Virus record (IMG/VR): IMGVR_UViG_3300008110_000111
Span: 1-43,574 of that record
From: a virus
Length of the DNA: 43,574 nt
Direction: 5' to 3' (one strand)
In this document: piece after piece, positions 1 through 43,574 of the stretch
Layout: every line of letters begins with the position of its first letter
Numbering within the stretch: the stretch's first letter is position 1
Notes under the pieces: model-generated
What the model was told of the DNA's origin: nothing
The model's database searches: none
The model's input: only the letters and a program-made list of their open reading frames with translations
Program-made: the position numbers and the translations under genes

Positions 1-2
1 GG

Positions 3-95
3 GCAGCCAGCTTTTCTCCGTATGCCGATATTATGCTAGAGGCTAAAGAAAAGAACCTTGCCCAACAGGGTTTTGTCAAGCAAATGAAAATTTAG
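3..95 (+). CDS. C-terminal end of an unidentified protein (partial)
   Basis: An open frame enters from the left edge and reads 30 residues to a TAG at 93-95, ending AQQGFVKQMKI. The piece is hydrophilic and probably helical. No family can be named from so short a tail. A promoter begins 2 nt after the stop, so this gene closes the preceding transcription unit. Confidence 0.55.
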   Translation, partial: AASFSPYADIMLEAKEKNLAQQGFVKQMKI

Positions 96-97
96 AC

Positions 98-126
98 TTG
101 CCCTAGCCCGGTATTTGTGATATAAT
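98..126 (+). promoter_or_regulatory. sigma70-type promoter, extended -10
   Basis: The -35 is TTGCCC (98-103) and the -10 is TATAAT (121-126), with an exact 17-bp spacer and a TGn extension (118-120). It is the first of eight look-alike promoters in the window. It would start a transcript near 133 carrying a structured leader (AACGAT 200-205 pairing ATCGTT 217-222), tRNA-Leu and the large structured region. Confidence 0.85.
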
Positions 127-227
127 ATTATTATAATGTGAGTGGGGCGGCTAACGCTGCAAAAGCTCAACAAGCGTCAGCTTGGGGTACATGAGCCACA
201 ACGATTAAAACCTTAGATCGTTACCAT

Positions 228-310
228 GCCCAGGTGGTGAAATTGGTAGACACGCTGGTCTTAGAAGCCAGTGCGCGAGCGTGACGGTTCGAGTCCGTCC
301 CAGGGCACCA
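228..310 (+). tRNA. tRNA-Leu(UAG)
   Basis: Class II tRNA with encoded CCA. The anticodon loop CTTAGAA gives UAG, and the T-arm is GACGG/TTCGAGT/CCGTC. The acceptor GCCCAGG/CCAGGGC has one A-A mismatch at 5-68. It reads CUN codons. CTA is visibly frequent in the genes of this window, so the tRNA probably supplements a codon the host uses less. Confidence 0.92.
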
Positions 311-952
311 TAGTTAAGTATTTTGTTCGTCCTAGGTGAAATAAACAGGACATTGCAGCCCAGAGAAATAAGGGTACCCGGCCGGTATATCCCTAAAGCG
401 GGCTGAAGTTAATCGTAGCCGATTCTTAGCGGAATCATATGGCAGGAAGATTAACTCATGCGCGAGCAGGCAGTAAGCAAAATACTTTACTATGGCTGTT
501 GACTGGCCCGATAAGGCACTCTAAAGCCTGAACTGGGAAAACTTATTTCTAGTCAACACCCGTAATTGCGCTGCTCACGCTGAACCTATAAACTCTAGGC
601 TGGTGACTAGGCTGGGATCGTACCCCGTAAAGATATTCGACTGTACAACGTGAACAGTGAAGTCTAGAGCAAGCAGGGATGAGCACCTGCATATATAGTT
701 CCCGCCACGCTTATATAGTCGTATCCCTAGACTATATAGCGCACTATGGCGATAAAAGTTACGAGTGATGGTGGACTACGTAACTGGACACTGGAGACCT
801 GCGGGCCGTCGCCCAATAGTAAAAAGACACTATGTTACCACTTTAGGGAGTGGGGCCATAGTTCAACTCATACTGATTCGCTGGTGACTGCCAGAGATAG
901 CTCTTTCAGGCTGAAGAATGGGTTTAAGTGAGTTGAACTATGGTTATAACAA
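311..952 (+). ncRNA. Candidate large structured non-coding RNA (GOLLD/ROOL-like)
   Basis: About 640 nt between tRNA-Leu and tRNA-Ala with no credible gene. Many self-complementary segments are seen directly: 329-333/347-351; 356-361/400-405 enclosing 371-374/391-394 and 375-378/384-387; 407-413/450-456 enclosing 421-425/432-436; 460-469/571-580 (one mismatch) enclosing 472-476/487-491 and 498-504/551-557; 593-598/664-669; 673-677/686-690; 703-707/747-751 enclosing 712-720/730-738; 758-763/779-784; and a perfect 15-bp helix 856-870/929-943. The size, the tRNA neighbours and the phage setting match what is known of the giant GOLLD and ROOL RNAs. The assignment to either family is inference. It is probably expressed from the promoter at 98-126. 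Confidence 0.65.
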
Positions 953-1027
953 GGGCTGCTAGTGATAATGGGAGCACGGTGCCTTTGCACGGCATAGGTC
1001 GGAGTTCGATCCTCCGGCGGTCCACCA
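953..1027 (+). tRNA. tRNA-Ala(UGC)
   Basis: The acceptor GGGCTGC/GCGGTCC contains the G3-U70 wobble that alanyl-tRNA synthetase requires. The anticodon loop TTTGCAC gives UGC. T-arm is CGGAG/TTCGATC/CTCCG, discriminator A, and CCA is encoded. It directly follows the large structured region. Confidence 0.9.
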
Positions 1028-1033
1028 TCCAAT

Positions 1034-1110
1034 GCAGGGAATAGTGTTAGTGGCAAGCACGTCTGTCTGTGAAACAGAAAGTTAGGGATCGAAACCCGTT
1101 CACCTGCCCA
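1034..1110 (+). tRNA. tRNA-His(GUG), degenerate
   Basis: The anticodon arm TCTGT/CTGTGAA/ACAGA gives GUG. The extra G-1 opposite C73, diagnostic for tRNA-His, is present, followed by CCA. The acceptor has mismatches at 5-68 and 6-67, and the T-stem pairs well only over GGG/CCC (loop ATCGAAA). It may be active with weak stems or be decaying. It was placed by hand-folding only. Confidence 0.6.
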
Positions 1111-1111
1111 G

Positions 1112-1155
1112 CCAAATAAGATTTGGGAACCAACCCAAACAGCCCCCGTAAGGGG
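1112..1155 (+). promoter_or_regulatory. Alternative hairpins in leader of the next operon
   Basis: CCAAAT (1112-1117) can pair with ATTTGG (1121-1126), but TTTGGG (1122-1127) can instead pair with CCCAAA (1134-1139), so the two hairpins exclude each other. A CCCC-GTAA-GGGG tetraloop hairpin follows at 1144-1155. No T-run follows, so this is not a clear terminator. It may insulate the tRNAs from the coding message. Confidence 0.4.
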
Positions 1156-1178
1156 AATTTAAACACACGGAGATGTGT

Positions 1179-1376
1179 ATGATGGCATATAACGGATTAG
1201 ACATTATTTCAGTCGATGTTCCGCTAATGCTTAGATTAATGGAATTTGCACGCGAAGATGCTAAACACGATAAAGATTTGCACTTTGTAGCAGAACACCT
1301 AATCAGGCTAATGCAAACAAATACTCTCCTCACTATGAAACACTATGACACAATAGTTGATAGAGGGGGTTTTTAA
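1179..1376 (+). CDS. Small conserved phage protein, paralogue of the next gene
   Basis: 65 residues. An earlier in-frame ATG lies only one base after GGAG (1169-1172), so the start is placed at 1179 (6-nt spacing) or 1182. The protein is mostly helical and acidic. Its pattern V-LM-L-EFA-ED...H-----L--L-----LT---Y--I is shared with the following protein, so the pair looks like a tandem duplication. The stop TAA shares its last A with the next ATG. Function is not recognised. Confidence 0.7.
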   Translation: MMAYNGLDIISVDVPLMLRLMEFAREDAKHDKDLHFVAEHLIRLMQTNTLLTMKHYDTIVDRGGF

Positions 1377-1579
1377 TGGGCGATAAATATTACAAGTTCG
1401 TAGAGATTGAGGTTAGCCCTAAACTCATGAAAAAACTCTTAGAACATATCAAAGATCCAAACGTAACGCAAGATCATATAAACTATATGATGGACAACTT
1501 GATGTGGTTAAGTAAACACGACGAGTGCCTTACCCTAGATGAGTACGAAGTAATCACAGAAAAACCCATAGTTAGTTAA
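1376..1579 (+). CDS. Small conserved phage protein, paralogue of preceding gene
   Basis: 67 residues, helical and acidic, starting on the last base of the preceding stop (TAATG), which implies translational coupling. It shares spacing and key residues with its neighbour: a hydrophobic beta-like start (FVEIEV), L-KLLEHI, then H-N-MMDNL-WL and a closing LTLDEYEVI. The function is unknown; the duplication suggests the two may form a heteromer. Confidence 0.75.
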   Translation: MGDKYYKFVEIEVSPKLMKKLLEHIKDPNVTQDHINYMMDNLMWLSKHDECLTLDEYEVITEKPIVS

Positions 1580-1589
1580 CTATGGTCGG

Positions 1590-1616
1590 CAGCTAGGCTT
1601 GCCGGCCTAGTAGCTG
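1590..1616 (+). promoter_or_regulatory. Intergenic hairpin
   Basis: CAGCTAGGC (1590-1598) pairs with GCCTA (1605-1609) and GCTG (1613-1616) around a 3-nt bulge. It is followed by TTTAA rather than a proper T-run. It could be a weak terminator or an RNA-end protector between the small paralogues and the Gly-rich protein gene. Confidence 0.4.
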
Positions 1617-1654
1617 TTTAACTCCACAAACAATAATAAAAAACGGAGAATAAA

Positions 1655-2407
1655 ATGGCAGAATCAATCACACCTGCAGGCATGATGATGAGTGGCGGCG
1701 ACGGTCTTTTCGGAGGCGGTGGTCTTATTGGCGGTCTTATTTTAGGCAGCTTGCTACGAAACAACGGCAATCTATTCGGAGGTGCCGAAGGCGGCGCTGC
1801 ACTACGTAGTCCTCCTGAGCAGAGTCAAGCCAACATGAGCCTAATGAACGCTATTGGCGAAGTCGGTAAACAAGTTGCACTAGGAACTGCTACAGTTGAG
1901 ACTAGCAATGCTACTCAAACTGGTCAACTAACTAATGCTATTAGCAGCTCAACAAGTGCAAATCTTATTGCTATCCAAGGTATTAAAGATAATGTTAGTG
2001 CTGCAACAGCAGCTTTAACTAATCAAATCAATGGTGTTCAACAGCAAGTAATGGAAAACCGTTACGAGCTTAGCAAAGACATTAGTAACGACGGTGAAAA
2101 GACTCGTGCACTATTAGTACAACAGTACGAAGCAATGCTGAACCGTCAGCTAAGCGATGCTAACGCACAAGTTATTGCTCTACAAGCTCGTTTTGATAAT
2201 TCTGAGCGTGCACGCGGTGTTGAGGTTACTACAACCAATAACATCAATCAGATGCAGCAGCAAGCTCAACAGCAACAGCAATACGGCCAGCTATACAATG
2301 CTCTCTGGGGTATTGCTCAGCAAATTCAGAGCACTAACTCAGCAATCAATGTTGGTAGTGGAACACAAACCGCTAATCCATCAAACACAAATACAAATAT
2401 TAGATAA
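1655..2407 (+). CDS. Gly-rich coiled-coil phage protein, probably virion-associated
   Basis: 250 residues with GGAG placed 8 nt before the ATG. Residues 13-48 are Gly-rich with short hydrophobic patches (GLFGGGGLIGGLILGSLL). Residues 60-200 are rich in Ala, Gln, Asn and Thr with a coiled-coil look. The tail is a poly-Gln stretch followed by a disordered Asn/Thr end. Such Gly-rich plus coiled-coil proteins are common but unassigned in large phages. Placement next to collagen-like genes suggests a virion surface or tail role (inference). A terminator follows. Confidence 0.75.
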   Translation: MAESITPAGMMMSGGDGLFGGGGLIGGLILGSLLRNNGNLFGGAEGGAALRSPPEQSQANMSLMNAIGEVGKQVALGTATVETSNATQTGQLTNAISSSTSANLIAIQGIKDNVSAATAALTNQINGVQQQVMENRYELSKDISNDGEKTRALLVQQYEAMLNRQLSDANAQVIALQARFDNSERARGVEVTTTNNINQMQQQAQQQQQYGQLYNALWGIAQQIQSTNSAINVGSGTQTANPSNTNTNIR

Positions 2408-2424
2408 TCTCTAATTAATAGTTG

Positions 2425-2457
2425 GCCCCCACGTTCAAAAGACTTGGGGGCGCTTTT
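2425..2457 (+). terminator. Intrinsic terminator
   Basis: GCCCCCA (2425-2431) pairs with TGGGGGC (2445-2451) around a 13-nt loop, followed by GCTTTT. It separates the Gly-rich protein from the collagen-like gene. Confidence 0.7.
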
Positions 2458-2471
2458 ACTAGGAGTTATCT

Positions 2472-2966
2472 ATGCTAAATCAAAGACAACACTTATTGCC
2501 CATTATTGGTTGGTGTCCTGTAATACCTCCAGCACCACCAGTAGCTCCATGTCCTCCGCCACCACTACTAGAAGATAATGATCTTTTTATTAATTATAAC
2601 GGCGGTATGCCTGGTCCTCCGGGACCACCGGGTCCGCCAGGGCCGCAGGGACCAGAGGGTCCGCAAGGACCACCTGGCACAGTAGCTAATATACCAGTTA
2701 CGCTTATAGATCAGAGTACATATTTGCCTACTATAGATGAATACTTTTTAGGCATTATTTACGATGGCGCAACTACCATTACCTTGCCCGTAGGTGTGCT
2801 AGGCAAAGCGTACATTATTAAAGATAGCGTTGGCGATGCTGAGACTAATCCTATTGTAGTAGAAGCCACAGGCTCTACTATAGACGGCGATACCAGCTAT
2901 ACAATTAATGTAAACTGGGCTAGTATTGGCCTAGTTTACAATGGCATAGAATGGAATGTAATATGA
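2472..2966 (+). CDS. Collagen-like virion/adhesin protein
   Basis: 164 residues; AGGAG lies 6 nt before the ATG. The first 35 residues are Pro-rich ([14 protein letters not shown]). About eight Gly-X-Y triplets follow near residues 45-69 ([19 protein letters not shown]), a collagen triple-helix motif known in phage tail fibres and needles. The C-terminal 90 residues form a small beta-rich module ending GIEWNVI that closely resembles the C-terminus of the protein at 3514. It is probably a trimeric surface appendage. The stop overlaps the next start (ATGA). Confidence 0.8.
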
Positions 2967-3484
2967 GTTACAATCTACCACTAGCCACTAATACAACTTA
3001 TGGTGTAGTAACTACTGGTGGCAGCACTGGCGGTGGAGATGTAGGTTATTTCTACTCTAGCCTAACTCAAACCAACTTACTGCCTATTAACACAGTTACT
3101 CTTACAAATACTACCTTATCACAAGGTATAACCCTTGTAGCGGGCAGCAGGCTAACAGTTAGTAAATCTGCCAACTACACGCTACAAGTAATGATTCAGT
3201 TTTCTAAAAGTACAAGCGCAGGCGGCGCTGCAACTGGTTTTTTCTGGTTGCGTAAGAACGGCATAGACATAGCAGATAGTGCAACTGATGTAATAACTAC
3301 GGCTGCCGGGGCTGGCGTTGTGCTAGCTGTGCCTTATACTTTAACAATGTTAGCTGGCGATTATCTAGAAATGGCATGGTCTGCTAATACTGCTAACTCC
3401 GAACTAATTGCACTACCAGTACAGGCAGGACCACCTGTGATACCTGCAGCACCTAGTGTGCGTATGACACTTCTCCAAGTATGA
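2963..3484 (+). CDS. Small beta-rich virion/appendage protein
   Basis: 173 residues. The ATG at 2963 overlaps the previous stop as ATGA and is preferred over an ATG 12 nt upstream, because it gives the N-terminus [16 protein letters not shown], which matches the start of the protein at 3514. The rest is Thr/Ser/Gly-rich beta sequence typical of C1q-like or phage head-fibre domains (jelly-roll inferred, not proven). It probably works with its collagen-like neighbour. Confidence 0.7.
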   Translation: MSYNLPLATNTTYGVVTTGGSTGGGDVGYFYSSLTQTNLLPINTVTLTNTTLSQGITLVAGSRLTVSKSANYTLQVMIQFSKSTSAGGAATGFFWLRKNGIDIADSATDVITTAAGAGVVLAVPYTLTMLAGDYLEMAWSANTANSELIALPVQAGPPVIPAAPSVRMTLLQV

Positions 3485-3493
3485 TGCTATAAT
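3464..3493 (+). promoter_or_regulatory. sigma70-type promoter inside gene end
   Basis: ATGACA (3464-3469), an 18-bp spacer and TATAAT (3488-3493) with a TGC extension. The -35 lies in the last codons of the preceding gene. It would give separate expression of the short adhesin-like gene at 3514. Its -35 and spacing fit the window's promoter family less well than the other members do. Confidence 0.65.
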
Positions 3494-3513
3494 AAAAATA
3501 ACAAGGAAACATC

Positions 3514-3918
3514 ATGGCTTATAATACCCCAGTAACCTCTACCACAAACTACGGTGTAGTTAAAGTTGGTAGTGGTATTAATGTAACTAATGGTGTCATT
3601 TCCGTAGTAGGAAACGAAACTGTAAATACATACCTAGTAAATAACGCAGCAAGTCCCTATACCTTAGACAGCGCAGGAACTACTCCAAACTACTACTTAG
3701 GTGTAGTTGGCACTGGCGCAGCGATTACTATTAACTTAACTGCCGGCACTGATGGCAGAACAGTAGTTATCAAAAGCGAAGCGGGACAAACAAGTGATAT
3801 TACTATAGTGCCTAACGGCGCAGAAACTATTGAAAATGCAGCAAGCTATACAATTTTAGCTGCTACAGATGGCAGTACAACTCTTATATTTCGCGGAACA
3901 AATTGGAACGTAGTCTAG
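3514..3918 (+). CDS. Small beta-rich adhesin-like virion protein
   Basis: 134 residues, with AAGGA 7 nt before the ATG. The N-terminus MAYNTPVTSTTNYGVV-VGSG repeats the start of the protein at 2963. The C-terminal 95 residues repeat the module of the collagen-like protein (G-A-TI-L-...VVIK...I-I-P-G-ETI...GTNWNVV). It therefore looks like a shuffled combination of its two neighbours. A role as tail or capsid decoration is inferred. Confidence 0.75.
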   Translation: MAYNTPVTSTTNYGVVKVGSGINVTNGVISVVGNETVNTYLVNNAASPYTLDSAGTTPNYYLGVVGTGAAITINLTAGTDGRTVVIKSEAGQTSDITIVPNGAETIENAASYTILAATDGSTTLIFRGTNWNVV

Positions 3919-4103
3919 GGAGATAACAGGTTAAATTAATTTTGACGCAAATTTAGAGGTACCTGCTAGAGTTGCGTGGCAATAATTATAGTGTGGTTTC
4001 TTGGCCTAGTAGATAGTATCTACTAGATAGGGCTTGGACACAGCAATCCAAGACATAGTTAGATTTTAATTATAACCTTTAAAAACCTTATAAAGTAGTA
4101 AAA
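3919..4103 (+). other. Non-coding interval with two hairpins
   Basis: No gene is seen. TAGTAGAT (4007-4014) pairs perfectly with ATCTACTA (4018-4025), and CTTGGA (4033-4038) with TCCAAG (4047-4052). Neither is followed by a clean T-run. The interval may be a leader or weak terminator for the next small gene, which has no convincing ribosome binding site. Confidence 0.4.
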
Positions 4104-4319
4104 ATGTCAGCTTTAAAAATTCACAAATACTGGTGCCCAAAACAAGAACAAGACTATAAAACTATAATGCAAGCTGTAGATGACTTGGGCGCAGCCAGCC
4201 TTGCCTTAGCAACTAACGGCGCTCAAGCCTATACACAGTTCCTACAAGCCCGCGACGATTTTCGAGAATGTTTTACAGAGATAACTAAAAATTACCGATA
4301 CGTAGAACAAGACAGTTAA
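4104..4319 (+). CDS. Small conserved-type protein, function unknown
   Basis: 71 residues, helical (HKYWCPKQEQDYKTIMQAV...LGAASLALATNG), with no recognised domain. The upstream region TAAAGTAGT is a poor ribosome binding site. It lies directly before a strong promoter, so it ends its transcript. Confidence 0.55.
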   Translation: MSALKIHKYWCPKQEQDYKTIMQAVDDLGAASLALATNGAQAYTQFLQARDDFRECFTEITKNYRYVEQDS

Positions 4320-4329
4320 AATTTTAATA

Positions 4330-4391
4330 TTGAACTATGCAATCTAGTTTGCTATAATATTACTTTGGCGTTGATTAAAACTGCAAAGTAA
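4330..4391 (+). promoter_or_regulatory. sigma70-type promoter with 5'-UTR hairpin
   Basis: TTGAAC (4330-4335), a 17-bp spacer and TATAAT (4353-4358) with a TGC extension. Immediately downstream ATTACTTTG (4359-4367) is perfectly complementary to CAAAGTAAT (4383-4391), so the transcript would begin within or next to a 9-bp hairpin. It is the likely head promoter of the tRNA/small-gene cluster. Confidence 0.85.
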
Positions 4392-4414
4392 TTTATATTT
4401 AATTTAGGTGTACT

Positions 4415-4531
4415 ATGAAACTAAAACCTCGCAATCCGTATGTGGCACTAGCCCGCAAACGTAGGGCGGGTTCACATACCAAAACCCATAAGCAAGTTCG
4501 TGGTCAACTAAATCGCAAACTAGATGCATAA
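4415..4531 (+). CDS. Small basic phage protein (KPRNPYVALARxRKAG type)
   Basis: 38 residues, very basic: MKLKPRNPYVALARKRRAGS then a His/Lys/Arg-rich end. Short proteins starting K-PRNP-VA-A---KAG-H are widely conserved in tailed phages and have no known function; the charge suggests nucleic acid binding. It is the first coding gene after the promoter at 4330 and ends 6 nt before a tRNA. Confidence 0.7.
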   Translation: MKLKPRNPYVALARKRRAGSHTKTHKQVRGQLNRKLDA

Positions 4532-4537
4532 GTTAAT

Positions 4538-4638
4538 GGAAGGGTTGCTAATATTGGCCTTAGGGCGAGCCTTATAAACTCGTAAGCACTGTCCAGATAA
4601 GGCAGTTAATGTGGGTTCGATTCCCACCCCTTCTACCA
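4538..4638 (+). tRNA. Aberrant tRNA (Ile-like) with 25-nt D-loop insertion
   Basis: The acceptor GGAAGGG/CCCTTCT has a G1-U72 pair, and the T-arm GTGGG/TTCGATT/CCCAC and CCA are clear. Read as class I, the anticodon arm is CTGTC/CAGATAA/GGCAG (GAU, Ile, but A33 instead of U33) and the D-arm is normal apart from 25 extra bases (4558-4582) after GG. The extra segment itself carries a CGAG...CTCG hairpin whose loop CTTATAA would read UAU if a C-A pair closes it. The identity is uncertain; tRNA-Ile is the best guess. Confidence 0.6.
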
Positions 4639-4644
4639 TAACCT

Positions 4645-4737
4645 AGTGAGTTGGCTGAGTGGCTTAAGGCAGCGGTTTGCTAAACCGTCGATTCGGGTCA
4701 ACCGAGTCCGTGGGTTCGAATCCCACACTCACTGCCA
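4645..4737 (+). tRNA. tRNA-Ser(GCU)
   Basis: Class II tRNA with a perfect acceptor AGTGAGT/ACTCACT, discriminator G, encoded CCA and a long variable arm. The anticodon loop TTGCTAA gives GCU. The T-arm is GTGGG/TTCGAAT/CCCAC. Confidence 0.93.
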
Positions 4738-4750
4738 CTAAGGATTAATT

Positions 4751-4930
4751 ATGCCCTGTTATAAATGTAGCAATGGTAAGTATAAATACGGTCAACGTGG
4801 CAATTGCCAGTTTGACACACTAGAGGCTTGTAAAGCTGCTGAAGCAGCTATTCATGCTCGTGAAGGCGATAATGGTAAGCGTCGAGATGACGATGCCGAC
4901 GACAAGCCTAAACGTAAACCTAAAAAATAA
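4751..4930 (+). CDS. Small Cys-containing phage protein (MPCYKCSNGK type)
   Basis: 59 residues; AGGA lies 7 nt before the ATG. The start MPCYKCSNGKYKYGQRGNCQ has a C-x2-C pair plus two further Cys (19 and 27), suggesting a small zinc site; the end is charged and basic (KRRDDDADDKPKRKPKK). Similar small proteins occur in many large phages with unknown function. The stop codon is immediately followed by the first base of tRNA-Glu. Confidence 0.75.
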   Translation: MPCYKCSNGKYKYGQRGNCQFDTLEACKAAEAAIHAREGDNGKRRDDDADDKPKRKPKK

Positions 4931-5007
4931 GCACCTATCGTCTAGCGGCCCAGGACAACTCTCTTTCACGGAGTAGATCGGGGGTTCGAATCCCCCTAGG
5001 TGTGCCA
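4931..5007 (+). tRNA. tRNA-Glu(UUC)
   Basis: Acceptor GCACCTA/TAGGTGT (G1-U72), anticodon loop CTTTCAC giving UUC, T-arm GGGGG/TTCGAAT/CCCCC, encoded CCA. It abuts the stop codon of the preceding gene with no spacer. Confidence 0.92.
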
Positions 5008-5009
5008 TA

Positions 5010-5088
5010 CTCGGTGTAGCTTAGTCCGGCTTAAAGCGCCTGCTTTGGGAGCAGGAGATCGTGAGTTCGAATCCCACCCCCGAGACCA
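5010..5088 (+). tRNA. tRNA-Pro(UGG)
   Basis: Anticodon arm CCTGC/TTTGGGA/GCAGG gives UGG. Acceptor CTCGGTG/CCCCGAG has one T-C mismatch, and the T-stem GTGAG/CCCAC has one A-C mismatch. CCA is encoded. Confidence 0.88.
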
Positions 5089-5205
5089 ATTCTGGTTAGC
5101 TATAGAACCTAAACCGCTATAGCCGTTACTAGCCGCGGCAGTGCTAGCGTCATCCATAACAGACGATACGGGTTATGCCGGACAGGTAACCGGCTTTTTT
5201 CTTTT
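5089..5205 (+). ncRNA. Structured intergenic RNA ending in a terminator (possible sRNA or leader)
   Basis: GCTATAG (5099-5105) pairs with CTATAGC (5117-5123), and a CTAGC...GCTAG hairpin follows. GCCGG (5177-5181) pairs with CCGGC (5190-5194) before TTTTTTCTTTT, a convincing intrinsic terminator. RNase processing at the tRNA-Pro 3' end would release a roughly 110-nt fragment. It could be only a terminator with decoration. Confidence 0.5.
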
Positions 5206-5231
5206 ACACACACAACACACAAGGAAGTATC

Positions 5232-5471
5232 ATGACAACTAAAAATCCGTACGAAATCCGCACTGAGTTGCTGCAACTTGCTCAGGGCTACCTGCAAGAG
5301 CAGTTTGAAGCTAATAAACAATTTGCAGAGCAAACATTTCACCAGATGGTAGAGCTTGGCAAAGTTCAGCCCGAAGATTGGGCTAAACATATGCCCAAGT
5401 TTTATGATTTTAAAGATATTCTAGAGAAAGCCAAAGAGCTATACGGCTTTGTAAATAATGAAAGTCGCTGA
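5232..5471 (+). CDS. Conserved phage protein (NPYEIRTELLQLAQ type)
   Basis: 79 residues; AAGGA lies 7 nt before the ATG. The N-terminus TTKNPYEIRTELLQLAQGYL followed by an amphipathic helix resembles short proteins common in T4-like aquatic phages. No function is known. It overlaps the next frame if that gene starts at 5458. Confidence 0.75.
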   Translation: MTTKNPYEIRTELLQLAQGYLQEQFEANKQFAEQTFHQMVELGKVQPEDWAKHMPKFYDFKDILEKAKELYGFVNNESR

Positions 5472-5616
5472 TATGTGGCAGCGCGTCCTGGAATTTGTTC
5501 GTCCGTACACATTCGAGGATTATGTCAAAGAATACGGCCCTAAAGACCACAAAGAACTAGAAGATCTAGAAAAGCGCTGGCTTACTACTAGTAACTGGTT
5601 CAATCGCTCACAATAA
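5458..5616 (+). CDS. Small conserved phage protein (MWQRVLEF type)
   Basis: 52 residues from 5458, or 47 from the ATG at 5473, which begins MWQRVLEFVRPYTFEDYV and avoids overlap with the preceding gene. The second start is about equally likely. The protein is Trp-rich and charged (ELEDLEKRWLTTSNWF). Similar short proteins occur in T4-like phages, function unknown. It ends 8 nt before a CAU tRNA. Confidence 0.65.
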   Translation: MKVADMWQRVLEFVRPYTFEDYVKEYGPKDHKELEDLEKRWLTTSNWFNRSQ

Positions 5617-5624
5617 CTAATTTT

Positions 5625-5698
5625 CGCGGGATAGAGTAAAGGTAACTTAGGAGTCTCATAAGCTCCAGATGGGGGTTCGATTCCCTCTCCCGCTACCA
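5625..5698 (+). tRNA. tRNA-fMet-like (CAU)
   Basis: Position 1 (C) is unpaired with U72, and the D-stem GAGT/ACTT holds A11-U24; both are initiator features. The anticodon loop CTCATAA gives CAU. The three G-C pairs next to the initiator anticodon loop are absent (stem GGAGT/GCTCC). T-arm GGGGG/TTCGATT/CCCTC, encoded CCA. It is therefore an initiator-like tRNA with an incomplete identity set. Confidence 0.75.
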
Positions 5699-5708
5699 AG
5701 GACCACAC

Positions 5709-6167
5709 ATGAGTGTAACACTTAAAAATCTAGAAAGTGCCCTAGCTGGTGAATCTATGGCACATATTAAATATCTGTACTTTGCAAAACTTGCTGAAGA
5801 ACAGGGCTTCTGGGATGTAGCAGATCACTTCTACTGGACTGCAGATCAGGAGATTAAACACGCTTGGGGCCACCTTGAGCTGCTGATTGGTACGCCTAGT
5901 GTAGTAGAGTCTCTTGAGATGGCAATTGCTGGCGAAACTTATGAGTATACACAAATGTATCCTGAGTTTAAGCAAATTGCACAGGCCGAAAAGAATCTTA
6001 AAATTGCAGCCGAGTTTAAAGAGCAGGAAACAGAGTCCAAAGATCATGCTCAACGATTTACTGAAGTGCTACAAAAAGCTGAAAAGCGATTTGCAGCCCT
6101 TGCTAGGGTAGAACAAAAACACGCTGAAGCATATAAACAAATTCTTAAAGAGGTTGATCATGAGTGA
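5709..6167 (+). CDS. Rubrerythrin ferritin-like diiron protein (split form)
   Basis: 152 residues, the length of the rubrerythrin four-helix domain. Diiron ligand motifs are visible: ESMAHIKY near residue 15, QEIKHAWGH near 48, AIAGETYEY near 73, EQETESKDH near 106 and VEQKHAEAY near 138. Rubrerythrins reduce peroxide using electrons from a rubredoxin domain normally fused at the C-terminus. Here that domain is a separate gene overlapping by 8 nt. It is likely a host-derived stress gene that protects the infected cell from peroxide (inference). Confidence 0.88.
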   Translation: MSVTLKNLESALAGESMAHIKYLYFAKLAEEQGFWDVADHFYWTADQEIKHAWGHLELLIGTPSVVESLEMAIAGETYEYTQMYPEFKQIAQAEKNLKIAAEFKEQETESKDHAQRFTEVLQKAEKRFAALARVEQKHAEAYKQILKEVDHE

Positions 6168-6303
6168 AGAACACGTTTGTGTAGTTTGCGGCTGGGTTTA
6201 TGAAGGCAGCGAACTTGACGAAGGTATTGCTTGGTCAGACCTTGAACATGATTTTGAATGTCCAGAGTGTGGCGTAGGCAAAAGTGACTTTGAGGTAATT
6301 TAA
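6160..6303 (+). CDS. Rubredoxin
   Basis: 47 residues. CVVCGWVYEG and CPECG supply the four Cys iron ligands, with W at 25 and DFE at the usual rubredoxin places. The ATG sits inside the last codons of the rubrerythrin-like gene (ATGAGTGA), so translation is coupled. Together the two proteins reconstitute a rubrerythrin of normal length in two chains; this one would be the electron donor. Confidence 0.9.
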   Translation: MSEEHVCVVCGWVYEGSELDEGIAWSDLEHDFECPECGVGKSDFEVI

Positions 6304-6313
6304 TCTCTAGTGT

Positions 6314-6388
6314 GGAAGTATAGCACAGCGGTAGTGCACGGCCTTCATACGGCTGTGGTCGTTAGTTCGAATCTAACTACTTCCACCA
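6314..6388 (+). tRNA. tRNA-Met(CAU), elongator type
   Basis: Perfect acceptor GGAAGTA/TACTTCC with a paired first base, anticodon arm CGGCC/TTCATAC/GGCTG giving CAU, perfect T-arm GTTAG/TTCGAAT/CTAAC, encoded CCA. The paired 1-72 argues against an initiator. Confidence 0.88.
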
Positions 6389-6392
6389 CATT

Positions 6393-6466
6393 CTCTCCAT
6401 GGTGTAATGGCAGCATACCAGTCTCCAAAACTGTTGGTTGCGGTTCGAGTCCGTATGGGGAGGCCA
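6393..6466 (+). tRNA. tRNA-Trp(CCA)
   Basis: Acceptor CTCTCCA/TGGGGAG, discriminator G, anticodon loop CTCCAAA giving CCA, T-arm TGCGG/TTCGAGT/CCGTA, encoded CCA end. It lies 4 nt after tRNA-Met. Confidence 0.9.
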
Positions 6467-6480
6467 AGAAAATTTTTGTC

Positions 6481-6509
6481 TTGACCCTAAATCGCAGATT
6501 TGCTATAAT
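6481..6509 (+). promoter_or_regulatory. sigma70-type promoter, extended -10
   Basis: TTGACC (6481-6486), 17 bp, TATAAT (6504-6509) with TGC extension. CTAAAT (6487-6492) and ATTTAG (6525-6530) form an inverted repeat around the -10 and start point, a possible operator. It drives the second part of the tRNA/small-gene cluster. Confidence 0.88.
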
Positions 6510-6538
6510 ATTATTTCTGTGACAATTTAGGAATCCAA

Positions 6539-6754
6539 ATGGAAGCATTAAATCAAGTTACCAGCCCCATGTTCTTGTTGCCTGCCTATGGTCGCCAGTA
6601 TCGAACTCGTGAGCAAGTGCTCCGTGACTGGCAAGGTGGCAAAGACTTTCAAATTGAGGGCGGTCCGTACTGTTCGATTCGCGATCTTGACCTAATGCAC
6701 AAGCAGTTCCAAAATATCTATATTCTCTACGACAGGGGAACTGTACTAGTCTGA
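6539..6754 (+). CDS. Conserved small phage protein, function unknown
   Basis: 71 residues; AGGA lies 6 nt before the ATG. N-terminal TSPMFLLPAYGRQYRTREQVL, then LRDWQGGKDFQIEGGPYCSIRDLD. No catalytic motif is apparent. It is the first gene of a promoter, so probably early-expressed. It ends 5 nt before tRNA-Leu. Confidence 0.75.
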   Translation: MEALNQVTSPMFLLPAYGRQYRTREQVLRDWQGGKDFQIEGGPYCSIRDLDLMHKQFQNIYILYDRGTVLV

Positions 6755-6759
6755 TCTAA

Positions 6760-6845
6760 GCCCCGATGGTGGAATAGGTAGACACAAGGGACTTAAAATC
6801 CCTCGCTGAAAATGCGTGCCGGTTCGAGTCCGGCTCGGGGCACCA
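6760..6845 (+). tRNA. tRNA-Leu(UAA)
   Basis: Class II tRNA: acceptor GCCCCGA with TCGGGGC, anticodon arm AGGGA/CTTAAAA/TCCCT giving UAA, variable arm, T-arm GCCGG/TTCGAGT/CCGGC, encoded CCA. Confidence 0.94.
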
Positions 6846-6862
6846 TACACTTAGGAATCTGA

Positions 6863-7060
6863 ATGAAGTATCCATACGCTACACTTAATATGTGTTTAAA
6901 GAGTATGCTTGGTTCACAAGAGCTAGTAGACAAGTGGTACGAATCACCTAATCGTGCATTTGGTATGCAGACTCCGTTACAAATGTTGGAGTCAGGGGAT
7001 GAACCTCGTAAAACAGTATACAAGTATATTTTAGCACAACTTAATTATATTCCACAGTAG
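6863..7060 (+). CDS. Small protein with MbcA/Xre-type C-terminal (toxin-binding-like) pattern
   Basis: 65 residues; AGGA lies 7 nt before the ATG. The core W-ESPNRAFG-QTPLQMLESG resembles the DUF2384 antitoxin C-terminal domain (W---PN-AL-G--PL-LL-T). There is no HTH and no adjacent toxin gene, so it may be a domain homologue only. The last 10 nt, including the stop codon, lie inside tRNA-Asn. Confidence 0.7.
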   Translation: MKYPYATLNMCLKSMLGSQELVDKWYESPNRAFGMQTPLQMLESGDEPRKTVYKYILAQLNYIPQ

Positions 7061-7125
7061 CTCAGCGGTAGAGCAGTTGACTGTTAATCAATTGGTCGTT
7101 GGTTCGATCCCAGCCTGTGGAGCCA
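7051..7125 (+). tRNA. tRNA-Asn(GUU)
   Basis: Perfect acceptor TCCACAG/CTGTGGA, anticodon loop CTGTTAA giving GUU, discriminator G, encoded CCA. Its first 10 nt contain the stop codon of the upstream gene. Confidence 0.94.
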
Positions 7126-7127
7126 AG

Positions 7128-7201
7128 TGGGGTATAGTGAAACGGTATCACACAGGATTTTGATTCCCATATTCTTGGTTCGACTCCAAGTACCCCTGCC
7201 A
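7128..7201 (+). tRNA. tRNA-Gln(UUG)
   Basis: Close to the standard tRNA-Gln form: TGGGGTA/TACCCCT (U1-U72 unpaired), anticodon loop TTTTGAT giving UUG, T-arm CTTGG/TTCGACT/CCAAG, encoded CCA. Two outer pairs of the anticodon stem (CAGGA/TCCCA) are mismatched. Confidence 0.85.
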
Positions 7202-7206
7202 TAATC

Positions 7207-7677
7207 ATGAAACAATTCAACCTAGACGAAATCAAACAATTTATTAGTGCTCAAAGTCCAGACACCAAGATATACTTAGGCGCAGACAGTGAGCGTGTAA
7301 GTGGTGGTGATTGCTGGATGGCTGAATACTACCTAGCGGTTGTAGTTCACATTGAAGGCAAACACGGTTGTAAAATATTTGGTCATATTACTCGTGAGCG
7401 AGACTATGACCAACGCCGAGATAAGCCTGCACTCAGACTTATGGGCGAAGTGTATAAGGTCGCACAGCTATTTAATGAGCTAAGCGATGTACTCCAAGAC
7501 CGACACGTAGAAGTGCACTTAGATATTAATCCTGATGATCGTTACGCTAGTTCACAAGTAATTTCCCAAGCTATTGGATATATTCGCGGTACCTGTAATA
7601 TAGAAGCACAAGTTAAACCTCAAGCATTTGCAGCAAGTTACGCAGCAGACCGACTAAAATTTATTCTTTCAAACTAA
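7207..7677 (+). CDS. YkuK-like (DUF458) RNase H-fold protein
   Basis: 156 residues. Conserved features: IYLGADSE near 24, a long helix, LDINPDDRYASS near 103-115, YIRGTC, and KPQAFAASYAADR near 135-148. These match the DUF458/YkuK ribonuclease H-like family, whose acidic residues suggest metal-dependent nucleic acid chemistry; its substrate is unknown. Only 5 nt separate its ATG from the CCA of tRNA-Gln, with no ribosome binding site between, so a processed message would be almost leaderless. Confidence 0.75.
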   Translation: MKQFNLDEIKQFISAQSPDTKIYLGADSERVSGGDCWMAEYYLAVVVHIEGKHGCKIFGHITRERDYDQRRDKPALRLMGEVYKVAQLFNELSDVLQDRHVEVHLDINPDDRYASSQVISQAIGYIRGTCNIEAQVKPQAFAASYAADRLKFILSN

Positions 7678-7678
7678 A

Positions 7679-7900
7679 ATGACTAAAGACCGATTTGATC
7701 TTGAACAAGAAATCCTAGATTGCTGGCATATTACCGATGATCTACAGACTATTATGGAAACAGATAGTCTTAATCTTAGTGATGATGTGCATAATCTCTT
7801 ACTTGGACTTAAGACTCTTTATCACCTTAAGTTTGAGCGTACTTTTGCAACATTTGAAAATCTAGTTACCGAACGCAAACTAGATTCCCGAATTATGTGA
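7679..7900 (+). CDS. Conserved phage protein (DRFDLEQEILDCW type)
   Basis: 73 residues, acidic and helical. The start TKDRFDLEQEILDCWHITDD resembles short conserved proteins of T4-like phages; no function is known. It begins one base after the preceding stop, and its stop codon TGA (7898-7900) lies within the first bases of tRNA-Cys. Confidence 0.75.
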   Translation: MTKDRFDLEQEILDCWHITDDLQTIMETDSLNLSDDVHNLLLGLKTLYHLKFERTFATFENLVTERKLDSRIM

Positions 7901-7973
7901 CGGTGTTGCTGAACGGCTAGGCTGCAGTCTGCAAAACTGTGTTATGTGGGTTCAAGTCCCACCCGTCACTCCA
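7897..7973 (+). tRNA. tRNA-Cys(GCA)
   Basis: Perfect acceptor GTGACGG/CCGTCAC, discriminator T as is usual for Cys, anticodon loop CTGCAAA giving GCA, T-arm GTGGG/TTCAAGT/CCCAC, encoded CCA. It starts 1 nt before the stop codon of the upstream gene. Confidence 0.93.
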
Positions 7974-7977
7974 CGCC

Positions 7978-8052
<75 letters not shown>

Positions 8053-8064
8053 CTAGATACAACT

Positions 8065-8454
8065 ATGAACGAAGAACTTAAAGATTCCCTAAGTGAAATT
8101 AGCCGAGTTTGGAATGAGGCTATGGATAAGATTGAGCAGGATAGTGAACGGTACTGGAATAGTTTAACCAAAGAGCAACAGCTTGATGCATTCTGTGCAG
8201 TGTGTCGTCGCATCTACAAAGGTGACATTGAGGACAAAGGCACTTATCGCTATGTCCTATACAATGTATTTGGTTTTGGGCCAGAAGCCTATGCACAAGC
8301 ACAAATGGCAGGATACCTGACCATACATAACAGCATTTTTGATGCTGAACATGATGACAACTTGCTAACTAAATTTGCTGAGTTTTGTGGTCTTGACCAA
8401 GCAAAAGTTAGTGAATTCTGGAATCAGCATTCTTGGGCACAAGATATAGGATAA
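8065..8454 (+). CDS. Conserved phage protein (KEQQLDAFCAVCRRIY type)
   Basis: 129 residues, mostly helical. WNSLTKEQQLDAFCAVCRR, TYRYVLYNVFGFGPEAYAQAQ and AGYLTIHNSIF recall a conserved hypothetical of T4-like aquatic phages. No function is known. There is no clear ribosome binding site; it starts 12 nt after tRNA-Thr and may be expressed from a processed message. Confidence 0.75.
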   Translation: MNEELKDSLSEISRVWNEAMDKIEQDSERYWNSLTKEQQLDAFCAVCRRIYKGDIEDKGTYRYVLYNVFGFGPEAYAQAQMAGYLTIHNSIFDAEHDDNLLTKFAEFCGLDQAKVSEFWNQHSWAQDIG

Positions 8455-8459
8455 ATACT

Positions 8460-8639
8460 ATGGCTTGGGTATGGGTTATACTATTTTCTGTGTTAGGCAC
8501 TGGCGGCGAGCATGGAACCAGAGGCGCATACTCTAGCAGGGCTGAGTGCGAACAAGCACTACTTAAACTTAAACTAGACTACGAAACTAAAGGTAAAACT
8601 CTAGTTGGTAGTTGTAGTGTTACGCAAAAGAAAATATAG
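8460..8639 (+). CDS. Small exported or membrane-anchored protein
   Basis: 59 residues. The ATG at 8460 is chosen because AGGA lies 8 nt upstream; an upstream in-frame ATG at 8433 would overlap the previous gene. N-terminal MAWVWVILFSVLGTGG is a hydrophobic signal or anchor; the rest has two Cys (28 and 52) and matches no recognised family. Its stop directly precedes the tmRNA region. Confidence 0.65.
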   Translation: MAWVWVILFSVLGTGGEHGTRGAYSSRAECEQALLKLKLDYETKGKTLVGSCSVTQKKI

Positions 8640-8640
8640 T

Positions 8641-8967
8641 TGTATGAAGTTAACCCAAAGGTGCTTTGGACGCGGGTTCGACTCCCGCCTGGTCCACCAA
8701 AAACATTCTTGTCCATGTATTTGGGAACGGAAAGATAAACCGTGAGAATGTTTCTGATGGGCCAGTCATGGTTTCGACAGGGTGCAGAGTAGGAAGATGG
8801 ACAACTCGACAATGCAGAAGTCGTAGGGCTGGGACTACCCGGCTAGAGAAGCAAACAAACTAAACGCAAACGATGAAACGTTCGCATTAGCCGCCTAAAC
8901 TCGGCTTAGGGTTCCAGGTTATCCTCGTAACAGAAAACCTGGACTTAAATGGCCATTTGGCATTTTT
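8641..8967 (+). ncRNA. ssrA: Circularly permuted (two-piece) tmRNA precursor
   Basis: The 3' tRNA-like half comes first: T-arm GCGGG/TTCGACT/CCCGC (8672-8688), acceptor strand CTGGTCC (8689-8695), A73 and CCA (8697-8699). After a linker whose ends AAACATTCT (8701-8709) and AGAATGTTT (8745-8753) pair, the 5' half starts with GGGCCAG (8759-8765) and the hallmark CATGGTTTCGAC. The acceptor stem pairs fully with a G3-U70 wobble, the alanine identity element. The reading frame GCA...TAA at 8866-8898 encodes the tag ANDETFALAA. A hairpin at 8913-8920/8936-8943 follows, then a weak terminator (8947-8967). It rescues ribosomes stalled on nonstop messages; the two pieces would be made by removing the linker. 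Confidence 0.93.
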
Positions 8968-9000
8968 ATTAACAATTCTTGCTCATATGAGGAGAATAAG

Positions 9001-9441
9001 ATGACACTAAAAGATATTAATAAATACTTTCTAGGCTTTGATGAAGCTCAGGATCGCCTTAACAAATTACACAATCAAATGATTGCTAAGGCAAATGTTA
9101 ACTATCCGCCATATAATGTTCGCAAAACAGAAGACCACAAGTATCTCCTAGAGCTAGCTGTTGCTGGTTTTAAGGAGAGTGAGATTAGTGTTGAAGTATC
9201 AAAAGGCGAACTTGTAATCACTGCTCAAAAGTCTGAACAAGACGATGACAAAGATTACGCAGGATGGATTCATCAAGGTATTGCCTACAGAGGCTTTACT
9301 CGTAGCTTTTTCCTAGACAATCAGTATGAAGTCCTACACGCCGAGCTTAAAGACGGCTTGCTAAAGGTTTACCTAGGCTTGCAAGAAACCATGAAGCCTA
9401 AGCGTATTCCTATTGGTGGACAACAACAGCTTGATCTTTAG
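9001..9441 (+). CDS. Small heat-shock protein (Hsp20/IbpA family)
   Basis: 146 residues; AGGAG lies 7 nt before the ATG. Alpha-crystallin domain: PPYNVRKTEDHKYLLELAVAGF (about 38-58), ISVEVSKGELVITAQK, GIAYRGFTRSFFL, and AELKDGLLKVYLG; the end is KRIPIGG. It is an ATP-independent holdase for unfolded proteins. Homologues are found in T4-like cyanophages. Its position next to the tmRNA groups two protein quality-control functions. Its TAG stop overlaps the first bases of tRNA-Ser. Confidence 0.9.
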   Translation: MTLKDINKYFLGFDEAQDRLNKLHNQMIAKANVNYPPYNVRKTEDHKYLLELAVAGFKESEISVEVSKGELVITAQKSEQDDDKDYAGWIHQGIAYRGFTRSFFLDNQYEVLHAELKDGLLKVYLGLQETMKPKRIPIGGQQQLDL

Positions 9442-9529
9442 AAGCGTGGTCGAGGGGTTTAAGGCACCGGTCTTGAAAACCGACGATTCCGTAAGGGGTC
9501 CGTGAGTTCGAATCTCACCGCTTCTGCCA
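9440..9529 (+). tRNA. tRNA-Ser(UGA)
   Basis: Class II tRNA: perfect acceptor AGAAGCG/CGCTTCT, discriminator G, anticodon loop CTTGAAA giving UGA, long variable arm, T-arm GTGAG/TTCGAAT/CTCAC, encoded CCA. It begins inside the stop codon of the heat-shock gene. Confidence 0.94.
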
Positions 9530-9533
9530 ACAC

Positions 9534-9561
9534 AGAGGGTGCTCAGCACCCTCTACTTTTT
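9534..9561 (+). terminator. Intrinsic terminator
   Basis: AGAGGGT (9534-9540) pairs with ACCCTCT (9548-9554), with GCTCAGC between that can extend the stem, followed by ACTTTTT. It ends the tmRNA/hsp20/tRNA-Ser unit. Confidence 0.8.
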
Positions 9562-9573
9562 AGATTTGTGCCA

Positions 9574-9696
9574 ATGAACCAAACAAAAATTCCACCCAGT
9601 GCTGGCTATCTCATCCCACTAGCAACTAAAATATTCTTAAATTGGACTGTGGACGAGTGGGGATTCTGGGATGTAGAAGTGCTAGTTCTAGACTAA
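9574..9696 (+). CDS. Very short hypothetical protein
   Basis: 40 residues from the ATG at 9574; longer readings of the frame would run through tRNA-Ser and the terminator. Sequence MNQTKIPPSAGYLIPLATKI then an acidic, Trp-rich end. No ribosome binding site is evident and no family is recognised. It fills the gap before the DUF1289 gene, from which it is separated by one base. Confidence 0.45.
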   Translation: MNQTKIPPSAGYLIPLATKIFLNWTVDEWGFWDVEVLVLD

Positions 9697-9697
9697 T

Positions 9698-9880
9698 ATG
9701 ATTACCCCTTGTATTAAAGTGTGTAGGCTAGACCCTAAATTGGAGTATTGCACCGGGTGTTGGCGATCTAGAGAAGAAATCCAAGACTGGACTACATACA
9801 CAAACGAACAGCGACAACAAATAGTAGATAATCTTACCCACCGATGGGCTAAGCTAGCGGGTATAGTGTTTAACGGTTAG
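9698..9880 (+). CDS. DUF1289-type Cys-motif protein
   Basis: 60 residues. PCIKVCRLDPKLEYCTGCWR, then EI-DWTTYTNEQRQQIV, is the DUF1289 pattern (PC--VC-LD----C-GC-R---EI--W); these small bacterial proteins probably bind a metal through four Cys. The role in a phage is unknown. The last 24 nt, including the stop, are also the 5' end of tRNA-Gly, so residues AGIVFNG are encoded by tRNA sequence. Confidence 0.8.
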   Translation: MITPCIKVCRLDPKLEYCTGCWRSREEIQDWTTYTNEQRQQIVDNLTHRWAKLAGIVFNG

Positions 9881-9934
9881 CACGCCAGTCTTCCAAACTC
9901 GAAGTGAGGAGTTCGAATCTCCCTACCCGCTCCA
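9857..9934 (+). tRNA. tRNA-Gly(UCC)
   Basis: Perfect acceptor GCGGGTA/TACCCGC, anticodon loop CTTCCAA giving UCC, T-arm GAGGA/GTTCGAA/TCTCC region, encoded CCA. It overlaps the upstream gene by 24 nt, and its final A is the A of the next gene's ATG. Confidence 0.9.
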
Positions 9935-10503
9935 TGAAAAAAATTATACTTTCCCTGTTCGATTATAGTGGCAATTGGCCTAAATACTACCGCGACAGCG
10001 GGTTATATGACGTATATCAAGTAGACGTTAAACTTGGTCTTGATATACTTGATATAACTCCCGGTGACTTACCACAACCTATACATGGTATCCTAGCTGC
10101 TCCACCTTGCACAGACTTTGCTAGTAGTGGCGCTCAGTATTGGTCACAAAAAGATAGGGATGGTCGTACCCAACAGAGCTTACAACTAGTAGATAAAACC
10201 CTAGAAATTATAAGTTATCATGAACCCAAATGGTGGGTGATTGAAAATCCTGTGGGTAGACTAGCAAAACTTAGGCCAGAACTAGGCACACCTTGGTACT
10301 TTCAGCCATGGTGGTTTGGTGATCCTTACACCAAGAAAACAGGCCTGTGGGGCACATTTAATCGTGACTTACCACAATCGCCAGTTGATCCCGACCCTAA
10401 ATCGCCAATAATGCAGCTGGGTGGTAAATCAGAACGAACTAAAGAATTGCGTAGTATGACTCCACTAGGCTTTGCCCTAGCGTTTTACCTAGCAAATCCC
10501 TAG
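9934..10503 (+). CDS. Minimal cytosine-C5 methyltransferase-like protein
   Basis: 189 residues from the ATG at 9934, which shares its A with the tRNA-Gly CCA; the frame is open upstream only because it crosses the tRNA. N-terminal KKIILSLFDYSGNWPKYY resembles the SAM-binding motif I region, LAAPPCTDFASSG holds the catalytic Pro-Cys of motif IV (about residue 65), and WVIENPVGRL is the motif VI Glu-Asn. The protein is much shorter than a full C5 methylase, so target recognition may be minimal. Similar proteins are common in large phages. The stop overlaps tRNA-Val. Confidence 0.75.
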   Translation: MKKIILSLFDYSGNWPKYYRDSGLYDVYQVDVKLGLDILDITPGDLPQPIHGILAAPPCTDFASSGAQYWSQKDRDGRTQQSLQLVDKTLEIISYHEPKWWVIENPVGRLAKLRPELGTPWYFQPWWFGDPYTKKTGLWGTFNRDLPQSPVDPDPKSPIMQLGGKSERTKELRSMTPLGFALAFYLANP

Positions 10504-10576
10504 TACCTTAGCTCAGTGGTAGAGCATCTCGTTTACACCGAGAGGGTCGTGGGTTCGAAACCCTCAGGTACTACCA
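10502..10576 (+). tRNA. tRNA-Val(UAC)
   Basis: Perfect acceptor AGTACCT/AGGTACT, anticodon arm TCTCG/TTTACAC/CGAGA giving UAC, T-arm GTGGG/TTCGAAA/CCCTC, encoded CCA. It starts inside the stop codon of the methyltransferase-like gene. Confidence 0.93.
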
Positions 10577-10586
10577 AAACTTAAAC

Positions 10587-10615
10587 TTGCACAGGCCCAG
10601 TCAGTGTGATATAAT
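10587..10615 (+). promoter_or_regulatory. sigma70-type promoter inside a nested inverted repeat
   Basis: TTGCAC (10587-10592), 17 bp, TATAAT (10610-10615), TGA extension. GTGTGA (10604-10609) mirrors TCACAC (10625-10630), and GCCCAG (10595-10600) mirrors CTGGGC (10634-10639), so the -10 and start point lie in the middle of a two-part palindrome that could be an operator. It drives the phosphoesterase gene. Confidence 0.85.
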
Positions 10616-10659
10616 ATAAAAATGTCACACAGGCTGGGCATTATTTTTAAGGTCTAAAA

Positions 10660-11196
10660 ATGAGCAATGTATTTTTTGCTAGTGATCATCACTTTCATCA
10701 CGAGAACATCCTAAAGTTTCTTAGAAGTGACGGCACACAACTACGTAGTTTTAATGGTATCCATCATATGCACGAGCATATTATTGCTCAACACAACAGT
10801 GTGGTCAAGCCTGATGACAAAGTATACTTTCTAGGCGATGTTTGCATGACTAAGAATGCAGTAGGACTAGAAATTCTAGGTCGTCTTAATGGCATCAAAG
10901 TATTGATCCGCGGTAATCACGACGAGTGTAAGCTGTCACAGTATGCACAATACTTTGATGACGTTCGTGGAGTGTGTCACAGGTACGGTATAGTAATGAC
11001 CCACGTGCCTATACATCCAGAGAGCTTGGATCGCTGGGGCACTAACTTACACGGACACCTACACTACAAACGAGTGCTACTACCCAATGGCCATCCAGAC
11101 CCACGTTACATAAATGTTAGCATGGAGTGCCTTGACAACTATACTCCAGTCAGCCTAGCAGAGATAAATAAAAGGATTGCAAAGAATGCAAAATAA
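10660..11196 (+). CDS. Calcineurin-like metallophosphoesterase
   Basis: 178 residues; AAGG lies upstream at usual spacing. Metal-binding motifs are complete: ASDHHFHHENI (about 6-16), VYFLGDV (about 55-61), IRGNHDE (about 85-91), MTHVPIHP (about 112-119) and NLHGHLHYK (about 128-136). The family cleaves phosphomonoesters or diesters with two metal ions. Small stand-alone phage members are common and their substrate is unknown. It has its own promoter. Confidence 0.87.
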   Translation: MSNVFFASDHHFHHENILKFLRSDGTQLRSFNGIHHMHEHIIAQHNSVVKPDDKVYFLGDVCMTKNAVGLEILGRLNGIKVLIRGNHDECKLSQYAQYFDDVRGVCHRYGIVMTHVPIHPESLDRWGTNLHGHLHYKRVLLPNGHPDPRYINVSMECLDNYTPVSLAEINKRIAKNAK

Positions 11197-11380
11197 AAGT
11201 TGGCCTTGGCCAAAAAGCTCAGAAACCTTAACTAATACTAACACACAAAATACTGTGGAATATGTAGAGGTTCCTGTCGGCAAACAAACCGTACTTACAC
11301 TCAAAGATCCAGGTTGGATTGTTGCTGTATTCTTTGGTGCACTACTTTTCCTGCCCCTCTTATACGCAGCATTTATGTAA
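11186..11380 (+). CDS. Small single-pass membrane protein
   Basis: 64 residues. The ATG at 11186 is chosen (AGGA 9 nt upstream) over a TTG at 11177; it overlaps the phosphoesterase gene by 11 nt. The N-terminal half is polar with Thr/Asn; the last 20 residues (WIVAVFFGALLFLPLLYAAF) form a C-terminal membrane anchor. Function is not recognised. Confidence 0.65.
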   Translation: MQNKSWPWPKSSETLTNTNTQNTVEYVEVPVGKQTVLTLKDPGWIVAVFFGALLFLPLLYAAFM

Positions 11381-11387
11381 CCCATAC

Positions 11388-11465
11388 GGGCCTCTAGCTC
11401 ACGGTGGTTAGAGCACTCGACTCATAATCGATAGGTACTGGGTTCGACTCCCAGGGGGCCCACCA
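11388..11465 (+). tRNA. tRNA-Ile2(CAU)
   Basis: Acceptor GGGCCTC/GGGGCCC, anticodon arm TCGA/CTCATAA/TCGA giving CAU, T-arm CTGGG/TTCGACT/CCCAG, encoded CCA. Overall it resembles bacterial tRNA-Ile2, whose C34 is modified to lysidine so that it reads AUA, more than the two other CAU tRNAs in this window. Dependence on host TilS is inferred. Confidence 0.8.
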
Positions 11466-11470
11466 ATACT

Positions 11471-11716
11471 ATGAATAATATTCCACAATTAGCACAAATT
11501 ATTGAACTAGCACAAGCGGGAGAAGTTAACGATCCTATTGATTGGGGTATGCTAAGCGTAGATGAAAACAGTGCTTATTTGCTAATCGCAAACGGACTAG
11601 TAGACCTGTTTGGCTATCCTGAAACTGAACGAGAAATGCTAATCTTAGCTACTCTAGTCAGAACAACAGTAGAAAACTTTACCCTAAATCTTAAACTACT
11701 AGGAGATCCAAGTTGA
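11471..11716 (+). CDS. Conserved-type small acidic phage protein
   Basis: 81 residues, acidic and helical: IPQLAQIIELAQAGEVNDPIDW then an Ala/Leu-rich region and ETEREMLILATLVRTTVENF. No family is recognised. It begins 5 nt after tRNA-Ile2 with no ribosome binding site in between. The stop overlaps the next TTG start. Confidence 0.7.
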   Translation: MNNIPQLAQIIELAQAGEVNDPIDWGMLSVDENSAYLLIANGLVDLFGYPETEREMLILATLVRTTVENFTLNLKLLGDPS

Positions 11717-11907
11717 GCAAATATATTGTAGCTAGCTACATGAATCATACCGGAACTGTAGATCAAAAGATTATACACGCGGATACGGATTTTGATGCTG
11801 TAGTTAACTATTTGGGTACAAAACCACCCGGCATTGCTACACTAGACAAACTCTTAGAGTGGTGTACAGATCAAGATATTGCAATTAACTTTATTGAAAT
11901 TAACTAA
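11713..11907 (+). CDS. Small hypothetical protein with TTG start
   Basis: 64 residues starting at TTG (11713), supported by AGGAG at 11701-11705 and by the TTGA overlap with the preceding stop. Sequence SKYIVASYMNHTGTVDQKII then D-DAVVNYLGTK. No recognised domain. Confidence 0.65.
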   Translation: MSKYIVASYMNHTGTVDQKIIHADTDFDAVVNYLGTKPPGIATLDKLLEWCTDQDIAINFIEIN

Positions 11908-11917
11908 GGAAACACAA

Positions 11918-12229
11918 ATGAAAATCTTTTTTGGCGCAGTAGACTACGATCCCAGCGAGCTTGATGCTGACGAACTGTTTACCACTAGTGAAGCACCTAC
12001 TAAATACTTTTACTACCAGCTTGAGTGGGGCACTAATAATGGTGGTATGGAAGACGTAATGTTGCGTGATACCTGTGATCGAGAAGTTCCAGTTAGCATT
12101 GACCATATTAATGAACTTATTGATGCACTAGTTCGTGTACGCGATATGAATGATGATATTAAACGAGGCAAAGAACTTGAAGAAAAGGTAGAGGGAGATA
12201 GTGAAGAAGTAATTGGCGATTGCTGGTAA
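11918..12229 (+). CDS. Small acidic hypothetical protein
   Basis: 103 residues. The start at 11918 has AAGGA 7 nt upstream; a longer frame from 11879 would overlap the previous gene and lacks a site. The protein is strongly acidic, with DYDPSELDADELF near the start and a charged helix RGKELEEKVEGDSEEV at the end. Function unknown. Confidence 0.7.
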   Translation: MKIFFGAVDYDPSELDADELFTTSEAPTKYFYYQLEWGTNNGGMEDVMLRDTCDREVPVSIDHINELIDALVRVRDMNDDIKRGKELEEKVEGDSEEVIGDCW

Positions 12230-12232
12230 TCT

Positions 12233-12493
12233 ATGCATGAAATTATTATAGTATATTTTTCAATTGCACTAGCTACTAGCATTGTTAGTTGGTGGTTCAT
12301 GTTTAGACCCTTAGTTAGAGAGGCTATTCAGGCAGGAGTAATTAACGATATTACTCGTAGTCCCAAGTTAAGCTCTGTAGTGTTTATTTTGCTAAACACA
12401 CTAATGGCTCCTATCATACTTCCAATAGTATTTATTCCATCAATGTTTGAGTCGGCTAGAGCAGGAATGCGGCGAGCAATTAACGAAGATTAA
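12233..12493 (+). CDS. Small two-pass membrane protein
   Basis: 86 residues with hydrophobic segments at about 4-24 (IIIVYFSIALATSIVSWWFM) and 49-70 (VVFILLNTLMAPIILPIVFI), separated by a charged loop, and a short basic tail. No family is recognised. The stop codon lies inside the inverted repeat that follows. Confidence 0.65.
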   Translation: MHEIIIVYFSIALATSIVSWWFMFRPLVREAIQAGVINDITRSPKLSSVVFILLNTLMAPIILPIVFIPSMFESARAGMRRAINED

Positions 12494-12533
12494 AAAATTT
12501 AATCTTGAATCGTGTGCCATATATTGCTATAAT
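12486..12533 (+). promoter_or_regulatory. AT-rich inverted repeat fused to a sigma70-type promoter
   Basis: AAGATTAAA (12486-12494) pairs perfectly with TTTAATCTT (12498-12506); the hairpin contains the stop codon of the preceding gene and runs into the -35. The promoter is TTGAAT (12505-12510), 17 bp, TATAAT (12528-12533), TGC extension. The hairpin may end the upstream transcript or act as an operator. Confidence 0.8.
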
Positions 12534-12562
12534 ATTATTTCTTCATTAGGAAAACACAGACT

Positions 12563-12835
12563 ATGAAACTTGTAGAATTCAATTACACAAAACAAGATGG
12601 TTCCCAATCACAACGTGCTGTTATGGTACTGCAAGAACCTCAGCGTAATTACGCTGGTATTGATCTCACTCAACTTGATGAGTCTAGCTTTGCACTTTTC
12701 TTGGACGAGTATCGTCAAGTAAAGAATCGTCAACATGAAGAAATTATGCAGCTAATGGCTCGCCATGATCTTAAACACAATTATCGGCAGTTTGTTCCTG
12801 ATCGGATGCAAATTACCGAAACTACTTTAGTATGA
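12563..12835 (+). CDS. Conserved phage protein (LQEPQRNYAGIDL type)
   Basis: 90 residues; AGGA lies upstream. VEFNYTKQDGSQSQRAVMVL, then YAGIDLTQLDE and DLKHNYRQFVPDRM, matches a conserved hypothetical of T4-like and aquatic phages. Function unknown. First gene after its promoter; its stop overlaps the next start (ATGA). Confidence 0.75.
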   Translation: MKLVEFNYTKQDGSQSQRAVMVLQEPQRNYAGIDLTQLDESSFALFLDEYRQVKNRQHEEIMQLMARHDLKHNYRQFVPDRMQITETTLV

Positions 12836-13089
12836 CAGATAAACCATTTAGAATATGGGATGCCATAACACTTCAAGAAGCAGCTAAAATCGCCATTCAA
12901 TTAGGCGCAATTATTGACGAAACTTGCCGACAAAATAAAACTATTCCAGCTATGTTACCGCCTAGCTTAATACCAACAGAAAAACTCTACATTTTAGCCG
13001 CAAGTTTTGATGCAGCATATAATAAACTAATTGAATACGAACTTACAAAAACCGGAAACCTACGCTCTGACAAAGACAATATACACTAA
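12832..13089 (+). CDS. Small hypothetical helical protein
   Basis: 85 residues, coupled to the previous gene by an ATGA overlap. WDAITLQEAAKIAIQLGAII then MLPPSLIPTEKLYILAASFDAAY. No motif identifies it. Confidence 0.65.
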   Translation: MTDKPFRIWDAITLQEAAKIAIQLGAIIDETCRQNKTIPAMLPPSLIPTEKLYILAASFDAAYNKLIEYELTKTGNLRSDKDNIH

Positions 13090-13098
13090 GGACTAAAA

Positions 13099-13464
13099 AT
13101 GACTCAATGGACTCCTGAACTTAAAGAACAAGTTGTTAAAATGTATCAAGATGCTGATCCTACCCCTGAGAGCAGCACTGAGATTATCAAAGACATTGCT
13201 GACGAGATCGAAGCCTCACCTAACGGTGTTCGCATGGTTCTTGTTCAAGCTGGTGTCTATGTTAAGAAAGAAGCCTCTGCCAGCACTAGCAAGGGTGGCA
13301 GTACCGCCAAAACTGGCGAAGGCACTAAGCGTGTAAGCAAAGAAGCAGCTATTGCTGAGCTTACTAAAGCTATCGAAGCCAAGGGTGCTCCTATCGACGA
13401 GGATATTCTTGGCAAACTGACTGGTAAAGCTGCTGTTTACCTGTTGAGTGTTATCAAGGCTTAA
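13099..13464 (+). CDS. HTH/Myb-like DNA-binding protein with basic linker
   Basis: 121 residues. N-terminal W-PELKEQVVKMY...STEIIKDIADEI-ASPNGVRMVL-QAGVYV is a three-helix HTH/Myb-like unit of the kind repeated in the protein at 16268. A Ser/Lys/Gly-rich linker (about 56-80) and a C-terminal helical domain follow. Codons are more restricted (GCT, GGT, CTT, AAG) than in neighbours and a very strong terminator follows, which suggests an abundant protein. Transcription control or DNA coating is inferred. Confidence 0.65.
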   Translation: MTQWTPELKEQVVKMYQDADPTPESSTEIIKDIADEIEASPNGVRMVLVQAGVYVKKEASASTSKGGSTAKTGEGTKRVSKEAAIAELTKAIEAKGAPIDEDILGKLTGKAAVYLLSVIKA

Positions 13465-13470
13465 TATTCC

Positions 13471-13496
13471 GGGCAGCCCTTGCTGCCCTTATTTTT
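13471..13496 (+). terminator. Strong intrinsic terminator
   Basis: GGGCAGC (13471-13477), loop CCTT, GCTGCCC (13482-13488), then TTATTTTT. It closes the 12505-promoter unit. Confidence 0.92.
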
Positions 13497-13510
13497 CGAG
13501 GTTATAGGCT

Positions 13511-14134
13511 ATGGCAAAGAAACGATCAGCTCTTGAACAAGAGCGTATGACTGACACTAATCTACAAAAGGTTATTGGTCTACTTGAGCCTAAAGATGCC
13601 AACACTAAGCCTATAACCAAAAAAGAAGCCTGCGCGATTCTAGGCATGAACTATAACACTTCACGTCTAGAAACCCTTCTTGAACAGTTCAAAGAGCGTC
13701 AACGTCGAGATGGTGAGCGTCGGGCAGCACTACGTGGAAAACCTGCAACCCAACAAGAAACCGGATTTATTATTCGTGAATATCTTGAGGGCAATACCAT
13801 TGAGGGTATTTCTAGGTCCACGTATCGTGGTGGGGAATTCATTAAACGAATTCTAGAAGAAAACCACGTTCCAAAACGAAATAGTTCTCACGACTATTTT
13901 CATCCCCAACTTATTCCTGAAGGCGCAATGCAGGATAAGTTTGAAGTAGGAGAAACTGTATATAGCAGCAGATATGATTCTACTGCAAAAATTATTACAG
14001 AGTTACCACACCCTACTTATGGCTGGGTTTACCGTGTATGGCTAACTAATGAAAAGTGGCTACAGTATGCCTACCAACCAGCCTGTGAATTAGCCTCTCT
14101 TAAGCACTTAAAAGAAGTCGGAGTTCAATTCTAA
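13511..14134 (+). CDS. Conserved phage protein with HTH-like N-terminal half
   Basis: 207 residues. KKEACAILGMNYNTSRLETLLEQF (about 37-60) resembles an HTH, followed by a basic stretch KERQRRDGERRAA and IIREYLEGNTIEGISRSTYRGGEFIKRIL, a second HTH-like region. The C-terminal 70 residues look like a beta-barrel (FEVGETVYSSRYDSTAKII...WVYRVWLTNEKW). DNA binding is inferred. Its TAA shares a base with the next ATG. Confidence 0.7.
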   Translation: MAKKRSALEQERMTDTNLQKVIGLLEPKDANTKPITKKEACAILGMNYNTSRLETLLEQFKERQRRDGERRAALRGKPATQQETGFIIREYLEGNTIEGISRSTYRGGEFIKRILEENHVPKRNSSHDYFHPQLIPEGAMQDKFEVGETVYSSRYDSTAKIITELPHPTYGWVYRVWLTNEKWLQYAYQPACELASLKHLKEVGVQF

Positions 14135-14415
14135 TGGATAATAACATTATCTATGAAAAACTTATAGAAGAAAACCTGGAAAAAGGCTTTCAGATCAAAC
14201 TGGTGGTCAATGACTTCAGGGAAACAATCTATATTCAGCTTCGTAAATACTTTTTGAGCTATGAAGGCGAGTGGGTTGCCAGCCGAGAAGGTGTAAGTTT
14301 CCCAGCTAGTATGGAGAATATTTACAACCTTCTTGACGGCATGATGGAAATCTGCGCTGAAGCAGAGGGTGAGGAAATCATTGAGCACTACCATAACCAG
14401 CTCAAGAAATCCTAA
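14134..14415 (+). CDS. Small acidic hypothetical protein
   Basis: 93 residues, acidic and helical, starting on the last base of the previous stop (TAATG). Contains YIQLRKYFLSYEGEWVASRE and a Glu-rich end (CAEAEGEEIIEHYHN). Not recognised. A promoter starts 2 nt after its stop. Confidence 0.65.
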   Translation: MDNNIIYEKLIEENLEKGFQIKLVVNDFRETIYIQLRKYFLSYEGEWVASREGVSFPASMENIYNLLDGMMEICAEAEGEEIIEHYHNQLKKS

Positions 14416-14416
14416 C

Positions 14417-14445
14417 TTGACCACACGACCTTAAACTGTTATAAT
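14417..14445 (+). promoter_or_regulatory. sigma70-type promoter for ligase subunit A
   Basis: TTGACC (14417-14422), 17 bp, TATAAT (14440-14445), TGT extension. TTAAACT (14431-14437) and AGTTTAA (14462-14468) form a 7-bp inverted repeat around the start point. Confidence 0.87.
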
Positions 14446-14469
14446 ATTAAACTCTTGTGAAAGTTTAAC

Positions 14470-15426
14470 ATGACAAACAAACTCAAAGAATTTCTTGATC
14501 TCGCAAGCAAGCACTATTACGACGGCTGGCCTATCATTAGTGATAAGCAGTTTGATAGTCTTGCTGAGTTGATTGGCTACGGCGAGGTAGGTAGTGCTCC
14601 GCAGACCAACAAGGCTAAACACTTTAGGCAAATGTATAGCCTGCAGAAATTCTATGAGGATGAGGGTCAGCGTAATCCACTAGAAGGCGTTAAGGAAGTT
14701 AGCGTTACTCCCAAACTTGATGGCGCAGCCATCTCACTGCTCTACATCAACGGCGAGTTAGTTCAAGCACTTACTCGTGGTGATGGAGTAGAGGGTCAAC
14801 TGATTACTGATAAACTACTATCAACTAATCTAGTACCACATAAAATTTCCTATACGCCTATTCTCCAAATTACCGGAGAAATTGTTGCTCCAAGCCATGT
14901 TGAAAATAGCCGAAACTATGCCGCTGGCTCGCTTAATCTAAAGGATCTAGATGAATTTAGAACGCGAGCCATTAGTTTCTTTGCCTATGGCATATTCCCG
15001 CACTGGTCAGACTCATACTCGCAAGATATGAAATGGCTGCGTAAGCAGGGTTTTCAAACTGTCTTGGAAGCAGACTTAGATAAAATTTATCCTTGTGATG
15101 GTGTAGTATTCCGTTGCGACTCAAATCAAGAGTTTGAAGCCTTGGGCTATACTAGCAAGCATCCCCGCGGTGCATACGCTAGAAAAGAACGAGCTGAACA
15201 CGTAGAAACTACACTCTTAGGCGTAGAATGGCAAGTAGGTAAAACTGGCAAAGTTACCCCTGTGGCTATTCTAGAACCTGTTATGATTGGCGATGCACAA
15301 GTGAGCCGAGCTACCCTAAATAATCCAGGCTTTATCGAAGCACTGGGCCTTGAAATTGGCGACAGGGTAGCTGTAATCAGGGCTGGAGAAATCATTCCCT
15401 GTGTGCTGCACAAAGTAGATACCTAA
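14470..15426 (+). CDS. ligA: NAD+-dependent DNA ligase, N-terminal subunit (Ia + adenylation + OB)
   Basis: 318 residues. A short Ia-type NAD-binding region (YYDGWPIISDKQFDSL, about 16-31) is followed by the nucleotidyltransferase motif I TPKLDGAA with the adenylated Lys at about 82, TRGDGVEGQ, ITGEIVAP and PCDGVVFR. The OB domain follows (VEWQVGKTGKVTPVA, ATLNNPGF, GDRVAVIRAGEIIPCV). The zinc, HhH and BRCT domains are absent and lie in the next gene. Cellular LigA is one chain of about 670 residues; a two-gene form is known from phage T5. It seals nicks during replication and repair. Confidence 0.93.
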   Translation: MTNKLKEFLDLASKHYYDGWPIISDKQFDSLAELIGYGEVGSAPQTNKAKHFRQMYSLQKFYEDEGQRNPLEGVKEVSVTPKLDGAAISLLYINGELVQALTRGDGVEGQLITDKLLSTNLVPHKISYTPILQITGEIVAPSHVENSRNYAAGSLNLKDLDEFRTRAISFFAYGIFPHWSDSYSQDMKWLRKQGFQTVLEADLDKIYPCDGVVFRCDSNQEFEALGYTSKHPRGAYARKERAEHVETTLLGVEWQVGKTGKVTPVAILEPVMIGDAQVSRATLNNPGFIEALGLEIGDRVAVIRAGEIIPCVLHKVDT

Positions 15427-15458
15427 ATTTATCAGGCTCGGGCAAGTAAAATTTAGAC

Positions 15459-15487
15459 TTGCTAAGCCTATACAATTAGTGTATAAT
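15459..15487 (+). promoter_or_regulatory. sigma70-type promoter between the ligase genes
   Basis: TTGCTA (15459-15464), 17 bp, TATAAT (15482-15487). Unlike its relatives it lacks the exact TGn extension. It gives the second ligase subunit its own transcript. Confidence 0.82.
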
Positions 15488-15513
15488 ATTTATATTCTGT
15501 TGGATAAAACCCC

Positions 15514-16275
15514 ATGAAAATCACGATTCCCACAAATTGTCCGTGTTGTGAATACCCACTTGAGTGGGTTAATGACCAGCTGTTTTGCCGGAATCAGGCT
15601 TGTAGTGCTCAGCTTGGTAAAAAGTTAGAACACTTCTGCAAAACCCTTGGTATCAAGGGCATGGGTTCTAAGACTATAGAAAAACTAGAACTGGCAGATA
15701 TTACTGAACTCTACTACCTAGAGGAAAGTGAGATTGCTGAATGCTTGGGCAGTGAGCGTATGGCTGAGAAACTGATTGATGAAATCAATCGCAGCCGTAG
15801 TGCAAGTCTAGCCGAAGTCCTAGCAAGTTTTAGTATTCCCCTAATCGGTAATACCGCATCACAGAAAGTTTCTAAAGTAATTAGTCATATTGACGAACTT
15901 ACCACAGAAAAATGCCGTGAAGCTGGTTTAGGGGAAAAAGCCACTGAAAATCTTATGAATTGGATTCAAACAGATTTTCAAGAAATGAGAGAATTTCTGC
16001 CATTCTCATTTCGCTCTAACCATGTAGTAGATGCCCTAGAAGATAGAAAAACTATTTGTATTACTGGTAAACTAAAAAGTTTCAAAACAAAACAAGAAGC
16101 ATACGATCAACTTGAACAGCTTGGATTTAAAATTTCTGAAACTGTAACCAAATCCCTAGACTTTCTAGTTGACGAATCTGACAAATCTAGTTCTAAGCGT
16201 AAACGTGCCGAAGAACTAAATATTAAAATTATCACAGACCTACAACAATTTTTGAAAGAAAATAAAGATGACTGA
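15514..16275 (+). CDS. ligB: NAD+-dependent DNA ligase, C-terminal subunit (zinc finger + HhH + BRCT)
   Basis: 253 residues. The N-terminal C4 zinc finger uses CPCC near 9-12 and C-NQAC near 26-31. Helix-hairpin-helix repeats follow (LGIKGMGSKTIEKL, about 47-60; ASFSIPLIGNTASQKV; AGLGEKATENL). The C-terminal BRCT begins KTICITGKLKSFKTKQEA (about 185) with LDFLVDESDKSSSKRKRAEEL. These are exactly the domains missing from the first subunit. The name B here means the second half, not E. coli ligB. It overlaps the next gene by 8 nt. Confidence 0.92.
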   Translation: MKITIPTNCPCCEYPLEWVNDQLFCRNQACSAQLGKKLEHFCKTLGIKGMGSKTIEKLELADITELYYLEESEIAECLGSERMAEKLIDEINRSRSASLAEVLASFSIPLIGNTASQKVSKVISHIDELTTEKCREAGLGEKATENLMNWIQTDFQEMREFLPFSFRSNHVVDALEDRKTICITGKLKSFKTKQEAYDQLEQLGFKISETVTKSLDFLVDESDKSSSKRKRAEELNIKIITDLQQFLKENKDD

Positions 16276-17014
16276 AAAAGCTAAAAAATGGAATGACGAG
16301 GTTGTTGACCAACTGCTTCAAATCGTTGGTAGCCAAAGCCCCGTTAGCGTAGCTAAAGTTGAAGAAGCCGCCGAAACCCTTGGATTCACTACTCGTAGTA
16401 TCGCTGCTAAACTCCGCCAGCTAGACCGTGATGTTGCTAGCATGGCCAAAGAAAAGACCACTGCCTTCACCGAAGACGAGACTGATGATCTTGCCAACTT
16501 TGTTGAGGATAATGTTGGTCGTTATACCTACAAAGAAATTGCAGAGAACTTTGCTGATGGCAAGTTTACTGCTAAACAGATTCAGGGTAAACTTCTTGCC
16601 CTAGAACTTACCGGCGCTGTAAAGCCTGCCGAGAAAGTTGAAGTTGCTCGTACTTACACAGAAGCTGAAGAAGCAAAATTTGTTCAAATGGCTGAGCGCG
16701 GTGCCTTTATTGAGGATATTGCTGCTGCCCTTAACAAGACTGTTGCAAGTGTACGTGGCAAGGCTCTTAGCCTTACTCGTAAAGGTCAAATTGCTAAGAT
16801 TCCCGCACAGCGTGAGTCCCATGCTAAAGATCAAGTTGATCCTATCGTTGCTCTTGGTAGTCGTATTGCTACTATGACTGTAGCAGAGATTGCCAAAGAA
16901 GTTGATAAGACTGAGCGTGGTCTTCGTACCCTTCTTACCCGCCGCGGAATTAATGTTGCCGATTACAAAGGCGCAGACAAGAAAGCCAAGGCCGAGGCTA
17001 AAGCTGCTGCCTAA
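16268..17014 (+). CDS. Tandem-HTH (Myb/SANT-like) DNA-binding protein
   Basis: 248 residues with four successive units of about 45-60 residues, each an acidic start then an HTH: WNDEVVDQLLQIV...TRSIAAKLRQL; FTEDETDDLANFV...AKQIQGKLLAL; YTEAEEAKFVQMA...VASVRGKALSL; MTVAEIAKEVDKTERGLRTLL. The tail is Lys/Ala-rich (KKAKAEAKAAA), histone-like. Codon choice is restricted, as in the related 13099 gene, and a strong terminator follows, suggesting high expression. Transcription regulator or nucleoid-like protein; inference from fold pattern only. Confidence 0.7.
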   Translation: MTEKAKKWNDEVVDQLLQIVGSQSPVSVAKVEEAAETLGFTTRSIAAKLRQLDRDVASMAKEKTTAFTEDETDDLANFVEDNVGRYTYKEIAENFADGKFTAKQIQGKLLALELTGAVKPAEKVEVARTYTEAEEAKFVQMAERGAFIEDIAAALNKTVASVRGKALSLTRKGQIAKIPAQRESHAKDQVDPIVALGSRIATMTVAEIAKEVDKTERGLRTLLTRRGINVADYKGADKKAKAEAKAAA

Positions 17015-17035
17015 TCTAGATTAGGCATAACACTA

Positions 17036-17067
17036 GGCCGGGAGTCTAATCAACTCCCGGCCTTTTT
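17036..17067 (+). terminator. Strong intrinsic terminator preceded by a perfect palindrome
   Basis: GGCCGGGAGT (17036-17045), 7-nt loop, ACTCCCGGCC (17053-17062), TTTTT. Just upstream an 18-bp perfect palindrome centred on TCTAGA (17009-17026) includes the stop codon of the HTH-repeat gene. The pair should stop nearly all read-through into the replication operon. Confidence 0.94.
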
Positions 17068-17083
17068 ACTTTGGATACTGTAA

Positions 17084-17383
17084 ATGAAAGTTACAATCAC
17101 ATATCACGATACAGAATCGTTTACTGTAGAAGAAGTAGTAAAGCAAGCAGTACATAACTATGGTCGCCAAGCTCAAGTAGAAGTCATGCCAGAATCTACA
17201 ATGGCATACGACCATATATATTTTGGCCTACAACAGCTCGTAACACATGAACAGCTAAGTCTACTATTTGACAAAGGTAGTAGCTATCAGCAAGATATTA
17301 AAAAGTTACGAGAAAATATTGTTTATAAAGTTACAGAGATTATAGACCAAGTTATAGTAGACAATGAATCTAAGGTAGGTTAA
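17084..17383 (+). CDS. Hypothetical protein at head of replication operon
   Basis: 99 residues, beginning KVTITYHDTESFTVEEVVKQAV, with helices after residue 60 (YQQDIKKLRENIVYKVTEII). No recognised domain. It lies 1 nt before the helicase start; a helicase-loader-like role is only a guess from position. No promoter of the usual family is seen before it. Confidence 0.65.
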   Translation: MKVTITYHDTESFTVEEVVKQAVHNYGRQAQVEVMPESTMAYDHIYFGLQQLVTHEQLSLLFDKGSSYQQDIKKLRENIVYKVTEIIDQVIVDNESKVG

Positions 17384-17384
17384 T

Positions 17385-18761
17385 GTGGATGTATCCGCCG
17401 TAGTCTTAAATAAATTGCTATCTGAGCAGAGCCTAGATATATGGGCAAAGCTCAAGCTGGTGTTTTTAGACCCGGCATACTCCTCTTTGTATAGTGTCAT
17501 CAATAAACACTATGAACGGTACAATAAACTACCTAATTTTGATGACTTAGAACTTACTATTAGAGAAGGTCCGGCAGCTAAAACTCTAGCTACACTAAAG
17601 TTAACTGAGATACCAGATGTTAGTGCTGAAGTAGCACTTGATGCTCTTATAGATCAGTATACTCAAAATGAGACTGTAAAATTATTAGATAAATTTGTAG
17701 ACAAACTGCCACTTTACGACTCCAACGAAATAAAAGAAAACTTATCAACCATAGCACTAACTATAGAAGAAAAAACTCATACTAGTGAAAAAGTATACAC
17801 AATGAGCGATATTCTTCTATTCCGCAACCCTCAAGAGTTAGAAAAAGAACGTGTTTATCTTGGACTTAATAATACTTTTGATGCTGTGCTTGGTGGCGTG
17901 GCTAGACAAGAACTCATACTCATCGGCGGTAAACGAGGCAGCGGTAAGAGTATTACTAGTAGTAATATTTTTATTAATCAGTATGAGACTGGTAATAGTT
18001 GCCTGTACTTTAGCATAGAGATGACGGCTATAGAGGTAATGGAACGAAACCTAGCTATCTTAGCCAATGTTAATCATCAAAGTCTAAAGCAAAATAAATT
18101 AACTGATGAAGAAGTGCTAAAAGTAGTAAAAGCTAGAGCCGAGATGTTTGAAGATGCAGATCAAACCGTTCTAGAATTTATGCGTCACAGAGATAGATTT
18201 AAATTTGAGGAAACACTAGTCAGAAACTATCGTCTAAAACAAACCAATCAGATGGTTATTGTTGATGACAGAGACTTGAGCATAGGTGCTATTGACTTGC
18301 ATATTGGTAAAATGAAAGCTAGATTTGGCGATAAACTGGCCGTTGTAGTAGTAGACTACTTAAATCAAATTGTTGCCGACGGTATAGACCAGTATGACTG
18401 GAAACCACAAATTGAGGTATCCAAAAAATTAAAGAATCTGGCTCGTAAGTATGAAATAGTACTAGTAAGTCCGTATCAAATTGATGCTAGTGGTGAGGCA
18501 AGATTTTCAAAAGGTATTCTTGATGCTGCCGATATTGCACTAGTAATGGAAGCACACGATAAAGAAAAGCAAGCAATTACCTTTGAAACTACTAAAATAC
18601 GTGGCGGTAAAGAAATGCAGTTTACCTGTCCTATTGATTGGGATACACTACGTATTAGTCCTCAAACTATAGAAAAACCAGAGCACGAAGAAAAAGTAAA
18701 ACGCGCAGGAAAAACTAAGAAAACACAAGAACCAGTAGACGATCTACCTTGGGACACATAA
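17385..18761 (+). CDS. Replicative DNA helicase, DnaB/gp41-like
   Basis: 458 residues, starting at GTG. An N-terminal helical domain of about 150 residues is followed by a RecA-type core: Walker A GGKRGSGKS (about 181-189), SCLYFSIEMTAIEVMERN (H1a/DnaB motif), Walker B LAVVVVDYLNQI (about 319-330), VLVSPYQI sensor, and ATTP-contact region FETTKIRGGK. It would unwind the lagging-strand template with the primase encoded next. The acidic C-terminus ends VDDLPWDT, a possible protein-binding tail. Confidence 0.9.
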   Translation: MDVSAVVLNKLLSEQSLDIWAKLKLVFLDPAYSSLYSVINKHYERYNKLPNFDDLELTIREGPAAKTLATLKLTEIPDVSAEVALDALIDQYTQNETVKLLDKFVDKLPLYDSNEIKENLSTIALTIEEKTHTSEKVYTMSDILLFRNPQELEKERVYLGLNNTFDAVLGGVARQELILIGGKRGSGKSITSSNIFINQYETGNSCLYFSIEMTAIEVMERNLAILANVNHQSLKQNKLTDEEVLKVVKARAEMFEDADQTVLEFMRHRDRFKFEETLVRNYRLKQTNQMVIVDDRDLSIGAIDLHIGKMKARFGDKLAVVVVDYLNQIVADGIDQYDWKPQIEVSKKLKNLARKYEIVLVSPYQIDASGEARFSKGILDAADIALVMEAHDKEKQAITFETTKIRGGKEMQFTCPIDWDTLRISPQTIEKPEHEEKVKRAGKTKKTQEPVDDLPWDT

Positions 18762-19622
18762 ATGAGCGATCCAGTACTAGAACTATTGCAAAAACAGGGA
18801 TTAAGTTATACCGTAAGTGGTAGGGATTATCTTGTAAAATGTATTAATCCAGAGCATGACGATTCAAATCCTAGTTTTAGAATAGATCGAGTAACTGGAG
18901 TCGCCCACTGCTTTAGCTGCGGATTTAAAACAAATGTATTTAAACATTTTAATGTTTTTACAAATCCAGTACCAATTAAAATAGCTAAATTAAAGAAAAA
19001 ATTACGTGATCTTATGGTTACAAATACTGGACTAGATATGCCTCTAGGAGCTACTCCTTACACAAAGCAATTTAGAGGTATTAGTCCAAAAACTTTAAAG
19101 AAATTTGAAGCATTTTATACAAATCAAGTAGAAAAGCTTCAGGATAGAATAGTGTTTCCTATTTGGGACATTACTAATAAAATCCAAGTATTTGTAGCCC
19201 GGCATACTATGAGCAATGGCAATCCTAGATATGTAAATTATCCTAGTGGTGTGCAGATTCCCTTATTCCCACCACATATGCCGTACGAATCAACTAGCCT
19301 AGTGATGGTTGAAGGCATATTTGATTTACTAAATGTCTACGATAAAGGACTACACCCAGTAGTATGCACATTTGGTACAAACACACTTCAAAACGATACA
19401 CAGCTTAAACTATTACCATACAAAGCCCAAGGTATAACAAAAATCTACTTGATGTTTGATGGCGACGAAGCAGGTCAAAATGCTATGCAAACACTAAAAC
19501 CACTTGTTGAAGATTGTGGATTTCTAGTAGAAATTATAAATCTACCTGAAGATACGGACCCTGGCGAACTAGATCAAGAAACAGTAGACAGCATAAAAAA
19601 TTATATTGGATATAACACATGA
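18762..19622 (+). CDS. DNA primase (DnaG-type, zinc finger + TOPRIM)
   Basis: 286 residues. The CHC2-type zinc finger uses Cys27, His32 and HCFSC at about 49-53. The catalytic TOPRIM has VMVEGIFDLLNVY (about 182) and the metal-binding LMFDGDEAGQNAM (about 230-242). Shorter than cellular DnaG because the helicase-binding C-terminus is missing. It starts immediately after the helicase and overlaps the polymerase start (ATGA), forming a coupled helicase-primase-polymerase set. Confidence 0.9.
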   Translation: MSDPVLELLQKQGLSYTVSGRDYLVKCINPEHDDSNPSFRIDRVTGVAHCFSCGFKTNVFKHFNVFTNPVPIKIAKLKKKLRDLMVTNTGLDMPLGATPYTKQFRGISPKTLKKFEAFYTNQVEKLQDRIVFPIWDITNKIQVFVARHTMSNGNPRYVNYPSGVQIPLFPPHMPYESTSLVMVEGIFDLLNVYDKGLHPVVCTFGTNTLQNDTQLKLLPYKAQGITKIYLMFDGDEAGQNAMQTLKPLVEDCGFLVEIINLPEDTDPGELDQETVDSIKNYIGYNT

Positions 19623-21901
19623 AGCGCGTAGCCTTAATTGACAAAGCACCAAATAGAACTAGATATTCTGACTACTTTCCTTTTGAGTTTGAACACTTTC
19701 ATATGAGTAGTGTTCCTATTACTAAGTTGCTCAAAAAAGATGTTGATTTAGATTTTGATCATGAACTGTATGATCTAGTTATTCTAGTGGGGGCAGAAGC
19801 TGCTAAAGAATATGCTAAAGTTACCAGCGTTACTAACATGGCTGGGCAGCTAGTAGACGATAAGTTTGTTTGTATTACTAACCCGGCAATGCTTGCGTTC
19901 AAGCCAGAGGGTAAACCTGACTTTGAACGTGCACTAGACAAAATCATCAAAATTTATAATGGTGAAGTTAAGCCACTACAGGCTGGCGATTATAAGGGTA
20001 TTGATGATACTGTAGAGGCTAAAGAATTCTTTAAAGAGGTTTTGGCTGGTGCCCAGGGCGTGGTGTGCATGGACACAGAAACTACCGCACTATATCCTCG
20101 AGATGGCTATGTGCTTGGCCTTAGTGTAACCTACAGGTCAAAACATGGCAGATACATTCTTACAGATTGTCTAGATGAAGAATGTATTCAGCTTATTCAA
20201 GAAATTGCTGATACTTTTGACATTGTATTTCATAATCTAAAGTTTGACTTTAAGATGATTCGCTATCATCTTGGAATTGACTTTAGACCAGACCATGTTC
20301 ATGACACTATGGTTATGCACTATGTGCTTGATGAAACTGATAGTCATGGCTTAAAAGAACTAGCCCTAAAGTACACAGATTTTGGTGATTATGATTCTGC
20401 TCTAGACACTTTCAAAAAAGAATACTGTAGATCAAAAGGTATTCTAGAAGAGCAGTTTACCTATGATTTGATTCCTTTTGATATTATCTCAGAATATGCA
20501 AGTATTGATACTGCTGTAACCTATGAGCTATATCAAAAGTTCTGGCCTATTATTCAAAAGAATGATAAGTTTTTGTGGGTATATAAAAATCTGTTAATCG
20601 ATGGTACTGTGTTTCTCATGAATATGGAAGAAGTAGGTATTCCTATTAGTGTAGAAAGAATGCAGGCAGCAAAACTTTATCTAGACGATCAGATTGAAGA
20701 AGCAAAACAGGCTATATTTACCTACAAGGAGGTACAAGAATTTGAAAAAGATTCTGGTAAAATCTTTAACGCTAATTCTGTGTTTCATCTACGTGAGGTA
20801 CTATTCGACTATGTTGGACTACAGCCTACAGGTAAAAAAACTAGTACCGGAGCGGTTTCTACAGACGCCGAAGTCCTAGAAAAACTTAGTGAAGAACACC
20901 CTCTGCCAGGCGCTATCCTAAAGGTTAGGCAATTAGGTAAAATTCAAAATACTTATATCAATAAAATCCTGCCGGAGTTAGACAAAGATGGTAGAATTAG
21001 GACTAATTTTAATCTTATTTTCACAACAAGTGGTAGACTTAGTTCTAGCGGTAAATTTAATGCACAACAAATACCACGAGATGATCCAATTATTAAAGGA
21101 TGTATCCGAGCTCCCTTGGGGTATAAAATAATCTCGCAAGACTTGACTACTGCAGAGATGTATTATGCGGCTGTATTAAGTGCAGATAAAAACCTGCAAC
21201 AAGTGTTTAGCAGCGGCGGAGACTTTCACAGTACGATTGCTAAAATGGTGTTTAATCTGCCTTGTGAAGTAGATCAGGTTAAGAAACTATACCCAGAAAT
21301 GCGGCAAAGTGCTAAGGCTATTAGCTTTGGTATCTTGTACGGATCTGGTGCTCAAAAAGTGTCTGTAACTGTTACAAAAGCTACTGGAAAGCCCTATCCA
21401 GTTAGACAGGCACAAGATGACATTGACGCATATTTTAACAAGTTTAATAAACTAAAAAAGTGGCTGGACGGTCGCAAACGGTTTATTGAAGAAAATGGGT
21501 TTACTTATAGCTTTTTTGGCAGAAAACGCAGATTGCCCAATGTGTTTTCTAGTGATAAAGGTATTGCAGCACACGAGGTACGCAGCGGTATTAACAGCGA
21601 AGTACAATCTCTAGCCAGCGATATGAACTTGCTGGCTGCAATGGAAACTCAACAAGAAGTCAATAAACTTGGCCTGGATGCTAAAATATTCATGTTAGTA
21701 CATGACTCTATTGTTGCGCTAGTTAATGAAAAAGATGTTGATACTTATTGCAAAATCCTAAAAACTAGAACTCAAACTGATCGTGGGTGCAGTATTTCTG
21801 GTTCACCTATTGGTGTAGATCAAGATATTGGCGATGACTATAGCTTTGGATCTTTTGAGGAAACTTATGAACTTAGGGGAGATCGTCTGGCCCGTATTTA
21901 G
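19619..21901 (+). CDS. Family A DNA polymerase with 3'-5' exonuclease
   Basis: 760 residues. Exonuclease motifs: VVCMDTETTALYPRDG (about 150), FHNLKFDFKMIRYHL (about 204) and EYASIDTAVTYELY (about 291). Polymerase motif A is ISQDLTTAEMYYAA (about 508), with the catalytic Asp and the Glu kept but the usual Tyr-Ser-Gln replaced by Leu-Thr-Thr. Motif B is RQSAKAISFGILYG (about 562), with Phe at the dideoxy-discriminating position. Motif C is VHDSIVALV (about 693), Ser replacing the usual Glu after His-Asp. An N-terminal stretch of about 140 residues precedes the exonuclease. Probable replicative polymerase of the phage. Confidence 0.93.
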   Translation: MKRVALIDKAPNRTRYSDYFPFEFEHFHMSSVPITKLLKKDVDLDFDHELYDLVILVGAEAAKEYAKVTSVTNMAGQLVDDKFVCITNPAMLAFKPEGKPDFERALDKIIKIYNGEVKPLQAGDYKGIDDTVEAKEFFKEVLAGAQGVVCMDTETTALYPRDGYVLGLSVTYRSKHGRYILTDCLDEECIQLIQEIADTFDIVFHNLKFDFKMIRYHLGIDFRPDHVHDTMVMHYVLDETDSHGLKELALKYTDFGDYDSALDTFKKEYCRSKGILEEQFTYDLIPFDIISEYASIDTAVTYELYQKFWPIIQKNDKFLWVYKNLLIDGTVFLMNMEEVGIPISVERMQAAKLYLDDQIEEAKQAIFTYKEVQEFEKDSGKIFNANSVFHLREVLFDYVGLQPTGKKTSTGAVSTDAEVLEKLSEEHPLPGAILKVRQLGKIQNTYINKILPELDKDGRIRTNFNLIFTTSGRLSSSGKFNAQQIPRDDPIIKGCIRAPLGYKIISQDLTTAEMYYAAVLSADKNLQQVFSSGGDFHSTIAKMVFNLPCEVDQVKKLYPEMRQSAKAISFGILYGSGAQKVSVTVTKATGKPYPVRQAQDDIDAYFNKFNKLKKWLDGRKRFIEENGFTYSFFGRKRRLPNVFSSDKGIAAHEVRSGINSEVQSLASDMNLLAAMETQQEVNKLGLDAKIFMLVHDSIVALVNEKDVDTYCKILKTRTQTDRGCSISGSPIGVDQDIGDDYSFGSFEETYELRGDRLARI

Positions 21902-22406
21902 ATTAGGAGAACACAAGCCCACTGTTGAAGATGGGGTTGTGTTCTACTCTAAAGAGTACGTAGACAAAGATTCTACAGATAGTTTTATAGGTTTTCGTCT
22001 TGTAGACGATAGAGCTGTAGGTGCCCCGACCCTAGGGCTGAGACGATTGCACCTAAAATACAAACTGGATCAATCAAAACTGTTTCCTATTACTCGTGCA
22101 ATATACTTTTTGGTTGATTTAATAAAATTAGCAAAGCCTACTACATGGTTTATAGACAATCATGGAAATTTATTTCAGTACAAAAAATCCACGCGCGCCA
22201 AGCTGACTTGCCGGAAGATTAAAAGGGTGTTACCTGCGACCAATCTAGGATGTATTCTAGAAATTGAGGGTCTGGATCAGAGATTTAAGTCTCTTAGGCA
22301 TCCACAAAATGGTGAACGCTATGCTGGCATCTTACAGTGGGGTTTAGGTTATATGTTATACGGCTTATATTTGGATCAATTTAAAACTACCTACAGGCTA
22401 ATCTAG
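21867..22406 (+). CDS. Unidentified protein overlapping the polymerase gene
   Basis: 179 residues from the ATG at 21867, chosen because GAGGA lies 7 nt upstream; a longer frame from 21828 has no site. It overlaps the polymerase by 35 nt. Sequence begins MNLGEIVWPVFRLGEHKP and contains basic segments (KKSTRAKLTCRKIKRV) and GLGYMLYGLYLDQF. No family is recognised; a replication accessory role is suggested by position only. Confidence 0.65.
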   Translation: MNLGEIVWPVFRLGEHKPTVEDGVVFYSKEYVDKDSTDSFIGFRLVDDRAVGAPTLGLRRLHLKYKLDQSKLFPITRAIYFLVDLIKLAKPTTWFIDNHGNLFQYKKSTRAKLTCRKIKRVLPATNLGCILEIEGLDQRFKSLRHPQNGERYAGILQWGLGYMLYGLYLDQFKTTYRLI

Positions 22407-22409
22407 CAA

Positions 22410-23702
22410 ATGAAAGCAGTCATAAGTAATAAAATATACTTAAATGATCCAGGTGCAGAACTATCTAAAAGAATTATTGATACTCTTACCTATAAGTTTA
22501 AAAAAGATACTGGTAGCAAACATTTTAGTAGTATAGAAACTATTAGAAACTATAAAATAATTGGTAATGGTATTATTAGTGTTCCACAAGGCCGTAAAGA
22601 TTTAATTCCCCAAGGCTGGGAAGTAGTAGATAAACGAGTACTTGTTCCTGCCCCATTTCCAGACCCTAAGTTTGAGCTACGCCCAGAACAGCAGACCGTA
22701 TGCGACGAGATTACAGATACCTGCTTTATTAATGCACTAGTAGGCTGGGGTAAAACATTTACCGCACTACATCTTGCTAGAAAACTGGGTCAAAAGACGC
22801 TAGTAATTACGCATACTACTGCGCTTAGAGATCAGTGGTCTGAAGAAGTAGAAAACTTATTTGGTATTAGAGCTGGAATTATAGGTAGTGGTAAGTTAGA
22901 TTGGGAAGATCATGCTATTACTGTGGCTAATGTGCAAACGCTTGTAAAGCACTGTAATACACTAAGCAAAGAATTTGGAACAATTATTCTAGATGAAGCA
23001 CACCACTGTCCAGCAACAACATTTACACAAATTATTGACACTTTCCACAGTAGATTTCGCATTGCTCTGTCGGGAACAATGCAACGTAAAGATGGAAAAC
23101 ACGTCTTATTTCAAGACTATTTTGGAAATCATGTTATCAAGCCCCCACAGAGTAACACACTGGCCCCAACGGTTAGGACAGTTAACACTGGAATCACACT
23201 TAAACATGGTGCTACATGGGTTGAAAAAGTAAATACACTAGCAAACGATACCAGTTATCAAGAGTTTATTGCTGGCATTGCTAAACAAGAAATAGAAACA
23301 GGGCATCAAGTACTTATAATTGCAGATAGGGTGGAGTTTTTACGAAATGTCAAAGAATACATCGGAGAAAATTGTGTGTTGGTTACTGGCGAAACATCCT
23401 TTGATGAGCGTCAGACAATTAAACAACAGCTCCTCAACCGTGAAAAAATGTCGATTGCTGGTAGCAGACAAATCTTTTCAGAAGGAATCTCAATCAACTC
23501 ACTCTCTTGTGTTATCCTAGCAATACCAATGAACAACGATAGCTTGTTAGAGCAAGTTATTGGTAGAGTACAACGACAACATCCTGGTAAACTAGATCCA
23601 CTAGTAGTAGATCTACAGTTTGCTGGTTGGGCTGATAAAAAGCAAAACAGAAACCGCCTAGGCTTGTACCTTAGAAAGGGCTGGCACATTGAAACGGTTT
23701 AA
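22410..23702 (+). CDS. SF2 DNA helicase, UvsW-like
   Basis: 430 residues. Helicase motifs in order: ALVGWGKTFTALHLA (motif I, about 109-123), LVITHTTALRDQW (Ia), ITVANVQTLV, IILDEAHHCPA (II, about 191), ALSGTMQRKDG (III), LIIADRVEFLRN (IV), IFSEGISINSLSCVILA (V) and EQVIGRVQRQHPGK (VI). The layout matches T4 UvsW-type branch-migrating helicases acting on recombination forks. It is followed by a promoter. Confidence 0.88.
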   Translation: MKAVISNKIYLNDPGAELSKRIIDTLTYKFKKDTGSKHFSSIETIRNYKIIGNGIISVPQGRKDLIPQGWEVVDKRVLVPAPFPDPKFELRPEQQTVCDEITDTCFINALVGWGKTFTALHLARKLGQKTLVITHTTALRDQWSEEVENLFGIRAGIIGSGKLDWEDHAITVANVQTLVKHCNTLSKEFGTIILDEAHHCPATTFTQIIDTFHSRFRIALSGTMQRKDGKHVLFQDYFGNHVIKPPQSNTLAPTVRTVNTGITLKHGATWVEKVNTLANDTSYQEFIAGIAKQEIETGHQVLIIADRVEFLRNVKEYIGENCVLVTGETSFDERQTIKQQLLNREKMSIAGSRQIFSEGISINSLSCVILAIPMNNDSLLEQVIGRVQRQHPGKLDPLVVDLQFAGWADKKQNRNRLGLYLRKGWHIETV

Positions 23703-23713
23703 AAAATTTTGAC

Positions 23714-23742
23714 TTGCAAAATATTCTACAAAGTGATATAAT
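23714..23742 (+). promoter_or_regulatory. sigma70-type promoter, extended -10
   Basis: TTGCAA (23714-23719), 17 bp, TATAAT (23737-23742), TGA extension, followed by ATTATTTTACTT. It starts the SSB/recombination half of the replication region. Confidence 0.87.
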
Positions 23743-23760
23743 ATTATTTTACTTCAAAGA

Positions 23761-24162
23761 ATGATCTTCTTTTTTAACCTAAACAAATTAGAGTTTGCTA
23801 CAAACAACGACCCTGAATATTTAGTTGCAGCTCTACAAAAGTGTTTTCTTGGTATTCGGATACCTAAAAATGCACGAGAAAAGTACAAACCTATTCCGGG
23901 GCTAGAAGCAGGCAGTAGTTATTTGTTAAATCCAAAAGCACTATTTGAAGATAAAATAACAGATGCAATATTTAAGGCACAGTATATTAGGCTAGCTGGA
24001 CGCAGAGATTATCTTTCCTATAAAACCATAAAACAAAAACATCTTGACTTAACCTTATACCCAGACTTAAATATAGCTACAATTAAACACAATCCGCTAT
24101 TAATAATTGAACACGCACATTTAAAATTTATATACGAGGAAACAAATGGCACTCTCATTTAA
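23761..24162 (+). CDS. Hypothetical protein upstream of SSB
   Basis: 133 residues, basic and mixed alpha/beta: FFFNLNKLEFATNNDPEYLV, KYKPIPGLEAGSSYLLNPKALF, LAGRRDYLSYKTIKQKHLDL. Not recognised. The ATG is only about 12 nt from the expected transcript start and has no clear ribosome binding site, so it may be read as a near-leaderless message. It overlaps the SSB gene by 17 nt. Confidence 0.65.
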   Translation: MIFFFNLNKLEFATNNDPEYLVAALQKCFLGIRIPKNAREKYKPIPGLEAGSSYLLNPKALFEDKITDAIFKAQYIRLAGRRDYLSYKTIKQKHLDLTLYPDLNIATIKHNPLLIIEHAHLKFIYEETNGTLI

Positions 24163-24790
24163 ACAAACCAAAGGCAAAGCACAAACATCTAAAGTTGAAT
24201 CTTACGAGTACAAAGACGGAGAAAACTCTGTTAGGCTTATTGGTGGGGTTCTTCCACGCTATGTATACTGGGTAAAAGGTACTAATAATAAAGATATTCC
24301 TATTGAATGTCTAGCTTTTAGTCGTGAAAAAGAAAAATTTGATAATTTAGAAAAAGATTGGGTACAAGAGTCTTATCCTGACCTAAAGTGTTCTTGGAGC
24401 TATGCAGTCAATTGTATTGATCCTAAAGATGGAAAAGTTAAAGTACTAAATCTTAAAAAGAAACTGTTTGAGCAAATCCTAACTGCTGCAGAAGATCTGG
24501 GTGATCCTACTGACTACGATACTGGTTGGGATGTAGTATTTAAACGAGTTAAAACTGGTCCGCTAGCTTTTAATGTTGAATACACCTTGCAAGTTCTTCG
24601 CTGTAAACAGCGCAGTCTTAACGATAACGAGCGTAAGCTAGCTGATACCGCAGTATCTATTGATGAAAAGTATCCTCGCCCCACCAGCGACGAAGTAAAA
24701 GCTCTAATCGAGAAACTGCAAAAAGGTCAAGAAGAAGAACAAGAGAATCAAACAGATAGCGAACGTGAAGCTGTTAAAGATTTAGCTTAA
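24146..24790 (+). CDS. Single-stranded DNA-binding protein (phage gp32-like type)
   Basis: 214 residues; GAGGA lies upstream. A Lys-rich start, VRLIGGVLPRYVYWVKG, a central aromatic/basic OB-like region with CSWSYAVNCID and YTLQVLRCKQRSLND, then an acidic C-terminal tail (GQEEEQENQTDSERE) of the kind SSBs use to recruit partners. The assignment rests on architecture, position beside gp47/gp46-like genes and the acidic tail. A strong terminator follows, fitting high expression. Confidence 0.75.
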   Translation: MALSFKQTKGKAQTSKVESYEYKDGENSVRLIGGVLPRYVYWVKGTNNKDIPIECLAFSREKEKFDNLEKDWVQESYPDLKCSWSYAVNCIDPKDGKVKVLNLKKKLFEQILTAAEDLGDPTDYDTGWDVVFKRVKTGPLAFNVEYTLQVLRCKQRSLNDNERKLADTAVSIDEKYPRPTSDEVKALIEKLQKGQEEEQENQTDSEREAVKDLA

Positions 24791-24796
24791 TAATCC

Positions 24797-24830
24797 AGCC
24801 TGCTAAGCCAAAAGTTTAGCAGGCTATTTT
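24797..24830 (+). terminator. Intrinsic terminator after SSB
   Basis: AGCCTGCTAA (24797-24806) pairs perfectly with TTAGCAGGCT (24816-24825), then ATTTTAT. Partial read-through is needed for the downstream genes, since no promoter is seen after it. Confidence 0.9.
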
Positions 24831-24840
24831 ATCTTATATT

Positions 24841-25809
24841 ATGAAATTACTTTTTACAGCCGACATTCACATTAAACTAGGTCAAAAGAATGTGCCCACA
24901 GAATGGGCTAAAAATAGATTTCAGCTATTTGTAGATCAATTTCATGAGATGCAAGATAAAGCTGATATGATTATTATAGGCGGTGATATATTTGACAGAC
25001 TGCCTAATATGGATGAAGTCGAGCTATATTTTGACCTAGTAGCTAGCCTTCAAAAACCCAGTGTTATTTATAGTGGTAATCATGAAATGGTTAAAAAGGA
25101 TACTACCTTTTTAACATATCTTAAACGTGCAACTAATCGACTAAATAAACTAGTAACTGTATGTGATGATTATAGGAGTGATTTACTTGGTGGAGACATT
25201 GATATTATTCCTTATAATAAATTACGGGATTTTCAAGATAATTACAGTACTTTAAATTTTCATGGTAGAGTACTAGTAACTCATGTTCGTGGAGATATTC
25301 CTCCACACGTTAAATCAGAAATTAATCTAGAACTACTAAATCGTTGGCAAGTAGTACTAGCAGGAGATCTACACAGTTATGAAAACTCTCAGCGTAATAT
25401 TCTCTATCCCGGTAGTCCTTATACTACTAGTTTTCATCGTAACAGAGTTGAAACTGGATGCATCTTACTTGACTTGGACAATTTGGAACATGAGTGGTTA
25501 AAGTTTGATCTACCACAGCTTATCAAGCGAACAGTAGGTGTCGACGACCCTAAACCGCAGACATACCCCGATCATACAATCTATGAGATTGAGGGTAACT
25601 TGCACGAATTAAGTCAACTAGAAGATAGTGACCTAATTGATAAAAAAGTAGTAAAACGAGCACAAGATACTCAGCTTATTCTAGACCCTAATATGACTAT
25701 GGCTGAGGAGGTTCGTGAATATCTTACCTATATTCTAGAACTAGATCAGACTACAATTAATAGCGTATTAGAGGAATTTTATAATGCCAGAGACAAACTT
25801 ACAGATTAA
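24841..25809 (+). CDS. SbcD/Mre11-like nuclease subunit (T4 gp47-like)
   Basis: 322 residues. Metallophosphoesterase motifs: LLFTADIHIKLG (about 3-14), IIIGGDIFDR (about 46-55), YSGNHEMVKK (about 79-88), VLVTHVRGD (about 145) and VLAGDLHSYE (about 174). The C-terminal 100 residues are the capping and ATPase-binding part. With the SbcC-like protein encoded just downstream it would form the end-resecting recombination nuclease. Confidence 0.9.
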   Translation: MKLLFTADIHIKLGQKNVPTEWAKNRFQLFVDQFHEMQDKADMIIIGGDIFDRLPNMDEVELYFDLVASLQKPSVIYSGNHEMVKKDTTFLTYLKRATNRLNKLVTVCDDYRSDLLGGDIDIIPYNKLRDFQDNYSTLNFHGRVLVTHVRGDIPPHVKSEINLELLNRWQVVLAGDLHSYENSQRNILYPGSPYTTSFHRNRVETGCILLDLDNLEHEWLKFDLPQLIKRTVGVDDPKPQTYPDHTIYEIEGNLHELSQLEDSDLIDKKVVKRAQDTQLILDPNMTMAEEVREYLTYILELDQTTINSVLEEFYNARDKLTD

Positions 25810-26056
25810 ACAAGTTGTTGTATGGTCACAGCCAAATTGCCCTGGATGTGACACGGCTAAAAAATTATTAGATCAACTTGGTGTTCCGTATCAAGTTAAC
25901 GTAATAGATACGCCAGAAACTAAACAATTATTCTTTACAACACTACCAGGTGCACGCAGTGTTCCACAAATTGTAGTAGATGGTAAATGGATTGGTGGAC
26001 TACAGGAATTTAGAAGATTTTTAAATGATAACAATAAAGCACTTAAAATGGTCTAA
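25784..26056 (+). CDS. Glutaredoxin
   Basis: 90 residues; GAGGA lies upstream. VVVWSQPNCPGCDTAKKLLDQLGVPY has the active-site C-P-G-C (about 19-22), then the cis-proline RSVPQIVVDG and GGLQEFRRFL. It overlaps the gp47-like gene by 26 nt and the gp46-like gene by 32 nt. A dithiol reductant; it could serve the class II ribonucleotide reductase of the same operon, which needs external reduction of its C-terminal Cys pair (inference). Confidence 0.92.
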   Translation: MPETNLQIKQVVVWSQPNCPGCDTAKKLLDQLGVPYQVNVIDTPETKQLFFTTLPGARSVPQIVVDGKWIGGLQEFRRFLNDNNKALKMV

Positions 26057-27821
26057 CTGTTTTAGTTACGGCAAAGATAATCAAATAAACTTTACTAGTG
26101 CTCCACTAATGCAATTAATTGGTAAAAACGGACACGGTAAAAGTTCTATAGCTCTTATACTTGAAGAAGTCTTATACAATAAGAATAGCAAGGGTATTAA
26201 AAAAGCAGATATTTTAAACCGGTATGTAAAAGATAACTGGTATAACATAGAACTTGCACTAACAAAAGATAACGATGAGTATAAGATAGAAACAAAACGT
26301 TCTGGTTCTCAGGTAGTTAAGCTGTATAAGAATGGCAAAGATATAAGTGGACACACTGCTACTACAACCTATAAAATTATTGAAGATATTATAGGTATTG
26401 ATCATAAAACTTTTACGCAAGTAGTTTACCAAAGTGGTGCAAATAGTCTAGAGTTTCTAACTAGTGCGGATACGGCTCGTAAAAAGTTTTTAATTGAACT
26501 CCTAAACTTAACTAAGTACACAGAAGCTGGTGATCAATTTAAACGCTTACATCAAGATCTAGGAGTACTAGTAGCCAGTGCAGAATCTAAGTTGCGAACA
26601 ATTCAAGACTGGATTGATAAGTATAACAAACAAAATTTAGAACAAAAACCACTCCTACCAGTTCCTTCCCAACCAGAAGACGATATAAGCCAATATACTA
26701 GTATTCGAGAAACTATTAGTACTATAAATGCTAAAAATAAAAAGATTTCTCAGAACAATACATATAAAACAGTTCAAGGTAAATTAAAACTGTTACCTGT
26801 ACCAGAAAAACCTACAGAAACTATTAGTGAATATATAGCTAAACGTGCTGAACATGATAAAGCTGCACAAGATGCTGAACAGTTTATTCGTAAACTAACT
26901 AATCTATCAGATTCTTGTCCTACTTGTTTACAAGCAATTAATAGAGAAAAAACTCAACAACTGCTTAGTGAGTATGAACAAATTGTTACAACTAGTAAAG
27001 AGTTCAGTAAACAGGTAAACACAAAAATTCAAGATATTGAAACTAGGTTAAAGCTATGGAAAGAAGCTATAGAAGCTCAAGCAGAATGGGAAAAGTACTA
27101 TCAACTAATTGATAATGATTTACCCAATGAACTCTTAGATGAAAAAATTCTACAAAAACAGCTAGATGAGTTGCAAAAATCCATACAACAAGCTAAAACT
27201 GCAATTCAAACTATTGAGCTAGAAAATCAAGCACGACAACAGCATAATAGTAAAGCAGAGCTTTTAAGGTCTCAACTTGCTGATATGCAAGAAGATCTAA
27301 CTACTTGGCAAGCTAATCTTAATAGCTTACAAAGTCGCCTAAATATACTAGCAATTCTAGTAAAGACATTTAGTACAACTGGTTTAGTAGCCTACAAAAT
27401 AGAAAACTTAGTAAAAGATCTAGAAGTACTAACTAATCAGTATTTAGCTGAATTAAGTGGTGGAAGATTTCAACTTGCGTTTGAGATTAGTGGTAATGAC
27501 AAACTTAATGTTATTATTGTAGACAATGGTAATAACATTGACATACAAGCATTAAGCGGCGGAGAGCGTGCCAGAGTTAATGTAGCTACACTGCTTGCTA
27601 TTCGTAAGCTAATGCAAAGCCTTAGCCAAAACAGAGTAAATTTACTAATCCTAGATGAAACCGTAGAAGCCTTAGACTTAGACGGAAAAGAAAAACTAGT
27701 AGAAATTCTTTTACGCGAAGAAAACTTAAATACACTACTAGTATCACACGGCTTTACCCATCCCCTGCTAGAAAAAATTACGGTTGTTAAAAAACAAAAC
27801 ATATCTAGAATAGAGGACTAA
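26025..27821 (+). CDS. SbcC/Rad50-like ATPase subunit (T4 gp46-like)
   Basis: 598 residues. Walker A IGKNGHGKSS (about 32-41), long coiled coils on both sides of a zinc hook CPTC (about 298-301), ABC signature LSGGERARVNVATLLAIRKL (about 511-530), Walker B LLILDETVEALD (about 541) and the H-loop LLVSHGF. It is the partner of the SbcD-like nuclease for DNA-end processing. Only about half the length of cellular SbcC, like T4 gp46, because the coiled coils are short. Confidence 0.92.
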   Translation: MITIKHLKWSNCFSYGKDNQINFTSAPLMQLIGKNGHGKSSIALILEEVLYNKNSKGIKKADILNRYVKDNWYNIELALTKDNDEYKIETKRSGSQVVKLYKNGKDISGHTATTTYKIIEDIIGIDHKTFTQVVYQSGANSLEFLTSADTARKKFLIELLNLTKYTEAGDQFKRLHQDLGVLVASAESKLRTIQDWIDKYNKQNLEQKPLLPVPSQPEDDISQYTSIRETISTINAKNKKISQNNTYKTVQGKLKLLPVPEKPTETISEYIAKRAEHDKAAQDAEQFIRKLTNLSDSCPTCLQAINREKTQQLLSEYEQIVTTSKEFSKQVNTKIQDIETRLKLWKEAIEAQAEWEKYYQLIDNDLPNELLDEKILQKQLDELQKSIQQAKTAIQTIELENQARQQHNSKAELLRSQLADMQEDLTTWQANLNSLQSRLNILAILVKTFSTTGLVAYKIENLVKDLEVLTNQYLAELSGGRFQLAFEISGNDKLNVIIVDNGNNIDIQALSGGERARVNVATLLAIRKLMQSLSQNRVNLLILDETVEALDLDGKEKLVEILLREENLNTLLVSHGFTHPLLEKITVVKKQNISRIED

Positions 27822-28469
27822 ATGTTAGAAACTATATGTGACATATTTCAAGAAGGGTATAAACGTGGCTGGGTAACTACCCGGGATGGAAATGCTAGTA
27901 TTAGGTATCGTGAACAAAAATACTTTTATGTAACTCCTAGTGGTGTTCGTAAGCAAACACTTCAACCAGATCAATTTAAAAAACTAAATATTATTAGTGG
28001 AATACATAGTGGAATAGTAGGTCCAGATATGTATTGGACAGACTGGAAAGAAGCTGAACATACTCCTATAAGTAAAAACTTAAAGCCTAGCGGCGAAATT
28101 CCTATGCACTTTGCCTTGCAAAAGGAAATTAACACAGATACCAGAGTTGTTCTGCACTTACATCCTACCTATACAACTGCGGCTATGTATAAGGGAATTG
28201 ACTTAACAACTTTATCTGATAACTTTCCTGAGTTAAGTAGGTATACTAAAGTAGGTAAAACCGTTCCAGCATTTTTACCCTTAACTCAAGAATTAGCTGA
28301 TGCGTGTGTTCGAAATCTTGAACTTGAACTAGACGGCTCATTAGAGTATAATATAGTAGGAATGGATAGGCATGGCGTTGTAGCTGTAGACACCAGTCCT
28401 TGGCGTGCTTTTGAACATATTGAAAGGTTAGAGCATATATGTAAAATTATCCTACATGGAGCTACATAG
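27822..28469 (+). CDS. Class II aldolase/adducin-like protein
   Basis: 215 residues. Family features: GNASIRY (about 24-30), YVTPSGVRKQTL, the catalytic Glu in KPSGEIPMHFAL (about 91), the zinc-binding His pair in VLHLHPTYTTAA (about 110), and a third His in GMDRHGVVAV (about 186). The family includes fuculose-phosphate aldolase and the methylthioribulose-phosphate dehydratase MtnB. The substrate cannot be told from the sequence. It begins directly after the gp46-like stop, within the DNA-metabolism operon. Confidence 0.85.
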   Translation: MLETICDIFQEGYKRGWVTTRDGNASIRYREQKYFYVTPSGVRKQTLQPDQFKKLNIISGIHSGIVGPDMYWTDWKEAEHTPISKNLKPSGEIPMHFALQKEINTDTRVVLHLHPTYTTAAMYKGIDLTTLSDNFPELSRYTKVGKTVPAFLPLTQELADACVRNLELELDGSLEYNIVGMDRHGVVAVDTSPWRAFEHIERLEHICKIILHGAT

Positions 28470-28651
28470 TGAAGCCCAAACGCTCAAAGATTGTAAAAGG
28501 CAAGCATACTACATTTGTTTATCACGCTGGCGGTAAACTAGACATGATAACTGATTGGAATGCCCTAGCCCTAGAAATAAATCAAGCCATAGATAACTGG
28601 AAAAATCCTAAGCCCGTAGGTTTACTTCCAAAAGTTCGTCGTGGTAGATAG
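28469..28651 (+). CDS. Small basic hypothetical protein, GTG start
   Basis: 60 residues, starting at a GTG whose G is the last base of the preceding TAG. Strongly basic ends (MKPKRSKIVKGKHTTFVYHA and LLPKVRRGR) with a helical middle. Not recognised; possibly DNA-binding. It overlaps the nuclease gene by 11 nt. Confidence 0.6.
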   Translation: MKPKRSKIVKGKHTTFVYHAGGKLDMITDWNALALEINQAIDNWKNPKPVGLLPKVRRGR

Positions 28652-29096
28652 CCGACAAAAAGGTGCCAGAACTGAAACCAAAGTAAAAGAGTTTTTACGG
28701 GAACATACTCAGTTAAAGTGGGAACGCGTTCCAGGCTCTGGTGCCCTAAATGAAAAACATGGCCTAAAAGGTGACTTATATATTCCGGGCGAAAAGAATA
28801 TATATTGCATAGAAGTAAAAGGCTACGCAGACGATCACCTTACTAGCCATGTATTAACTAGTAAAAGTCCTACGCTTTTAGATTGGTGGCAACAAACACT
28901 ACGAGAAAGTGGTCAAGTTGGTAAACAACCCTTACTATTCTTTAAGTTTGATCGCAGTAAAATATTTGTAGCGTTTGAAAATATACCTAATGACCTATAT
29001 CCTTATGTGTATATAAACAGAGACGAGTATAAGTTTTTTGTTGCACTAGCAGAAGATTGGATAACAAATGAAAATATTGAGTTTATCAAAACCTAG
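28641..29096 (+). CDS. PD-(D/E)XK nuclease, Holliday-junction-resolvase-like
   Basis: 151 residues, GTG start. RQKGARTETKVKEFL, then WERVPGSGALNEKHGLKGDLYIP and NIYCIEVKGYADD give the E...R-PGSG...GD...E-x-K signature of archaeal-type resolvases and related phage nucleases: Asp near 49 and Glu-Val-Lys near 61-63. A likely role is cleaving branched DNA before packaging. It could alternatively be another PD-(D/E)XK endonuclease. Confidence 0.78.
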   Translation: MVDSRQKGARTETKVKEFLREHTQLKWERVPGSGALNEKHGLKGDLYIPGEKNIYCIEVKGYADDHLTSHVLTSKSPTLLDWWQQTLRESGQVGKQPLLFFKFDRSKIFVAFENIPNDLYPYVYINRDEYKFFVALAEDWITNENIEFIKT

Positions 29097-29104
29097 GATT
29101 GCCT

Positions 29105-30115
29105 ATGATTAATAAATTAGTTGGAATTATTCTTGCTACAGCTTCTATTTCAGTTGCAGCTCAAACAATTACAGCAGCAGGAGCTACTTTTCCTTATCCA
29201 ATATACGCTAAATGGGCTGAAGCCTATCAAAAAGAGACTAAAATTGGATTAAATTATCAAAGTATTGGCAGTTCTGGTGGTATTCGTCAAATTAATAATA
29301 AAACAGTAACATTTGGAGCTACAGATGCTCCGGTTAAGGGTGAAGATCTAGATAAGATGGGACAAGTTCAGTTTCCCGCAATTATAGGCGGAACAGTTCC
29401 TATTATTAATCTTGACGGATTTCAACCGGGTGAACTTGTTATTACTGGACCCGTACTGGCTGAAGTGTTTATGGGTACTATAGTAAAGTGGAATGACCCT
29501 AAACTACAGCAACTTAACCAAACTAAAAAACTACCTGACTTAGCTATTACTGTAGTACACAGAGCTGATGGATCGGGAACTACTTTTAATTTTACTGATT
29601 ACTTAAGCGCAGTAAGCCCAGACTGGATGAGTCGTGTAGGGCGTGGCGCAGCAGTAAAGTGGCCTGCTAGTAGCAGTGTAGGTGGCAAAGGTAATGAGGG
29701 TGTAGCGGCTAATGTGCGTAGAGTACGTGGTTCTGTGGGATATGTAGAGTATGCCTATGTTAAGAAAAATAACATGACCTACATGAAACTACAAAACAAG
29801 GACGGTGTGTTTGTTGATCCTGATGATACTACCTTTGCTGCAGCTGCAGCTGGTGCAGATTGGTTTAGCGTACCCGGCATGGGTCTAAGTATTGTTGATC
29901 AACCTGGTAAGAATACTTGGCCAATTAGTACTGCTAGTTTTATTATCATGTACAAAGATCCACAAGATAAAAAATCCAGCCAAGAAGCTATTAAGTTTTT
30001 TGACTGGGCATTTAAACACGGCGCTAAAATGAGCGAAGAACTTGATTATGTACATCTTCCAGAGTCACTACAAGCTCAAATTAGAACCCGTGTTTGGAGT
30101 CAGATTAAGCACTAA
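29105..30115 (+). CDS. pstS: PstS phosphate-binding periplasmic protein
   Basis: 336 residues from the ATG at 29105 (AGGA 6 nt upstream; a TTG two codons earlier is less likely). A signal peptide ends near ISVAAQ (residue 20). Phosphate-binding elements: ITAAGATFPYPIYAKW, YQSIGSSGGIRQI, FGATDAPV, VVHRADGSGTTFNFTDYL and GSVGYVEYAYV. Such host-derived genes are known in marine phages, where they may raise phosphate uptake by the host PstCAB transporter. Unusually it lies inside a DNA replication operon. Confidence 0.94.
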   Translation: MINKLVGIILATASISVAAQTITAAGATFPYPIYAKWAEAYQKETKIGLNYQSIGSSGGIRQINNKTVTFGATDAPVKGEDLDKMGQVQFPAIIGGTVPIINLDGFQPGELVITGPVLAEVFMGTIVKWNDPKLQQLNQTKKLPDLAITVVHRADGSGTTFNFTDYLSAVSPDWMSRVGRGAAVKWPASSSVGGKGNEGVAANVRRVRGSVGYVEYAYVKKNNMTYMKLQNKDGVFVDPDDTTFAAAAAGADWFSVPGMGLSIVDQPGKNTWPISTASFIIMYKDPQDKKSSQEAIKFFDWAFKHGAKMSEELDYVHLPESLQAQIRTRVWSQIKH

Positions 30116-30117
30116 AT

Positions 30118-30960
30118 ATGAGTAAATCATTTCAACAAGTAAGCGAACTAGAAAATACCTTAATGGTAGTTGATGCCTTAAACTTAGCATTTCGCTGGAA
30201 ACACAATGGCGCAACAGACTTTTATGAAGATTACCTGCGTACGGTAGATAGTCTTAAAAAGAGTTATAAAGCTCGTTGGGTTATTATAGCTGCGGATCAA
30301 GGTTCAAGCAGCTATCGTAAACAGATTTATCCTGAATATAAGCAAAACCGAAAAGATAAATTTGCTGAACAAACTGAAGCGGAACGTGCAGCCTTTGAGC
30401 GATTTTTTGAAGACTACCAGCACACACTAGACTGGATTCGTACTCAGACTACATACCCGGTTGTTCAGTTTCCACAAACTGAGGCTGATGATATAGCTGC
30501 CTACATAACTCAACAAGTCAAAAATTATCCCGTTACCCATACTTGGCTAATCAGTAGCGATAAAGACTGGGACTTATTAGTGGGTGAAGATACTAGCAGA
30601 TTTAGTTATGTAACACGCAAAGAAGTTACAGCTAATAACTGGCATACCCACTACGACTTTACACAAGATCAATACATTAGTATTAAATGCCTAATGGGTG
30701 ATACTGGAGATAATGTGCGCGGTGTAGAAGGCATTGGTCCTAAACGTGCTCATCAACTTGTGGAAGAATGGGGCACTGCTCTTGACATAGTTGCAAATCT
30801 ACCTATCTCCAGCAAACTAAAATACGTTAAAACACTCAATGATAGTGCAGATACTATAATGCTAAACTATCAACTTATGGACTTAGTTACATACTGTGCA
30901 GATGCACTAGGTTCTAATACACAACAAATAGACACTATCCTACAAGAGTATATTAAATGA
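30118..30960 (+). CDS. 5'-3' exonuclease / flap endonuclease (RNase H-like role)
   Basis: 280 residues. FEN family motifs: LMVVDALNLAFRWKH (about 15), WVIIAADQGSSSYRK (about 59-73), YKQNRKDKF, TEADDIAAYI (about 120), LISSDKDWDLLV (about 145) and the HhH region CLMGDTGDNVRGVEGIGPKRA (about 190-210). It removes RNA primers and flaps; equivalents are T4 RNase H and T5 exonuclease. The stop overlaps the dUTPase start (ATGA). Confidence 0.92.
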   Translation: MSKSFQQVSELENTLMVVDALNLAFRWKHNGATDFYEDYLRTVDSLKKSYKARWVIIAADQGSSSYRKQIYPEYKQNRKDKFAEQTEAERAAFERFFEDYQHTLDWIRTQTTYPVVQFPQTEADDIAAYITQQVKNYPVTHTWLISSDKDWDLLVGEDTSRFSYVTRKEVTANNWHTHYDFTQDQYISIKCLMGDTGDNVRGVEGIGPKRAHQLVEEWGTALDIVANLPISSKLKYVKTLNDSADTIMLNYQLMDLVTYCADALGSNTQQIDTILQEYIK

Positions 30961-31436
30961 TAAACGGCGCAACAGTAACAGGAACAACTAATATAGCAGG
31001 GTTTTATAGTAGTACACTTAATATTCAATGTTTACGACTAACGGCAGATGCAGAATTACCTAAACGTCAGCATCCCACAGACGCAGGAGCAGACCTGTGC
31101 TGCATAGAAACTATAGATCTGTATCCTGAAGAAACCAAAGCTGTTGGTACAGGTATAGCAGTCAAAATTCCGATGGGCTTTGTCGGGTTAATCTTTAACA
31201 GATCCAGTCAAGGAAAAAGGGGAATCATACTGCCTAATAGCGTAGGCGTTATAGACAGTGATTACCGTGGCGAACTAAAAGTTCTACTAAAAAATATTTC
31301 AGGTGATAAGTATAAAATTTCACAAGGCGACAGAATTGCTCAACTAGTAATAGTACCAATTCAATTAGCTACATTTACAGACTGCTGGAATGATACCCAA
31401 CGAGGTACAGGCGGATTTGGCAGCACAGGAACATAG
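30957..31436 (+). CDS. dut: dUTPase (trimeric Dut family)
   Basis: 159 residues with the five conserved motifs: TDAGADLCC, PMGFVGLIFNRSSQGKRGI, VGVIDSDYRGELKVLL, GDRIAQLVIVP and the C-terminal GTGGFGSTGT arm. It converts dUTP to dUMP and pyrophosphate, which prevents uracil incorporation and supplies dTMP synthesis. About 25 residues longer at the N-terminus than a minimal Dut; an internal start is possible. Confidence 0.93.
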   Translation: MINGATVTGTTNIAGFYSSTLNIQCLRLTADAELPKRQHPTDAGADLCCIETIDLYPEETKAVGTGIAVKIPMGFVGLIFNRSSQGKRGIILPNSVGVIDSDYRGELKVLLKNISGDKYKISQGDRIAQLVIVPIQLATFTDCWNDTQRGTGGFGSTGT

Positions 31437-31445
31437 AGGAGTAAC

Positions 31446-33407
31446 ATGACAAGCACACGAGCACAAGTAATTACAAGACGAACTTATAATAGACCCATCA
31501 GTGATGATGGCAAACAATTTGAAACTTGGCAGGATACAGTTAGCCGAGTAATCTCACACCAAGCTTGGTTGTGGGAACGTGCCGCTGATAGACAGCTCCT
31601 ACCCAATGAGTACGCAGAACTAAATCGCCTAGAACAGCTTATGCTTGAGCGTAAGGTTTCTATGAGTGGTCGTACCCTATGGTTAGGCGGCACACAGGTA
31701 GCTAAAAATCGTGAAGCGTCACAGTTTAATTGTAGCTTTACAGAAGTAGAAACTGTGTACGATGTAGTAGATGTTCTATGGCTTTTACTACAAGGTTGCG
31801 GCGTAGGCTTTAAGCCTATTATAGGCACGCTAAATGGATTCTCAAAACCTATTCAGAATATTGAAGTAGTCAGATCACAACGTACTGAAAAGGGCGGCTG
31901 TGAGCACAATGTAGAAACTTGGGACCCACAAACAAAAACTTGGCGTATTCAGGTTGGCGATAGTGCAGAAGCATGGGCTAAGAGCATTGGTAAGCTAATG
32001 GCAGGAAAATATCCTGCTGATACTCTTGTCCTAGATTTCTCCCAACTGCGTCCTGCTGGTGAAAGGTTAAAAGGCTATGGATGGATTAGTTCGGGTGACT
32101 CGGCTATCAGTACTGCTTATGTTGCTATCGCCCGTATCCTTAATGGACGGGCAGATTCACTACTCACCAGAATGGATATCATGGATATTGTTAATTGGCT
32201 TGGTACCATTCTGTCTAGTCGCCGAAGTGCTGAGATTGCGCTTTTTGACTATGGCCAACCGGAATGGCAAGAATTTGCAGTAGCTAAAAAAGACTGGTGG
32301 TTGCATGGCAATGCACATCGTCAGCAGTCGAACAATAGCCTAGTGTTTAATGAGAAACCTACCTACGAGCAGCTAAGCGAAATCTTTGCAATCATGCAAG
32401 AAGCTGGCGGGTCGGAGCCAGGGTTTATTAATGCACAAGAAGCACGTCGTCGTGCACCTTGGTATAAAGGAGCAAATCCTTGTGTTGAGATTTTACTCGG
32501 AAACAAATCGTTCTGTAATCTTACAGAAACAGATATTGGAAAGTTTAAGGGCAATACCGCAGGACTTCACGAAGCTATACGGCTTGCCGCCCGAGCTAAC
32601 TATCGTCAAACCTGTGTTAACCTCAAAGACGGTATACTCCAAGAAGCATGGCATCTCAACAATTACTTCTTGCGACTGTGTGGTGTAGGCCTAACTGGTA
32701 TTGCTAAGCGTCCAGACATGACTGGATATGATTACGAATACCTAAAACGTACAGCCACTAGTGCAGCAATTGGTATGGCGGATGAGCTAGGCTTGCCTCG
32801 TCCTAAAAACATTACTTGTGTTAAGCCATCGGGCACACTAAGTAAAATTATGGATACAACTGAGGGAGTACATAAACCTCTAGGCAAGTACATTTTCAAC
32901 AATGTACAGTTTAGCAAGTACGATCCAGTTGTAGATAAGCTGCGTGAAGCAAACTACCGAGTATTTAATCATCCCACAGATGATACTGGTGTGTTAGTAA
33001 CCTTTCCTGTAGAATGGTCGGATGTTCCATTCCACAAACAAGATGGCAAAGAAGTTAACCTAGAAACTGCTATTGATCAGCTAGAGCGTTATAAACTAAT
33101 TCAGACTAGTTGGACTCAGCAAAATACGTCAGTAACTATTAGCTACGAGCCACATGAAGTTTCAGAAATTGTGGATTGGCTAATGAATAATTGGGACTGC
33201 TATGTTGGGGTTTCATTTATTTATAGAAGTGATCCTACAAAAACAGCCAAAGATCTTGGCTACTTATATCTACCACAAGAAGTTGTCGACGAATATACGT
33301 TTCGCACATATATTCAAGACCTAAAAGCCGTCAATATAGATAGTGCCAATAGTTTTGATGCAATCTTAGATGACGAATGTTTAACCGGCGCATGCCCAGT
33401 GAAATAA
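31446..33407 (+). CDS. nrdJ: Adenosylcobalamin-dependent (class II) ribonucleotide reductase
   Basis: 653 residues; AGGAG lies 6 nt before the ATG. Active-site elements: FNCSFTEV (first redox Cys, about 96), NPCVEILLGNKSFCNLTE (thiyl-radical Cys and catalytic Glu, then second redox Cys), CVKPSGTLSKIMDTTEGVH, and C-terminal CLTGACPVK, the shuttle Cys pair as in Lactobacillus leichmannii RTPR. The enzyme makes deoxynucleotides without oxygen but requires vitamin B12 from the host. No intein or truncation is seen. Confidence 0.94.
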   Translation: MTSTRAQVITRRTYNRPISDDGKQFETWQDTVSRVISHQAWLWERAADRQLLPNEYAELNRLEQLMLERKVSMSGRTLWLGGTQVAKNREASQFNCSFTEVETVYDVVDVLWLLLQGCGVGFKPIIGTLNGFSKPIQNIEVVRSQRTEKGGCEHNVETWDPQTKTWRIQVGDSAEAWAKSIGKLMAGKYPADTLVLDFSQLRPAGERLKGYGWISSGDSAISTAYVAIARILNGRADSLLTRMDIMDIVNWLGTILSSRRSAEIALFDYGQPEWQEFAVAKKDWWLHGNAHRQQSNNSLVFNEKPTYEQLSEIFAIMQEAGGSEPGFINAQEARRRAPWYKGANPCVEILLGNKSFCNLTETDIGKFKGNTAGLHEAIRLAARANYRQTCVNLKDGILQEAWHLNNYFLRLCGVGLTGIAKRPDMTGYDYEYLKRTATSAAIGMADELGLPRPKNITCVKPSGTLSKIMDTTEGVHKPLGKYIFNNVQFSKYDPVVDKLREANYRVFNHPTDDTGVLVTFPVEWSDVPFHKQDGKEVNLETAIDQLERYKLIQTSWTQQNTSVTISYEPHEVSEIVDWLMNNWDCYVGVSFIYRSDPTKTAKDLGYLYLPQEVVDEYTFRTYIQDLKAVNIDSANSFDAILDDECLTGACPVK

Positions 33408-33409
33408 TT

Positions 33410-33583
33410 ATGAACGAACCTACACTAACTTTTACAGATCTTACTATTCAAGAAGCTAATGCAATCCTAGCAGGCCTACAAGAACTACCTGCTAAAATTA
33501 GCAATCCACTAACCCAAAAACTTCAGCAACAGGCTCAGCAACAACTACAGCCTCCTGCCGAAGCTCCAGCAGCAGCTGAATAA
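33410..33583 (+). CDS. Small protein closing the replication operon
   Basis: 57 residues from the ATG at 33410, 2 nt after the reductase stop. TLTFTDLTIQEANAILAGLQELPAKISNPL is followed by a Gln- and Pro/Ala-rich tail (QQQAQQQLQPPAEAPAAAE). Proteins with this EAN-IL-GLQELP core are common in T4-like phages and tailing variants differ; function unknown. Confidence 0.7.
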   Translation: MNEPTLTFTDLTIQEANAILAGLQELPAKISNPLTQKLQQQAQQQLQPPAEAPAAAE

Positions 33584-33618
33584 AAAAGCCCCGTTACTTT
33601 ACAGTAACGGGGCTTTTT
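33584..33618. terminator. Bidirectional intrinsic terminator between convergent operons
   Basis: AAAA then GCCCCGTTAC (33588-33597), 6-nt loop, GTAACGGGGC (33604-33613), TTTTT (33614-33618). The A-run on one side and the T-run on the other make it work for the plus-strand replication operon and for the minus-strand lysis/tail operon that meets it here. Confidence 0.95.
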
Positions 33619-33619
33619 G

Positions 33620-34270
33620 TTATCTGGGTGAATCGTCAGTGTCTTGGTCACTGTCCTCGTCGTCCATGTCCTCTGAACTATCTTCATCGCTATCATATAG
33701 TGTACTAACTATTTCTACTAGTATATCTCGATAAGGTTGGTCTACGTCTGGTAAGTCTTGTAGGTATACATCAACATGACCATTACGTAGTAATTCTGCA
33801 TGGTACATAAACTGACCAAAAGCTTCTACTTCTTCTCCAATGTTTTGGTTAGCATAGTCTTCAATTGCTTGGGCAACAATGTCCAAGTATTCTTGTTTTA
33901 CATATGCTTTTACTGTTAGGCTTAATAGTTTAAGAGCTTTGCCTTCACGTTCACGCATAATCTGGTTGCGTTTAGCACTACTCCACGAATAACCACCATC
34001 ACCGCCCCAGAGATCCCAAGCTACACGACCTTTACTAGGAAATCCTTCTTCACCGCTACGAAAACCTGTAGCCTTTTTGTCTACTTCATGTCTGGAGAAA
34101 AAACTGTACATTCGTAGCACAGTAGAAGCACTTAGTGGCTCTCTGTCTTTTAATTGATTAGCTCTGGCTAAACCTACTAGGGTACCACCAGGCTTACCTT
34201 CGTCTTTCCACTTTAGGGCACGACGAGCTGCCGATGCCATACCACTAGTGGGTTTGTAAGTTTTTGCCAT
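33620..34270 (-). CDS. Conserved phage protein with acidic C-terminal tail
   Basis: 216 residues; AAGGA lies 7 nt before the ATG. MAKTYKPTSGMASAARRALKWK, then VGLARANQLK, STVLRMYSFFSRHEVDKKA and GRVAWDLWGGDGG form a pattern common to many phages, usually unnamed. The last 30 residues are almost all Asp/Glu/Ser. The basic head and acidic tail suggest a DNA- or virion-interacting protein. Last gene of the minus-strand operon. Confidence 0.78.
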   Translation of the reverse strand: MAKTYKPTSGMASAARRALKWKDEGKPGGTLVGLARANQLKDREPLSASTVLRMYSFFSRHEVDKKATGFRSGEEGFPSKGRVAWDLWGGDGGYSWSSAKRNQIMREREGKALKLLSLTVKAYVKQEYLDIVAQAIEDYANQNIGEEVEAFGQFMYHAELLRNGHVDVYLQDLPDVDQPYRDILVEIVSTLYDSDEDSSEDMDDEDSDQDTDDSPR

Positions 34271-34271
34271 T

Positions 34272-34961
34272 TTAATCCTTATATGCTAAAATTATTTGTT
34301 TACACATTTTACTACGTACTATGTCTTGATCTAAAAATCTAATTACTTCAATACCTTCGATACCTTCTAGCCGTTTTATAGCATCTTCTAGGCCTGAATT
34401 ATTTAGATCTCGCTGGTCTGGATCACCGCTTAAAATTACTTTACAATTTTTACCTATGCGTGATAAGAGCATTTTTAGTTCAGTTTTAGTTAAGTTTTGT
34501 GCTTCATCGACTAAAACTATTGCATTATCAAATGTTGCTCCACGCATAAATCCTATAGGTCGGGGTTCTATATCTTTATTTTTAAGTGCATATTCATAGA
34601 ATCCTTTACCTAAAGATCGTTGAAACACGTTATCAAATGGTTCTAAGTATGGAGCATACTTTTCCTCTAATTCACCTGGTAAAAATCCTAACCCGCGGCC
34701 AGTTTCTACATTAGGCCTGGTTAATATAATTTTATTTATGCGTCTATGAAAAAGCTCTCCTGCAGCATAGCTAGCAGCTACAAATGTTTTACCTGTACCT
34801 GCACTGCCTACTCCAAAAACTACCTCATTTTGTTTTATAGCACTTAAATATTGTTCTTGTATAAAATTAAGAGGTTTTACATCTCTAAATCCATACTCAA
34901 TTGGGTTTGATTGAGTATTGGTTTGTTGTTTACGAGCTTTTTTACCTGATCTAGTTGCCAT
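34272..34961 (-). CDS. phoH: PhoH-like ATPase
   Basis: 229 residues. Walker A FGVGSAGTGKTFVAASYA (about 50-67), IILTRPNVETGRGLGFLPGE (about 78-97), Walker B IVLVDEAQNLT (about 146-156) and ILSGDPDQRDL (about 176-186). This is the core PhoH domain frequent in aquatic phages. It hydrolyses ATP; its physiological role in infection is unsettled. The name comes from the host phosphate regulon, but the sequence shows no Pho box here. Confidence 0.92.
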   Translation of the reverse strand: MATRSGKKARKQQTNTQSNPIEYGFRDVKPLNFIQEQYLSAIKQNEVVFGVGSAGTGKTFVAASYAAGELFHRRINKIILTRPNVETGRGLGFLPGELEEKYAPYLEPFDNVFQRSLGKGFYEYALKNKDIEPRPIGFMRGATFDNAIVLVDEAQNLTKTELKMLLSRIGKNCKVILSGDPDQRDLNNSGLEDAIKRLEGIEGIEVIRFLDQDIVRSKMCKQIILAYKD

Positions 34962-35001
34962 TGATTCGACCCTGTTAAGAAGTTAAAATTAAACACTTGG
35001 A

Positions 35002-35199
35002 TTACTTTTTTGTGTCTGGTTTTACCTCACTAGGCTTTTGCGCACTCTCTAGCTTCTTGTGCACTTTTATTGTTTTGCAGACTTCTTTTTCTTTGCCTTG
35101 GCTATCTTTTTGCACCTCACAAACCCGTTTAGTTTCGGGTTCTGCTGTGACATAACCTGTACCAGATAAGGCAATTAACGCGGCTAAAATATATTTCAT
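35002..35199 (-). CDS. Small secreted protein with two Cys
   Basis: 65 residues; AAGGA lies upstream. A signal peptide (MKYILAALIALSGTGYVTAE) is followed by a Lys/Glu-rich mature part with Cys27 and Cys41 that could form a disulfide. Unknown function; position next to lysis genes suggests an envelope role. Confidence 0.65.
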   Translation of the reverse strand: MKYILAALIALSGTGYVTAEPETKRVCEVQKDSQGKEKEVCKTIKVHKKLESAQKPSEVKPDTKK

Positions 35200-35201
35200 A
35201 G

Positions 35202-35420
35202 CTAGTCCTTTTTGGGTGGGCTAAACTTTTCAGTAACAATTACACCTAAACCTACTAATACTATATACATCATACTATCGTATAATGTTCCGTCTATCTT
35301 ATAACCAAAAAATAAATTAGCTACAAAACCTAGGCTACATAGCATAAAAGCTAAAAATGTTATTACACGTTTACTACTTAGGCTGCCATCTACTCCATCT
35401 TGTAGTAGTGATTTAAGCAT
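35202..35420 (-). CDS. Two-pass membrane protein, holin candidate
   Basis: 72 residues; GGAG lies upstream. Two hydrophobic segments at about 20-39 (ITFLAFMLCSLGFVANLFFG) and 49-64 (MMYIVLVGLGVIVTEK) with a charged C-terminus (KFSPPKKD), the usual shape of a class II holin. It lies in a lysis gene block. Either this or the next protein may be the holin. Confidence 0.6.
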   Translation of the reverse strand: MLKSLLQDGVDGSLSSKRVITFLAFMLCSLGFVANLFFGYKIDGTLYDSMMYIVLVGLGVIVTEKFSPPKKD

Positions 35421-35864
35421 TTAAATCTCCGGTTGTGGTGCTTGTGGAGGCTTAGGTTTTCCACCATATCCTGCTTCTGGCTGACCACTAGCAAACAGTA
35501 CTGGCTCTTGTCTGACGTGCTGCGGTTTAGGTTCTGGTGTACGTATAGCCTCAATAGTAGTTTTAAATCCTTCTTGTTGCTGTTTTTGTGCTTGAAGCAT
35601 TACTTCTTGATCTTCTTTTTTAGCTCCTGCAAGCATAATACCACTAAGTGTACCAGTTAAAAATGTTGCTATAGGTACAATAAGTTCAAAGAACTTTTGA
35701 TCGATTGGACTCATAGCATTAAGTGGCTGTGTAACAAATATTATAGAGTAGAGAACTACAAATACAATGCCTGTTAGTGTAAGTGCTAAACAAACTCCTA
35801 TAAAGAATTTAAGTCTAGCCATTAGTTGTTCTTCGGTATAAATTAAAGTCTCCTTATTTTGCAC
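35421..35864 (-). CDS. Two-pass membrane protein with Pro-rich tail, holin candidate
   Basis: 147 residues, GTG start preceded by an ideal AAGGAGGAG ribosome binding site. Transmembrane segments at about 18-40 (FFIGVCLALTLTGIVFVVLY) and 62-80 (FELIVPIATFLTGTLSGIML). The C-terminal half is a Gln/Lys helix then a Pro-rich cytoplasmic tail. Similar proteins occur in T4-like aquatic phages. Holin or antiholin function is inferred from position. Confidence 0.65.
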   Translation of the reverse strand: MQNKETLIYTEEQLMARLKFFIGVCLALTLTGIVFVVLYSIIFVTQPLNAMSPIDQKFFELIVPIATFLTGTLSGIMLAGAKKEDQEVMLQAQKQQQEGFKTTIEAIRTPEPKPQHVRQEPVLFASGQPEAGYGGKPKPPQAPQPEI

Positions 35865-36144
35865 CTTTAGCTCCTCCTTTATCTGGTTGACACTGTTGGC
35901 AAGTTTGACCTATCGGTTCAACTCTAGTCTCTGGCGGCCCTAGTCTAGGATCTCGTTGTCCTTTAAATATATGCTCTGGACAAGTACGAGTAACGTCGCA
36001 TAGTGGTTTCTGACACTGCTTAGTTTCCCAGTTTTGAGGATCTTGACAAGGATATCTAAACCTATCGCTACCAAAAGCAGCTAAGGCAACAGGTAGTGCA
36101 AGTAAAATTAACAAGAATAGAAATAGTTTTTTATCACTAATCAC
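35854..36144 (-). CDS. Small Cys-rich secreted protein
   Basis: 96 residues: signal sequence KKLFLFLLILLALPVALAAF, then six Cys in pairs (YPCQDPQNWETKQCQKPLC, TRTCPEH, TCQQCQP). Disulfide-bonded periplasmic protein is likely; function unknown. It overlaps the next gene by 11 nt. Confidence 0.65.
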   Translation of the reverse strand: MISDKKLFLFLLILLALPVALAAFGSDRFRYPCQDPQNWETKQCQKPLCDVTRTCPEHIFKGQRDPRLGPPETRVEPIGQTCQQCQPDKGGAKGAK

Positions 36145-36146
36145 CG

Positions 36147-36770
36147 TTAGCCTCCTAGTATGTGTAAGGCGTGCTCGTAGTGTTTTTTACGATCTTCTAT
36201 GCCTATTGTACCACCATTAATTCGTTTTGTCAAGGTTAAAATATCCCCTTGGTCTGCCCAACGATTTAAGCTATTAGTTTCCCAAAACCAGCACGCACTT
36301 TGAGCAGCTCCTTCAAAGGTTTCTAGGTAATCTGCTGCTTCTTCTGGTTTGATTTCTATGCTGTGAGCAAACCAAGTATAATTGTCTTTACCAGTTAGCT
36401 GAATAAGTCCACGACCACGATATCTCCACCCATCACCTGAAGCCTCATCACTATTACCCATACGATTAGCATATACTCGGTTAGCTATTGCCTCTTGCTT
36501 ATTAGGTTTACCAGCATACTGTTGTGCTAATTCATCCGTAGGAAAGTATTTTGGAAATACCTTGCGTAGACTTTGCCAACGATAGTTAAGATTTTCTTGT
36601 AAGACTGTAAACTCAGCTGATTCATGAGCACACTGTGCAATCCAAGCTGCTTGACGTAGTGGAGTGTTAATCTCATAATCAGGAAATAGCTGATTAATAA
36701 CTTGTAACCAATAACTTGTATATTTATTTCGTGGTATTAATTTTTGTAATTGTTCTAGGGTTAAGGTCAT
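36147..36770 (-). CDS. Endolysin, glycoside hydrolase family 19 (chitinase-like lysozyme)
   Basis: 207 residues. WIAQCAHESAEFTVLQENLNY carries the catalytic Glu (near residue 51), YRGRGLIQLTGKDNYTWF (about 117-134) is the family signature, and CWFWETNSLNRWAD and TKRINGG follow. GH19 endolysins cleave the peptidoglycan glycan backbone. There is no signal peptide, so it needs a holin. Its start overlaps the upstream spanin stop by 4 nt. Confidence 0.9.
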   Translation of the reverse strand: MTLTLEQLQKLIPRNKYTSYWLQVINQLFPDYEINTPLRQAAWIAQCAHESAEFTVLQENLNYRWQSLRKVFPKYFPTDELAQQYAGKPNKQEAIANRVYANRMGNSDEASGDGWRYRGRGLIQLTGKDNYTWFAHSIEIKPEEAADYLETFEGAAQSACWFWETNSLNRWADQGDILTLTKRINGGTIGIEDRKKHYEHALHILGG

Positions 36771-37030
36771 TTTACATCCTCAAATAATTTACGTTGAGTT
36801 TTGTACCACTCCTGCCACATACTGGACTTTAAGCTACAATCATGGTAAAGGTGATAATTTTCTGTAACCGTTTTAGCTACATCACTAAGTTTAGCATTTT
36901 GTTCTAGTGGTTTTAATGATTTACAAGGTTCTAGTAATATCTGTGGTGCTTCTGGAAACTTAGGTTTTAGCGGAACAGAAGTGCTACAACCTACTAACGC
37001 CAGTGATAATGCTATTACTATCGATTTCAT
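36767..37030 (-). CDS. Outer-membrane lipoprotein, Rz1/o-spanin-like
   Basis: 87 residues: signal plus lipobox MKSIVIALSLALVGCSTS with the lipid-modified Cys at 15, then a Pro-rich stretch (PLKPKFPEAPQILLEPC) and a helical C-terminus. The shape and position between the inner-membrane coiled-coil protein and the endolysin fit an o-spanin. Starts and stops overlap both neighbours (ATGA type). Confidence 0.75.
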   Translation of the reverse strand: MKSIVIALSLALVGCSTSVPLKPKFPEAPQILLEPCKSLKPLEQNAKLSDVAKTVTENYHLYHDCSLKSSMWQEWYKTQRKLFEDVK

Positions 37031-37461
37031 TGTATTTTTTCCGCCGCACGATTATGTGCGTCTACAAATGGTTGTGGAATTTCACACTTAGTATCATACT
37101 TAACTACTTCTCGGTCAACATACTGTACTATATTTTGACCGCGTTCGCGTACTATTTTCTGTTGCACAACTACTTTTTCTACTATCTTAATATTTTCTTT
37201 TGCTGCCTCAGCTTCAGCTTGTGCTAGTTTAACTTCTAGTTCTTTTATCCTAGCCTGCCAAGCACGTTCATTAGCTATAGATCCTAGCATATAAACTCCG
37301 ATAACTACAAGTATAATAGACCCAATTTGTAGTGGAGTTTTGTACACATGAATTATGGGTAGTGGAATAAACTTAAGTAGGTAAGTTATCACTAGTCCAA
37401 CTAATCCTAAGGCTAGTACCACATAAAATAGCCACCAAGGCAGCCATTGAAGAATCCACAT
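37027..37461 (-). CDS. Inner-membrane coiled-coil protein, Rz/i-spanin-like
   Basis: 144 residues from the ATG at 37461, which has AGGAG 5-6 nt upstream; an ATG at 37476 has no proper site. Two membrane segments (about 8-30 and 47-64) are followed by a coiled coil (RIKELEVKLAQAEAEAAKEN), a conserved YVDREVVKYDTKCEIP and a periplasmic or cytoplasmic tail. The family accompanies lysis genes in T4-like phages. Two membrane segments instead of one make the i-spanin call tentative. Confidence 0.65.
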   Translation of the reverse strand: MWILQWLPWWLFYVVLALGLVGLVITYLLKFIPLPIIHVYKTPLQIGSIILVVIGVYMLGSIANERAWQARIKELEVKLAQAEAEAAKENIKIVEKVVVQQKIVRERGQNIVQYVDREVVKYDTKCEIPQPFVDAHNRAAEKIQ

Positions 37462-37469
37462 TGCGTCTC

Positions 37470-37988
37470 CTACCATCGGCCTGCTTCGCGGCCAATATCA
37501 AATAACCATACAAAAAATCTAATTGCAATACTAAGTGTTATAACTAGTAAGGTTCCCCAGAATAGGTTTTCAATAAACCGCTTTCTACGGCGAGCTTGAT
37601 CACGAATCATACGCTCACGGCGCTCACGAATTTCACGACGTAGCTGATTAAACTGACTATAGCCCTCTGCTCCTAGGTGTTGAAGTTCGCCGTAATAAAA
37701 CATATGATATATTTCAGCTTCCATTTCTCGCAATCTTTGCTGTGCTATAATTATATCAAAGGCCTCTGCTGTTGCGGTTTTACCAAATCCTATTTTTTCA
37801 AATAAGCCAGGCTTTTGCTCGCCCGTATCAGTTTTATTATCATTAATTAGTTGTTGAAGCTGACCAGCAGCATCCGCCCACTTACTTAATTGACGGTATA
37901 CTCCCTCTACTTCTTGACCTACTTTTACAGCAGCTTTTAGGCCATTAAATGCAGCTGTTACCGTACCCATTAGTGTTAGCGGATCCAT
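37470..37988 (-). CDS. Membrane-anchored hypothetical phage protein
   Basis: 172 residues; AGGAG lies upstream. N-terminal DPLTLMGTVTAAFNGLKAAVKVG is an amphipathic helix, the middle is helical (QQRLREMEAEIYHMFYYGEL), then a very basic segment (RERRERMIRDQARRRKR) and a C-terminal membrane helix (LFWGTLLVITLSIAIRFFVW). Similar unassigned proteins occur in T4-like aquatic phages. Confidence 0.7.
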   Translation of the reverse strand: MDPLTLMGTVTAAFNGLKAAVKVGQEVEGVYRQLSKWADAAGQLQQLINDNKTDTGEQKPGLFEKIGFGKTATAEAFDIIIAQQRLREMEAEIYHMFYYGELQHLGAEGYSQFNQLRREIRERRERMIRDQARRRKRFIENLFWGTLLVITLSIAIRFFVWLFDIGREAGRW

Positions 37989-37996
37989 TAGGTCTC

Positions 37997-38665
37997 CTAG
38001 TTAGCAAGGGGATTATCTAGTGCCTTTTTAATCTTGTCATCTACCTCACGACGAATTGTTCGCAATTCTGCATTAGTATCACGTTCAATTCGGTTTACGC
38101 GCTCATTTACACCTTGCACTGTACTATCAACTTGTTTTTGCATTTCACGAACACTGGTATCAGCACTACGACGTATTTCTTTTATTTCTGTATCAACTTG
38201 TCGTCGTATTTCTTTAACGTCATCGTCAACTTGTCTACGAATATTAGCCACTTCTTTTTCGGTTTCGCGCTGGGCAACTTTAGTTCCGCGCTCTACGCCT
38301 TCTAAGACAGTTTCTGTACGACGAATATCACCTTTTAAATTTTGATTAATATCTCGTGTATAGCCTACTACTTTTTCACTGTTTTCTTCTAGTTTAATTA
38401 TGCGAGCTTCGTATTCACTAAAATCTGGAGCAACATAGTTTGCAATTTTCTTTTTCATGTTTTCGTAGTCTTTGTATGCTTCAAATACTCCGTACATACC
38501 CCCGACCACAGATGATACAATACCTGCAGCAATCATTAGTTTAGCAGGTGTAAAACTGTACCCACCAATACTAATAACAGTATCTTTACTAGCATACTTT
38601 TTCATGGCAGCTTCTGCAGCTTCTACCTTTTTGTTAATGTCAACATTATCTTCTGTATTGCTCAT
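37997..38665 (-). CDS. Membrane-anchored long coiled-coil repeat protein
   Basis: 222 residues from the ATG at 38665 (AGGAG 7 nt upstream; the TTG one codon earlier is not needed). A membrane segment at about 48-66 (LMIAAGIVSSVVGGMYGVF) is followed by about 120 residues of charged coiled coil with near-repeats of 11 residues such as IRRQVDDDVKE, IRRQVDTEIKE and IRRSADTSVRE. Its start overlaps the upstream gene by 20 nt. Function unknown; an envelope-spanning rod is plausible. Confidence 0.7.
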   Translation of the reverse strand: MSNTEDNVDINKKVEAAEAAMKKYASKDTVISIGGYSFTPAKLMIAAGIVSSVVGGMYGVFEAYKDYENMKKKIANYVAPDFSEYEARIIKLEENSEKVVGYTRDINQNLKGDIRRTETVLEGVERGTKVAQRETEKEVANIRRQVDDDVKEIRRQVDTEIKEIRRSADTSVREMQKQVDSTVQGVNERVNRIERDTNAELRTIRREVDDKIKKALDNPLAN

Positions 38666-40094
38666 CAATCATCTCCTGGTGAAGCCGGTCGCTACGCTGT
38701 GAAAGTGCACGTTGAGCGCGCGGATTATCTGGTAGTGTACGATTACGATAAATTTCCTTGCTAGTATAAAATACAGCATCTGGTAGGTTAACTTGTTGAT
38801 ACTGATCAAACCCCGGTACACTACCCATTTGTGCAACTTGCTGTGCTTGTTGTTGCTGCTGTGGATCTTGCTTAGCGCGCTCCGCGCGCTGGGCTTGAGC
38901 GGCTTGGGTTCGACGTTGCTGTTGTGCTGTAGGTTGAGGTGTAATACCGGATACAGTTAGGCCTGTACCAAGTTGTGGGCTAGTATTAATTTGAGAAGTA
39001 GGACTGGTGGTACTAGTAATACTTGGCACAGTAATTGCTTGCTGCGCTTGAGGGTCTGCTATTAATACAGTTTCTGCTAGGTTATTAGTATTGGTTAAAA
39101 AATTTGATTGACTAGGGCTAGAATTAGGAGAAATATAACCGGCACACTGTGGACTACTCTGCGAATTAGATTTACACGCATCTGTTACCTGTTTTTCCTT
39201 AAAAGCGTTTGCATATCCTGGGCAACCAGAATTGTATAAAGGATTTGCTATGCATTGTTGATTGAAGTATGCCTGTTGGTATAGCGGGCAAGATGTAGAA
39301 AAAAGGGGATTAGAAGCACATTGTTGATTTATATACGCTGATTCGTATCCGGGACACTCAGGAGAAAACAAAACATTCACCAAGCATTGTTGACTACGAT
39401 ATGCTTGTGCATATCCCTGACAATTTGGACTGTATAGAGAATTAATATTGCATTGAGATTGAAAATATGCTTGTTGATAGTTTGGACAGGTTGATGCATA
39501 AAGTGGATTTACAGCGCACTCATCAACCACATACATTGCATTTAAAGAAACATTTCTAACCTGCGGGCCATAATAACCCGCCCAATACCTATCATCTTTT
39601 CCACTAAAACTTACATCAAATCTATCAACAAAATCTAAATTAAATGGACTACCATAATTTCTTTTGCCACTTACAGTTTCCCATCCATTTGTTTGATTAA
39701 GTGTATAACTATCTTTTTGTTTACTGAATCCAAATTGATCTTTTAAATCAACAGAAAAAGAAACAAATCCTCTATTAAATTCACTATTCATGTATTGAAA
39801 AGAATAATTGTATCCATAGAGTCTTAGATGACTACCTTGTAGAGTTTCGCGTAATCTTATTTCTTGGTTAACAATTTGCTGTGTATAACCAAATAAGATT
39901 GTTTGTGTTTGAGGATTGTAAGCTGCGCGATTTCCTCCAGATGTTCCGCCTGAACTATAATTACCTGTAACAGTATTCGCCCAATTATTTTGTATTAAAT
40001 TGGGTGTTGTCTGTATATCCTGAGCACTAGAAAAGAATGAGAAGAATAGCCAGGACGCCAAGCCCAGCACTAACTTTTTGCCAGAAACTTGCAT
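38646..40094 (-). CDS. Secreted Cys-repeat protein
   Basis: 482 residues; GGAG lies 7 nt before the ATG. A signal peptide (about 1-24) precedes a beta-rich domain of about 170 residues. Then come six or so repeats of about 22 residues (about 195-330), consensus QC--NPLYS--CP-YQ-AY--Q, each with two Cys in fixed spacing. A Ser/Thr/Gln-rich disordered tail ends in a basic segment. Such repeats are seen in aquatic phage proteins of unknown role. Probably an exported structural or envelope-linked protein with regular disulfides. Confidence 0.75.
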   Translation of the reverse strand: MQVSGKKLVLGLASWLFFSFFSSAQDIQTTPNLIQNNWANTVTGNYSSGGTSGGNRAAYNPQTQTILFGYTQQIVNQEIRLRETLQGSHLRLYGYNYSFQYMNSEFNRGFVSFSVDLKDQFGFSKQKDSYTLNQTNGWETVSGKRNYGSPFNLDFVDRFDVSFSGKDDRYWAGYYGPQVRNVSLNAMYVVDECAVNPLYASTCPNYQQAYFQSQCNINSLYSPNCQGYAQAYRSQQCLVNVLFSPECPGYESAYINQQCASNPLFSTSCPLYQQAYFNQQCIANPLYNSGCPGYANAFKEKQVTDACKSNSQSSPQCAGYISPNSSPSQSNFLTNTNNLAETVLIADPQAQQAITVPSITSTTSPTSQINTSPQLGTGLTVSGITPQPTAQQQRRTQAAQAQRAERAKQDPQQQQQAQQVAQMGSVPGFDQYQQVNLPDAVFYTSKEIYRNRTLPDNPRAQRALSQRSDRLHQEMIDEQYRR

Positions 40095-40572
40095 TGTTAC
40101 TCTCCTTTATGGATTCAGGTTTTCGTTCTGGATTGTTGTCCCATATTCTCTTGGCTTCTTCGCCGATCTTACCGTCTACAGGACAAGGAGTACCAGCATT
40201 CATCATGGCAGTAAATACTCGATCATCTTGGCATAGTGTAGATACGGCTGCAACTTTCATGCCCATGTCGTATAAGTTTTTTGCTAGTTTAATACGTTCA
40301 CAGTTCATATCCCGAACAGTACTACCACCACTAATACCTAGGATTTGAGTTTGTACTGCTCCTGACACACCAACAGTACAAAGATCATTGTTAATTACAG
40401 TAATACCTGGACTAATAGCACTAGGTGGTGGAGATTTAACTGTAGTTTCATTTACACTAGTACTAGTCGAATTAGATTGACTATTACTTGTTGATTCTGA
40501 GATAATCCTGTCTGTTGTTTGTGCAAAGGAAAGGGTTGAGATCAAGAATAATAGCCAAACTAATTGTCGCAT
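40027..40572 (-). CDS. Conserved secreted protein with C-terminal membrane helix
   Basis: 181 residues. A signal peptide (MRQLVWLLFLISTLSFAQ) precedes a Ser/Thr/Asn-rich linker, then KSPPPSAISPGI, the conserved core SGAVQTQILGISGGSTVRD-NCERIKLAKNLYDMGMKVAAVSTLCQD and a C-terminal anchor (GLGVLAILLILF). The core is known from aquatic phages, unassigned. It overlaps the Cys-repeat gene by 68 nt in another frame, each with its own ribosome binding site, so the two are probably co-expressed. Confidence 0.75.
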   Translation of the reverse strand: MRQLVWLLFLISTLSFAQTTDRIISESTSNSQSNSTSTSVNETTVKSPPPSAISPGITVINNDLCTVGVSGAVQTQILGISGGSTVRDMNCERIKLAKNLYDMGMKVAAVSTLCQDDRVFTAMMNAGTPCPVDGKIGEEAKRIWDNNPERKPESIKESNNASFWQKVSAGLGVLAILLILF

Positions 40573-40587
40573 AGTAACCTCTAAGTA

Positions 40588-40968
40588 TTAGGCAGTTGGC
40601 GAAGGAGCTGAAGTTTCGGTTGGTGGAATAGGAGTAGTAGGTTCAGGAGCTGGCGGTGCCCAAGGTAAGCTTTCTTGAGTTAAATCAGCTTTTGCTGCTT
40701 CTTTATTGAGTACAAGTTCAATATGTGCTTTTATAGGCTGTAAATCTACAGTATTTTCAATCCACTGAACTACCTGTTGTTCAGTTATTTGATTTAGGGG
40801 AATGAAACTAGCAGGTTCTGGATCTTGTAATGTAGTGGTTTGTGGTAGTGAAAATTTTTGACCACTAAGTTCGCCTTCTAGTATCCACTCTACTAGTTTT
40901 ACTACGCCGGTTAATCCGTCCAGAGTTTTAGTACGAATGCTTGTTGGTTTAATTGTAAAGGTTACCAT
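40588..40968 (-). CDS. Hypothetical protein downstream of tail genes
   Basis: 126 residues; AAGGA lies upstream. A beta-rich start (VTFTIKPTSIRTKTLDGL) then FIPLNQITEQQVVQWIENTV and a Pro/Thr/Ala-rich tail. It resembles small proteins found beside tail fibre genes; a chaperone or tail role is inferred. Confidence 0.65.
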   Translation of the reverse strand: MVTFTIKPTSIRTKTLDGLTGVVKLVEWILEGELSGQKFSLPQTTTLQDPEPASFIPLNQITEQQVVQWIENTVDLQPIKAHIELVLNKEAAKADLTQESLPWAPPAPEPTTPIPPTETSAPSPTA

Positions 40969-40980
40969 AATAATTCCTTA

Positions 40981-41439
40981 TTATACGGGTTGGGTTGGCC
41001 ATTCTACTGACCAAGGAAAATTTGATTGTGTGGTAATATCTCTAAGAGCTTGTCTATACGTTGCCCATGTTTGTTTATCTACAGGAGCATCTGCTACTTG
41101 TGTCCAGTCTGAGTTTGAAAGTAGTTCATTTCTCCGTTTTCTTATGTCGTATGCAGCAGCATCAAATCTAGTTTGAATGTGTTCTGGAAGTGCATCAACT
41201 ACACTCCAAACCCTTGTCCAAGTTCCGTTTTGTAGAATGGGTTGTAGTTCAACTAATTCTTTAGTATGATCAATCTGTGGCATTACGCTTTCTGCTACCC
41301 TAAAAATACCCCTACTATTTAGAGAACTTTCTTCTGCAGGAATAGTAAACGATGTATTAGGAAAATCTACTCTTAAATCGTACAGATTATAAGGGTATTT
41401 CTCAATTTCACCATTACTATTTAGTTTTACATATATCAT
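40981..41439 (-). CDS. Tail fibre assembly chaperone-like protein
   Basis: 152 residues; AAGGA lies upstream. The N-terminal half (MIYVKLNSNGEIEKYPYNLY) precedes the C-terminal motif IRKRRNELLSNSDWTQVAD...TYRQALRDIT-Q-NFPWSVEWP, the signature of phage tail-assembly chaperones (R--R-LLL-SDWTQ...YR-ALRD). Directly follows the fibre genes in transcription order. Confidence 0.82.
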   Translation of the reverse strand: MIYVKLNSNGEIEKYPYNLYDLRVDFPNTSFTIPAEESSLNSRGIFRVAESVMPQIDHTKELVELQPILQNGTWTRVWSVVDALPEHIQTRFDAAAYDIRKRRNELLSNSDWTQVADAPVDKQTWATYRQALRDITTQSNFPWSVEWPTQPV

Positions 41440-41452
41440 TAGTTTTCCTTAA

Positions 41453-42118
41453 TTAGTAGTCTGTACCTGCCATATAATATCCAGTATATATAGTCCATGC
41501 CGTACCGCCCGAAGCATTGCCTACAAAAACATAGCTTTGATTTGCTGAAAAATATCCTGCAGGAGAGGGTGTAGCTAGATATGTACTTGTAGTAGCTATG
41601 CCGGATGCGCCGCTGGTACGACCGTGAGTTCCAAATAGTATTTCTACTATAGGTAAATTACCTGTTTTTGCACTATTAAAAAATGTAGCTTCATAAACAA
41701 TACCAGGAGATCCTGCTGTTCCGCTTGTTGCTGCCGCTCCCTCATATCTTATTCTTGTATAATCAGTGCCTGAATTTCTATAGGCAACTCTTTGGTATGA
41801 ATTATCTGCAGCACCTAGGTGAATTTTATGTAAGGCAGGATTACTTGCACTTAATCCACTATAAACAGTTGACCCACTACCAAAAGTTATATATGTATTA
41901 GATCCAATATAGGCCGTAGTAAAAGCATTATAGTTAAGTGAAAAAGTTGGTATAGTAACACTAACAAAACTATCATCAACAGATGCATTTTGAATGCTTA
42001 CCCATCCAGAAGGCGTCCAACTTGTTCCACCAGCACCTAAAGTGGGAGCTTTAGTACCGGATCTTGGCCAATATGGTTGGCCACTAGCCATAAAATTATT
42101 AAAAGATATTTGATCCAT
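41453..42118 (-). CDS. Tail fibre tip / receptor-binding candidate
   Basis: 221 residues, beta-rich, Gly/Ser/Thr/Tyr-rich throughout (FTTAYIGSNTYITFGSGSTV, VEILFGTHGRTSGASG). It starts one base after the stop of the long fibre gene. A separate small protein at this position is often the tip adhesin; no specific family is recognised. Confidence 0.65.
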   Translation of the reverse strand: MDQISFNNFMASGQPYWPRSGTKAPTLGAGGTSWTPSGWVSIQNASVDDSFVSVTIPTFSLNYNAFTTAYIGSNTYITFGSGSTVYSGLSASNPALHKIHLGAADNSYQRVAYRNSGTDYTRIRYEGAAATSGTAGSPGIVYEATFFNSAKTGNLPIVEILFGTHGRTSGASGIATTSTYLATPSPAGYFSANQSYVFVGNASGGTAWTIYTGYYMAGTDY

Positions 42119-42119
42119 T

Positions 42120-43574
42120 TTAATTATCGTAGTTAGTTAAATAAGAACCGCGCCATCTACTTCCAGCATCGTCTGTAACAAACATAAATAAGTGAGTTTT
42201 ACCAGTTGTTAGTGTAGGAGCAATATTACCCGGCCATTTTACAGTTGAAGGCCAAGTAACCGTACCACTAGTGTGTGTTAGTTCAAGTGTAAATGAGTAT
42301 GCAACATTAAACCCGGATGCAGCAGGTACATTACTAAATGTAAATGTGCTATCGCTACTAATAGTTCTTGTAAAGTAATTGCCTTCTCTACAATCAATAT
42401 CTAATGAAGAGGTAAATCCGCTGTAGGTGTAAATTACGGCTTTTACATTCATAATAAAAGTTTCGGCTACTTGCATAGAAGAAGAACTTCCTGCACGCAA
42501 AACTACGCGATCGTTTGTACCAGATCCAGCATCTAAGAATAAATCTTGTGAAGTTAAACGATTAAATGAGTAAATCTGTGAAGATATTTCGGTGCCCGAA
42601 CTATTTTTATCAGCAAATCGTATCATTCCTCCAAATCTGCTACCAACAGGTGTTAGAGTTCTTCTAATAACAATAACAGGATAGTCAATACTACTATTAA
42701 CGTTATTTTCGATTAAAAATGTTGATTGAGTACGAGTACTACCAAACATATACATGGGTATGTCTGTTGCCGTTCCGTATGCATTATCGCTTGGGCCGCT
42801 GGCAGTATTAACTCGTAGTTTACTATTAATAAACAGGGTACCAGTCATTGTGCCGCCGGTTAGTGGTACCTTATTAGGATCAGTTGCTGTACCGGTTATA
42901 TTTATACCCCAAGTACCACTAGCTCCACCACCTGCGAGGGTTGGCGAATAGTTATTATAATTTGAGCTATCAAGAACTGTAGCTTGGGTACCGCCTCCAT
43001 ACGAATTTTTATTTACGTATGCGGTACCATCAGACCATCTAAACTGCCAGCCATAACTATTATTATGAAATCCTGATGTATTTGAGCTTGGGTCAATCAT
43101 TAGGGATATATGACCATTATTAGCAGTAAACTCTAAGCCTCGCCAACCATTACGCGTACCCTCAATTCTCCAAGCACCATAAGTACCGTTATTTGGATAA
43201 AAATGAGCACCATTATTGCTTTCATAAAAGCCATAATAACCGTTTAGGTGTACCCAGCTATTAAATCGGCCGTAATCACTTCCGCCTTGTTGAATTTGAA
43301 AACCATTACCTAATCCAAATAAACCTGCACCAGTTACATTATTGCCGCCCATAGCAATAGAACCAGTCATAGTTCCGCCGCTTAAGGGCAAGGCATAACT
43401 ACTATAATTAGTAGCATCTAAAATTGCTCGCCAACTTTGCCAAGTACCACTATTACGACCACGCACTGCTAGTTGACCAGTTCGATAATCTCCATATATT
43501 TGATGTACCCAACTAGAGCTGTGTGCTTGTGAATAAATAGCGCCATCAGTTTGACCAAAAAGACTTACAGAAGT
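42120..43574 (-). CDS. Long tail fibre protein (partial, N-terminus beyond window)
   Basis: The frame is open to the right edge: 36 more codons precede the first GTG at 43466, reading ...IYGDYRTGQLAVRGRNSGTW without a stop. At least 484 residues are present. Fibre motifs: VRGRNSGTWQSWRAILDATNY, repeated LSGGTMTG and LTGGTMTG segments (about 30 and 200 residues from the GTG), and Gly/Asn/Tyr-rich beta repeats. The C-terminal region (LDIDCREGNYFTRTI... ) resembles a fibre end domain. Host receptor recognition is the expected role. Confidence 0.85.
   Translation of the reverse strand, partial: TSVSLFGQTDGAIYSQAHSSSWVHQIYGDYRTGQLAVRGRNSGTWQSWRAILDATNYSSYALPLSGGTMTGSIAMGGNNVTGAGLFGLGNGFQIQQGGSDYGRFNSWVHLNGYYGFYESNNGAHFYPNNGTYGAWRIEGTRNGWRGLEFTANNGHISLMIDPSSNTSGFHNNSYGWQFRWSDGTAYVNKNSYGGGTQATVLDSSNYNNYSPTLAGGGASGTWGINITGTATDPNKVPLTGGTMTGTLFINSKLRVNTASGPSDNAYGTATDIPMYMFGSTRTQSTFLIENNVNSSIDYPVIVIRRTLTPVGSRFGGMIRFADKNSSGTEISSQIYSFNRLTSQDLFLDAGSGTNDRVVLRAGSSSSMQVAETFIMNVKAVIYTYSGFTSSLDIDCREGNYFTRTISSDSTFTFSNVPAASGFNVAYSFTLELTHTSGTVTWPSTVKWPGNIAPTLTTGKTHLFMFVTDDAGSRWRGSYLTNYDN

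Follow-up and report, generated by a model that had tools for sequence, protein, structure and literature searches.

The locus and its flanking genes

The window, the whole stretch of DNA analysed here, is a 43,574-nt viral sequence (IMG/VR record IMGVR_UViG_3300008110_000111). Positions 311 to 952 are non-coding and lie between two phage tRNA genes. The features of this locus, in window coordinates, are:

98..126, plus strand: promoter-like site TTGCCC-17-TATAAT with extended TG, upstream of tRNA-Leu (consensus match only)
228..310, plus strand: tRNA-Leu(TAG), upstream flank; the D1 closing helix begins with the 3 nt of its CCA
308..495, plus strand: candidate RNA module D1 (~188 nt), closing helix 308-327/476-495 (CCAUAGUU.../...UACUAUGG), with covarying homologues
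491..495, plus strand: UAUGG repeat at the putative deletion junction, placed by alignment, tRNA calls and hairpins
497..558, plus strand: clade-specific hairpin, helix 497-506/549-558, conserved in close relatives
~572..685, plus strand: candidate RNA module X, CUGAACCUAUAAA ... UGGUGACUAGG, closing helices 572-577/680-685 and 593-598/664-669
697..943, plus strand: candidate RNA module Y, core 697-862 (P1-P7, PK1-PK3) plus 3' hairpin P8
953..1027, plus strand: tRNA-Ala(TGC), downstream flank

An earlier reading of the sequence alone (the sequence-only reading) had described this region as free of genes, flanked by tRNA-Leu and tRNA-Ala and rich in helices, and all three points hold. No ORF longer than 62 aa overlaps 311-952. 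A 61-aa ORF at 746-931 on the plus strand is not kept in relatives and by that comparison is a chance ORF; nor is any conserved open frame across the region kept in relatives, which that reading had named as an objection to an RNA. The minimum free energy of 311-952 is -219.6 kcal/mol, compared to -182.3 +/- 8.0 for shuffled sequences (z -4.65), and none of the 20 shuffles folded as well. The strong promoter claimed upstream fared less well. The site at 98-126 exists and matches the consensus at 10 of 12 positions; however, one site was found where 2.0 are expected in shuffles. Such sites are expected by chance, and this one is weak evidence by itself.

Elsewhere in the window, Rfam models match tRNAs that ARAGORN does not call at 1035-1107, which looks like a tRNA-His (GTG) with a weak score of 29.8 bits, and at 4538-4635. 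The same tRNA array holds a permuted tmRNA gene (8607-8989, tag ANDETFALAA), and a 27-nt inverted repeat (81% complementary) lies near the array at 9995-10065.

Searches against known RNA families

We ran cmscan on the window against 4,227 Rfam families, and scanned positions 1-1200 also at E values up to 5. No family matched within 311-952 at or above its gathering score, the scan of the window returning only tRNAs and the permuted tmRNA, and the permissive scan of 1-1200 gave nothing relevant. Rfam scans of the other Y loci likewise found no known family matching Y, known ribozymes included. The sequence-only reading had proposed a member of the GOLLD or ROOL class or, should neither model match, an undescribed RNA; it is the second proposal that agrees with these scans. 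Even at E<=10 the GOLLD model (RF02032) finds nothing in the window, and the ROOL model (RF03087) finds nothing there or in the 12 related records searched with it, a search in which no positive control gave a signal. The GOLLD model is able to detect distant relatives, because it finds a diverged GOLLD-like RNA in another record (E 4e-10). This copy (L190:667-877; G019:C1:472966-473176) scores 44.7 bits against a cut-off of 150, and the 524-kb phage contig that carries it also carries module X.

A group I intron or riboswitch, an idea based on motifs, found no support in Rfam. Our literature search, which covered sources other than subscription papers and preprints, found no description of D1, X or Y; where the paper on phage DC31 (PMC12195039) uses RNA terms, it gives a tRNA count only. 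From these comparisons, D1, X and Y appear to be three previously undescribed structured RNAs that match no catalogued RNA family.

Homologues of the region

Related phages in IMG/VR, mostly metagenomic records, were reached via a neighbouring protein. In Blast searches the region is nearly intact in close relatives, and a shorter core is found in distant ones. The Y set was widened by pattern scans, a blastn match in DC31 and a covariance model, which gave 65 matches at E<=1.4e-15; some of these contigs are near-duplicates, and 60 distinct core sequences remain. Three diverged copies were detected by the model and not by the pattern. Y is present as a single copy per record (18 of the 24 records searched have a match). 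It also occurs, unannotated, in the isolated Limnohabitans phage DC31 (PQ492658.1), the only relative found among phage records; none was found in plasmids. The sole pattern match in the genome collection (L120) looks like a protein-coding chance match, and twelve loci from a relaxed pattern were judged unrelated by eye. The tmRNA type and the occurrence in DC31 only suggest a beta-proteobacterial host for the window.

In four close relatives (L010, L016, L035, and L022), identity to the window is 96-98% for D1 and 90-93% for Y, compared to 72-83% for the ORF at 1655. Two small ORFs just downstream equal the RNA in conservation in some relatives, so that conservation by itself is little proof.

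Structure of module Y

The elements of Y that are discussed below are, all on the plus strand:

712-720/730-738: helix P2, a 9-bp hairpin
724..729: loop L2, UCCCUA, which kisses L7 (844-849, UAGGGA) to form PK1
767..774: loop L4, whose GGU (770-772) pairs with ACC (797-799) to form PK3 (L4xJ4/5)
807..810: loop L5, whose GUC (808-810) pairs with GAC (826-828) to form PK2 (L5xJ5/6)
829-834/857-862: helix P6, enclosing hairpin P7 (838-841/850-853)
856..943: 3' hairpin P8 (856-871/928-943), whose 5' strand contains the P6 3' strand

Helix P3 is absent in the window clade. The structure was tested on 51 pairs in a 32-sequence MAFFT alignment. Pairing is possible in 91.3% of the cells, and 32 pairs have changes on both sides. 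The covariation score is 0.417, compared to 0.154 +/- 0.009 in shuffled alignments and at most 0.081 in slid controls. We also applied a home-made, R-scape-like test, which used a sequence-only alignment of 60 sequences, a FastTree phylogeny and 30 simulated alignments as the null; seven pairs were significant at E<0.05, all of them in P2, P4, P5, P6 or P7. Both alignments contain the covarying helices that the sequence-only reading had proposed to look for, and the compensatory changes fall in conserved helices, as expected for a new family. Two helices of that reading recur as elements of Y with support from homologues: the 9-bp hairpin, which is exact, is P2, and the 15-bp helix at 856-870/929-943, which is perfect, is P8.

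All three pseudoknots (L2xL7, L5xJ5/6, and L4xJ4/5) were recovered. PK1 is nearly invariant and is backed by conservation, not by covariation. PK2 covaries: three members have CUC/GAG in place of GUC/GAC. For PK3 the combinations seen are GGU/ACC, GGU/GCC, AGU/ACU, GGU/ACU, AGC/GCU, and GGC/GCC, all of which pair; a diverged subfamily, read by eye, has a longer PK3 (GUUGUA/UACAAC or GCUGUA/UACAGC). We initially favoured binding of L4 (UGGUG) to the tRNA 3' end (CACCA), an idea abandoned since L4 pairs within Y and covaries; the first search patterns had partly imposed the apparent invariance of L4. Judged by its homologues, Y is a strong new RNA family that folds compactly into six or seven helices with three pseudoknots.

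The ends of Y and the competition between P6 and P8

About 14 of the 38 Y loci begin 5-11 nt after a CCA, and for at least eight of these ARAGORN calls the tRNA. Directly upstream of Y in DC31 lies a tRNA (L121:5868-5943, near 45 kb) that is unannotated and was found with Rfam. In five loci, a hammerhead core (CUGAUGA...GAAA) lies directly upstream instead:

L089:650-704
L092:200-228
L097:8336-8364
L103
L105:10149-10177

These have a complete core, a varied stem II and, in our stem assignment, pairable stems III and I; their score is below the Rfam cut-off (28 vs 48.5 bits). The predicted cut, between GGGUA and AGGAU, falls just upstream of Y. Since the 5' end of Y lies just after a tRNA CCA in many phages, or just after a hammerhead in these five loci, Y is probably a discrete, processed RNA, with boundaries read from the neighbouring tRNAs and hammerheads.

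P8 is 13-19 bp long and reaches at least 13 bp in 30 of the 32 aligned members. The 3' strand of P6 lies within the 5' strand of P8, so the two helices compete and are mutually exclusive. With ViennaRNA, 23 of 30 precursors are predicted to form P8, and after removal of the P8 3' strand 27 of 30 are predicted to form P6; these are predictions from nested models, which ignore pseudoknots.

P8 is followed by a U run in four loci (L002, L010, L022, and L103), and in other clades it lies just upstream of a ribosome-binding site and start codon. This arrangement would also suit a cis-acting role, in which Y is a switch whose core sets P6 or P8, and P8 in turn sets termination or processing of the downstream tRNA or gene. 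The strand shared by P6 and P8 in nearly all Y members fits such a switch. However, the genes downstream of Y vary (tRNAs, unrelated ORFs, or nothing), the 5' boundary at a tRNA end or hammerhead is more in keeping with a released RNA than with a leader, and P8 belongs to a widespread hairpin family whose members mostly occur without Y. We consider a cis-acting switch unlikely, while still giving it some weight.

Modules D1 and X

Homologues of D1 are 186-191 nt long and have the same kind of closing helix (for example in L004, L012, L013, L149, and L150). Several phages carry D1 with no match to Y, and in contig 3300043448_000556 the two are far apart, with D1 near 25.7 kb and Y at 39.7 kb. 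In RNAalifold, 17 D1 sequences gave 18 pairs with double-sided changes; this covariation comes from two main sequence types plus two outliers. As far as the alignment can tell, D1 is a well-supported new family alongside Y.

L029, L122, and L124 contain X, and two jumbo-phage contigs, L123 and L125, carry it alone; the whole records of these two gave no match to the Y model. Its closing helix, read by eye, varies in sequence and pairs in each member, over a set of eight sequences. X was found via a pattern containing its two conserved blocks, so the invariance of these blocks is not evidence. The comparison makes X a likely third new family. The gene that closely follows X in L123 and L125 starts MSSTLSRFGVPLGGGAG; in L123 a terminator-like hairpin and a T run separate the two.

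One RNA or three

The sequence-only reading took the region for one giant RNA of about 640 nt. What stands is a non-coding, tRNA-adjacent region with conserved, covarying structure; the single RNA is wrong or unproven. Three findings lead to the reading of D1, X and Y as separate RNAs. Each module has its own distribution; L029 has X after Y, opposite to the order in the window; and six relatives (L002, L010, L016, L022, L025, and L035) have a tRNA-Tyr and a CCAUA hairpin between D1 and X. The window and L023 do not contain this tRNA-Tyr, and since the junction lies at the UAUGG repeat, this is most simply explained by a deletion between repeats. The arrangement in L029, which had suggested circular permutation, follows from X and Y being separate modules placed in reverse order.

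A single large ornate RNA of this length in the window's clade would fit the fold z-score of -4.65, the lack of any tRNA or gene between the modules in the window and L023, and the one promoter-like site upstream. The helix joining the modules (460-469/571-580), presented as closing a multibranch loop, does exist; however, it forms nine of its ten pairs, with a C-A mismatch, and its strands come from D1 and X, respectively. The X strand also pairs with 680-685, so that the helix competes with the closing helix of X, and homologues give it no support. Together with the separate distribution, the reordering in L029 and the tRNA-Tyr in close relatives, this makes a single RNA improbable. A joint longer transcript is possible in the window clade, where nothing now separates D1, X, and Y. 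The comparison indicates that 311-952 is probably three RNA modules in tandem, rather than one giant RNA.

The CCAUA...UAUGG hairpins

P8 (here 856-872/927-943) and the D1 closing helix are members of a dispersed family of CCAUA...UAUGG hairpins in these tRNA arrays. We scanned the collected loci for CCATA...TATGG stems of 14 bp or longer and obtained 84 distinct elements. Five permuted anchors yielded 0-1, and the overlapping anchor TACCA yielded 14; the loci had been chosen for tRNA-rich phages, and this density is not a general estimate. On the tRNA strand, 37 of the 79 hairpins begin exactly at a tRNA CCA, which is thus paired with UGG. Most of the hairpins have no Y. Their arms show compensatory differences between copies, and G-U pairs at fixed positions, which suggests that they are RNA-level processing stems.

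Alternatively, these helices might be terminal inverted repeats of a DNA-level mobile element that carries the RNAs as passengers. The number of copies relative to the permuted anchors, their scatter through the tRNA arrays and the patchy occurrence of Y among related phages are compatible with such an element; in contrast, compensatory arm changes and fixed G-U pairs are expected of RNA stems, and we regard a mobile element as very doubtful.

A proposed model for the three RNAs

We propose, with a probability of roughly 0.6, that D1, X and Y are tandem non-coding RNAs from a tRNA operon that are released by processing, and that Y refolds from P8 to P6 and acts in trans. The comparative data show the structures, the family, the separate modules, the recurrent 5' boundary of Y and the mutually exclusive pairing of P6 and P8. 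In the proposed sequence of events, transcription of the three RNAs as part of the tRNA operon of the phage would be followed by their release, both through tRNA processing and through cuts at the long CCAUA...UAUGG hairpins. P8 would form in the Y precursor as a double-strand processing site. After removal of its 3' strand, the shared strand could pair as P6 and complete the mature fold, and mature Y would then be a stable non-coding RNA acting in trans during infection.

A more specific version has Y gated by its maturation: P8, one of the CCAUA hairpins that would act as the processing signal in these tRNA arrays, would hold the precursor, its cutting would free the P6 strand and turn on the triple-pseudoknot fold, and D1, X and Y would share one processing code. 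We offer this version tentatively, as possible but rather unlikely in all its parts. We give hardly any credence to Y as a self-acting ribozyme, for example one cutting or joining at the P6/P8 strand exchange: the compact triple-pseudoknot fold, the strand-exchange geometry and the nearby hammerheads in one clade would agree with it, but no known ribozyme family matches Y and no invariant motif marks a cut site.

Because one member of Y belongs to a phage that is in culture together with its host (DC31 on Limnohabitans sp. DCL3), its expression, processing, and loss of function are open to direct tests. The exchange of strands between P6 and P8, together with the CCAUA hairpins, points to a possible general route for the cutting of phage tRNA operons and the maturation of their non-coding RNAs.

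Comparison with known systems

The hammerhead ribozyme (RF00008) is a neighbour and not a part of Y; its core, upstream of Y in one clade, would set the 5' end of Y. A similarity to T4 rnaD (ACUGAUGGU) was also considered. The Y model gives it no support, its best score in the T4 rnaC/rnaD region being 4 bits.

GOLLD is a homo-oligomeric nanocage (14-mer). Like the RNAs in the window, it is a large phage non-coding RNA with kissing loops and a proximity to tRNAs; however, it often exceeds 800 nt, whereas Y is about 250 nt long. Its function is described as unknown, and it is structured and often near tRNAs (PMC12286853). It is also described as resembling ROOL in where it is encoded, namely close to tRNA islands of prophages and phages (PMC12286853). 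ROOL shares with the window region the trait of a large structured RNA, although its model has no match here. The T4 RNAs rnaC and rnaD (species 1 and 2 RNA) are stable non-tRNA RNAs within a phage tRNA cluster, a comparable setting, but are only 139 and 119 nt long.

To our knowledge, no function has been assigned to the large structured phage RNAs beside tRNAs (GOLLD, ROOL, and T4 rnaC/rnaD). With the present analysis, the tRNA-adjacent phage RNAs gain at least two new families with good support, D1 and Y, and X is a likely third. For GOLLD, ROOL, and T4 rnaC/rnaD, the presumed role is that of a stable non-coding RNA acting in trans, and it is to these RNAs that we liken Y.
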